DNA of 46,333 bases from the NCBI GenBank assembly GCA_037382465.1, contig JARRPX010000008.1, positions 1 through 46,333 on the forward strand. Reading direction: 5' to 3'. The notes beneath the pieces were generated by a model. The model saw only the letters and a program-made list of their open reading frames with translations, was not told the origin of the DNA and did no database searches. Shown piece after piece: positions 1 to 46,333 of this stretch (position 1 is the stretch's first letter; every line of letters starts with the position of its first letter). The position numbers and the translations under genes are program-made. This DNA comes from Anaerolineales bacterium (lineage in GTDB: Bacteria > Chloroflexota > Anaerolineae > Anaerolineales > E44-bin32).

Positions 1-839
1 TCGCCGGGATCGTCGTCGAAGAGCACTTCCACGATCGGACTCCCGGAGACGAGATCGTCGATCGAGTCGACTTGGTCGCGGTACCACTTCGTTTCCGGAG
101 CGCTCATCAGACGCCGGCGTTCCTGCGGGTCTTCGATGAGAACCGCTCGAGCGGGAAGTTCGGCCCGCAGCGATTCCTTCAGGCAAAAAGTGAACTGCGG
201 CTGGGCCTTTAGATTGGCCAGCCAATCGCGCGGCTTGCGGGGACCTTTGCCGCCTTTGGCGTCCGGTGTACCGCAGATGATGATGCGCCCGCCGACGTTG
301 GTGAACCAGATTTCAGTACGGCGCTGCAGCCCCGATTTCGCACCGGTGGTAATGATGTCGATGGTGCGATCGGTTCGCAGGGCTCGTCGAATCGCATCCT
401 CCTTCCGGGAGGCGCCATCCGCCGGCGGTCTTCCGGCTTCGATTTCAACCGGCTCGATTCTCACCGTCACGCGCGTCTCTTTTTCACGTTGTTCAACGGG
501 GAAGATGTCGCCGTAATAATGCGTCTTGCCTGTGTACCGCCGCACCAGATCGTCGAGGATGGCTTCGGCATTTTCCTCGGTGATATCCACGACCAGGCCT
601 CGAATCGCCAGCCAGCGCCGATCGTCTTCGGGGTCCATCACCAGCAGAGCCACGTTGGGGTTGGCCTGCATGTTGCGTCCCTTCTGTCGTTCGCGTGTTG
701 TGCAGATGAGAACGTGTTTGCCATCGTAATCCGCCCACACCACACTGGACTGCGGCGTGCCGTCCGGCATCATGGTAGTGAGCACAGCGTGATTGGCTTC
801 GGCGAGCAAATCGAGGTGGGAGGCGGGAATCGAAGTCAT
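1..839 (-). CDS. Two-domain F420-type enzyme: PPOX split barrel fused to DDN-family nitroreductase domain (partial)
   Basis: The reading frame starts with ATG at 839 and stays open to the window edge, so the C-terminus is missing; at least 279 residues are present. Residues about 1-130 look like a pyridoxamine-phosphate-oxidase-type split barrel (start MTSIPASHLDLL, then TTMMPDGTPQSSVVW and KGRNMQANPNVALLV), the type that binds F420 or FMN. From about residue 155 a second domain begins with TIDIITTGAKSGLQRRTEIW, the signature of the deazaflavin-dependent nitroreductase (DDN, DUF385) family; the later RKPRDWLANLKAQPQF also fits. Both families use F420H2 or flavins to reduce small molecules. 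The gene follows a second split-barrel gene by 9 bases and is probably co-transcribed with it. The substrate is unknown, and the cofactor is inferred from family membership. Confidence 0.8.
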   Translation of the reverse strand, partial: MTSIPASHLDLLAEANHAVLTTMMPDGTPQSSVVWADYDGKHVLICTTRERQKGRNMQANPNVALLVMDPEDDRRWLAIRGLVVDITEENAEAILDDLVRRYTGKTHYYGDIFPVEQREKETRVTVRIEPVEIEAGRPPADGASRKEDAIRRALRTDRTIDIITTGAKSGLQRRTEIWFTNVGGRIIICGTPDAKGGKGPRKPRDWLANLKAQPQFTFCLKESLRAELPARAVLIEDPQERRRLMSAPETKWYRDQVDSIDDLVSGSPIVEVLFDDDPG

Positions 840-848
840 ATCCAGAAT

Positions 849-1199
849 TCAACCCTCTACGCGGATGCGCGTCGGCGCCATGCGTACACAGATGGTATTG
901 TCGATTTCCCGCATCTGCTTCGGAAGGGAATCATCATCCTTTCCAATCTCTATGATTTCCCCGCGGATTTCCATGTTGTGCAACGGATTCCCGCGATCGT
1001 AGGCGAGGATGGAGACTCTGTGGTTTTGCCTCACGCTGCTTTCGGATGCTGAGCCTCGCTCGATGACGAGCAGGAGGTCGTTCCCGTCAAGCGCACACCA
1101 GATCGGAGCGATGCGCGGATGCCCCGCAGTATCGACCGTTGAAAGATAGAACGGGTAGGTCTTCTCAAACAGATCCTGGTGTGATTCCGGGTAAGGCAT
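849..1199 (-). CDS. PPOX-type split-barrel (FMN/F420-binding) protein
   Basis: A 116-residue single-domain protein. The N-terminal part (DLFEKTYPFYLSTVDTAGHP, then RIAPIWCALDGNDLLLV) is the usual first half of pyridoxamine-5-phosphate-oxidase-related flavin- or F420-binding proteins: a short helix, a strand with a conserved G-x-P turn, and a strand carrying the substrate-side residues. VRQNHRVSILAYD matches the second conserved strand. At 116 residues it is shorter than most members (130-150). It lies 9 bases after a SpoIIAA-like gene and 9 bases before the two-domain F420-type gene, so these three probably form one operon. No strong ribosome binding site precedes the ATG. The reaction cannot be deduced. 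Confidence 0.75.
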   Translation of the reverse strand: MPYPESHQDLFEKTYPFYLSTVDTAGHPRIAPIWCALDGNDLLLVIERGSASESSVRQNHRVSILAYDRGNPLHNMEIRGEIIEIGKDDDSLPKQMREIDNTICVRMAPTRIRVEG

Positions 1200-1208
1200 A
1201 AGTAAGTG

Positions 1209-1595
1209 CTACGGCTCTTCCGTTCCGAAAAGCCAGGCCTCGGCCTCCTGTATTTCGCGAAATACTCTCGTGTTTACATCCGTGTCGCCCATCTCTGAGA
1301 TGAATTTTCGCGTAAAGCCGAAGTGCAGATCGGAATGGGTTACGATGGCTCGGCGGTAGTTCTTGAACAAGGGCCGTAGTTGAATTTCTTGATCGATGAA
1401 ACGCTGATAACCGTCGATCGAGAATTCCTGGTGTTCGACGGATCGAAAATCGGCGAGCTCTTTCATGTTTGGCCCGAATTGCGGATCAGCCACGAGTCGG
1501 GCGCGAAAGGCCAAATGGTCTTCCGTGGTGAGCACACCGTCGGCCTCGACGAGAATTAGGTTGCGTTCGGAATCGATACGATAGGAGATTGGCAT
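1209..1595 (-). CDS. SpoIIAA/STAS-like small protein, paralogue 1 of 4
   Basis: A 128-residue protein with no membrane segment. It shares conserved blocks with three other genes in this window (4331-4723, 7977-8378, 8750-9120): an N-terminal ISYRID strand, G-x-L-T-x-x-D, a central LADFRSV strand, SDLHFGF(T/S)R, and the C-terminal VFREIQEAEAWLFG. A beta-alpha layout ending in VFRxxxEAxxWL is typical of the SpoIIAA-like/STAS-related fold, whose members are poorly characterised. Assignment to that fold is inference; the paralogy is visible directly. It is the first gene of a tight minus-strand cluster with two F420/FMN-type enzymes (9-base spacings), which may mean that it regulates or accompanies them. 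Confidence 0.75.
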   Translation of the reverse strand: MPISYRIDSERNLILVEADGVLTTEDHLAFRARLVADPQFGPNMKELADFRSVEHQEFSIDGYQRFIDQEIQLRPLFKNYRRAIVTHSDLHFGFTRKFISEMGDTDVNTRVFREIQEAEAWLFGTEEP

Positions 1596-1741
1596 GGCAT
1601 ACAGTCAAATTCTCTAATCTATGCTGCACGATTCACTACTGGCTTGAATCCCTCCGATCATATTATCGTTGTGCGCTGAGTGCAAACGTGCGATGTGCCG
1701 GGATTCGAATGGTACAGAGGAACGAAACCCCATCCGTTTCC

Positions 1742-2458
1742 TTACCAAATTCCCGGCAACAAGCGGTAGCGTACTTTTTGGGCATATTCTCGATACCCCG
1801 GGAGCTCTTCCAGCAGCGTGCGGTCTTCCAGCGCCGTGCGGACGACGGTCAGGGCGATGACGATCACGGTCGGGATCACCAACCAATAGGAACTGAAGAA
1901 AACCGGCGCGGCGAGCCAGGAGAGCACACCGCCGGCATACCCTGGGTGGCGCACGAAACGATACGGGCCTGTGCTGACGACGGTCTGGCCGCGATCGTGC
2001 TGGATGCGTACTTGAGAGGAGAAAAAGCGGTTGGACAGCATGGCCCAGGTCCCGATGTTGCTGCCCAGGAAAATCACCAGCAGGGCGGCGATCTGAATCC
2101 CATCGGGCAGATCGGGAGTCCAACCGAAGCGCTCGTCCAGCCCGGCGATGATCCAGGAGACAAACGGCCCGACGAGCGCCGTCAGCGGCATGAGCACTCG
2201 ATCCCAGGGCTTGACGTCTTCCTTGCTGCCGGCTTCCGAGCGCTCTCGGGCCATGTCCGGGCTTTTAATCAACACGAGGGCCCGGCTGGAAACGAGCACG
2301 ATCAGCGCGTTGGCCGTGTACGCCCATCCTTCCCACCAATCGAGACGGCCGGCGCAGAGGAAGAGCACGCAAGGCATGAGCGCGATCAGGATTAGCAGAC
2401 TGATAAGGCCCCTCCAGGGAATCCCATGATTTTCATGGTTGGTCGTTGAAGCGTTCAT
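1742..2458 (-). CDS. Isoprenylcysteine carboxyl methyltransferase-family membrane protein
   Basis: A 238-residue integral membrane protein with about five to six hydrophobic segments (near residues 17-36, 45-62, 90-106, 126-146, 180-205). The C-terminal half has the hallmarks of the ICMT/phospholipid-methyltransferase family: VVSTGPYRFVRHPGYAGGVL, which forms the S-adenosylmethionine site, and the acidic EDRTLLEELPGYREYAQKV followed by RYRLLPGIW at the extreme C-terminus. Bacterial members mostly have unknown methyl acceptors, since prenylated proteins are rare in bacteria; lipids or small thiols or amines are possible. It stands alone, with 146 bases to the next minus-strand gene. Family membership is firm, substrate unknown. 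Confidence 0.88.
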   Translation of the reverse strand: MNASTTNHENHGIPWRGLISLLILIALMPCVLFLCAGRLDWWEGWAYTANALIVLVSSRALVLIKSPDMARERSEAGSKEDVKPWDRVLMPLTALVGPFVSWIIAGLDERFGWTPDLPDGIQIAALLVIFLGSNIGTWAMLSNRFFSSQVRIQHDRGQTVVSTGPYRFVRHPGYAGGVLSWLAAPVFFSSYWLVIPTVIVIALTVVRTALEDRTLLEELPGYREYAQKVRYRLLPGIW

Positions 2459-2638
2459 GGGGCACCTCCGGGCAATAAAAAATTCGCTTCCCCGATAGAT
2501 CTCTTAGAGAAGCGCGATCGTGATTGCTTGCGAAAATTATCCCCGAGTTCGCGATTCAGCGCGGGACAGGTGGCTGACGTTCATCCGACGCTGCCAGGTT
2601 CTCGGCAGGATGAAATCGGATGGCGTGCGGGGAAGAAC

Positions 2639-3130
2639 TCATCGTCGATCCAACACGCGCACGCCGGCTACGATCAGCACGCTTGCCAGGAGAAGCCATA
2701 TGATTACGACCATGGCTGCGCCCAACTTGCTCGTGGGCTTGCCGGACAACATTTTCTCCTGTGCCTTAAGGCGGCATTCGAGCATAACCGGTTCGGGAAT
2801 CATCTTCAGCGCCAGCGCGATGCCCAGGGGCGTGATAACCAGGTCATCTACGATCCCCAACACCGGTATGAAATCGGGAATCAAGTCGATGGGACTGAAT
2901 GTGTGCGCCACGACGAAAGCCACCAGCGCTTTGGCGTACCAGGGCACCCTGGGGTCCCTGCTGGCCAGGTAAACGGCATACGTCTCGGTTTTGAGATGCT
3001 CGATACGCTGCTTCCAGGCTTCGATCCTGCTCACGATAACGACGTCCTCGAGTTCCTCGTATTCGAACTGCATCCCTGCGATCCGCTGGCCGCCGTTCCG
3101 GGATTCCGCAAACTCGAGCTGGTGAGGCAC
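2639..3130 (-). CDS. DUF1232 (YkvA-like) membrane protein
   Basis: The core YLASRDPRVPWYAKALVAFV, followed by FSPIDLIPDFIPVLGIVDDL, is the diagnostic DUF1232 block: a helix, an S-P-I-D-L-I-P-D-x-I-P turn and a G-x-(I/L)-D-D-(L/A) helix, found in small membrane-associated proteins of unknown function. A second hydrophobic segment near the C-terminus (AAMVVIIWLLLASVLIVAGV) anchors it. The start at 3130 is GTG; an ATG at 3073 (MQFEYEELED) is a good alternative because family members usually start close to this point. It lies 48 bases beyond the start side of the CorA gene stop, on the same strand, so the two may share a transcript. Confidence 0.85.
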   Translation of the reverse strand: MPHQLEFAESRNGGQRIAGMQFEYEELEDVVIVSRIEAWKQRIEHLKTETYAVYLASRDPRVPWYAKALVAFVVAHTFSPIDLIPDFIPVLGIVDDLVITPLGIALALKMIPEPVMLECRLKAQEKMLSGKPTSKLGAAMVVIIWLLLASVLIVAGVRVLDRR

Positions 3131-3178
3131 TCGTCTCTACTGGGATCGCGAACAGAAAGCGATAAGCCAAATCTTAGC

Positions 3179-4108
3179 TTAGAGCCAATCCCGCCTGCGG
3201 AAGAGAACGACCACCAGGAGTGACAGGACAAGTGAGAGGATGAGCAGATTGCCCAACGCACTCGTGCTCTTGCTCCCCGGTAGGGGAACGTTCATGCCAT
3301 ACAGGCTGGCGATCAGCATGGGAATACTGATGATGATCGTTATGGCGGTCAGGAATTTCATCACCGTGTTGAGATTGTTGGATACGATGGATGCAATCGC
3401 GTCCATCATCTGCGTGAGGAGATTTTGCGAGATACCGACTTGATACACGGCCTGCTGAATTTCGACCAGAACGTCTTCCAATATCTCCTGGTTCTCGGAA
3501 GACCATTCGAGAACATCGGTCTTGCGTAATTTCTCCAGCAAGACCTCGAGGGAATTCAGTGCGGTGGTGAAATAAACCAGACTTTTCTGGTAGTCCAGCA
3601 GCTGGAGAATTCCCTGGTTGTGCAACGAGCGCTGAAGACGTTCCTCCACTTCCTCTGTAGCGTGGTTGATGTCGTCCAAACTGGCCAGATATTCCGATGC
3701 GGTGTGGGAGAGGATGTTCAACACGAAGGTGGTTTTTTCCTTCAGGCCATATCCGGCCGGCGGGCTTTGGGAAAATTTCCCGGCCACACCCATTTCACAA
3801 GGTTCGACAGTCACGATGTTTTCCGGCAGCAAGTAGATACTCACAGGCATGGTGATGTAGGGGATGCGAGCGTCTTGGGCCTGGCGCAGGGGAAAATGCA
3901 GCACGATGACGATGGTTTTCCCGCGCCGCAGGATGCGCGGTCTCTCATCGAAATCGAGCACGTGCCCGAGGAGTTCTTTGGGCTGGATGATTTTTTCGAG
4001 TTGGGCGAGTTCGGATTCCGTCGGGTCGGTGACGTGAACCCAGCTTTGAGGACCGATGTGATCGGATGTTTTCAGAATCCCTTCGGTTACCTGGTAGACC
4101 TTAATCAC
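3179..4108 (-). CDS. corA: CorA-family divalent cation channel
   Basis: CorA proteins form pentameric Mg2+/Co2+ (or Zn2+) channels in the cytoplasmic membrane. The C-terminus has the two family helices: TM1 (FLTAITIIISIPMLIASL) ending in the invariant Y-G-M-N signature, here followed by VPLPGS, and TM2 (LILSLVLSLLVVVLF) ending in a basic tail RRRDWL. The long cytoplasmic part includes LEVLLEKLRKTDVL and the coiled willow helix. I place the start at GTG 4108 because AGAGGTG lies six bases upstream and the product (309 aa) begins like other CorA proteins; the frame stays open to a TTG at 4159. The actual ion is not decidable from sequence. Confidence 0.92.
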   Translation of the reverse strand: MIKVYQVTEGILKTSDHIGPQSWVHVTDPTESELAQLEKIIQPKELLGHVLDFDERPRILRRGKTIVIVLHFPLRQAQDARIPYITMPVSIYLLPENIVTVEPCEMGVAGKFSQSPPAGYGLKEKTTFVLNILSHTASEYLASLDDINHATEEVEERLQRSLHNQGILQLLDYQKSLVYFTTALNSLEVLLEKLRKTDVLEWSSENQEILEDVLVEIQQAVYQVGISQNLLTQMMDAIASIVSNNLNTVMKFLTAITIIISIPMLIASLYGMNVPLPGSKSTSALGNLLILSLVLSLLVVVLFRRRDWL

Positions 4109-4330
4109 GAGAGACACCTCTGGGAGAATGTGGACTCGCGTTTCGAATCGCGCGGTCAACGTCCACTTTTATTGGTGATAGAACGCAGTCCGGCCGTGAT
4201 TATACTTCGCTTGCTGAATGGAACGTCTTGGTAATATGTGCTTGGCGGAAGTCCCACTTTGTACTGGATAGGTCGTATCGCTGTATGCGTTCGATGTTGA
4301 TTGGCGCCTGAGGCTCGCCTACCTTGTAGA

Positions 4331-4723
4331 TCACGTCGTCTCGTTCGTGGCGGTGAAAAGCCATGCTTCTGCCTCATCGATATCGCGAAAGACCTGCACC
4401 TCAGGCAACGTATCGGCGACGCCGGCGATGTACATGCGGGAAAATCCGAAATGCAAGTCGGAACCCGTCACAATGGCAATGCGGTACTCTCCAAGGCGGT
4501 CGGCGTACATATTTTCCTGCTCGAGGAAACGATTGAGTCCTTCGGTGGTGTGCACGTGTTTTTCGACGGAGCGGAAATCGGAGAGTTCTCGCATATCGGG
4601 ACGGAAGGCGGGGTCATTCACCAACCTTTTCCGGAAGTCGAGTAAATCGTCATCAGTTAGAATGCCGCTGCCCACGGCCAAGACGAGATTTCTTTCGACG
4701 TCGATGCGATAGGAGATTGGCAC
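4331..4723 (-). CDS. SpoIIAA/STAS-like small protein, paralogue 2 of 4
   Basis: A protein of about 130 residues, closest in the window to the gene at 1209-1595. Shared blocks are PISYRID-ERNL, ELSDFRSVEK, IAIVTGSDLHFGFSRMYI and VFRDIDEAEAWLF. I place the start at GTG 4723, because AAAGGA lies just upstream and this puts the PISYRID strand at the N-terminus as in the paralogues; an ATG at 4744 would add seven basic residues. No signal peptide, no membrane segment. It is unaccompanied: upstream is the divergent cation-efflux gene, downstream the CorA gene. The function is unknown; a STAS-like regulatory or binding role is inference. Confidence 0.72.
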   Translation of the reverse strand: MPISYRIDVERNLVLAVGSGILTDDDLLDFRKRLVNDPAFRPDMRELSDFRSVEKHVHTTEGLNRFLEQENMYADRLGEYRIAIVTGSDLHFGFSRMYIAGVADTLPEVQVFRDIDEAEAWLFTATNETT

Positions 4724-4876
4724 CGTGTCCTTTTTCCTCTTCATTCCAATATAGGGCGCAATCCCTCATCGACTATCTTACACTACTTTTAGATTCATGC
4801 CAGACGGAGATGTAAGGAAGAAAACTTATGCGTGATGTGGTTTAATGGGATACGATTTCGCTGGAAAGGGATGGGA

Positions 4877-5758
4877 ATGGCTTCGATCGAATCTGGTTTG
4901 ACGATTGCGGGCAGCGCAATTGCGATCAATTTAATGCTGGCCTTGATCAAGATCAGTACAGGCGTTCTGGGGAATTCATATGCGTTGATCGCCGACGGGA
5001 TCGAATCGACGGCAGATATCTTTTCCTCATTGATCGTTTGGAGCGGGTTGCAGATTTCTTCGAGACCTCCAGACGAAGATCATCCCTACGGTCATGGGAA
5101 GGCCGAATCGTTGGCCGGCATGGTCGTTTCGTTGTTCTTGATCGCCGCGGCTATATTCATTGCCGTCCAGAGCATTCGAGAGATTCGTACGCCACACCAT
5201 GCCCCGGCTTGGTATACGCTGCTCGTATTGGGCATCATCATTACCGTTAAGGAACTGCTCTACCGCAGGATGACCAACGTCGGCAATCGGTTGAACAGCA
5301 GCTCGCTGCGTAGCGATGCCTGGCACCATCGTTCGGATGCGCTCACCTCACTCGCCGCTTTCGTCGGGATCAGTATTGCCCTGATCGGTGGAAAAGGCTT
5401 CGAGCAGGCGGACGATTGGGCTGCACTGCTGGCCAGTGGGGCGATTCTGTTCAACGGCGTTCGGCTTTTTCTGCCGGCGCTGAACGAGGTCATGGACGCT
5501 GCGGCTCCGGAACAGGTGGAACGCCAGATTATCGACCTTGCCGCGAGCGTCGAAGGTGTGGTGGCCATCGAGAAGTGCCGAATCCGCAAGAGTGGCCTGG
5601 GATACCTGATGGACATCCACGTCGAGGTGGATGGCGACATTTCTATCCGCGAAGGGCACTACATCGGGCACAGGGTGAAAGATCGCCTCATGCAGTCGAA
5701 TTTACCCATCGTGGATGTGGTGGTGCACATCGAGCCTGCCGGTGGGGTAGGAACTTGA
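4877..5758 (+). CDS. Cation diffusion facilitator (CDF) family metal exporter
   Basis: CDF proteins export Zn2+, Fe2+, Mn2+ or similar ions in exchange for protons. Visible here are an N-terminal six-helix domain and a C-terminal cytoplasmic ferredoxin-like domain. The first metal half-site is in the helix ALIADGIESTAD (D and D spaced by four, with a Glu between), followed by EDHPYGHGKAE, the family loop; the second half-site is DAWHHRSDALTS in TM5. The C-terminal domain ends in DIHVEVDGDISIREGH and VDVVVHIEP, the conserved His-rich dimer edge. The start at ATG 4877 has GGAAAGGG six bases upstream; ATGs at 4832 and 4871 are in frame. Metal specificity cannot be read from sequence. Confidence 0.92.
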   Translation: MASIESGLTIAGSAIAINLMLALIKISTGVLGNSYALIADGIESTADIFSSLIVWSGLQISSRPPDEDHPYGHGKAESLAGMVVSLFLIAAAIFIAVQSIREIRTPHHAPAWYTLLVLGIIITVKELLYRRMTNVGNRLNSSSLRSDAWHHRSDALTSLAAFVGISIALIGGKGFEQADDWAALLASGAILFNGVRLFLPALNEVMDAAAPEQVERQIIDLAASVEGVVAIEKCRIRKSGLGYLMDIHVEVDGDISIREGHYIGHRVKDRLMQSNLPIVDVVVHIEPAGGVGT

Positions 5759-5897
5759 TCCGCTTCCCGTATTGATGCGCTTTTACATGTTAGTTGTTCC
5801 AGGATGTCTGAAGTAGAAGAACACTTTCGTACAGCATTGGCATTCCGTCGTCGGGCCGATCAAAAAATAGTGTAATCATCATGCGGTAAGGCTGCCG

Positions 5898-5937
5898 AAA
5901 AAAAGAGACTTCGTCCGTGGTGAAGGGCGAAGTCTCT
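5898..5937 (-). terminator. Rho-independent terminator of the lipoprotein gene
   Basis: Perfect 10-base inverted repeat (5904-5913 with 5928-5937, 14-base loop). Read on the minus strand it is followed by a run of six T (5903-5898). It lies 27 bases after the stop of the minus-strand lipoprotein gene. Confidence 0.88.
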
Positions 5938-5964
5938 GTAAAGCTTGGTATCAAGTAAATATTG

Positions 5965-7539
5965 TCACTCGCATTGACAATATGAAGGTTTCCCGGCTGT
6001 ATCCGTCCAGGTGCCGCCAGCAGCGATGCAGTCATCCTTTTCGAGATCCTGCGTACAGACGAGGGGAGGCGATTCTTCGATTTCCGGGTCGTTCCATTTC
6101 GAGACCTCGCTGGTGTCGCCGCTTTCCTGGTTGTCGACTTTGCGCACGTAGCAGGTGTCGTTGCCGTCCGGATTTTCGATGATCCACCACTCCTCACGGA
6201 TGTCTTGCGCCACGATCGCAGCCGTCTCGCCAGTCAGGAAGTAACCCAGTACGGGATATTTTTGCGGATCGGGGCCGCGCAGGCACTGCTGGTCTTTGAG
6301 CGCTTTCACGAAAGGCAGTGAAGCCTGACCGGCACACAACAGATCCTCGTTCGTGATGAAGAACGAGCGGGTTTCCGAGAACGGACCCATGTTCTGACCC
6401 TTCATGGCGGCTACGCGCCAGTAATACCTCGTACATTGCGCCAGCTCGGGAGTCGTCACGTACGTCATTGGGGAGGTTGTGGCTCCCACGAGCGACGTAC
6501 CGCCGAATTCGGGATCATCTTGCAAGTCGATGTAGTAGCCAGTGGGTAGGCAGGCGGGTTCGCCAGGTTCGTAGTGCAGTTTGAGGATCGTAATGCTGGT
6601 TGTATCTCCGTCGTGCGGCGAGACCAACACCGGTGCGATCAATGCCGAAACCGAGCTGCAGAGCGGGCCGGTGAAGAAAACCCGCATGGCCGAATCCGGG
6701 CCGTGGACGCCGTCCGTCCAGGCATTGACGGTCCAGTAATACATCGTCGCCGGATCGAGCGGTCCCTGGGGGTATTCGGCATCAGCGGGCGGCCAGGTCG
6801 TGTGCAGGCCATCATCGGTATACCCCATTCGCGCCCAACCATATTCCGGATCTGGCGAAATAAGGATGCGGAAAAGCTCCGGGACGCAGCCTCCGGTGTA
6901 GCTCCATTGGAACAGTTCGGCCGGGATCGAGCCTTCCGACGGATCCGTACCGAGGTAGGCATAGTGATACGGCGAGATTAACGCCGGTGGGACGAGATCA
7001 TCAGGCGTGCAGTTGGGGAGTATCGCGATCTCGGGGTAGGCTTCCGCCTGCGCGATCACGATGTTCCCTCCGACCGTTACTTCGACTTCGAGGGGATCGC
7101 TGTACATGTTGTAGCCGGATGCCTTCGCTCGAATGGAAATCAGGTGATCGCCAGGGGCGCTCGGCGTCCAGAGCAGCTCGCTGTAGAAGACGTGTCCGTA
7201 TACGGATCCACCCGATCCATATCCCAGCGGCTGCACCGTGCCGATCGCGTTGCCATCGACCCGCACCTCAAACAGATCGATCCCGCCGAAGCTGTGACCG
7301 CTGAAGCGGATCAGATACGGCGCAAGAGGAATAGCGCTGCCTGGCTGGGGGTCGTAGATTTCGTGCATGTATGCAGGGAGATAATTTTGCAGATCTACTT
7401 CCGGGACATCAGCCTGTTCAACCTGCTGCGGCAGTTGTTGTTCAATATCGATGTCGGGACCAGGCTGGGGTTGCTGTTCACCACAGGCACTGAGAACGAA
7501 TACGAGAACCGTGAGCACAAAGTAGTATCTTGACTTCAT
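5965..7539 (-). CDS. Secreted lipoprotein with Ig/FnIII-like modules, SH3-like domain and Cys-rich tail
   Basis: A 524-residue surface lipoprotein. The signal peptide MKSRYYFVLTVLVFVLSAC ends in an L-S-A-C lipobox. I place the start at ATG 7539, five bases after GAGAGGAGG, rather than an in-frame GTG at 7563. After a Gln/Pro-rich linker come an Ig-like module (PQPGSAIPLAPYLIRFSGHS to about residue 155) and two related FnIII-like modules that start with ALISPYHY and APVLVSPHDGD, each with a Y-Y-W-x-V-x-A strand. The C-terminal part (CLRGPDPQKYPVLGYFLTGE, then WWIIENPD, CYVRK) resembles a bacterial SH3 domain, and the end carries a Cys cluster (CIAAGGTW ... YCQCE). This suggests binding to cell-surface polymers; no catalytic residues are seen. 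Confidence 0.82.
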   Translation of the reverse strand: MKSRYYFVLTVLVFVLSACGEQQPQPGPDIDIEQQLPQQVEQADVPEVDLQNYLPAYMHEIYDPQPGSAIPLAPYLIRFSGHSFGGIDLFEVRVDGNAIGTVQPLGYGSGGSVYGHVFYSELLWTPSAPGDHLISIRAKASGYNMYSDPLEVEVTVGGNIVIAQAEAYPEIAILPNCTPDDLVPPALISPYHYAYLGTDPSEGSIPAELFQWSYTGGCVPELFRILISPDPEYGWARMGYTDDGLHTTWPPADAEYPQGPLDPATMYYWTVNAWTDGVHGPDSAMRVFFTGPLCSSVSALIAPVLVSPHDGDTTSITILKLHYEPGEPACLPTGYYIDLQDDPEFGGTSLVGATTSPMTYVTTPELAQCTRYYWRVAAMKGQNMGPFSETRSFFITNEDLLCAGQASLPFVKALKDQQCLRGPDPQKYPVLGYFLTGETAAIVAQDIREEWWIIENPDGNDTCYVRKVDNQESGDTSEVSKWNDPEIEESPPLVCTQDLEKDDCIAAGGTWTDTAGKPSYCQCE

Positions 7540-7976
7540 GGAAACCTCCTCTCGTTTGAACACGGCGACCAGGTTGGGTGCTTAATCCAACCGCCTTCAA
7601 TAATAACAACGGTCGACGAAGGCAGAATGTGACAGGGACCGTAATTATCTGACTGATTGATGCGTTTTTCATTATCCGCTGCCACACATTTCCACGCGTA
7701 ACGCGGGCGTTCAGGTAAGATTTGGCTTTGTGCAACGTTTCGACACGCCCACTCGAGTACGTCCAATTCCTATCCGATGACGATGAGCTTTCGGGCTTGT
7801 TCCTTGCAAATCCGAAGCGATCGACCGCTGAAGACAGTACGTACATCAGGCGAGATTCTGCAGTGTGGGTTGCCGATGGGATCGTTGGGAGAAGCGAGCC
7901 GGAATATCAATTCCGTGTTTGAAGGTGAAGCCGGTTCTTTTGCTTCCGATCAGGTTGTTGATGCGATTGTTGGTTT
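7540..7976. other. 437-base intergenic stretch without a convincing gene
   Basis: It separates two minus-strand genes. It contains the upstream region of the lipoprotein gene, including a GGTTGG/CCAACC inverted repeat at about 7571-7591. Frames open here on either strand have no recognisable product and no good ribosome binding site. Confidence 0.5.
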
Positions 7977-8378
7977 TTACGCACCCGCTGCTTCGTCCTC
8001 CGGATTCCCGAATAACCAGGTCTCGGCCGCTTCGATTTGGCGGAAAACGTGCAGCACGTGCCCTGACGAGGATGTACAAGATTGGTATACTCGCGCCATT
8101 CCGAACCCGATGTCCGAGTCGGTGACGATGGCTTCACGGGTGTTCTGCAATTTGTCTGCATGGGCCAGATCGATTGCGATGTATCGATTCACACCATCGA
8201 CGGTGAATTGGTCTGCCTGGATGGACCGAAAATCGGTGAGGATCCTCATCCCTGAGGACATCTGAGGACTTTCGAGAAGCTCGTTTCGGTAAGTGGCCAT
8301 ATCGTTGTCTTTAACCATTCCTCTGGCGGTGATGACCACAAGGTTATTATCTGCGTCGATGGTATATGAGATCGACAT
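7977..8378 (-). CDS. SpoIIAA/STAS-like small protein, paralogue 3 of 4
   Basis: A 133-residue soluble protein of the same family as the genes at 1209-1595 and 4331-4723. Family blocks are ISYTIDADNNL, ILTDFRSIQ, AIVTDSDIGFGMARVY and VFRQIEAAETWLFG, in that order and with the same spacing. The ATG start at 8378 is supported by GAGGGA eight bases upstream. The tail PEDEAAGA is short and acidic. It has no close operon partner: a 437-base gap follows, and the degraded fourth copy lies 371 bases upstream. It has diverged more from copies 1 and 2 than they have from each other. Function unknown. Confidence 0.72.
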   Translation of the reverse strand: MSISYTIDADNNLVVITARGMVKDNDMATYRNELLESPQMSSGMRILTDFRSIQADQFTVDGVNRYIAIDLAHADKLQNTREAIVTDSDIGFGMARVYQSCTSSSGHVLHVFRQIEAAETWLFGNPEDEAAGA

Positions 8379-8749
8379 AATCGCGTTCCCTCAAATTTCG
8401 AATTCGATAGTGATGAACAAAATTGTACATCCAATTTATCACCATGAAAAATCGTCTTTCCCAGCAAAGTGCGACGGCGGATCTTGGGTGCATATCCGGG
8501 TTGCAGGCCGTTTCTGCAGTGGCAGCCATAGTCGATTGGCTCCAAACCTCGTTCCGCGGGGTTCTTATCGAATTTCCCGTCCATTCACTCTTCCATGTAT
8601 CCATTCATCTCGAACAGACTGAGCAATCGAAAGGGATTCGATAGACGAATCCGATCCGACTGTGCAGAAGAATGGCTTTCGTTACTTAAGACGTTGAATG
8701 GATGTTCGATCTCGCTGGCAGTAAACGATTCCCCCTTATCGGAATGATT
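8379..8749. other. 371-base intergenic stretch between paralogues 3 and 4
   Basis: Apart from the ribosome binding site of the gene starting at 8378, I see no gene, repeat or terminator here. Short open frames on both strands lack family motifs and start signals. Confidence 0.5.
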
Positions 8750-9120
8750 TCACTTTTCCGATAGGTCAAGCCAATGGCGCGCTTCTTCCATGTCTCGGAA
8801 GACTTCGGTCCTTTCATCGATGGAATCACGCATCATTTGGAACATTCGCGCAAATCCATAGGATAAATCATCTGGAGCTACAAATGCCCTTCGGCTCCAC
8901 ACAGTCGAGAATTTCAGACCGGTGAATTCATGTACGGCCTGTGTTGTGATTTCAAGCTTCTGGATGTTGGATAAATAATAAGCTGCCCGTAGGAAGGATC
9001 GAGTTCGGGATTGTCCCGCGTTTGTTTTTGATGTGTGATGATATCTTCGTCCGTGACGACACCTTCGATTTTGGTGAAGATTATTTTAGCTTCGTGGTCT
9101 ATCCAATAAGTTACGGGCAC
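8750..9120 (-). pseudogene. Frameshifted SpoIIAA/STAS-like paralogue 4
   Basis: The frame starts at GTG 9120, seven bases after GGAGGG, and gives VPVTYWIDHEAK, matching the family N-terminus, up to DPSYGQLI near 8975. There the family pattern jumps by one base: after adding one base near 8970-8975, translation continues as DLSNIQKLEITTQAVHEF, then DDLSYGFARMF and EVFRDMEEARHWL, and ends at the TGA at 8750. All family blocks of the other three copies are thus present, split over two frames. Read as is, the protein stops after about 68 residues. A genuine young pseudogene and a one-base sequencing or assembly error are both possible; no other damage is visible. Confidence 0.75.
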
Positions 9121-9277
9121 GACTCTGCCCTCCAAGTACCGCTATTGGTGTGATGAATGAATGCGGGGTGACTTTCAAGTGTGTGTGGTTATTCAATCTT
9201 AGATGATGTATCGTCGTTCGTGCAATCCTGCCGGACATCCTGCGAGGAAAACGTCTCGACGGTGGCGTACAACTTCA

Positions 9278-10177
9278 TCAAATCTCGGGCATAAGATGCA
9301 GTTCGTTTTCGAGCACTCCATAGAAAGGCGCCCTGGCATGCTGTTCGATCCAGGGTTTATGACCGCAACGTTCGAGAAGAATGAACCGGAACTCGGGAAG
9401 CACCGTTTCGAGCGGCACACGGACTCCCTCTGCGGGGTGGGAATCGTGATCGCCATGAATGGCGACCACCGGGCATTGAATGCGTGCGGCAGAAGCCAGG
9501 AGTTCCCCACTGCGGCGCAATTCGGCCGCTTCCGGCCAGACACCCCGATAGATGTCGACCTGGAAATCGACGATTTCGGACTCGGCGGGCAGCGGATCGA
9601 AAGCATCTGCTATAGATAACAATTCTCCGGCGCGTCGAAACACAGACTTTGCCACTTCCTCCTGAGCAGCCATGATCTCCAGCAGTTGAGTCAATTCCCT
9701 TCGTTCAGCCGAGGAGAGGCGTTCAAGCCGAGTGGCATGCATGTCGGCGATGTATGCTTCTGTAAAACTTCCGCTGCCGATGAGGATCAGTTTGCAGACC
9801 ATGCGCGGGAATCTTTCTGCGAACAAGATGCTCAACCAGGCGCCCCAGGAAAAACCGATCAACACGATCGGCAGGTCGGCGTGCTCCGCCAGAACGGCGT
9901 GCAGTTCCTCGACCTGGCCGGCAATCGTATTCGCTTGCTGCAGTGGTTCCAGGACGCCCCAATCCGATTCGAGTTCGCGGGCTACCGGCGCCATTTCGCC
10001 CGGCGCGCCGGGTCCTCCATGCACGACGACCACACGATAGGGTGCTTTTCCATACCGACGCAGGTTTTTCACCGGCTGCCTCCATTGCCAAAATATCGCT
10101 TCGTGCAAAACACCGAGTCCATTATATCGGTATGCCGGTATTTCCTCGCCGTTAACGGCAAAGGAAAAGAACGGCAA
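9278..10177 (-). CDS. Alpha/beta hydrolase
   Basis: A 299-residue alpha/beta-hydrolase-fold enzyme. The oxyanion-hole motif VVVHGGPGAPGEM (HGGPG, as in proline iminopeptidase-like hydrolases), the nucleophile elbow IGFSWGAWLS (G-x-S-x-G with Ser), the acid region VVAIHGDHDSHPAEG and the terminal histidine in ERCGHKPWIE make a complete catalytic triad. The segment between the elbow and the acid forms a helical cap. The N-terminus lacks a clear ribosome binding site; TTG 10177 is the farthest usable start and the true one may be slightly downstream. No membrane segment or signal is seen. Substrate unknown; neighbours give no pathway context. Confidence 0.82.
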   Translation of the reverse strand: MPFFSFAVNGEEIPAYRYNGLGVLHEAIFWQWRQPVKNLRRYGKAPYRVVVVHGGPGAPGEMAPVARELESDWGVLEPLQQANTIAGQVEELHAVLAEHADLPIVLIGFSWGAWLSILFAERFPRMVCKLILIGSGSFTEAYIADMHATRLERLSSAERRELTQLLEIMAAQEEVAKSVFRRAGELLSIADAFDPLPAESEIVDFQVDIYRGVWPEAAELRRSGELLASAARIQCPVVAIHGDHDSHPAEGVRVPLETVLPEFRFILLERCGHKPWIEQHARAPFYGVLENELHLMPEI

Positions 10178-10346
10178 CTTGTAGCATAACTATCGAAATA
10201 ATGATTCTCCGGGGTGTTCTGAATTCATGCGGATGATGAGCGAAAATTGCCAGTGGGGGCGCACGGCACACGTGCGTTCGTTACCCGTCAGATTCGAGGG
10301 TGTTGGAGTTTCTCCTTGACCTACGAAGCTTATATTAAGCCTCGAT

Positions 10347-10697
10347 CTATTCCACTTCTTTAGTATCTTCTTCGGCGACCAAATTCGCTGTGTCAATACG
10401 GTTTTCGTTGAAGTACATAAAGAGCCAGGGATAGCGGATCAACGCTTTATCGAGCCATTTGCGCGCGGTGCGGTACTTTTTCTGATACACTTTTTCGCTG
10501 ATCTTCAAGAGCCATCCCATGACGTCATTCATCTCTTGAATCTGGCGTTGGGCATTCAGGAATTGTACGGTCGTGCGATCGAGGTATTTTTCCGTTTCCT
10601 TGAGCTTTAGAAACCAATCTGTCGTTGTAAATCGCTCTGCGCGCGCGTCGTTATCGGGATCGAGTATGGGGTGCCACTTACGTTCCTCTTGACTCAT
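10347..10697 (-). CDS. Small protein of unknown function
   Basis: A 116-residue protein I do not recognise. It has a strong ribosome binding site (GGAGGAGGGAAA right before ATG 10697), so it is very probably translated. It is rich in Lys, Arg, Glu and aromatic residues, has no membrane segment or cysteine motif, and is predicted mostly helical (WFLKLKETEKYLDRTTVQFL, then WLLKISEKVYQKKYRTARKW). It ends in an acidic tail. The central helices could pair as a coiled coil. It stands alone between the alpha/beta hydrolase gene and a 409-base intergenic stretch. Confidence 0.65.
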   Translation of the reverse strand: MSQEERKWHPILDPDNDARAERFTTTDWFLKLKETEKYLDRTTVQFLNAQRQIQEMNDVMGWLLKISEKVYQKKYRTARKWLDKALIRYPWLFMYFNENRIDTANLVAEEDTKEVE

Positions 10698-11106
10698 TTT
10701 CCCTCCTCCTGGTTATGCGCGTCAAATGGTAAACAAGCCCCCCTTGCTTCATGTATATTGATATTCCGATTGCACAATGTTCGCCTGAAAATCCTTGGCA
10801 TGTTTCAAGCTGTGTGTAAATTAAAGGATACCATGGAAAAGTTCCAATTCCAACAGATTCACCATGGTTGTCATACAATCCAATATACGAAAAATCTCCT
10901 TTGAGATCAATGGTTATTAGGGGTGATTTTTTTGGACTGCCCGAGGTGAGTGAATCGGAGATCAACGATCTGCCAAATTGCCCTTAAATGCGGGATGCTC
11001 TTCCTTTCCGTGTTGCCCGAACGCACATTCGCATTAGAATAGGCGCACATGAACAGTCAGTCGAGAGATACACGAGGAGCATGGTTTCAGCACGGAAGAG
11101 GTAGTC
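10698..11106. other. 409-base divergent intergenic region
   Basis: It lies between the start of a minus-strand small gene and the start of the plus-strand polyferredoxin gene, and must hold both promoters. It is more AT-rich than the surroundings. Open frames on both strands have no family motifs. The only clear signals are the two ribosome binding sites at its ends. Confidence 0.5.
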
Positions 11107-12621
11107 ATGAGTATGCGTAATTGGCGCCGACTGCGCCAGGTAACCCAGGTGTTGAGTTTGAGTCTGTATCTGTACTTGTTCTTCGCGATACTGCCAGAGC
11201 GAACGGCGTTTCCTCTGGCCGATTTGTATTTTCGACTCGATCCCTTGCTCGCCATGGGTGCGATGATAGCTTCCCGATCTTGGATTCCGAAGCTTGTGCT
11301 GGCGTTGATCACCATCGGGTTTACACTGCTGTTCGTGAGGATCTGGTGTGGATGGTTTTGTCCCTTGGGCACGATTCTGGAGTGGTTTCGCATTCGATCG
11401 CCCAAAAAGCGCAGGCAGCAGCCATCCGCGGATTGGCGAAAGGTGGGAAGAATTTTGCTACTGGTGATGCTGGTGGCGGCGCTGCTGGGCAATCTGTCTT
11501 TGTTCATCCTGGATCCCCTGACGCTGCTCACGCGTTCCATGTCCACGGTCTTCCTGCCCGCCTTCGACAAGGGAGTCACCGCAATCGAAGAGACCCTGTA
11601 TAAGCTGCCTGGGTTGCGGCCGGCGGTAAATGAACTCGAGCGGCTGCTGCGAGGTCGAATATTGCCCGTTGAGCCCCAGGTTTTCACGTCGAGCTTCCTG
11701 ATTGCCCTTATATTCTTCACTATTCTCGCTTTGAATGTGTTTGCAGAACGTTTCTGGTGCCGCTACCTCTGTCCTCTGGGCGCTTTATTGGGCTTTCTTT
11801 CCAAAATATCGATCTTCCGTCCGTTCATCGGCGAATCGTGCAAAGCCTGCGCACGCTGTTCGCGCGTCTGCCAGTTGGATGCCATCCGCGACGAACCGAA
11901 GTATGAGATCGCCCCTGCGGATTGCACGCTCTGCCTGGATTGTTTTACCGCTTGTCCTGCAAATGACATACGTCTCCGGCCGACGGTCAGCGTCGACGCG
12001 CTGCGTCCCTACGATCCGGCGCGTCGGGAGGTTCTGATGGCGATGGCGGCCGGGGCGATGGGCGTGGCGGTGCTGAAAAGCGGAATACGAAGCAAGGATC
12101 GCCATCCATTTTTACTGCGTCCACCGGGTGTCGGGACGGAGGACGTGTTCCTGGCGCATTGCCTGCGCTGCAGCGAATGCATCCGCGTTTGCCCAACTTC
12201 CGGTTTGCAGCCCGTGCTTGCGGAGGCGGGTGCGGAGGGCTTTTGGACGCCGCGTCTGGTGCCGCGCCTGGGATATTGCAATTACGGCTGCAACGCTTGC
12301 GGCCAGTCGTGTCCCTCGGGCGCCATTCCGGCCCTCGAACTGGAAGACAAACGCCGGGCGGTGATCGGGACCGCCAACATCGACAAGGATTTATGTCTGC
12401 CCTGGTCGAAAGGGGTACCATGCATCGTGTGTGAAGAAATGTGCCCCATTCCGGAAAAAGCCGTCAAACTTGAGGAAGCGACGGTCATCAACGCTGATGG
12501 TGAAAGTGTGACTGTGCAGCGTCCATCCGTCCTCGACCACCTGTGCATCGGCTGCGGGATTTGCGAATACAAGTGCCCCGCGCAGGGAGGCGCGGCGATA
12601 CGCGTCCGCCGTCAGGCGTAA
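11107..12621 (+). CDS. NapH-NapG-like fused membrane polyferredoxin
   Basis: A 504-residue membrane iron-sulfur protein. The first part resembles NapH: four to five membrane helices, with CGWFCPLG and CRYLCPLG motifs after helices, then two ferredoxin clusters (CKACARCSRVC and CTLCLDCFTAC). The second part resembles NapG, with four cluster motifs: CLRCSECIRVC, CNYGCNACGQSC, CLPWSKGVPCIVCEEMC and CIGCGICEYKC. Between them, near residue 305, RREVLMAMAAGAMGVAV looks like the twin-arginine signal of NapG, kept inside the fusion. Such proteins pass electrons from the quinol pool to periplasmic reductases. No catalytic nap, nos or similar subunit is nearby, so the partner is unknown. GGAAGAGG precedes the ATG. 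Confidence 0.85.
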   Translation: MSMRNWRRLRQVTQVLSLSLYLYLFFAILPERTAFPLADLYFRLDPLLAMGAMIASRSWIPKLVLALITIGFTLLFVRIWCGWFCPLGTILEWFRIRSPKKRRQQPSADWRKVGRILLLVMLVAALLGNLSLFILDPLTLLTRSMSTVFLPAFDKGVTAIEETLYKLPGLRPAVNELERLLRGRILPVEPQVFTSSFLIALIFFTILALNVFAERFWCRYLCPLGALLGFLSKISIFRPFIGESCKACARCSRVCQLDAIRDEPKYEIAPADCTLCLDCFTACPANDIRLRPTVSVDALRPYDPARREVLMAMAAGAMGVAVLKSGIRSKDRHPFLLRPPGVGTEDVFLAHCLRCSECIRVCPTSGLQPVLAEAGAEGFWTPRLVPRLGYCNYGCNACGQSCPSGAIPALELEDKRRAVIGTANIDKDLCLPWSKGVPCIVCEEMCPIPEKAVKLEEATVINADGESVTVQRPSVLDHLCIGCGICEYKCPAQGGAAIRVRRQA

Positions 12622-12683
12622 CCCTGGGTTTGCCGTTCACGAGCGCGCTTGTGCTGAAACGCAGAGGCGGCTCGCAACTGCGG

Positions 12684-13496
12684 TCATCCATCGATGGGTT
12701 GGCAATTGGGGCAGATGAAACTGCTCGTGCTCCCCGTCTTGATCTTTACGATCTCGGTCTTGCACACGGGGCAAGGCTGCCCTTCCTTGTATCCGACGAG
12801 AATGTCGTCCATCGTGAAGCCCCCTTTTTCCCCATGCAGGTTGACTTCATAGAATGCACCTCCCTTGTCGATGCCGGGTTGGAGACCGGCGTGGATGGAT
12901 TCCGCCAGGCGTTCGATTTCGTCCTGTGACAAGGTATTCAAGGTGCGCAGCGGATGGAGTTTGGCGAGAAAGAGGATGTCGTGCACGTACGCATTGCCGA
13001 TTCCCGCGATCGAAGTCTGGTCGAGAAGGAACGATTTTACCCGCGCTTTGCGCTTGGCAATGATCTGCCGTAGATCCTGCGCCGTGAGGTCGATGGCCTG
13101 AGGACCAAGCTTTGCAGTCATCTTGTGGTCCTGGAGGCTGTCGCTCGGCATGTAGTGGGCGTAACCAAACCACCAGAAGTTGATCGACAGGCAGGTATCG
13201 TCGTCGAAGCGAAAACTCAATCTGCGCTTCTCCGGCAGGTCGTCGCAAGGCGTGAGCAAGATTTCGCCTCCCATACCCAGGTTGAGCAGCAGCCACCCCT
13301 GATCGGTTTCGACGAAGATCCATTTTCCCCGGCTGCTGACGTCGTATATCGTGGCCCCTGTCAACGCCCGGACAAACTCCTTTTCAGGGACGTTCAGCGA
13401 CTTGGGTTGAAGGATTTCGATATGTTGGATGGTCTTGTCGACCAAAGTGTCTTTCATCTCTTTCGATCTTGCGGTAATTTCCGGCAGCTCCGGCAC
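12684..13496 (-). CDS. Formamidopyrimidine-DNA glycosylase (Fpg/Nei family)
   Basis: A base-excision repair glycosylase and AP lyase. I place the start at GTG 13496 because AAAGGAG lies six bases upstream and the product begins (V)PELPEIT, leaving the catalytic proline right after the initiator. Other family marks are the lysine in SSRGKWIFVE, the helix-two-turn-helix IAGIGNAYVHDILFLAKLHP, and a C-terminal zinc finger (CPVC ... CPNC) with the DNA-intercalating basic strand. At 270 residues the length is normal. AYVHDILF instead of the common AYADEILF places it in a less-studied subgroup, so damage specificity is open. Its promoter has a LexA-type box in the spacer. Confidence 0.92.
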   Translation of the reverse strand: MPELPEITARSKEMKDTLVDKTIQHIEILQPKSLNVPEKEFVRALTGATIYDVSSRGKWIFVETDQGWLLLNLGMGGEILLTPCDDLPEKRRLSFRFDDDTCLSINFWWFGYAHYMPSDSLQDHKMTAKLGPQAIDLTAQDLRQIIAKRKARVKSFLLDQTSIAGIGNAYVHDILFLAKLHPLRTLNTLSQDEIERLAESIHAGLQPGIDKGGAFYEVNLHGEKGGFTMDDILVGYKEGQPCPVCKTEIVKIKTGSTSSFICPNCQPIDG

Positions 13497-13547
13497 ATGC
13501 CGCTCCTTTGAATCATCGACTCGCTCGACGGTAAGTTTTCTCGACCC

Positions 13548-13575
13548 ATCATAGAACAAATGTTTGATTTGTCAA
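13548..13575 (-). promoter_or_regulatory. Sigma-70 promoter of the DNA glycosylase gene
   Basis: On the minus strand: consensus -35 TTGACA (13575-13570), a 16-base spacer and -10 TATGAT (13553-13548), 52 bases before the GTG start. The spacer carries a LexA-like box. Confidence 0.75.
13554..13565. promoter_or_regulatory. LexA/SOS-box-like operator in the glycosylase promoter
   Basis: The 12 bases GAACAAATGTTT fit the core GAACRNRYGTTY of the Gram-positive-type SOS box at every position. The site fills the spacer between the -35 and -10 elements, where a bound repressor would block transcription. Binding is inferred; lexA is not in the window. Confidence 0.5.
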
Positions 13576-13867
13576 TACATCGATGCCCTTCATGTGGATG
13601 CAACTTTGAAGCAGACTAAAGCGTATAGCCTAATGAAGAACGGTCGATCCGCTACGCGTTTGTCGCCCGAAGTCTCGGAGTAAAGATGATCGAGCACAGG
13701 CGGTGGCGAGCGTTCGCTCGAGCGCGCAGGTGAGATGAAACGTCGTGTTTTCACAATATAATTGGAAAGACGCAGCGTGACTCAGCGAAGCGAGTACTTG
13801 ATTTTCCACCTGTCTGGTGATCGATCCTGATGAACCTGCGATGGGTGAACTCCATAGGAGGATGATT
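13576..13867. other. Divergent intergenic stretch, nothing beyond start signals
   Basis: About 290 bases between the glycosylase promoter and the LiaF-like gene. I see no gene or repeat; the AGGAGG ribosome binding site for the plus-strand gene is at its right end. Confidence 0.45.
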
Positions 13868-14404
13868 ATGCGTGACAAGGGACAACTCTGGCTGGGGGGT
13901 GTGCTGATCTTTCTGGGTCTGCTTATTTTATTGGACAACATCTTCGTCGATATTGCCTTTGGCGCACTCTTCTGGCCATTGGTGTTTATCCTCGTCGGCG
14001 TGTTGATCATCGTACGTCCGCGCATGGTCAGCCCGGAGACCGACGTCAACGTGCGTTTGTTTGGAGACACCCGCCAGATGGGAGAGTGGGATGCACATGA
14101 CGTGGAGTACTGGTCTTTCATCGGGGACGTTAAAATGGACCTGCGTGAAGCCAACGTGCCCGCCGGAGAAACCGTCGTGAAACTGTACGGTTTCATTGCC
14201 GATCTCAAGATACGCCTCCCGGAAGACGTCGCGGTTTCCGTCGATAACATCGCACTCATAACGGAATCGAAAATATTTGGGAAGAAAATGGGCGGCTTGC
14301 TCACCCCGATCGATTGGAAGAGCGATGATTACGATGGCGCCAAGAAAAAGCTGAACATCGAGATGGTTAATTTCATCGGTGGTGTTACACTGTTCCGCGG
14401 CTGA
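13868..14404 (+). CDS. LiaF-like membrane protein (cell-wall-active antibiotic response family)
   Basis: A 178-residue protein. The N-terminal part has two membrane helices (QLWLGGVLIFLGLLILLDNI and LFWPLVFILVGVLIIVRP) in the arrangement of the DUF5668/LiaF N-terminal domain. The C-terminal part (VRLFGDTRQMGEWD, FIGDVKMDLREANVPAGETV, LYGFIADLKIRLPEDVAVSV, FIGGVTLFRG) is a repeated-turn beta domain typical of LiaF, a sensor or regulator of envelope stress. In Firmicutes LiaF works with LiaRS; no two-component pair is adjacent here. The ATG at 13868 follows GGAGG by five bases and is preferred over upstream ATGs. A related short membrane protein follows 177 bases downstream. Confidence 0.75.
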   Translation: MRDKGQLWLGGVLIFLGLLILLDNIFVDIAFGALFWPLVFILVGVLIIVRPRMVSPETDVNVRLFGDTRQMGEWDAHDVEYWSFIGDVKMDLREANVPAGETVVKLYGFIADLKIRLPEDVAVSVDNIALITESKIFGKKMGGLLTPIDWKSDDYDGAKKKLNIEMVNFIGGVTLFRG

Positions 14405-14581
14405 GTTCGTTCGTGGAGAACAGCCAACCGCGTGTCCGAGAGTCCGTGGAACAGCACTGTGCGAGGCAGATAAGAAACGCAGGACGGTAAAGTTGGGTTA
14501 TAAAAGGTAGATTGATGTCGGGAACATCAAGCGTGAGGCGTTTTTCGATTTACAGATCTCAACGTGTTGGAGGAGGATACG

Positions 14582-15031
14582 ATGGCCGATCAAAGCTTTG
14601 ATGAAAAAGAAGTTCAGAAAAGGGAAGAAAAAGGTGTGGACGAGAAGGATCGTCAGGACACCGTGAGTTCGTTGTCGTTTGCCGCGTTCTTGATCTGGGC
14701 CGGCGTGGTGCTGCTGTTGAATAACACCGGACATTTGCCCGTACTCACGGACTTCATCGCCCGCCTCAATCTGCCGACGAGCGAATTGCCTTTCGAAATC
14801 CCTTTTATCGATACCGAAGGTTGGCGGGTGTTCTTCCTCGGTGCGGGATTGCTCGTGCTGATCGAGATCCTCATTCGCCTCGTCGTGCCGATGTATCGAA
14901 GACCCATTGTGGGGAGCATCATCTGGGCCGCCATTCTGTTCGGCTTGGCCTTGGGCACCTGGCAGGTGATCTTGCCGATGGCGGTCATTGTCGCAGGGCT
15001 GGCGATTCTGCTGCGCGGCTTGATACGTTGA
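14582..15031 (+). CDS. Small four-helix membrane protein, related to LiaF N-terminal domain
   Basis: A 149-residue protein. A highly charged N-terminus (MADQSFDEKEVQKREEKGVD) is followed by four hydrophobic segments (about residues 30-45, 76-96, 103-121, 123-145), with the pairs FLIWAGVVLLLNN and FFLGAGLLVLIEILIRLV resembling the LiaF-type helical pairs of the preceding gene. GGAGGAGG before ATG 14582 supports the start. It lacks the C-terminal beta domain, so it may be a partner or a cut-down version of its neighbour. Function unknown; envelope stress is a guess from context. Confidence 0.65.
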   Translation: MADQSFDEKEVQKREEKGVDEKDRQDTVSSLSFAAFLIWAGVVLLLNNTGHLPVLTDFIARLNLPTSELPFEIPFIDTEGWRVFFLGAGLLVLIEILIRLVVPMYRRPIVGSIIWAAILFGLALGTWQVILPMAVIVAGLAILLRGLIR

Positions 15032-15510
15032 CGAGCATCGTTCGAGTAGACGAATAACGTACTTCGCTGGGTATCTGGCCTTTCCACTACGGGGGAAAAA
15101 GGGCCGGCATCAAAGCGTATTGTTCCGATTCTGGTCGAAGACATAGGGGAGGGTTTTTCGTTTGTGCTCGTTGAGGACATCAACGGGCGAAATGAAAGCC
15201 AGGCACGCTCGGCAGGGCGGTGTTGGTCTACAGTGAGCGACGGAGATTGCTGCGGCTATCGCCGTTGCTTCGTTTTCTTTTAAGGATGGCGGATGTAAGT
15301 CGGCGGTAATTGATTAAGGAAACGTTAAGCATGTTGTGGCATACTATAGATGCGATCAATTCACCTTCGTGCCAGAAGCCTATCCTTGCGTATTAGTCAA
15401 GTTCTGTGAGTTGTTGGGTTTATGTCTCGCTGAACGATGAGGAGAGACGCAAGTATGGGCTGTTGTGAGGTGAATGGCGCGAATGGAGAGGAGGAGTTCA
15501 AATCGATACC
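15032..15510. other. 479-base intergenic region upstream of the sigma-factor gene
   Basis: No convincing gene. The segment between about 15310 and 15360 is AT-rich and contains TATAGA/TACTAT hexamers near 15342, a plausible -10 for the downstream sigma gene, but I cannot fit a good -35. The GGAGAGGAGGAG tract at 15485-15496 is the ribosome binding site for the sigma gene. Confidence 0.45.
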
Positions 15511-16755
15511 TTGAATTCTAAAACCGCGAATAGCAGCAGCACTCGTGCACGAAATTCCCTTACGGCAGAGTCGGAAGCAGTCGAACTTCTCATCGATCTC
15601 GGGATGGAGAAGGGCTACGTCAATCTCGACGACATTCTCGCCGCGATTCCCCAGGCGGAAGAGAACGTCGATCTGCTGGACGAGTTGTTCAACGCGCTTC
15701 TTGCCGCGGGCATTCCCTACTCGAATAACGGCTACATTGCCGGGAATCACGATGTGCAGGAATCCGATGTCGAAGCGGCGACGAAGATTGCCCGGAATGA
15801 GGATACGGAAGAGGAGTTCCAAAACCAGCGCACCATCGATGCGGCCGATGCAGGTGACAGCATCGGTACGTATCTCAGCCAGGCGGCACGCGTTCCTCTG
15901 CTCACGCGTGAGGAGGAGGTCCTCCTCGCCAAACGCATCGAGCGCGGCCGCGATGCGAGCTGCAAACTTGCAAAAGCGAATGGTTCGGCGAAGAAGCGTG
16001 CCGATTTGAGGTGCCTGGTCGAGGACGGTGTGGCTGCACGCGAGCATCTGATCCTGGCGAACGTACGCCTCGTTTTCAGCGTGGCCAAGAAATACTGCGG
16101 ACGAGGTATGCCGTTGATGGACTTGGTGCAAGAAGGCCACATTGGATTGATGCGCGCGGCGAAGAAATTCGATTACAAACGGGGCTATAAATTTTCGACC
16201 TATGCGACGTGGTGGATCCGGCAAGCGATTACCCGCTCCGTGGCGGATCAGGGCCGGACGATTCGACTGCCGGTGCACATGGGCGAGCGAATCAGCAAAA
16301 TGTACCGCGTGCGTCACAGCTTGATACAATCCCTGGGACGGCTTCCGCGAACGGAAGAGCTGGCGGAAGCCCTGGGGGACAAAACCGAGAACGTCGCCAA
16401 GATGTTGCGATTTTCGAAGCATACTTTGTCCCTCGAGCTGCCGGTCGGAGAAGATGATGACGCCGTGCTTGGCGATTTCATCGAAGATGAAGAAGCGCCG
16501 CCGCCGGAAGATAAGACCGGACAGGTTCTGCTCAGGGAGCGCATGAAGGATCTTCTGGATACGCTGCCACCGCGCGAAGTGCGCGTTCTGCAATTGCGCT
16601 TCGGCCTGTACGGCACGCGTCAGCATACGTTAAATGAAGTCGGCCAGAAGATGGGCATCACGCGCGAGCGTGTGCGCCAGATTCAGGCGCAAGCCATCCG
16701 CCGCTTGCGGAAAAATTCACTGCGGCGGGAGTGGGTCGATTACGTTAGGGCGTAA
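15511..16755 (+). CDS. Primary-type RNA polymerase sigma factor (sigma-70 family, RpoD-like)
   Basis: A 414-residue group 1/2 sigma factor. The N-terminus ([21 protein letters not shown], then [14 protein letters not shown]) looks like region 1.1. Region 1.2 is [21 protein letters not shown]; region 2 has [20 protein letters not shown] and [17 protein letters not shown] (promoter -10 recognition); region 3 has [13 protein letters not shown]; region 4 ends in [20 protein letters not shown]. The non-conserved region between 1.2 and 2 is short, unlike the dnaG-linked rpoD at 43371. The first usable start is TTG 15511, but the GGAGGAG tract ends 15 bases before it, a longer gap than usual. A strong terminator follows. 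It is probably an alternative primary-like sigma (SigA/HrdB type); which of the two is the housekeeping factor is not decided. Confidence 0.92.
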
Positions 16756-16784
16756 AAAACCTGCTCGAAGATTTGATCGATACC

Positions 16785-16808
16785 GGAAGCACCCGCCAGG
16801 GTGCTTCC
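16785..16808 (+). terminator. Terminator after the sigma-factor gene
   Basis: Perfect 10-base stem (GGAAGCACCC with GGGTGCTTCC) and a four-base loop, 29 bases after the stop codon, followed by TTAATATATA. The T-run is weak. Confidence 0.75.
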
Positions 16809-16868
16809 TTAATATATATGAGATCCGGCGTCGAGTGAGAAATCCGGAGATGTTTGTTAGATGCTTGC

Positions 16869-16893
16869 AGGGGCAGGTTTAAAATCTGCCCCT
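16869..16893. repeat. REP-like palindrome between convergent genes
   Basis: AGGGGCAG and CTGCCCCT arms (16869-16876 and 16886-16893) around an AT-rich centre. It overlaps the stop codon of the minus-strand AlkZ-related gene and may end transcription from that side. A similar GGCAGATA/TATCTGCC palindrome is at 45045-45062. Confidence 0.6.
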
Positions 16894-17749
16894 ATTCCAT
16901 ACGCGGCGATCCATCCCATAGTTTGGCGGTCGCCCAGCGTTTGTCCTCGCACGGAACGGCCAGGCTCTCATCCGCCAATTTCTGCAACGCTTTATCGGTT
17001 TCCTTGATGCGCCAGCGGAACAGACGGCCAATGTCTTGCGCCGTCGCAGCGCCGACCGAGTCGAGATAGCGGCACGCGAGTGTGGTGCGTGCATCTGCGA
17101 GTGTGATCGGTCTGGCTTGTGATGCTACGTTCGTGAACCAGCGGTCGAAGAGTTCGTAAATGAAGGCATAGCGCCAGGCGCCAGCTTCGGCGATGCCGAT
17201 GGGCACGACCCACAACCCGCGCTGCAGATCGGCGATGGCTTTATTGAAACGAGATTTCGATTGACCGGCGCTGAGGTGAGCCAGCCTGCGCAGCTGAATC
17301 GTGTGTTGAGGCCCGTTCCTCAACAATGCTTCCGCCACGCGGTACGCCTCGTAGGTCAAATGCCCATCTTCGTACGCCAGACGGTAGTCATCGATTTCCG
17401 CGACGCGGTCGGAGAGGGCGTAGAAAACGGGAATGACCTCGAGACTGACCAGCGTGGCTTTGCCGCGCAGCAGCTTTCCGTAATACCACTGACGTTTGTC
17501 CAGCATCTGGTCTTTCCAGCTCCAGGTGATGTGGCCCGGATCGTCGTGCTCGTCGGCCACGGGACGGTCGCCCGCCACCGCAGTCCACAGACTGGGGAGA
17601 TCGAACGATTGGATCGGCCAGAGCGTCGCGAATCCGCGCGCTTCGACGAATGCAAGCGCATCGTCAAGGGTTTGGAGGCGGGTACCCGGCGCAGTTTTGT
17701 AAGTCCGGGCGCGGTAGGTCTGTAAGGATTTATCCGGAACGCGTGTCAT
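16892..17749 (-). CDS. AlkZ-related winged-helix protein
   Basis: A 285-residue protein. Near the start, TRLQTLDDALAFVEARGFAT and IQSFDLPSLWTAVAGDRP are followed by ITWSWKDQMLDKRQWYYGKL, the W-S-W-K-D block typical of the proteins named AlkZ-related in genome annotations. The second half has a winged-helix-like stretch (QHTIQLRRLAHLSAG, FNKAIADLQRGLWVVPIG) and ends in VGAATAQDIGRLFRW. AlkZ itself (YcaQ) unhooks DNA interstrand cross-links; this relative lacks an obvious catalytic Q-x-Q-like motif, so I do not assign an activity. The ATG at 17749 has no marked ribosome binding site. Confidence 0.72.
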   Translation of the reverse strand: MTRVPDKSLQTYRARTYKTAPGTRLQTLDDALAFVEARGFATLWPIQSFDLPSLWTAVAGDRPVADEHDDPGHITWSWKDQMLDKRQWYYGKLLRGKATLVSLEVIPVFYALSDRVAEIDDYRLAYEDGHLTYEAYRVAEALLRNGPQHTIQLRRLAHLSAGQSKSRFNKAIADLQRGLWVVPIGIAEAGAWRYAFIYELFDRWFTNVASQARPITLADARTTLACRYLDSVGAATAQDIGRLFRWRIKETDKALQKLADESLAVPCEDKRWATAKLWDGSPRME

Positions 17750-17918
17750 GATGGTCCTATTCTACCCGTTTGCCATTTTAAAGAGGTTGAAAATCCACTT
17801 TCGAAAACACGTTCATTACGAATACTCGCTGCTCGATGAAGAATCCACACTCAAAGACTGTTCTGCCGGCAATTCTTGCTTGGAGAGATTCTGATAGAGA
17901 GATGTGTTTTTAATTCCC

Positions 17919-17947
17919 TTGATCGTGACCGGGTATACTCGTAGAAT
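17919..17947 (+). promoter_or_regulatory. Sigma-70 promoter of panD
   Basis: TTGATC (17919-17924), 17-base spacer, TAGAAT (17942-17947). The predicted transcript start is about 18 bases before the panD GTG. Confidence 0.6.
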
Positions 17948-17971
17948 GGGTCCGATTGAGGGAGTGTTGTC

Positions 17972-18331
17972 GTGACAGAGAGGGATAACAAACGCTGGCT
18001 GCTGCGTTCGAAGATACATAAAGCCACCGTGACGTCTGCCGATCCGGACTACGTGGGCAGCATCACGATCGATTTGGATTTGATGGACCGGGTCGGCATC
18101 TGGCCGGGCGAGAAGGTCATGGTCGTCAGCAACGCGACGGGGGCGCGGTTGGAGACCTATGCCATTTCCGGTGTGCGCGGTTCGGGAGAGATCTGCATGA
18201 ACGGCGGTGCGGCCCATTTGATTAAACCCGGTGAGGAGATCATTATCATGGGTTTCGCGTTGGCCTCAGAACCGATCGAACCGCGGATCATACTCGTGGA
18301 CGCCGAGAATCGATACGTGAGGGATTTGTAG
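17972..18331 (+). CDS. panD: Aspartate 1-decarboxylase (pyruvoyl-dependent)
   Basis: PanD makes beta-alanine from L-aspartate for pantothenate and coenzyme A. The 119-residue length fits. The hallmarks are the N-terminal KIHKATVTSADPDYVGSITI with the self-cleavage site Gly29-Ser30 (the serine becomes the pyruvoyl group), a tyrosine-containing central block, and RGSGEICMNGGAAHLIKPG near the end, which forms the active-site pocket. The enzyme is a cytoplasmic tetramer. The start is GTG 17972 with GAGGGAG upstream. No other pantothenate gene is in the window; it stands alone, divergent from the AlkZ-related gene. Confidence 0.96.
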   Translation: MTERDNKRWLLRSKIHKATVTSADPDYVGSITIDLDLMDRVGIWPGEKVMVVSNATGARLETYAISGVRGSGEICMNGGAAHLIKPGEEIIIMGFALASEPIEPRIILVDAENRYVRDL

Positions 18332-18521
18332 CCGGTTTGCTGTTCGATGATGTGGGGGAACGATCCAAAGGTTGCTTCCACGATTTAATATCGAATAATC
18401 GACCCTCGTTCCGTGTGAGTGAATCGTTGCCTGCGAGACAATCACAGCCTGTGGACGACTGGCCGGCCGTGGGAGTTGGTTTCTTGCTTTCGCGTAATTG
18501 CCGCGCTATGATGGATCCGAC

Positions 18522-19133
18522 GTGGATGAGCCAGAACTGATTCGCTACGCCCAGCAGGGCGATTTGGATGCCTTCAATCGTTTGATCCAGATCTACGAGC
18601 GGCAGGTTTTTAATCTTGCCTGGCGCATCATGGGGGATTCGGATTCGGCTGCGGATGCAACCCAGGAAGCGTTCATCTCGGCATACAAGGCCGTCGTCCG
18701 CTTTCGCGGCGGTTCGTTCCGTTCGTGGATGATGCGCATCGTCACCAACGCTTGTTACGACGAACTGCGCCGGCGAAAACGGCGGCCGGCTGGTTCCCTG
18801 GAGAAATTGTTCGACGAAGTAGGCGTGCCTGAACCGGACGATCCGGGTGACCTGATCCACAAACCGGAAGACCCCGAAACGGCGACCGAGCGCGCCGAGT
18901 TGTCGAACGCCATCCAGGATTGCCTCAATCGTTTGCCCGACGATTTCCGGGTGGTCGCCGTACTGGCCGACGTCCAGGGCTATGAGTACGGCGAAGTGGC
19001 GCAAGTTATCGGAAAACCGTTGGGTACGGTAAAGAGTCGTCTGGCGAGGGCGCGGGCACGCTTGCGGGAGTGCCTGCAGCGTCACCGGGAACTTTTACCG
19101 GCGACATACCGTCTGGAAGATGAGTCGCCATGA
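18522..19133 (+). CDS. ECF-type RNA polymerase sigma factor
   Basis: A 203-residue sigma factor with only regions 2 and 4. Region 2 shows ELIRYAQQGDLDAFNRLIQI, VFNLAWRIMGDSDSAADATQ and FRSWMMRIVTNACYDELRRR; region 4 shows LNRLPDDFRVVAVLADVQGY and GKPLGTVKSRLARARARL, the helix-turn-helix for the -35 box. The linker includes an acidic stretch (EVGVPEPDDPGDL). I place the start at GTG 18522, where family members begin; a TTG at 18498 is in frame. The stop overlaps the anti-sigma start (ATGA at 19130), so the two are translationally coupled and likely form a regulatory pair. Confidence 0.93.
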   Translation: MDEPELIRYAQQGDLDAFNRLIQIYERQVFNLAWRIMGDSDSAADATQEAFISAYKAVVRFRGGSFRSWMMRIVTNACYDELRRRKRRPAGSLEKLFDEVGVPEPDDPGDLIHKPEDPETATERAELSNAIQDCLNRLPDDFRVVAVLADVQGYEYGEVAQVIGKPLGTVKSRLARARARLRECLQRHRELLPATYRLEDESP

Positions 19134-20008
19134 ACGAGATGAACGTCAGTAAACTTTCGAAGCAAGACCTCGAGAGGCTGTCTGCCTATGTAGACGGCGA
19201 GTTAGACGCCAGGCAAACTGCCCAGGTGGAAGCACGCCTCGAAAGGGACGAGTTGTTCCGGGAGGCACTGGCGGAACTGCGTCAGACCGCCCACTGGCTG
19301 CGTTCCATGCCGCAGGTCGCTCCACCGAGGCGATTCCGCCTCACGCCTGAAATGGTCGAACGGCGTCCGGCCGACCGCGCCTATCCGTTTCTGAAATTGG
19401 CCAGCGCAGTGGCTGTGACCGCGTTTGTGTTCGTGATCGGGATCGATGCTTTCAGGTCGACTCACGAATGGAAAGCCCTTCCGGCCAATCTGGCCCAACG
19501 TTCGGCCGCCGAGGCGCCGGGAGCAGCAGCGGATACGGGTGAGGCGGAGGAATATGCCGCTGAAGAATCCATGGTGGAGGCACTGGAAGCCGCCGCACCA
19601 CTGGCGGAACCTGCGGAGGAGGCGACCGAGCAGAGGTTCGCAGCGGAAGCGGAGGCGGACCAGCAGACGCAGCAACCTGAAGCCGAAATGCCGGCGGAAG
19701 AATCGGAGGGGCAGCCGGAAATGCCGCTGGAAGAATCTCCCGCAATCGGAAAAACCTCACAGGGAGCCGATAACCTCGGGGGAACGGGGGTTGAAGAAGC
19801 CGGCGGAGAGCCGCCGGCTGAAGCGGAGGCCGCCCCGACTGTGACGGCTCCCATCGAAAATGAGGGGACGCTGGTTGGAGAGGAAGCGCCGGAGAGAGGA
19901 TCGTCGGTTCGCCAGGTCGAACCGATCCGCCTGCTCGAATTCGGGCTGGCGCTTCTGTGCATCGTGCTGATCAGCGCAACGCTGCTGATGCGTGTATCTT
20001 CCCGGTGA
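19130..20008 (+). CDS. Membrane anti-sigma factor with Ala/Glu/Pro-rich external region
   Basis: A 292-residue protein. The first 60 residues (LERLSAYVDGELDARQTAQV, then LERDELFREALAELRQTAHW) match the N-terminal part of zinc-type anti-sigma domains, which bind ECF sigma region 2-4, but the H-x3-C-x2-C zinc motif is missing: the only cysteine in the protein lies in the last membrane helix. TM1 is at about 87-105, then a low-complexity Ala/Glu/Pro-rich segment of about 160 residues, and a second TM at about 268-288. It overlaps the sigma gene by four bases and the Nudix gene by four bases. What signal releases the sigma is unknown. Confidence 0.8.
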   Translation: MNEMNVSKLSKQDLERLSAYVDGELDARQTAQVEARLERDELFREALAELRQTAHWLRSMPQVAPPRRFRLTPEMVERRPADRAYPFLKLASAVAVTAFVFVIGIDAFRSTHEWKALPANLAQRSAAEAPGAAADTGEAEEYAAEESMVEALEAAAPLAEPAEEATEQRFAAEAEADQQTQQPEAEMPAEESEGQPEMPLEESPAIGKTSQGADNLGGTGVEEAGGEPPAEAEAAPTVTAPIENEGTLVGEEAPERGSSVRQVEPIRLLEFGLALLCIVLISATLLMRVSSR

Positions 20009-20502
20009 ACGATCCGTCCGCGATTCGATTCTGTGTGTTGTGCGGCGCGCAAACGAAGCTGCAGGAGCGTTTCGGCCGTTTACGTCCGGTTTGTACTTCT
20101 TGCGGTCATATCCATTTCCAGGAGCCAAAAGTGGCCGCCGCCGTCATCTTGGAGCGGGAAGGGAGGATCTTACTCGTGCGCCGCGTGAACGAGCCGCAGC
20201 AGGGGAAATGGTCCTTGCCGGCCGGTTTCATCGATGCCGGTGAGGATCCCAAAGAGGCCGCAGTGCGAGAGGTATATGAAGAGACCGGCTTGCGGGTTCG
20301 TGTCACAGAATTGCTCGACGTGATCGGCGGGCGGGAATATCCCAACGGAGCCGACATCGTCATCTTGTACTCCGGCGTGATCGAAGGGGGAGAACTGGCC
20401 GCCGCAGACGATGCAGATGCGGCAGCGTTTTTTGACTACGAGGCGTTGCCGGCGATAGCCTTTAAATCGACGCAAAAGGCGATCGAAAATCGGCAGCGGT
20501 AG
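20005..20502 (+). CDS. Nudix hydrolase with N-terminal zinc ribbon
   Basis: A 165-residue pyrophosphohydrolase. An N-terminal zinc ribbon (CVLCGAQ ... CTSCGHIHF) is followed by the Nudix box: GFIDAGEDPKEAAVREVYEE, then TGL, containing the G-x5-E-x7-R-E-x2-E-E-x-G pattern with all Mg2+-binding glutamates. The ribbon plus Nudix layout resembles NudC-like or ADP-ribose pyrophosphatase-type enzymes; the NudC-specific SQPWPFPxS motif is absent, so an NADH pyrophosphatase label would be unsafe. I place the start at GTG 20005, which overlaps the anti-sigma stop (GTGA). The overlap suggests that it belongs to the ECF operon. Confidence 0.88.
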   Translation: MNDPSAIRFCVLCGAQTKLQERFGRLRPVCTSCGHIHFQEPKVAAAVILEREGRILLVRRVNEPQQGKWSLPAGFIDAGEDPKEAAVREVYEETGLRVRVTELLDVIGGREYPNGADIVILYSGVIEGGELAAADDADAAAFFDYEALPAIAFKSTQKAIENRQR

Positions 20503-20740
20503 CCTTGAATCGAAGGTTCGTTTCATTCGATTTCGGATAGGGGGAAAATCGTCTTTGCAGCCGTTTAGACCATCGGGCGTCCGTCACGTGCAGAAGGAAG
20601 GAAGGTATAATGAACACTCGTTCGGGCGGTGGAACGCGGTTTCATCTCCCGCACGCATGCTCGAGATCAGCGCAGTTCGAGCAGACCCATGATGGGCAGA
20701 TGCCAGTTTTACTGCGTCGTTATTGGTTCGAGAGGGTAAC

Positions 20741-21478
20741 ATGGAAATCGATGTGTTCACCTTGTTTCCGGAGGTGATGCAGCCGTATCTGCAGTCAAGC
20801 GTGTTGGGTAAAGCGCAGGACAGCGGTCTGCTCTCGGTTCGCCTGCACGATATTCGCCAGTACGCGGCCGATCGCCACAACACCACCGACGAAGAGCCAT
20901 ACGGCGGTGGCGGCGGCATGATCATGAAACCGGAGCCGGTATTTGCGGCCGTGGAAGACGTACTGGGGAAAGAGATCGATTCGATCTCCATCATCCTGCT
21001 CACCCCGCAAGGAAGGGTGTTCGATCAGCGTACGGCGAAGGAGCTTTCGCATCACAATCACATCGCGTTGATCTGCGGACGATATGAGGGCGTCGACGAG
21101 CGCATCCGCGAACACCTCGTCACAGACGAAATCTCCATCGGCGATTACGTGCTTACCGGCGGGGAACTACCGGCGCTCGTGGTCATCGACGCTGTTGCAC
21201 GCTGGCTTCCGGGGGTGCTCGGTGACCGGAGCGCCACGCACAAGGACTCACACGCCAACGGCCTTCTCGAATATCCACATTACACTCGACCTGCCGCGTT
21301 TCGAGGTTGGAAGGTTCCGGATGTGTTGCTCTCCGGTGATCACGCCCGCATTGCCGCATGGCGCCGCGCAGAGTCGTTGAAGCGAACTGCCGAACGCCGG
21401 CCCGATCTGCTCGAACGAGCCGAACTCGATGATGAGGACCATAAAAAATTGTCTCAGGGGGATGAAAACGATGAATAG
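20741..21478 (+). CDS. trmD: tRNA (guanine37-N1)-methyltransferase
   Basis: TrmD methylates G37 next to the anticodon, preventing frameshifts. It is a SPOUT-fold trefoil-knot dimer. Motifs visible are [16 protein letters not shown] at the start, [20 protein letters not shown] (the flexible substrate loop), [13 protein letters not shown] and [20 protein letters not shown], the S-adenosylmethionine-binding knot, and [20 protein letters not shown] at the C-terminal domain. I prefer the ATG at 20741, with GAGAGGG upstream, over an ATG at 20723. In many bacteria trmD follows rpsP-rimM; those genes are not here. A TATAAT hexamer at 20606-20611 may be part of its promoter. Confidence 0.96.
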
Positions 21479-21509
21479 CATGTTGAACATAAGACCAATG
21501 GAGGAACGC

Positions 21510-23477
21510 GTGGAACGGAGCTCTTCGGTGTGGAATGGTGTCCGTATCACTCTCTTCTTGCTGGCCGCAATGGCGATTGGCGCCTGTCAGCCGCCGCAGG
21601 ACGTCGATTTGCCGCTTACGATCGACGGTTCGAAAACGGCGACGCCGATCGTCGAACCGACGCCGGAACCACCGCCTCCGAAAACCCTTTTTGTCTGTCT
21701 GAACCAGGAGCCCGCTTCGCTCTACATTTACAACCCACTGTATTTCAGTGGAGATTCCAGCGGGGAAGCGGATGCCGTTCTCCAGGCACTGTATGATGGA
21801 CCGATCGACATCGTCGATTACCAGCCTGAAGCGGTCATTCTGGACGGCCTGCCGAATCTCGCCCGAGGGGAAGATGCCCGCCTGGAAGAAGTTGCGGTAC
21901 ACACCGGAGAACTCTATTACAATCCGAAAACCATGCAGCCGGAGGTCCTCGCATACGGCAAGGAGTATCTTCCCTCCGGATGTGCGGGATCGGATTGTCT
22001 GCTTACCTACACCGGCGGCGAGGTCTTCATGCCGCGCATGATCGTCGAATTTCATCTGCTGCCCGGTTTGACCTGGTCGGACGGTTCTCCGCTGACGGCG
22101 CAGGATTCGGTCTACTCCTTCGAACTCGATCGCAACGCCGACACGAACTCGATCAAATATCTGGTGGATCGCACCCACTCCTACGAGGCGCTGGACGACG
22201 ACTTGAGTGTCCGTTGGACGGGAATTCCCGGCTTCATCGACGCCGAATACAAGACGAACTTCTGGTCCCCTTTGCCGAAGCACGTTCTCGAGAGTTTCAC
22301 GCCCGAAGAACTACTAACAGCAGATGCCGCCAATAAAGACATCCTGGGATGGGGCCCCTATCAAATCGATTCGTGGTCCGCAGGCCAGCAGATCGTGATG
22401 ACACCCAACCCGTACTATTTTCGTGCTTCCGAAGGGCTGCCCAAGTTCGATCGCCTGATCTTCCGCTTCCTGGGGGCGGATGGGAACGCGGCCATCCAAC
22501 AGTTGCTTACCGGAGAATGCGATATCCTCGACGAATCCCTGATCCCGGACCAGGCGCTGCCTTCGCTGATCGATCTGCAGCAGTCTGGTGAGCTGTCGAT
22601 CGTGGACGGGCCCGGTTTGTATCTCTTCCGGATGGACTTCAATCTATCTCCCGTGGGGCAGGAATTCGATAAGGGTCTCTTTGCCGACGCGCGCACGCGG
22701 CAGGCCATCGCGGGCTGTATCGATCGTGAAAGCCTCGTGCAGGATATCTTTTACGGTCTCGCATCCATCTCCAATACCTACCTCTCACCTGATTATCCGG
22801 CCTATGCCGGCGATCTTGATTTCGTCGCCTACGACGTTGAAGCCGCTCAAGCGACCCTCGACGCATTGGGATGGATCGATACTGACGGCCTGCCCGAGAC
22901 CGCCAGAGTGGCGCAAGGTGTGCCCGGGGTGTCTTTCGGAACACCGCTTTCCTTCAGTTACAGGACGACTGCGGGTGTCTTCAACGAGGCGCTGGCCGAG
23001 TACATCCAGGCGGAGCTCTCCGTTTGCGGCGTCGAGATGACGATCGAATACGAAGATGCTTCCACGTTTACCGCCCCATGGCCCGACGGACCGATTTTCG
23101 GCCGCGGTTTCCAAACGGTCGGCTGGGCCTGGTTGGACTGGTGGACCCCGCCGTGCGAGATGTTCGCCGGGCGAGAGATTCCCTCCGCCACGTATGAGAA
23201 TGGCAGCAATGCCAGTGGCTTCGACAATCTGCAATATAATGCCGCATGTGAGCAAATCTTGTTGGGAGCACCGGAAACGCAAACCTATCAAGATGCCGTC
23301 TTGCTTACCCAACAAGTGTTTGCACAGGAAATACCCGCCGTTCCACTCGCCATTCCGGCGCGGATAATGGTGGCCAACACCGATGTTTGTGGATTCGACT
23401 TCGTGCCCCTGGCGGACAGCGGCTTGTGGAACATCGAATCAATAGATTCGGGGGACGGTTGCGATAGTGAATCTTGA
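21510..23477 (+). CDS. Peptide ABC transporter binding lipoprotein (family 5), conventional domain order
   Basis: A 655-residue solute-binding lipoprotein. I place the start at GTG 21510 because GGAGGA lies five bases upstream and gives a normal signal peptide (VERSSSVWNGVRITLFLLAA, then MAIGAC with Cys26); a second start at ATG 21471 has GGGGGA upstream. Domain order is the usual one: domain I with PASLYIYNPLY and LTWSDGSPLTAQDSVYSFEL (about residue 187), GWGPYQIDSWSAGQ, then the family block ADARTRQAIAGCIDRESLVQ near residue 391, and the C-terminal closure. It binds oligopeptides, nickel chelates or sugars in this family. It lies upstream of oppD, separated by 294 bases with a promoter. Confidence 0.9.
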   Translation: MERSSSVWNGVRITLFLLAAMAIGACQPPQDVDLPLTIDGSKTATPIVEPTPEPPPPKTLFVCLNQEPASLYIYNPLYFSGDSSGEADAVLQALYDGPIDIVDYQPEAVILDGLPNLARGEDARLEEVAVHTGELYYNPKTMQPEVLAYGKEYLPSGCAGSDCLLTYTGGEVFMPRMIVEFHLLPGLTWSDGSPLTAQDSVYSFELDRNADTNSIKYLVDRTHSYEALDDDLSVRWTGIPGFIDAEYKTNFWSPLPKHVLESFTPEELLTADAANKDILGWGPYQIDSWSAGQQIVMTPNPYYFRASEGLPKFDRLIFRFLGADGNAAIQQLLTGECDILDESLIPDQALPSLIDLQQSGELSIVDGPGLYLFRMDFNLSPVGQEFDKGLFADARTRQAIAGCIDRESLVQDIFYGLASISNTYLSPDYPAYAGDLDFVAYDVEAAQATLDALGWIDTDGLPETARVAQGVPGVSFGTPLSFSYRTTAGVFNEALAEYIQAELSVCGVEMTIEYEDASTFTAPWPDGPIFGRGFQTVGWAWLDWWTPPCEMFAGREIPSATYENGSNASGFDNLQYNAACEQILLGAPETQTYQDAVLLTQQVFAQEIPAVPLAIPARIMVANTDVCGFDFVPLADSGLWNIESIDSGDGCDSES

Positions 23478-23647
23478 GTGATCCAATATGTCTGTACTTT
23501 TATTTTGAGCCGAAATGCGATAAAATCCGCGGGGTTTAATTGTATGACAAATATCAACGAATTACAGATTGCATGGTAAAATAACAAACGTTCTTAAGAC
23601 CTGTACAACACTTCCAAAAGAGAGAAGTTACTATTCGAAGATATCGT

Positions 23648-23675
23648 TTGAATGCGCTTTGAAAACCGATATAAT
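23648..23675 (+). promoter_or_regulatory. Sigma-70 promoter of the opp operon
   Basis: TTGAAT (23648-23653), 16-base spacer, perfect TATAAT (23670-23675), 96 bases before the oppD start. The surrounding 294-base gap is AT-rich and holds no gene. Confidence 0.6.
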
Positions 23676-23771
23676 AATTTCAAAGGTTTGCTTCATTAAA
23701 AACCCATGTTCCCAGTTACAGGATGCAACAGGAAACGGACATAGCCAGAAAATATTCAGGAAGAGGTCACA

Positions 23772-24758
23772 TTGGCAAATAAACTCCTCGAAGTCAAAGA
23801 TCTAGTGACCCGATTTTACACACCCGAGGGTGTGGTTCACGCTGTCAACGGAATGTCGTTCAACTTAGATGAGGGGGAAACGCTCGGAATTGTTGGAGAG
23901 AGCGGGTGTGGAAAGAGTGTTTCTGTGCTTTCCATTTTGCGGTTGATTCCCAATCCGCCAGGTAAAATTGAACAGGGCGAAGCCATCTTCCTGGGCAGGG
24001 ACTTACTGCAACTCCCAATCGATGAATTGCGACAAGTGCGGGGGAAGGAAATCGGGATGATCTTCCAAGACCCGATGACGTCGCTCAATCCTGTGATGAC
24101 CATCGAGCACCAGTTGGCCGAGCCGATGCTCGAACACATGGGGATGTCAAAGCGTGATGCACGCGATCGGATCATCGAACTGCTTCAAATGGTGGGCATT
24201 CCCAACCCTGCGGAGCGAATCACGGAATATCCGCATCAATTTTCAGGCGGCATGCGCCAGCGGGCGATGATCGCCATGGCGCTGTCGTGCAACCCCAAGA
24301 TTCTCATCGCAGATGAGCCCACAACGGCGCTCGATGTGACCATCCAAGCCCAGATTGTGGATCTGGTCAACCAGCTCCAAGACAAATTGGGCATGGCAAT
24401 CATCTGGATCACCCACGATCTGGGTGTAGTGGCTCGCCTGGTGGATCGCGTTGTGGTGATGTATGCCGGCTATCCGGTCGAAAGAGCGTCCGTAAAGGAT
24501 ACGTACGGCAACCCACGTCATCCATATACGATTTCACTGCTGCGGTCTTTACCCAGGATTGATGAACAGCGGGAGGATCGTCTGGAGAATATCGAAGGAC
24601 GGCCTCCCGATTTGTTTGAGGAACCGGATTTCTGTCCTTTTGCTCCACGCTGCCCCTTCGTGCAGGACAAATGTTGGCAGGAAAATCCCGGTATGCGTTC
24701 GGTCGGTGAAAACCACGAGATCGCTTGCTGGTTTGACGTTACCAAAGACGATTTGTAA
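23772..24758 (+). CDS. oppD: Oligopeptide/dipeptide ABC transporter ATP-binding protein (OppD/DppD type)
   Basis: A 328-residue ATPase. Walker A is GESGCGKS, the signature is QFSGGMRQR, Walker B is [12 protein letters not shown], and the switch histidine is in WITHDLGVV. The C-terminal extension carries the Cys-rich motif [16 protein letters not shown], found in this subfamily, where it may hold an iron-sulfur cluster. The start is TTG 23772, five bases after GGAAGAGG. It powers import by the two permeases at 27946 and 29065 together with the paired ATPase that follows. The spacing to the next gene is 26 bases. Confidence 0.95.
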
Positions 24759-24784
24759 TCCGGGACGTTTGGGAGAATCGACGA

Positions 24785-25786
24785 GTGAAGGCAAATTCGA
24801 ATACAGCGAAGAAAAGCAACGAAGTCATCATCCGAGTCGAGAACTTGAAGAAGTACTTCCCAATCGAGCGAGGCTTATTCCGCCGTCAGGTCGGCGCAGT
24901 GCAGGCCGTTGACGGCATCTCGTTCGAGATTCGCCGCGGAGAGACGTTGGGATTGGTGGGCGAAAGTGGGTGTGGAAAATCTACCACCGGCCGCACCATG
25001 CTGCGCTTGTACGAGCCCACGGAGGGGAAAGTCTTCTTCGGAGATGTGGAAGTAACCGCATTATCTCGCAATGAAATTCGCAGCTTTCGACCCCACATGC
25101 AGATGATTTTCCAGGACCCCTATGCGTCCCTCAACCCGCGCATGACGGTAGGCGAGCTGATCGGCGAGCCGCTGCTCATTCATACACCTATGACTTCGAG
25201 TGAACGCAACGAAAAAGTGGCGGAATTGCTTGAACTTGTGGGGTTGAATCCGCGTTTCTCGGTGCGTTACCCACATGAGTTCTCCGGCGGGCAAAGACAA
25301 CGCATCGGAGTCGCTCGGGCATTGGCGCTCAGCCCTGAATTTGTGGTCGCCGACGAACCGATTTCCGCTTTGGACGTGTCAGTCCAGGCACAGGTGGTCA
25401 ATCTGCTTGAAGACCTTCAAGACAAGTTCAGCTTTACCTACCTCTTCATTGCCCACGACTTGAGTATGGTTCGGCATATTGCCAACCGTGTTGCTGTGAT
25501 GTATCTGGGGAAGTTGGTGGAAATTGCCAAAGGTAAGGACTTGTACTCAAATCCACTGCATCCCTATACGCAAGCCTTGTTGTCGGCTGTACCCATCCCG
25601 GATCCAGTTATCGAGGAGACTCGTTCCAGGATCATTCTCTCCGGTGATGTGCCCAGCCCTGTTTCGCCTCCATCCGGTTGCCGCTTTCATACACGTTGCC
25701 CGATTGCTGAAAAAATCTGCTCTGAGGAAGAACCTCTACTCAGACAATTAGAACCTGACCACTGGGTTGCCTGTCATTTGGCATAG
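24785..25786 (+). CDS. oppF: Oligopeptide/dipeptide ABC transporter ATP-binding protein (OppF/DppF type)
   Basis: A 333-residue ATPase, partner of the preceding one. It starts with [17 protein letters not shown] and [15 protein letters not shown], the typical OppF opening. Walker A is GESGCGKS, the signature is EFSGGQRQR, Walker B is [12 protein letters not shown], the switch region FIAHDLSMV. The C-terminus holds [15 protein letters not shown], the OppF Cys motif. Its start is GTG 24785. With OppD it forms the nucleotide-binding heterodimer. The gene ends 136 bases before the binding-protein gene, and that gap contains a short hairpin and an unusually strong Shine-Dalgarno sequence. Confidence 0.95.
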
Positions 25787-25922
25787 GCACAACCCCGATC
25801 GTAGAGATCGAAAGGAGGTGATGGTATCGGGGTGATAGGAATGACTGCAGGTTTAGGAGTATCCGTACAAATTAACACTCGTAACATGTTGTTCCTCATA
25901 ACGAACTCTGAAGGAGGAGAAA

Positions 25923-27875
25923 ATGTCGAGAAAGCACCTTTTTTGGACTTTAGTCTTGCTTGCTGCGCTTAGTGTGTTCGTAGCAGGATGTGCCAAGCAA
26001 GCAGTTGAGACCGTAATAGTCGGTGGTGAGGTCGTTGTTGTGACGGCCACTCCCAAGCCGGGCGAAGAGCCCTGCGACAACCCCTTCCTGGGAAGCTGCA
26101 AGCTTGACGGGAACGGCATCCCACCCGATTTCTTCTCGGATGTACACGTGCGCAAAGGTTTCAATTACTGCTTTGACTGGGATACGTTCATCCGAGATGC
26201 CTGGGCCGGTGAAGCCATTCAGAACGTCGGCTATCTGATCCCCGGCATGGTTGGCTATGAGCCGGACGGCCCGCACTACACTTACGATCTTGATAAGTGT
26301 GCCGAAGAGCTCTCCCTGGCTTGGGACGGCGCGGTGGCGGAGAACGGCTTCCGCATGCAGATCGCCTACAACACGGGTAACATGGAACGCCAGACGGCGG
26401 CCGAGATTCTGCAGGCCAATCTGAGTGAAGTCGACGAGCGCTACATCGTCGAGATCATCGGACTTCCGTGGCCGTCATTCCTGGAGAACTACCGCAACAG
26501 CCGTATCCCCGTGAACATCTCGGGCTGGCAGGAAGACCTTCACGACCCGCACAACTGGGCGCAGCCATTCTTGGTGGGCACGTATGCCAGCCGCCAGAAT
26601 CTGCCGGAAGATCTGCTGGCGCAGCTCAAAGAGTTGGTCACCAAGGGCGTTTCCGCCACAACGGATGCGGCGCGTGCAGAGGCTTACCACGAGCTGAACC
26701 AGATCGATTACGACCAGGCAATTGCCATCCGCCTGGTGGTTCCCACCGGACGAGCCTGGATGCAGAAGTGGGTTGAAGGATATTACTACAACCCAATCCA
26801 GGATCTTGCTGCCCGTTGGAAATCGCTCTCGAAGACCTCTGCTGCAGCTGACCCGACGACCATCACCTACGCAACGATCGGTGATGTGGACACGCTGGAC
26901 CCGGCTTGGAACTACGAGAACTTCGGTGACAACGTGATCCTCAACACCTACGAGCAGTTGGTGACCTACGATGGCAAGTCGGCGACCACCTTCGTGCCGC
27001 TCTTGGCGGAAGAGTACAGCATCTCCGACGACGGCATGACCTACACCTTCAAGATCCGCGACGGTGTGAAGTTCCACGAAGGCCAGGACCTGACGGCCTC
27101 CGACGTGGAATACACCTTCGAGCGCGGCATCCTCCAGGGTGGAACCTGGTCACCGCAGTGGCTATTCACTGAGCCGTTCTTCGGCACCGGTGTCTACGAC
27201 ATCGCCGAACTGGTGGATCCCTCTGGCGCGCTGGATGATGCGCCGGAAGATCTTCAGGCTGCGGACTCCGCTGCCCTGATGGCGGCTTGTGAACAGATCA
27301 CGGGTCAGATCGAATCCGATGATGCTGCGGGCACCGTCACCATGACATTGTCGCAGCCATGGGCTCCCTTCCTGGCCACACTGGCACAGAGCTGGGGATC
27401 CATCCTCGATAAAGACTGGGCTATCGAAAACGGGACCTGGGATGGTGATTGTGCAACCTGGCAGGATTACTACGGTATCGACTCGGCAACCTCACCGATC
27501 CGCGACGTCGTCAACGGGACCGGCCCCTACATGCTCGATCACTGGGAACCGGGCGTGGAAGTCGTCGTAACCAGGTTCGATGGTTACTGGGGTGACGCAC
27601 CGGCCCTCGAGCGCGCGGTTTGGGCGGAAGTAGACGAGTGGGGCACACGCTTCGCCATGGCGAAAGCCGGCGATGCCGATCTGGTTTACGTGCCTCGCGA
27701 GTTCGTCGATCAGGTCACACCGTACGCGGCGACAGTATGTCCGTGGGATTCTGCCCAGCAAGTTCACGTCTGTGAAGATGTGGCAGGCGCTGAAGATCAA
27801 CCGCTGATCGTTTATTACGGTCATCCGACGACCTATCGCGCTGACGTATTCTTCGTTTGGGACGTGGCTCACTGA
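25923..27875 (+). CDS. Circularly permuted peptide-binding lipoprotein (ABC transporter family 5)
   Basis: A 650-residue lipoprotein (lipobox V-A-G-C, Cys23), start ATG after GGAGGAG. Its domain order is reversed. Residues about 52-304 are the part that is C-terminal in relatives: DVHVRKGFNYCFDWDTFI (74-91), then the lobe II helices to WVEGYYYNPIQDLAARW. Residues about 310-650 are the normal N-terminal part: ITYATIGDVDTLDPAWNYEN, then FHEGQDLTASDVEYTF (384-399) and GTGPYMLDHWEPG (532-544), ending in YRADVFFVWDV. The new ends lie at the loop that follows the hinge strand between the lobes; the old ends join at 304-310. The other binding protein in this window (21510) has the normal order. All three junctions are in frame. 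Codon choice is strongly C-ending, as in highly expressed genes. Two extra cysteines (51, 59) flank the new N-terminal join. A misassembly is possible but would need three in-frame breaks. Confidence 0.88.
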   Translation: MSRKHLFWTLVLLAALSVFVAGCAKQAVETVIVGGEVVVVTATPKPGEEPCDNPFLGSCKLDGNGIPPDFFSDVHVRKGFNYCFDWDTFIRDAWAGEAIQNVGYLIPGMVGYEPDGPHYTYDLDKCAEELSLAWDGAVAENGFRMQIAYNTGNMERQTAAEILQANLSEVDERYIVEIIGLPWPSFLENYRNSRIPVNISGWQEDLHDPHNWAQPFLVGTYASRQNLPEDLLAQLKELVTKGVSATTDAARAEAYHELNQIDYDQAIAIRLVVPTGRAWMQKWVEGYYYNPIQDLAARWKSLSKTSAAADPTTITYATIGDVDTLDPAWNYENFGDNVILNTYEQLVTYDGKSATTFVPLLAEEYSISDDGMTYTFKIRDGVKFHEGQDLTASDVEYTFERGILQGGTWSPQWLFTEPFFGTGVYDIAELVDPSGALDDAPEDLQAADSAALMAACEQITGQIESDDAAGTVTMTLSQPWAPFLATLAQSWGSILDKDWAIENGTWDGDCATWQDYYGIDSATSPIRDVVNGTGPYMLDHWEPGVEVVVTRFDGYWGDAPALERAVWAEVDEWGTRFAMAKAGDADLVYVPREFVDQVTPYAATVCPWDSAQQVHVCEDVAGAEDQPLIVYYGHPTTYRADVFFVWDVAH

Positions 27876-27895
27876 TCGAGTAGTTGGTTCAATCT

Positions 27896-27924
27896 ACCTG
27901 CAGGGGATATTATCCCCTGCAGGT
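27896..27924 (+). terminator. Stem-loop between binding protein and permease genes
   Basis: Nearly perfect 14-base palindrome (ACCTGCAGGGGATA with TATCCCCTGCAGGT) followed by TCTCCTTT. Such hairpins commonly protect or partly terminate binding-protein transcripts, making them more abundant than the permease transcripts. Confidence 0.75.
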
Positions 27925-27945
27925 TCTCCTTTCGCAGGAGGTGAC

Positions 27946-29010
27946 ATGTCGACATATATCCTGAGACGGGTTTTACTTCTTCCGTTGTTGTTGATCGGGA
28001 CGACGATTTTGATCTTTGGGATGCTCTCTTTTCTGACCCCGACAGAGCGGAGCGCGCTTTGGGTTCAGAATATTCCCAGGAACGAACGCCAGGTTGAAGG
28101 CATTATCCGGAAGTACGGCCTGGATAAGCCGATTTACGTTCAGTACTATATCTGGCTGGTGGGCAATAAAGATCCGGAAACGGGAGAATACGAAGGTGGT
28201 TTGCTGCGAGGGGATTTAGGTTACGCACGTTCTGCTTCCCAGCCCGTGATGGACATCATCAAAGCGCGACTCCCGAACACACTCGACCTGGCAATCTGGA
28301 GTGTGCTGCCCATCGTGTTGATCGGCGTCTTATTAGGTGTTCTTGCCGCTATCAATCATAACCGTTTAATCGACCAGTTTGCGCGGGTTTTCAGCATATT
28401 AGGCTGGTCTTTTCCTACATTTGTCTTCGCACTCGTCGTATTAATGATTTTTTACGCCGGATTGGGGTGGTTCCCGCCAGGACGGGTATCTGATTGGGCC
28501 AATCAGGTCATCTTGTCGGGGGAGTTCCGTACCTATACACATATACTCAGCCTCGACTCGCTCTTGAACGGCCGCTTCGATATCTTCATCGACGTTATCC
28601 GTCATATGATCCTGCCCGTCATAACCTTGTCCTATCTCAACTGGGCTTTGATGTTACGCGTGACTCGTTCCTCGATGTTGGAGGCTCTTCGCCAGGAGTA
28701 CGTAACGACGGCACGCTCCAAGGGCTTGAAGGAGTCGGTTGTCATCTTTCGTCATGCACTGCCTAACGCCTTGATCCCCGTGGTTACGATCGCTGGCTTC
28801 ACCATCGTGGCTTTATTGAACGGCGTCGTGATCACCGAGACCATTTTCAATTACCCCGGTATCGGGCGGGCGGCGGCACGCGCGGCTTTGAATCTGGATG
28901 TGGTGGGCATCCTCGGTCTCACGCTCTTCAACGGCTTGATTTTGATCGTCGCCAATCTGGTCGTCGACGTGCTGTATGCCGTTGTTGACCCACGTGTACG
29001 GCTTTCATAA
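27946..29010 (+). CDS. oppB: Peptide ABC transporter permease (OppB/DppB type)
   Basis: A 354-residue membrane protein of the binding-protein-dependent transport family. The N-terminal MSTYILRRVLLLPLLLIGTT helix is typical of DppB/OppB. The loop KYGLDKPIYVQYYIWL, six hydrophobic segments, and the EAA motif in EYVTTARSKGLKESVVIFRH are present, followed by ITETIFNYPGIGRAA. It pairs with the next gene to form the transmembrane channel. The extended first loop is normal for family members. AGGAGGTGA lies directly before the ATG at 27946, one of the strongest start signals in the window. Confidence 0.95.
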   Translation: MSTYILRRVLLLPLLLIGTTILIFGMLSFLTPTERSALWVQNIPRNERQVEGIIRKYGLDKPIYVQYYIWLVGNKDPETGEYEGGLLRGDLGYARSASQPVMDIIKARLPNTLDLAIWSVLPIVLIGVLLGVLAAINHNRLIDQFARVFSILGWSFPTFVFALVVLMIFYAGLGWFPPGRVSDWANQVILSGEFRTYTHILSLDSLLNGRFDIFIDVIRHMILPVITLSYLNWALMLRVTRSSMLEALRQEYVTTARSKGLKESVVIFRHALPNALIPVVTIAGFTIVALLNGVVITETIFNYPGIGRAAARAALNLDVVGILGLTLFNGLILIVANLVVDVLYAVVDPRVRLS

Positions 29011-29064
29011 GACATCTTACTTTTCAATATCTGGATCGAGGGTATTGCTATAAGGAAAGGGTTC

Positions 29065-30138
29065 ATGGAAAACCAGAAGATCAACAAGGATGAGTTGAAG
29101 AAAATAGAACGCCGTAAACAATTGCTGGAAGTGACTCTGGATGGACTTCCAGAACGAAAGATAAGTCGTCTTGAGCGCGCATTGGGACCTGAGCCTTACC
29201 GGATATTGAAGGGATTGGTCACCAATCCTCTATCGATTGCGGGTTTTCTCATTCTGGCGATTTTCATCTTTATCGCCGTCGCCGCTCCGGTACTCGCGCC
29301 TCCCCGTAAAGCGGCGACTGCGTATCGCATTCCCCGGGATGGGTTTCACCCTACGCCGCAGGAACCCGGAACGGTTTGGGAAAGCCGTCCGCCACCGGTG
29401 CCGTTTTGGTATGAGCCAATAACCGGCAAAGAGGAATGGATTCACTTGCTCGGAACGACGAGCGGACAGTGGGACATCTATTACGGCATCATTTGGGGAA
29501 CGCGTACGGCGTTCAAGGCCGGCCTTACGGTTACGATAGCAGTCGTCGTCATTGGTATTCTGACCGGTTCTATTTCGGCATATTACGGCGGAAGAATCGA
29601 CAACGTAATCATGCGCATTACGGATATCTTCATGTCCTTCCCCTTCTTTTTGGCCGCGCTTACCCTGTCGACGATTCTCACGCCCAAAATGGGACGCAGT
29701 ATTTTTCCGGCCATTGTTGCCTTGATCGCATTTGGTTGGATGGGTTATGCGCGCCTGGTGCGCGGCGACATCCTTTCAGTGAAAGAGCGCGACTACGTCA
29801 TGGCTGCGCGGGTCGTTGGCGCAGGCGATCGGCGTATTTTGTTCCGTCACATTTTGCCCAACGCCATTTTCCCAACGCTGGTCGTCGCTTCCATGGACGT
29901 TGGCACCTACGTGCTCAGCTTCGCAGCCTTGAGTTTCCTCGGCGTCGGCACCGAAGTGGGATACGCCGACTGGGGCCAAATCATCTCCTTTGCCAGAGAT
30001 TGGATCACCGATTTGGCGGACTACTGGTTCGTGGTAGTCTATCCCGCTTTGGCGATCGTGTTCTTTGTCCTGGCGTGGAATCTCATCGGTGATGCCGTAC
30101 GCGATCTCTTCGATCCGCGCTTACGCGGCACGACATAA
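29065..30138 (+). CDS. oppC: Peptide ABC transporter permease (OppC/DppC type)
   Basis: A 357-residue membrane protein. A charged, roughly 50-residue cytoplasmic N-terminus (RLERALGPEPYRILKGLVTN, then PLSIAGFLILAI) is typical of OppC. A long first periplasmic loop of about 90 residues, with HLLGTTSGQWDIYYGIIWGTR (the family's L-G-T-D-x-x-G-R-D motif in altered form), precedes the core helices. The EAA motif is RDYVMAARVVGAGDRRILF, followed by FRHILPNAIFPTLV. The LGTTSGQWDIYY variant replaces the usual Asp and Arg residues. It is the last gene of the operon; a stem-loop follows. Confidence 0.95.
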   Translation: MENQKINKDELKKIERRKQLLEVTLDGLPERKISRLERALGPEPYRILKGLVTNPLSIAGFLILAIFIFIAVAAPVLAPPRKAATAYRIPRDGFHPTPQEPGTVWESRPPPVPFWYEPITGKEEWIHLLGTTSGQWDIYYGIIWGTRTAFKAGLTVTIAVVVIGILTGSISAYYGGRIDNVIMRITDIFMSFPFFLAALTLSTILTPKMGRSIFPAIVALIAFGWMGYARLVRGDILSVKERDYVMAARVVGAGDRRILFRHILPNAIFPTLVVASMDVGTYVLSFAALSFLGVGTEVGYADWGQIISFARDWITDLADYWFVVVYPALAIVFFVLAWNLIGDAVRDLFDPRLRGTT

Positions 30139-30164
30139 TAAACCCATCACAACCCAGAATATCG

Positions 30165-30203
30165 ATCGGACAACCATTGTTTTCAGATACACGGTTGTCC
30201 GAT
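30165..30203 (+). terminator. Stem-loop after oppC
   Basis: Perfect 11-base stem (ATCGGACAACC with GGTTGTCCGAT), 17-base loop, 26 bases after the oppC stop. Few T follow, so termination may be incomplete. Confidence 0.6.
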
Positions 30204-30225
30204 TGTCTTGGGAGTATATTGAGCG

Positions 30226-31092
30226 GTGGAATCAAGAGACGAATACGAAGGCCTATATAAGCCCGATCCTTCTCGCCAGGATGCATATCGGTTTCGAAGG
30301 CTGCGTTACGGGCTGTTTTTTGGCATCATCGGCGCGCTGGCCTATTCATGCGCCGCCTGGGGAGTCGATGGGTTCGACCTTTCTCAATCGCACGCGATAT
30401 ACCCTTGGTTGAAATTGGGCCTGGGAACCTGGATTTGTGTAATTATAGGTGGGGCTGCAAGCTTATTCACGGTGATTAAAGATCGCGGCCAGGTCAGTGT
30501 GGTGGTATGGTTGTTCACCGGTGTTGCCTTCGGATTGCTAGTGGGGCACATTCCGTTTGAAGGCGCGACAATGCTGCTGAATCGATTCGACCCGGATTTG
30601 TCCCGTCTCATCGCCTATCCATTTCATGAAGGGGCGCGCACGCGTACGATTTTTGCGATCGTTGGCAGCGCGGGCATTTTCTTGATCGCCGGTCCGTTCT
30701 TGCCCTCCCTGGTGGATATCAGCAGTAAGGCCGGGAAGTTTTTCGAACGCTGGATGCCAATCGTGGTTTGGGCAGGTTTATTTGTTCTTGCTGGCTCGTT
30801 GGCTGATAGCGTCGTCAATCAACCCTTGCGTTCTCCGGTCATCGTAATGGACGAGTTGGTTCAATTCAAACTGGATCATGAAGGGATCCCCATCGAACAT
30901 GAAGAGGCGCTTGAGATGCACGTTTCCGCATTGGGGTCGATCACGGATTTAATTCAGCGCCCTCGGCGGCTCATTCTGGGTGGTTACGACGTCACGCTGG
31001 TATCGATCGATGTGTTAATTGATTTCGACGGGGTTTGGGTGAAATGTGCGGTGCTGGATGATCAACCCGGATATTGCCGACGTATAGAATAG
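30226..31092 (+). CDS. Membrane protein of unknown function
   Basis: A 288-residue protein I do not recognise. It has about six hydrophobic segments (near residues 28-46, 64-83, 90-106, 138-156, 177-194, and a weak one), and a C-terminal soluble part (VIVMDELVQFKLDHEGIPIE, later YDVTLVSIDVLIDFDGVWVK) that is beta-rich and may face outside. A short charged N-terminus (ESRDEYEGLYKPDPSRQDAYRF without the first residue) precedes the first helix. The start is GTG 30226. No catalytic motif is seen. It follows the opp operon by 88 bases, beyond the stem-loop, and may have its own promoter. Confidence 0.7.
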   Translation: MESRDEYEGLYKPDPSRQDAYRFRRLRYGLFFGIIGALAYSCAAWGVDGFDLSQSHAIYPWLKLGLGTWICVIIGGAASLFTVIKDRGQVSVVVWLFTGVAFGLLVGHIPFEGATMLLNRFDPDLSRLIAYPFHEGARTRTIFAIVGSAGIFLIAGPFLPSLVDISSKAGKFFERWMPIVVWAGLFVLAGSLADSVVNQPLRSPVIVMDELVQFKLDHEGIPIEHEEALEMHVSALGSITDLIQRPRRLILGGYDVTLVSIDVLIDFDGVWVKCAVLDDQPGYCRRIE

Positions 31093-31211
31093 CGGTAAAA
31101 TTTGATTTGCTCCTGAGGATGCTTTTCAAGCCGGTGCGTGAGCGGCCATCCATCTTCCTCGATTCGACATCCACCTGACGGCCTGGCTTTGCTTGGGAAA
31201 AAAGTGCAATA

Positions 31212-31239
31212 TTGTCCGCCGTCAAGCATGTGCTAGAAT
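31212..31239 (+). promoter_or_regulatory. Extended -10 promoter of the response-regulator gene (leaderless mRNA likely)
   Basis: TTGTCC (31212-31217), 16-base spacer, TG-C-TAGAAT (31231-31239). The predicted transcript start is at about 31246, next to the ATG at 31247, so the mRNA probably has no leader. Confidence 0.6.
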
Positions 31240-31246
31240 GAGGACC

Positions 31247-32317
31247 ATGAAAACCCCTCGGATCCTCATCGTCGATGACCAGCATGAGGTCGTACGCATG
31301 CTGCGCTCGAGTCTCGAGCTGTCGGGCCGGGCATGCTCGGTGATCGACGTCAACTCCGGTGAGGAAGCGCTCATCGAGTTGACACGAGGCCCGATCCATT
31401 TGCTCATCACGGACCTGCGCTTGCCGGGGATATCTGGAATCGATTTGTTACAGCGCTACAGGCAACTACATCCCAACGCTCGCAGCATCGTCATCACCGG
31501 GCAGCCGGCGAATGAACTCAAATCACGGGCGGAAGAACTGGGTGTCGTCGCCTTCTTCCAAAAGCCGATTGGGACCAGTTTCTTCCTCGAAGCCGTGGAT
31601 CGGGCGCTGGAGAGTTTCGCGGGGGAGGAAGATTCGATGGGACTTCAAAAAGGAAAGTCCGAGGTCGAGAATATCCTCAACCAGGTTCTCCATACGCTCA
31701 GCGCAGATTTGACCTTGTTGATCGACGCGCATGGGGAAATCATCGCGCAGGCCGGGGAGAACGACGTGCCCGATCTTGAAACGACGTTGCTGTCGATCAG
31801 CGGTGCCTTCAATGCAGGCCAGAAGACCTCGGCGCTGTTGGGATCGAGTTTTCCGGGGAGCATCCAATATTTCGACGGCGACACGCACGATCTCTATCTC
31901 GCCAGCGTGGGAACCGCCCATGCTCTCGTCATCATCCTGCGCAGCGGGCAGGAAACCGTCAAGATGGGTGCGATCGTGCATTATGGCAAGCGGGCCGCCG
32001 CGGCATTGCTGGAACACTTTACTCCGGGCGGTCCGGCAGCTTCAAAACGGCAGTCCGCGAGCGTGCAGCACGCACTCGAGTGGAAGGAATTCAAAGTCGA
32101 TGAAACGCACCCCGGCATCGAACACGACAGCCAGGATTGGACGGGATCCAAGCTGAAGGTCAAATCGGATGAAGCCTTGAAAGATGATGCGGAGAGTTAT
32201 TGGCGCAAAATGGCGGACGACACCTCCGAGTACGAAGTGGAAGATGAGGACATTTTGACCTTTCGTGAGGCTCGCGAACGCGGTTTGATGACGAACGACC
32301 CCGAAACGATCGAGTGA
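31247..32317 (+). CDS. Response regulator fused to a Roadblock/LC7-like domain
   Basis: A 356-residue protein. Residues 1-125 are a receiver domain: RILIVDDQHEVV with the acidic pair Asp10-Asp11, LLITDLRLPG with the phosphorylation site Asp56, the threonine in SIVITGQP, and the lysine in FFQKPIG. From about 140 to 260 (NILNQVLHTLSADLTLLIDA, HGEIIAQAGE, YLASVGTAHALVIIL) it looks like a Roadblock/LC7 domain, which in MglB-type proteins acts on small GTPases. The last 80 residues are acidic and low in complexity. No histidine kinase is adjacent. The Roadblock part is inferred from pattern only. Confidence 0.78.
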   Translation: MKTPRILIVDDQHEVVRMLRSSLELSGRACSVIDVNSGEEALIELTRGPIHLLITDLRLPGISGIDLLQRYRQLHPNARSIVITGQPANELKSRAEELGVVAFFQKPIGTSFFLEAVDRALESFAGEEDSMGLQKGKSEVENILNQVLHTLSADLTLLIDAHGEIIAQAGENDVPDLETTLLSISGAFNAGQKTSALLGSSFPGSIQYFDGDTHDLYLASVGTAHALVIILRSGQETVKMGAIVHYGKRAAAALLEHFTPGGPAASKRQSASVQHALEWKEFKVDETHPGIEHDSQDWTGSKLKVKSDEALKDDAESYWRKMADDTSEYEVEDEDILTFREARERGLMTNDPETIE

Positions 32318-32413
32318 TCGTCCGTGCCATCCCGTGGGACTGCGCCGTTTGGGGTGTTGGACATCGGAAGCGTGTGTTACAATTTGCAGCGCTTAGGCCG
32401 AACGGTCAAACTT

Positions 32414-32484
32414 TGGGGCGTGGTGCAATGGCAGCACACCGGACTTTGAATCCGTGGATCCAGGTTCGAGTCCTGGCGCCCCAT
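32414..32484 (+). tRNA. trnQ: tRNA-Gln (anticodon TTG)
   Basis: A cloverleaf can be drawn: acceptor TGGGGCG with CGCCCCA, anticodon loop CTTTGAA with anticodon TTG, and T arm CCAGG-TTCGAGT-CCTGG. The anticodon stem has a C-T mismatch at its outer pair. The CCA end is not encoded. It is preceded by a TTGGAC ... TACAAT promoter-like pair (32357-32383, 15-base spacer). Confidence 0.95.
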
Positions 32485-32667
32485 CTCAGATTGTGAAAAA
32501 AGACTTAACCCCTGTGCAAGACGATAAACCTCCATCCTGTAAACCCTACCCGCATCTCAGGCAACGAGCCTCGAGTGGAAGAAGTCATCTTCCTGGTAAG
32601 CAGCGCGGATGTTTGCCGTCCTCATTCAACATCTACTGCAATCCGACCGGTCATCGAGGAGGTGGTC

Positions 32668-34020
32668 ATGATTTGTGATGCCGTAATCTTGGCTGCAGGT
32701 TTGGGCACGCGCATGAAATCGGATACGCCCAAAGTGCTGCATACGCTGGGAGAACGTCCAATCCTCACCTGGGTCGTGGATTCCTGTCGGGAGGCCACGC
32801 AGAACGCTCCGATTGTGGTCGTCGGTCCGGATGCCGACGAGATACGAAACCAGATGGCGGCGGATGTGCGCTACGTTGTGCAGGAGAAACGATTGGGCAC
32901 CGGCCATGCCACATTGCAGGCGCGCGATGCGCTGAACAAGAAGGCGGATCTCGTCTTGATCGTCAATGCGGACCTGCCTTTAATCGAAGCGGATACGTTG
33001 AAACGGTTGATTTCCGTCCAGGAAGGCAACAGTGGACCACTTTCGATTCTAAGCGCTAAAACCCCGCAAGCTCGCGGTTTTGGACGAATACTGCGTTCGG
33101 CTGATGACCGAATCCTGGGCGTTATCGAAGCGGCGCACGCCACGCCGGAGCAGCTTGCGATCGAAGAGTTGAATGTGGGCGCGTACGCAGCCCGAGCAGA
33201 ATGGTTGTGGGATCAGCTCTCCGAATTGCCGCTTTCTCCGAAGGGAGAATACTATCTCACAGACCTGGTGATGCTGGCGGCAAAAGCAGGGCAGCCAGTG
33301 GGCAGTGCGGAGGTGGGGGATCTGAGTGAGGTCATCGGGATCAACAACCGCCTGCATCTGGCGGAGGCAGAGGCGGCGCTGCGCACCAGGATCAATCGAC
33401 GCTGGATGCTCGCGGGGGTGACGCTTGTCGATCCGCAAACTGCATACATCGGCCCGGATGTAGAAATTGGGAATGATACGCTCATTTTACCCAACACGCA
33501 TCTGCAGGGAAAAACGGTGGTCGGCAGCCGCTGCCGTCTGGGACCGAACACGATCTTGCGCGACACTGCCATCGGCAACGGCTGCGAGGTGACCGCCTCG
33601 GTGCTGGAAGGCGCCGTGCTGGAAGATGACGTGGATGTTGGACCTTTCGCTCATTTACGCAGCGGCGCCCGGCTGTGCCGCGGCGTTCACATGGGGAATT
33701 TCGGCGAGGTCAAGAACAGTACCCTGAAGGCGGGTGTGAAGATGGGACATTTCTCGTATGTCGGGGACACGATGGTCGGAGAGAGTACGAATATCGGTGC
33801 GGGAACGATCACATGCAATTACGACGGCGAACGAAAACACCCGACGGAAATCGGCGCCGAAGCTTTCATCGGCAGCGATACAATGTTGGTAGCGCCGGTG
33901 AAGATCGGTGCGAAGGCCCGTACGGGCGCCGGATCGGTGGTGACGCGGGACGTTCCCGACGGCGCAGTGGCTGTCGGGGTTCCTGCACGCGTCGTGCGAA
34001 AGCCGGATAAAGGGGAATAA
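32668..34020 (+). CDS. glmU: Bifunctional GlmU (glucosamine-1-P acetyltransferase / GlcNAc-1-P uridylyltransferase)
   Basis: GlmU makes UDP-GlcNAc, the precursor of peptidoglycan. The N-terminal uridylyltransferase has the nucleotide-binding start VILAAGLGTRMKSDTPKVLH, then QEKRLGTGHATLQA and NADLPLIEADTL. From about residue 250 the left-handed beta helix runs in hexapeptide repeats (ANTHLQGKTVV-type turns), ending with the acetyltransferase motifs VKMGHFSYVGDTMVGESTNI, AGTITCNYDGERKHPTEIG and GSDTMLVAPVKIGAKARTGA. 450 residues is normal. The ATG at 32668 has GAGGAGG upstream. It lies one base before the CorC-like gene. Confidence 0.96.
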   Translation: MICDAVILAAGLGTRMKSDTPKVLHTLGERPILTWVVDSCREATQNAPIVVVGPDADEIRNQMAADVRYVVQEKRLGTGHATLQARDALNKKADLVLIVNADLPLIEADTLKRLISVQEGNSGPLSILSAKTPQARGFGRILRSADDRILGVIEAAHATPEQLAIEELNVGAYAARAEWLWDQLSELPLSPKGEYYLTDLVMLAAKAGQPVGSAEVGDLSEVIGINNRLHLAEAEAALRTRINRRWMLAGVTLVDPQTAYIGPDVEIGNDTLILPNTHLQGKTVVGSRCRLGPNTILRDTAIGNGCEVTASVLEGAVLEDDVDVGPFAHLRSGARLCRGVHMGNFGEVKNSTLKAGVKMGHFSYVGDTMVGESTNIGAGTITCNYDGERKHPTEIGAEAFIGSDTMLVAPVKIGAKARTGAGSVVTRDVPDGAVAVGVPARVVRKPDKGE

Positions 34021-34021
34021 C

Positions 34022-35320
34022 ATGCTCGTGGGTACGTTGGTTTTTGTTGCACTTCTTCTTTCCGAGGCGCTCATTGCCCTGGTTCGCGCCTCATTCGTCA
34101 ACAGCCATCACGCCAAACTCAGAGCGTTGGTGGAGAACGGCGTTCGACGAGCCGCACTCGCCGTGCGCGTTGCGGAAGAAGCCAGACGGCTCATTCTTAC
34201 TTTTGCCATCGCGCTAAACATCAGCCGCCTGGCGGTAATTGGCGTCGCTTTGGTCGTCTATAGCCTTCCGCTGCACGATCGAGGCCTGACACCTTTAATT
34301 TCCATCGGCAGCATCCTGCTCGGTGTGGGGATACTGATGGGGTTGTTGGAATTTCTGGTCGACAACCTGGCTTTGCGAAATCCGGAGCGCTGGGCGGTAC
34401 GCTTGAGCGCCGTCGCTTACGCCGTTCGCATCATCATGTCACCGCTGAGTTGGTTGTTGTCGCGCTTCGCCATGCAAATCAACGGGCATGCCGAAGAGCG
34501 CTCCTATCCGTTGGTTACCGAAGAGGAAATCATGACGCTGGTGGATGCAGGGGAAGAGGACGGGGTCATCGAAGAAGAAGAAAAGGCGATGATCTATTCG
34601 ATCTTCCAGCTCGCCGACACCCTGGTCCGCGAGGTGATGGTGCCCAGGATCGACATGTTGGCCTTCGAGCGCGAGACCTCGCTCGTCGAAGCCACCGAAT
34701 CGTTGCTGCGCACCGGCTTCTCCCGCGCGCCCGTGTTTGCGGAAACCATCGATAACATCGTCGGATTGCTGTATGCGAAGGACATCCTCGCGGCGTGGAA
34801 GGAGGGCGGTCAGCATGAGACCGTCCGCAATCTCTGCCGGGAAGCTTATTTCGTGCCGGAGGCCAAGCGTGTGGATGATCTGCTCACGGAAATGCAGGTC
34901 AAGCAGGTGCATATGGCCATCGTGGTGGATGAATACGGCGGAACCGCAGGTTTGGTGACCATCGAGGATCTGGTCGAGGAAATCGTCGGGGAAATTCGCG
35001 ACGAATACGATTATGCGGAGGAGCTGCCTTTCCAGAAGCTGCAGGAAGGTGAATTCCTCTTCAGCGGCCGCATCGATCTCGATGACGTCAACTTGATGAC
35101 GGAAGCACAGTTGCCCAAGGAGACGAGCGAAACGCTCGGTGGATTCATCTACAGCCGCCTGGGGAAAGTGCCGGTGAAAGGGGAAGTCGTAGAGGCCGGT
35201 GGATTACGGCTCGTTGTGGAAGAGGTGAGCGGTCGGCGAATTCGTAAAATTCGCGCCCGCCGGTTGAAACCACGCATACCGGAGACGGAACATGACGATC
35301 ACAAAAACGCAGCGGAGTGA
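34022..35320 (+). CDS. HlyC/CorC-type membrane protein with CBS domains
   Basis: A 432-residue member of the CNNM/CorC family. It has an N-terminal DUF21 transmembrane domain (four hydrophobic segments to about residue 155), a CBS pair (LVREVMVPRIDMLAFERETS, FSRAPVFAETIDNIVGLLYA, HMAIVVDEYGGTAGLVTIED), and a C-terminal FAD-binding-like CorC_HlyC domain (GRIDLDDVNLMTEAQLP, ETLGGFIYSRLGKVP). Members are proposed Mg2+ or Co2+ efflux proteins. It starts one base after glmU and its last 29 bases overlap cdd, so the three form one operon. Confidence 0.93.
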   Translation: MLVGTLVFVALLLSEALIALVRASFVNSHHAKLRALVENGVRRAALAVRVAEEARRLILTFAIALNISRLAVIGVALVVYSLPLHDRGLTPLISIGSILLGVGILMGLLEFLVDNLALRNPERWAVRLSAVAYAVRIIMSPLSWLLSRFAMQINGHAEERSYPLVTEEEIMTLVDAGEEDGVIEEEEKAMIYSIFQLADTLVREVMVPRIDMLAFERETSLVEATESLLRTGFSRAPVFAETIDNIVGLLYAKDILAAWKEGGQHETVRNLCREAYFVPEAKRVDDLLTEMQVKQVHMAIVVDEYGGTAGLVTIEDLVEEIVGEIRDEYDYAEELPFQKLQEGEFLFSGRIDLDDVNLMTEAQLPKETSETLGGFIYSRLGKVPVKGEVVEAGGLRLVVEEVSGRRIRKIRARRLKPRIPETEHDDHKNAAE

Positions 35321-35696
35321 ATTGATTCGAGAAGCGATCGAGGCTCGGCGTGGTGCGTATGCGCCCTATTCGGGTTATGCCGTGGGGGCCGCGCTGTTGA
35401 CCGTTTCGGGCAAAGTCTACCGCGGAGCAAACGTGGAAAACGCAGCCTATCCAACGAGCATGTGCGCCGAGCGGGTGGCCCTCTTCAACGCAGTGTCCGA
35501 GGGGGAGCGCCAGTTCGCGGCCATCGCAGTCGCAACGGAGAACGGAGGTTTCCCCTGTGGTTCGTGCCGGCAGGCGCTGTCCGAGTTCGGTCTGGATATG
35601 CGGGTGATTGTCGTGGATAGCGAGGGACTGCTGAATGCCGAACTCGGACTCGAGGAACTCCTGCCTCGGGCTTTTGGACCGGACGATTTCAAATAA
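35292..35696 (+). CDS. cdd: Cytidine deaminase
   Basis: A 134-residue zinc enzyme of pyrimidine salvage, converting cytidine and deoxycytidine to uridine forms. The active-site blocks are GANVENAAYPTSMCAERVAL (Cys as zinc ligand, Glu as proton shuttle, C-A-E) and PCGSCRQALSEF (P-C-x2-C, the two other zinc ligands). The opening AYAPYSGYAVGAALLTVSGK matches the substrate pocket. It overlaps the CorC-like gene by 29 bases. In many relatives era follows; here a reversed membrane gene comes next. Confidence 0.95.
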   Translation: MTITKTQRSELIREAIEARRGAYAPYSGYAVGAALLTVSGKVYRGANVENAAYPTSMCAERVALFNAVSEGERQFAAIAVATENGGFPCGSCRQALSEFGLDMRVIVVDSEGLLNAELGLEELLPRAFGPDDFK

Positions 35697-35794
35697 CTGT
35701 AAACAACGAATTCAGGATTGCGTAGTAGGGTCGCTGCCTTCGTCGAAGGGTATTGTCTCACACCTGCGCATGTCCTCGCGCATGGCCTGACCGC

Positions 35795-37393
35795 CTACCG
35801 GTAATAATCGTACACCTCGTCTGTGACTTCGAAAAACGAATAGGGCTTGCTGTACTGCGAGTAGAAAACCCGATCCGGCAGAAGTTCGAGTGATGCGCCG
35901 AAGTAGGTATCGAAGATCACGCGGAACGAATTGACTGGTGTGATGGTCGGATACAGCGCTTCCTCACCCCCGTCCGGCAGATAGTATGCGTTGAAAATGG
36001 AAAGGCGTTCGTGTGTGTAGGGCAGGATGTCCGTTTCGGCCTTCGGCCCATGGTCGCCTTGAATGACGATGATGGGCGGCGTTTCGGACTTGGCGAGAAT
36101 GGCGTCGATGACCTGGATCATGCGATCGTTGACGAACATCAACTGCTCGCGATAACCATCGATCCAACTCTGCAATTCCTCCGGCCTGTAGTCACCGTAG
36201 CCGAAACCAAGGGAGAACGGCGCATTGGGTGTCACCGGATTTCCGTTGCGATCGAAAACGAACGGGGGATGAGGCGCGATGATGTGGGCGAAGACGAAAT
36301 GCGGTCCTTCGAGATCGGGAACATCCATCAGGTGTTCGAAGGCGTTCAACGTGCGCGCCCGGCGCACCTCATAGGGGTAGCGCAGTTCCTTGATGAAGCT
36401 GGGCAGGACGATCAAACCGTCGGTGATGATTCTCCCTGCGGAGTTGTAGACCAGCATGCTTTCGAAGGGAGTCACGGCGCTCAAGCTGACGATCTCGTCC
36501 ATCGTGCCCGCGCTGTAATAGACGTCCGCATCTTGGAGGTCGGTGCCGGCAAGTCCGGTGGGGAATGCCACGGTCTTATAGCCGATGGCTTCGAGAGCCG
36601 TGCGGACCCTGCTGTGCTTCAACAGACTCCACAGCACGTCGCGGCTCTTGTCCTTCGGGTCGAGATCCGGGATCATGTCCTGGATGTATTCCATGTTGGT
36701 GGAGGATGTGATAGAGAGGCTCGTTTGAGCGTAATTCGGGCGGCTGTAGTCGCCGATGTAGAAACCGCGCTCGCGGAGTTCATCGAGGAAAGGGGTATTG
36801 TCGTAGTTGAATATTTCTTGAATGATGTCCGCACGCCCGTAGGCGTCCAGGATGATGTAATACACGTCGGGCGCTTCTTCTCCGGGGGGAAGTTGAAGTT
36901 GAATCACCGGGCGCGTGTGGATCGTGTCTGCCGTCGCACGACCCGAGGCCGATTCGATCTGGTACTGCACGATGGTGAAGATGGGCAAGATGAGCGCGGC
37001 GATCGAGGTGATGTTGAGGGCATTGTTCAGGGACCGCAGATTCGACCGGCTGCGCACGACGAAAAAGGTGGCGAGGATGAAGAGCAGAGCCCACGTGGGA
37101 ATCATGTAGCGGTGTCGTCCGATCGCCGCCAGGTGTTCCGATTTTTTCAGCAGTTCGTAGATGTGGCCGTAGGAGAAAAACAGGAGGACGGCGGCGGTTA
37201 CGATCAAGCCGGCCTTCAGCCAATCTTTCGTCAGCCAGCGGGCGACGAGCAGCAGAAGCAGCGCGGCGAGCAAGGTGACGACGAGCGAGCGGAGTGCGTC
37301 CTGCGGCACCGCCCACTCGATGTTGTAAGCCAGAAGTGCAAGGATGGGATAACCGGCAAACAAGAAGGGATGGAGAACGAGATTGCGTTTCAT
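35795..37393 (-). CDS. Membrane-anchored sulfatase/alkaline-phosphatase superfamily protein
   Basis: A 532-residue protein. I place the start at ATG 37393 (MKRNLVLHPFLFAGYPILAL); an in-frame start at 37459 exists. It has an N-terminal region of about five membrane helices (to residue 155) followed by a periplasmic catalytic domain: DVYYIILDAYGRADI (first metal ligand), SRPNYAQTSLSITSSTN (candidate nucleophile Thr/Ser), HIIAPHPPFVFD, and VIQGDHGPKAETD with the D-H metal ligands. This is the layout of LTA synthase-like and lipid-headgroup phosphoethanolamine or phosphoglycerol transferases, but the exact group is not clear. It is reversed between cdd and recO. Confidence 0.82.
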   Translation of the reverse strand: MKRNLVLHPFLFAGYPILALLAYNIEWAVPQDALRSLVVTLLAALLLLLVARWLTKDWLKAGLIVTAAVLLFFSYGHIYELLKKSEHLAAIGRHRYMIPTWALLFILATFFVVRSRSNLRSLNNALNITSIAALILPIFTIVQYQIESASGRATADTIHTRPVIQLQLPPGEEAPDVYYIILDAYGRADIIQEIFNYDNTPFLDELRERGFYIGDYSRPNYAQTSLSITSSTNMEYIQDMIPDLDPKDKSRDVLWSLLKHSRVRTALEAIGYKTVAFPTGLAGTDLQDADVYYSAGTMDEIVSLSAVTPFESMLVYNSAGRIITDGLIVLPSFIKELRYPYEVRRARTLNAFEHLMDVPDLEGPHFVFAHIIAPHPPFVFDRNGNPVTPNAPFSLGFGYGDYRPEELQSWIDGYREQLMFVNDRMIQVIDAILAKSETPPIIVIQGDHGPKAETDILPYTHERLSIFNAYYLPDGGEEALYPTITPVNSFRVIFDTYFGASLELLPDRVFYSQYSKPYSFFEVTDEVYDYYR

Positions 37394-37491
37394 CGGATTG
37401 AGACCCTTGATACCACCTTCCTTAGGATTGAGTTCGATCAATAGGGGATTGTACCCCAATGGTGCAGGAATTCCACGTATAGATGGGGCGC

Positions 37492-37500
37492 TGGTATAAT
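37492..37500 (+). promoter_or_regulatory. Extended -10 promoter of recO (leaderless mRNA likely)
   Basis: TGG-TATAAT (37492-37500) ends six bases before the ATG at 37507, so the predicted transcript start coincides with the start codon. A weak -35 (TTCCAC at 37471) lies 18 bases upstream. Confidence 0.65.
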
Positions 37501-37506
37501 CGCACC

Positions 37507-38304
37507 ATGTCAGCGCGAGATCGTGTTTATCGGACGGAAGCAGTCGTCGTGCGGCGCCAGAATCTTGGCGAAGCCGATCGTTTGCTGACTCTGTACTCGT
37601 TCGATCACGGCAAGATCAAGGCGATCGCCAAGGGAATCCGGCGGCCGCAATCTCGAAAAGCCGGTCACCTCGAACCGTTCACCCAGGTGGCACTGATGCT
37701 GGCCAAGGGCCGCGAACTCGACATCATCACCCAGGCGGAGGCGATCGAATTGTTCCCGCATCTGCGGCAGGATCTGGTTCTATTGAGCCAGGCGGCATAC
37801 GTCGTGGAATTGCTGGATCGTTTCACCGTAGAACGTGACCGCAATCGCTCGCTCTATCGGCTTTTGGTGAACACATTGGAGCGTTTGGAAGCCGGTGCAG
37901 ACCCGGATGCCGTACTGCGTTTCTACGAACTTCGCCTGCTCGACCTCACGGGATACAAACCCGAGCTTTTTCGCTGCGTGGAATGCGAGTTGGAGGTAAA
38001 ACCGGAGGATCAGTACTTTTCCTTTTCGTCCGGCGGGATCTTATGTCCGGTTTGCGGACCCGGCAGGGAGCGGGCCCGGCCGATTTCCCTGGCGGCTTTG
38101 AAGGTCCTGCGGCATTACCAGCGCAATACGTTCGCCTCCGCTTCCACGGTTCGCATTCGGGCGAAAACGTATCGGGAGATCGAATCATTGATGGAAGATT
38201 ATCTGTCTTTCGTCCTGGAGCGAAAGCTCAACAGTCCGGCATTCATACGACGCGTGCGGCGCACGATTCGAGATCAACCGGAACCCGACACCATCACAGA
38301 ATAG
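37507..38304 (+). CDS. recO: DNA repair protein RecO
   Basis: RecO works with RecR to load RecA on gapped single-stranded DNA. The 265-residue length is normal. The N-terminal OB fold starts with [20 protein letters not shown], followed by [20 protein letters not shown], the standard opening. The helical C-terminal part includes a zinc finger ([10 protein letters not shown] ... GGILCPVCG). The ATG at 37507 lies right at the predicted transcript start. It is followed after 13 bases by the glycyl-tRNA synthetase gene, so the two are likely co-transcribed. Divergent from the sulfatase-like gene. Confidence 0.95.
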
Positions 38305-38317
38305 CGAGGAACCGAAT

Positions 38318-41317
38318 TTGGACGATAAATCAGGCCCGACTCTGCAAAACGTAATCCTACGGCTGCAGGAGTTTTGGGCGAATCAAGGCTGTGTCATCTG
38401 GCAGCCCTACCACACCGAAGTCGGGGCGGGAACGATGAACCCGGCCACATTCCTGCGAGTGCTCGGCCCGGAATCGTGGTGGGTGGCCTACGTCGAGCCG
38501 TCGATCCGACCGGCGGACGGCCGTTACGGCGAAAATCCCAACCGTTGGCAGCACTACTACCAGTTTCAGGTGATCTTGAAGCCGGATCCCGGCGATCCCA
38601 TCGAGCGCTACCTCCAATCTCTCGTCGCCCTGGGCATCAAGCCGGAAGAACACGACATCCGCTTTGTTGAAGACAATTGGATTTCACCCGCGCTCGGCGC
38701 CTGGGGGTTGGGTTGGGAAGTGTGGCTGGACGGCCAGGAGATCACGCAATACACCTATTTCCAACAGGCTGGCGGACAGACGTTGGATCCGGTTTCGGTG
38801 GAAATCACCTATGGTCTCGAACGCATCGTGCTGGCGCTGCAAGACGTGGACAATTTCGTCGAGATCCAGTGGAACGACCGGGTCACCTATGGTGAACTCA
38901 ATCTTACCGCCGAGCAGGAGCACAGCCGCTACAACTTCGAAGCCGCGGACGTTGAACGCCTGCGGCTGCTGTACGACGAATATGAATCCGAGGCGGAAGC
39001 CTGTTTGGCGAAAGGGATGGTCTTCCCGGCGCACGATTACATCTTGAAATGCTCGCACACCTTCAATTTACTGGACGCGCGCGGCGCCATCGGGGTGACG
39101 GAGCGCGCCGCACTGTTCGGCCGCATGCGGGAACTGTCCCGTCAGGTGGCGGACGCATACGTCGAACGGCGGGAAGCATTGGGCTTCCCCCTGCGAGACC
39201 GCTGGAGCGTTTCGTGGCCACAATTGGATGGCTCGAAGGACGGCAGCCCTGCGCCCGATTCGCCGGCGGACTTTATCCTGGAAATCGGAACCGAGGAGCT
39301 GCCGCCGGAAGATCTGGACAGCGCCATCGATCAATTGAATACATCCATGCCGCGGATGCTCGAAGAACAGCGTCTCGCGCATGAGGCTGTGGAAGTCAGT
39401 GGTACCCCGCGGCGTCTGGTTGTACACGTGAGCAAGTTGGCGCCCAGCCAGGCCGACCGGGTATCGTTGGTGAAGGGACCCCCGGCAGAACGTGCCTTCG
39501 ATGAACAGGGTGAACCAACCAAGGTCGCAGAAGGGTTCGCACGCAGTAAAAACGTGGCCGTGGAGGACCTCGATGTGCAGGAAATCGATGGCGGCCGCTA
39601 CGTAGTGGTGGAAGTGCGCGAGGCAGGAGTGTCGGCGGATGAAGTGTTGACCGAAACCCTACCGGCGACGATCGCGGGGCTGCGTTTTGAAAAATCGATG
39701 CGCTGGAATCAAAGCGGCGTCGCCTTCTCACGGCCCATCCGCTGGCTGCTTGCCCTGCACGGAGACCATCGCGTGCCGTTCGAGTACGCCGGTTTGACCA
39801 GCGGCCGCGAGACGCGCACCATGCGTTTCGATGATCCGGCGCAAGTTTCGGTTAAAGATGCGAAAACCTATTTCAAAACGCTCGACTCGCACGGAATCAT
39901 CCTGGATGGCGCAGCGCGTGCCGATGAAATCCTCGAGCAGGCGACGCGATTGGCGAAACAGGTGGAAGGTACTCTCCAGACGGATGCGGATCTGCTGGGT
40001 GAAGTCGCCAACCTGGTAGAAAAACCCACCGCGCTGCGGGGGGAGTTTGCCAAGAAGTTTTTAGAACTGCCCACGTCGGTGTTGATATCTGTGATGAGGA
40101 AGCACCAACGCTATTTTCCGGTCGAGAAGGATGGAGAGCTTCTGCCCTATTTCATCGCCGTCCGTAACGGCAGCGAAGAACACCTCGAAGTCGTCACCCG
40201 GGGAAACGAGCAGGTGATTCGCGCCCGTTTTGCCGATGCGGATTATTTCTTCCGTCGTGATCTGGAGCGGCCGCTGGAAGACTATCTTCCCCGGCTGTCG
40301 ACGTTGACGTTTCAAGCCGATCTTGGCTCGATGCTGGATAAAACCAGGCGGATCGAACACCTCACGGAAATGCTCGCAGATAAATTGAACCTGAGCGCAC
40401 GGGCGCGTAAAGCTGCAACCCGGGCGGCCCATCTCGCAAAAGCCGACCTGGCGACCTTGATGGTGATCGAAATGACCTCCTTGCAAGGCGAAATGGGACG
40501 GGTGTATGCGCTGCGCGGCGGTGAGCCGCCGGAAGTAGCCCAGGCGATCCGCGAGCATTATCTGCCCCGTTTCCAGGGCGACCGGATGCCCGAATCCGAT
40601 CCCGGTTATGTAGTCGGTTTGGCCGATCGCCTCGATAGTCTGATGGGATTGTTTGCGGCGGGGATTCAACCCAGCGGCGCCAGCGATCCCTTCGCCATGC
40701 GCAGAACTGCGATCGGGCTGGTACAACTGTTGATTTCGAAGTGCATCCATTTCGACTTGACCGAGGCGCTGGAGATGGCCGCCGACGGACTACCGTTGGC
40801 GGAACCGAAAGCACACATCCCGGACTGCCTGGCGTTTATCGTTGCCAGATTGCAGACGCTGCTTCTCAACGATGGGGATGCGTATGACGCCGTCGAAGCG
40901 GTCCTGACCGCACAGGGGCAAAACCCTGCGGGTGCGGTCGCCGCGCTCGAAGAACTCAGGCCTTACCGTCAGCGAAAGGATTGGGACGAGATTCTGCAAG
41001 CGTATGCGCGCTGCGTTCGCATAACACGCGGCGAGGCGGCGATCTATCCGCTTGAACCGACGAACCTCATGGAACCGGCGGAGAAAGGATTGTATGAGCA
41101 GCTTGAGAAGGCCGAGAAGACGTCTCGGGAACCAGGATCTGTCGGCGATTTCTTCGAAACCTTCATTCCGCTGATCCCGTCGATCACCACATTCTTCGAT
41201 GAGGTACTGGTCATGGCCGAGGACGACGAATTGCGCCGCAACCGCCTCGGATTGCTGCAGCGCATCGTGGCATTGGCCGACGGCGTTCTGGACCTCTCCA
41301 AACTCGAAGGTTTCTAG
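38318..41317 (+). CDS. glyQS: Fused glycyl-tRNA synthetase alpha-beta (GlyQS)
   Basis: Charges tRNA-Gly. Residues 1 to about 295 are the alpha subunit (catalytic class II core): [60 protein letters not shown] and [20 protein letters not shown]. After a short linker of about 20 residues the beta subunit begins at about 317 ([20 protein letters not shown]), continues with [20 protein letters not shown] and the HD-like core, and ends in an anticodon-binding tail. In most bacteria the two are separate genes (glyQ, glyS); fusions are known in several phyla. The start is TTG 38318. Single-ORF fusion of 999 residues, no frameshift. Confidence 0.95.
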
Positions 41318-41356
41318 CACTCCTCAACGGTCCGGATAGAATACATATATACGGAT

Positions 41357-41385
41357 TTGCTCGAAAGCGAGTCAGACGCTATAAT
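41357..41385 (+). promoter_or_regulatory. Sigma-70 promoter of the dnaG-rpoD operon
   Basis: TTGCTC (41357-41362), 17-base spacer, perfect TATAAT (41380-41385), 45 bases before the dnaG start. Confidence 0.7.
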
Positions 41386-41430
41386 TCCCGCCCATCCCTT
41401 TCTGCAGGAATAACCAAGCGACGGAGTACG

Positions 41431-43365
41431 ATGTCTGTAATCGATGAAGTCAAAGAGCGTATCGACATTCTCGATGTGATCGGGGAGACCGTTAAACTCC
41501 GTAAATCGGGTAAGAACTACATGGGATTTTGCCCGTTCCATGCCAACACCCGGACGCCGGCGTTTGCCGTTTTCGCCGACAGCGGTACATGGCGCTGTTT
41601 TGGCGCGTGCAACGAAGGCGGAGACGTTTTCAGCTTTTTAATGAAGAAGGAAGGCTGGGATTTCGCAGAGACGCTGCGCTACCTTGCCGAGCGTGCGGGC
41701 GTCGAGCTCCAACCCCAATCGCCGGCGCAGCAGGAAGCGGAAGAAGCCCACGAACAACTGCGCACGATTTTGGAATCCACCGCCGTCTTCTTTCGGCATA
41801 CGCTCAACGGAACTGTGGAAGGCGAGAAGGTCCTGCAGTATTTACTGGATCGCGGCTTGAAGCGGGAGACCCTGGAGCGATTCGAAATCGGCATGGCGCC
41901 TGCAGGATGGGAAAACTGCGTCGCTTATTTAAAGGAAAAGGGGTACGAAGATCAAGAACTGGTGGATGCCGGCGTGGTATCCGAGCGGGAAAGCGGGGGC
42001 ATTTTCGACCGCTTTCGCAACCGGATCATGATCCCCATCCGTGACTCGCGGGGGAGAATGGTGGGATTCGGTGCGAGGGTAATCGATCCCGACGACGTGC
42101 CCAAATACCTGAATTCACCTCAGACCGTGTTGTTCGATAAAGGGCGTTTGTTGTACGGCCTGGACAAAGCGCGCAAGGCGATCCGCATGCAGGATCAAGC
42201 GGTGATCGTCGAAGGCTACATGGACGTCATCGGGCTGCATCAAGCCGGTTTCGAAAACGCGGTATCGCCGATGGGGACAGCGGTATCGGAGTATCAACTG
42301 CGCACGCTCAAGCGTTACAGCCGGCGCATCGTGTTGGCCATGGATGCGGATCTCGCCGGGAGTCAGGCCACGCTGCGCGGCCTTTCGGTTGCGCGCGAGG
42401 CGCTCGATCGAGAGCCCGATCCGGTGTTCGACGCGCGTGGATTGGTGCGGCACGAAGGCCGCCTGGATGCCGAAATACGGGTACTCACACTCCCGGAGGG
42501 CGTCGATCCGGATGAGGTCGTGGCCGGTGATGCCGACGCCTGGCGCGGGATGTTGGATCAGGCGCAGACCGTGGTGGAGTACGTGCTCGATGTGATGACG
42601 CAGGATCGTGATGTGGACGACCCGAAGGCGAAAGCAGAAATCGCCCGTCAGGTGCTGCCCTTGATCGAGGACGTCGCCGATCCTGTCGAGCGGGAGGCCT
42701 ATCGGCAGATGCTCGCGCGGCAATTGCGAGTCGATGAACGCGCGCTGCTGCGTTGGCAGCCACAGATATCCCGGCGTGGAGGCCGCGCGGCGCCGTCGCG
42801 GGCAGAGCTTGCGCAGCCACTGCCGGACGTGCGGCGGGATTCACCGTTGGAAGGTTTTTGCCTGGGGATTCTCCTGAACGACCCGGAACTGCTGTATCGT
42901 GTCGATCGTCAACTGCAGATGATAGAGCTGACCCGGCTCGATGCTCAGGATTTCTCCAGCTCTGAAAGTCGAGTGATCTTCGAAGCCCTGCGTAATGCAC
43001 TGACGCAAGATGATATGGAACCTGCGCAGCATTGGCGAAAGTCGTTGGAGCCGTCCATTTCCGAAAAAGCCGAAGAATATGTTTCCGGTGTTGCGGACCT
43101 CGACATGTCTCGGGCAAACGTCCTGGAAGCCGTCGTTGCCCATTTCTTGCGGCTGCGAAAACGGAATCTTGAAGAGCAACTCAGCCAACTTCGCTTTCAA
43201 CTCCAGACGATGCAGGAGGCGGAAGACCAGGATGAAGTGGAAAAGGATTTGTGGCACTACACCCGAGTCGTGCAGGATATCGCCACGCAGAAAGACCGTC
43301 TCGACCGCGCGATGACACAACAACGAGGCGCTTCACAATCCATGCTCATGACCCAAGGACGGTGA
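41431..43365 (+). CDS. dnaG: DNA primase
   Basis: DnaG makes RNA primers at the replication fork. The N-terminal zinc-binding domain (CHC2 type) is complete: Cys34 and His37 in CPFH, Cys56 and Cys60 in CFGAC. The middle region includes [20 protein letters not shown] and [19 protein letters not shown]. The TOPRIM core has the catalytic glutamate in [16 protein letters not shown] and the D-x-D of AMDADLAG. The C-terminal part binds the helicase and is divergent. 644 residues. It is followed by rpoD after five bases, the usual macromolecular-synthesis operon arrangement. Confidence 0.96.
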
Positions 43366-43370
43366 TCGAT

Positions 43371-44942
<1,572 letters not shown>

Positions 44943-44967
44943 GCTATCTTTACATTGTCTCTACAAA

Positions 44968-45007
44968 CACCAGCCCATCTGCCTGGCGGCAGGGGGCTGG
45001 TGCTTTT
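44968..45007 (+). terminator. Rho-independent terminator after rpoD
   Basis: CACCAGCCC pairs with GGGCTGGTG (44968-44976 and 44994-45002), with an inner CTGCC/GGCAG stem, then CTTTTT. It ends the dnaG-rpoD operon. Confidence 0.9.
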
Positions 45008-45016
45008 TGCGTCGGC

Positions 45017-45062
45017 TGCGGATATTCATCCGCAACCGGTAACCGGCAGATATTTATCTGCC
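45017..45062. repeat. Cluster of three REP-like palindromes
   Basis: Three consecutive inverted repeats: TGCGGAT/ATCCGCA (45017-45034), CCGG-TAA-CCGG (45036-45046) and GGCAGATA/TATCTGCC (45045-45062). The last resembles the palindrome at 16869-16893. They sit directly behind the rpoD terminator and are not part of a gene. Confidence 0.65.
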
Positions 45063-45322
45063 AATACTCACTTCTCAATTGGATACCTCGTACTTGTAGA
45101 TCGTGTATCCCAGGGTGTAATCTAGTCTGAGTACTGGTCGATACATATCCACCAAATACTGGCGACGGCCACAAATCCGTCAGCGGCGAAGGGTTTTCGT
45201 CCTGAGCAGAACGGGCCGTGAAGTGGTGAGTGAAATCGAAGCTTCCTTCGACTACGGGTTACGCGCCCCACGCAGTAATTGGGAATTGGTGAAGTCCCGC
45301 ATCTTTTGTGATAAAATTCACA
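45063..45322. other. Gene-free stretch upstream of nuoA
   Basis: About 260 bases with no gene. The stretch around 45227-45260 has a GAAATCGAAG/CTTCCTTCGA imperfect hairpin. No family motif in any frame. Confidence 0.45.
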
Positions 45323-45350
45323 TTTAGAAACGGCCGGTTTGGTATATAAT
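45323..45350 (+). promoter_or_regulatory. Sigma-70 promoter of the nuo operon
   Basis: TTTAGA (45323-45328), 16-base spacer, perfect TATAAT (45345-45350), 37 bases before nuoA. Confidence 0.6.
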
Positions 45351-45387
45351 TAACTAATGTAACCATCTCACACACGCCGAGGTACGG

Positions 45388-45744
45388 ATGCCCAGTGAAT
45401 ATCTCCCCATCGCAATATTGGTCGTCCTCGCAACTGCTCTTGCTTTACTCGTGGTGATCCTCGGCGCGATTTTTGGCCCACACACACAAACCGAAGTAAA
45501 ATCCGAACCTTACGAATCCGGCATGAATCCCATCGGCCCGGGCAGACGGCGCATGCCGGTCCATTTTTACCTGGTGGCGGTGCTTTTCATCCTCTTCGAT
45601 GTAGAAATCATTTTTCTCCTGCCCTGGGCGTCCGTCCTGCGTGAGCTCGATGTTTTCGGGCTGGTCGAAATGTTTGTATTCATCGGTATCTTGATCGTTG
45701 GTTTTGCGTACGCATGGAAGAAGGGAGCTCTGGAGTGGGATTAG
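45388..45744 (+). CDS. nuoA: NADH-quinone oxidoreductase subunit A
   Basis: The smallest membrane subunit of complex I. 118 residues with three helices: [20 protein letters not shown], the central [20 protein letters not shown] and [20 protein letters not shown]. The conserved loop [20 protein letters not shown] (Y-E-S/C-G-x-x-P) contains the residues that link to NuoH and NuoJ at the quinone site. [10 protein letters not shown] is the family hallmark. It overlaps nuoB by ten bases. The start is ATG 45388. Confidence 0.96.
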
Positions 45745-46217
45745 AGAGCAAACTGGGAAGCATGGGCGTGGTCACCACTACGCTGGAACAAGTGGTGAAC
45801 TGGAGCCGCACGCGCGCCATGTGGCCGATGCTGTTCGGCCTGGCGTGCTGCGCGATCGAAATGATGGCGGCACAAGCTTCGGATTTCGACATGAGCCGCT
45901 TCGGAATGGAATTGATGCGTGCCAGCCCGCGCCAGAGTGACTTGATGATCGTCGCCGGGCGCGTTTCGCGTAAAATGGGGCCTGTACTGCGCAGATTGTA
46001 CGATCAGATGCCGGATCCCAAATGGGTTTTGGCCATGGGCGATTGCTGCTCGTGTGGGGGCGTTTTCAACAACTATGCCATCATTCCCGGCGTGGACGAG
46101 ATCGTACCGGTCGACATCTACGTCGCCGGCTGCCCGCCAAGACCCGAGGGGTTGATCCACGGTATTCTCACACTCTATGAGAAGGTAAAAAGCGAAGACG
46201 TCAAGACCTGGTCCTGA
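45735..46217 (+). CDS. nuoB: NADH-quinone oxidoreductase subunit B
   Basis: Carries cluster N2, the last iron-sulfur site before quinone. I place the start at GTG 45735, since GGGAG lies seven bases upstream and overlap with nuoA is then short; an ATG at 45714 would overlap more. The cluster ligands are the twin cysteines in [10 protein letters not shown], a cysteine in [14 protein letters not shown] and the one in [10 protein letters not shown]. The middle motif has three cysteines (C-C-S-C), more than the usual one or two; whether the extra ones matter is unknown. 160 residues. Confidence 0.96.
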
Positions 46218-46274
46218 CGCAAAATCATCCGCATTGTTTGACGCCGGATGTTCCGGTCTGCCTGAGGGAAGCGC

Positions 46275-46333
46275 ATGGATGTACTCAATCGAGCCGTTGA
46301 GACTCTGCAGAACGCCTTGAAAGACAAGGTGCT
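46275..46333 (+). CDS. nuoC: NADH-quinone oxidoreductase subunit C (start only)
   Basis: Only the first 19 codons are in the window (MDVLNRAVETLQNALKDKV). GAGGGA lies six bases before ATG 46275. The nuoA-nuoB context and position make nuoC, or a nuoCD fusion, the likely identity; the sequence itself is too short to prove it. Confidence 0.65.
   Translation, partial: MDVLNRAVETLQNALKDKV

Follow-up and report, generated by a model that had tools for sequence, protein, structure and literature searches.

The gene at positions 25923-27875 of the window (the whole 46,333-nucleotide stretch of DNA analysed here) raises the question of whether a family-5 solute-binding lipoprotein can occur in nature with its chain circularly permuted. 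The gene is an intact open reading frame of 650 residues. The original prediction, made from the letters alone, described it as a native permutant in which VRKGFNYCFDWDTFI precedes FHEGQDLTASDVEYTF. Both blocks were found at the claimed residues (76-90 and 384-399), as were GTGPYMLDHW (532-541), NPFLGS (53-58), FFSD (70-73), and YRADVFFVWDV (638-648). In the second binding protein of the locus, the two block types stand in the opposite order, with LTWSDGSPLTAQD at residue 187 and RTRQAIAGCIDRESLV at residue 395, the latter one residue off the claim. The Pfam stretch in that protein covers residues 206-578, corresponding to profile positions 19-356 (open reading frame numbered from 21429). The junction of the old termini at 304-310 and the cut after the hinge strand of the permuted protein were both as described, and the strong ribosome-binding site that had been claimed was located (Table 1).

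Pfam SBP_bac_5 (PF00496, Cluster C) was the sole Pfam match of the 650-residue protein; it scored 194.7 bits (cut-off 32.4) and was split into two stretches. The best one (residues 357-598) corresponds to profile positions 2-185; the N-terminal part of the profile thus falls in the protein's second half. Residues 71-292 match E. coli DppA 276-496, and residues 306-401 and 467-590 match DppA 23-124 and 160-267 (precursor numbering). Block HMMs, built for eight blocks, read the protein as c1-c2-c3-n1-n2-n3-n4-n5. By Pfam, block HMMs, and DppA alignment, the usual family-5 order is therefore cyclically rotated; this usual order is typical of the family, not strictly defining. The ordinary orthologues, with identity up to 69%, have the N-part first and the C-part second. 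The DppA equivalog NF043070 was not reached (98.4 bits versus a curated cut-off of 1005), and no Type I / Cluster B fold like that of TpMglB-2 was indicated. The gene is a native circular permutation of a family-5 (SBP_bac_5) binding lipoprotein, as supported by the block-HMM order, the same order in independent genomes, and one confident predicted fold. Lipid anchoring and export of the protein are indicated by motif only (signal helix, VAGC 20-23). Its linker (residues 24-52) resembles the linker that precedes the N-part in ordinary orthologues (VVVTATPxPxE).

Table 1. Features of the permuted gene and its operon in the window.
Feature	Positions	Strand	Evidence
Second family-5 binding protein of the locus, ordinary order	21510-23477	+	one collinear Pfam stretch
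oppD/dppD-type ABC ATPase	23772-24758	+	NCBIfam best hit OppD PRK09473, below cut-off; synteny
oppF/dppF-type ABC ATPase	24785-25786	+	NCBIfam NF008453, above cut-off
Shine-Dalgarno AGGAGG, ATG 5 nt downstream	25912-25917	+	sequence
Circularly permuted family-5 solute-binding lipoprotein, order A (650 aa)	25923-27875	+	intact ORF; PF00496 in two stretches; block-HMM order
Lipoprotein signal peptide, lipobox VAGC = residues 20-23	25923-25991	+	sequence motif; model helix 3-22
Tether linker, low confidence, residues 24-52	25992-26078	+	junction table; pLDDT about 50-56
Former C-terminal part, now first, residues 53-304	26079-26834	+	residues 71-292 match DppA 276-496
Joint of old C-end and old N-start, SKTSAAADPTT, residues 303-313	26829-26861	+	
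Former N-terminal part, now last, residues 308-650	26844-27872	+	residues 312-640 match DppA 1-266
oppB/dppB-type permease	27946-29010	+	NCBIfam best hits Opp2B/NikB/Opp4B, below cut-off
oppC/dppC-type permease	29065-30138	+	NCBIfam best hits Opp4C/Opp2C, below cut-off

The original prediction proposed that relatives be searched for the same order, and the order of the window gene (order A) was found in dozens of Anaerolineae. In a first survey with one genome per species, most close relatives had the N-part followed by the C-part; L007, L008, and L010 had the window's order from the signal peptide onwards, at about 52-54% identity. A single match crossing the joint was found in about 40 of 400 genomes from the same taxonomic order (counted by rows). 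In a class sample, a model of the joint region detected permuted genes in 12 of the 396 genomes, over at least 202 of its 228 positions and with more than 336 bits. Ordinary genes matched this model over about half its length with less than 214 bits, a clean separation from the permuted ones. The window is a 46-kb contig from a draft genome of 126 contigs, which leaves room in principle for an assembly artefact. This explanation has practically no chance: dozens of independent assemblies share the order at about 50% identity, one of them (G331) with the order-A gene inside a 4,145,241-base contig, and the frames, signal peptide, and ribosome-binding site are all intact. Misassembly of the gene is ruled out by these independent genomes. 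In its own genome the gene is a single copy without an ordinary twin, and the remaining matches reach at most 37% identity over fragments. A close genome carrying the same sequence in ordinary order would have refuted the prediction; none was met, and none of the relatives in ordinary order exceeds 69% identity.

AlphaFold2, run with 62 sequences, gave the 650-residue protein a mean pLDDT of 91.7 and a pTM of 0.84. In sequential alignment, family-5 structures were matched by residues 304-640 of the model alone, and only over their first half (Z about 22-24); placement of one half only is what a circular permutation requires of sequential aligners. The model of an order-C protein (see below; pLDDT 84.5, pTM 0.81) was aligned at residues 94-493 with DppA 138-535, giving 323 residues at 2.1 A and ending at the joint. 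The two-lobed, three-domain fold is thus supported by model only, and two folding models are no proof of assembly in the cell. Halves that fail to form one fold were the other outcome that would have refuted the prediction; the model is instead one confident fold. On this basis, the chain very probably folds into the usual two-lobed binding protein despite the permutation, with the old C- and N-ends fused via a very short loop and the new ends in the loop after the hinge strand. With the new ends there, the lipid tether would exit on the hinge side, not at the old N-terminus.

The natural ends of family-5 proteins lie in one lobe, and the joint extends only a few residues beyond them. This arrangement argues against a domain-swapped dimer, in which the halves would pair between chains instead of within a monomer, and so does the confidence of the single-chain AlphaFold2 model across the joint (pLDDT 86-97). 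Such a dimer has only a slim chance, although family 5 has a precedent in AliC, a domain-swapped dimer according to the title of entry 8qlh.

Ka/Ks values of 0.06-0.14 between closely related permuted pairs indicate strong purifying selection. The window gene sits on a long branch (0.5 changes per column), which might raise the suspicion of a decaying or non-functional rearranged gene, but such decay or loss of function is very improbable given the purifying selection among permuted relatives, the intact frame, the single genomic copy, the conservation across genera, and the confident model. The ligand-contacting D408 of DppA aligns with the conserved D205 of the permuted protein. For R355, another ligand contact of DppA, no residue of the permuted protein could be clearly assigned when the two were aligned, and the ligand therefore need not be a dipeptide. 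We infer that the gene product is a working binding protein; its import function is likewise inferred, without binding data.

The prediction had also placed the gene in an opp operon, and OppB/C-type permeases and OppD/F-type ATPases are indeed encoded alongside, as judged by NCBIfam and synteny. Between the stop codon of the permuted gene and oppB, a perfect 13-bp inverted repeat with a 3-nt loop was observed (27896-27924). It is possibly an attenuator or an mRNA-stabilising hairpin that sets the binding protein above the permease. The layout oppD-oppF-SBP-oppB-oppC is common to the ordinary genes, order A, and L013 (order B). In L125 (order B) oppDF is divergent, and in order C the permeases lie downstream (SBP-oppB-oppC). 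Owing to the common operon position, orthologous replacement at a single locus is the best interpretation of the topologies, rather than separate paralogous systems. One genome (G144) has a second homologue in ordinary order about 8 kb from its permuted gene. In another (G014, L134:5170-5880), the oppF frame before the order-A gene has merely 236 residues, the result of a frameshift, a truncation, or an assembly error. Very probably, the gene in the window encodes the membrane-tethered binding protein of an OppABCDF/DppABCDF-type importer in circularly permuted form, and represents an operon gene that was re-cut repeatedly in the Anaerolineae.

This one operon gene was found in five cyclic orders in the Anaerolineae, namely the ordinary order and the permutations A, B, C, and D. 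Block-HMM ordering of complete proteins gave 85 ordinary, 35 order A, two order B, two order C, and one order D; no non-cyclic order was seen among the complete proteins classified in this way. Order B (L013, L125) starts at VWDTGF and ends after KCAEEF. Order C (L103 and L105, complete; L102, partial) starts just before NGTGP and ends at GGWDGTC. Order D is represented by L127, and L064 shares the D-type ending. In all complete permuted proteins, the lipoprotein signal peptide and a low-complexity linker still precede the rotated chain. The A proteins all share one cut loop. Every complete permuted order is an exact cyclic rotation with the old ends joined.

At the joint, no more than a few residues separate the natural C-end (YYYxxSK) from the natural N-start (xPTTFxxATIGDxDTLDPA) behind it. 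The length of the joint is nearly constant and its motif is similar across the permuted lineages A, B, C, and D. With ordinary proteins, the match to the joint model either stops at about position 104-105 or begins at about 103-107. This break at about position 105 indicates that the joint runs from natural end to natural start, with nothing substantial added. SKD microhomology at both ends was considered as a recombination site and found to be unsupported; extra residues stay between SK and DP.

For phylogenetic analysis, the permuted proteins were rotated back and then placed with the ordinary ones. Careful whole-protein trees needed seven or eight order changes. Order A appears four times among the ordinary orthologues, with four forced by well-supported branches; the four lineages are that of the window, L007 with L008, G014, and a large Anaerolineales clade. 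AU tests rejected a single clade for all A proteins (p 9e-74), as well as the pairings of the window with G014 (p 5e-5), of the window with L007/L008 (p 4e-7), and of G014 with the large A clade (p 8e-57). One origin for B was allowed (p 0.45). In both the N-half and the C-half tree, the window gene falls within the ordinary L009/L012/L017 group; these trees needed four and five changes for A, respectively. A hybrid of two paralogues was ruled out by this concordance. The oppB tree is weak and compatible; no more than two origins of A are forced by its strongly supported branches, and the window oppB is not beside that of L009. Some tree placements are less certain because of long branches (0.5 changes per column for the window, 0.46 for G014, 0.9 for L125, and 0.8 for L127). 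Trees by themselves cannot separate gain from loss of a permuted order. Gains are the simpler reading, since the permuted lineages branch from within a large set of ordinary ones, and the ordinary order prevails in the family as a whole.

The main rival to repeated re-cutting is that one or very few permutations or C-to-N fusions took place, and that transfer, recombination with ordinary genes, or reversion mimics recurrence. Joints of almost the same length and with related motifs recur in A, B, C, and D, a possible sign that there were fewer fusions than the trees indicate; the cut loop is the same in all A proteins, and B possibly has one origin. However, this likeness of the joint is explained by direct fusion of the natural ends with nothing inserted, the AU tests reject one A clade and the three pairings, and both half trees place the window gene with the same ordinary orthologues, so it is no hybrid. 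A small number of origins therefore keeps a modest chance. Repeated re-cutting is the likely course: one orthologous gene at one operon position would have undergone at least seven order changes with four cut points, the hinge loop being cut four times, and the fold and importer would accept the tether and ends at several places. The recurrent hinge-loop cut and the constant joint length probably reflect tolerated end sites and the closeness of the natural ends. We infer that the permutation is tolerated because these ends lie close together.

The route of origin is inferred, and permutation by duplication (PMC3320104) is most likely, as the best-fitting model. By this route, the gene would first have been duplicated in tandem, or its copies fused, in frame; the upstream N-part (behind the linker) and the downstream C-part would then have been lost, with the signal peptide and linker kept. 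Two ordinary copies stand in tandem in some genomes. One such pair in a single opp operon (L044, 4660-6792 and 6883-9057), whose two SBP genes are sisters in the tree, suggests that the raw material for duplication is present. No double-length, half-duplicated, or partial intermediates were found among the classified SBP open reading frames.

SBP frames of 973-1274 residues were considered as duplicated intermediates and rejected, since they are kinase-SBP, WD40-SBP, and regulator-SBP fusions. L185:2791-6012, L186:3120-6197, L187:3379-6540, L188:3135-6302, and L189:1-2922 (about 1,030-1,070 residues; L189 incomplete) look like a serine/threonine kinase joined to an ordinary-order family-5 domain. 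They belong to the Anaerolineales family f14, with Pfam confirmation for L185 and L188, and are possible ligand-sensing kinases. L184:965-4564 combines a WD40 propeller with a family-5 binding domain, its frame open at the contig end. In the window's own genome (G000:C3), L190:2616-6440 encodes a 1274-residue BTAD/AAA_16 regulator with a C-terminal family-5 binding domain.

A natural circularly permuted binding protein has been described in another class, the 'Type Ic / Cluster Bc' protein TpMglB-2 (Tp0684) of Treponema pallidum (PMC4990184). Like the Anaerolineae protein, it is a membrane-tethered ABC-importer binding protein whose natural permutation is conserved in relatives (PMC4990184), and it binds ligand although permuted (PMC4990184). 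It differs in its Type I / Cluster B sugar-binding fold, with one topology described, whereas the Anaerolineae protein belongs to family 5. Conservation of its permuted portion is low, and this portion may derive from a different gene (PMC4990184); in contrast, both halves of the Anaerolineae protein are clearly homologous, with up to 69% identity, to ordinary orthologues of the same operon. With DppA, OppA, and NikA (PF00496, Cluster C), the Anaerolineae protein shares homology of both halves, the two-lobed fold (by model), an OppBCDF-type operon, and the equivalence of D408 and D205; it differs in its rotated chain and in the lack of a clear match to R355. The DNA methyltransferases are a classical fold with several natural cyclic orders, and their permutation by duplication has been reviewed (PMC3320104). 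There, permutations separate families and intermediates are documented, whereas in the Anaerolineae they distinguish orthologues that occupy the same operon position within a single bacterial class, and no intermediates were found.

In the open-licence literature searched, no report linked circular permutation to OppA, SBP_bac_5, or Anaerolineae binding proteins, and none described repeated permutation of one operon gene. The earlier statement that no native permutant was known thus holds for family 5 within the literature searched, and has to be qualified by TpMglB-2 for binding proteins of another class. As far as this literature extends, natural permutation is already known in another class and the family-5 case is unreported.

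Pfam counts the permuted proteins as ordinary family-5 members. As permuted scaffolds already tried by nature, they could help biosensor design. New chain topologies in evolution are usually inferred from single ancient cases; with five cyclic orders among orthologues of one operon gene, the steps, the cut-point preferences, and the functional cost become directly comparable. The authors of the TpMglB-2 study suggested that permuted binding proteins have adapted in this way to being anchored in the membrane (PMC4990184). In the Anaerolineae gene, the exit point of the tether varies between the orders, which makes this suggestion testable.
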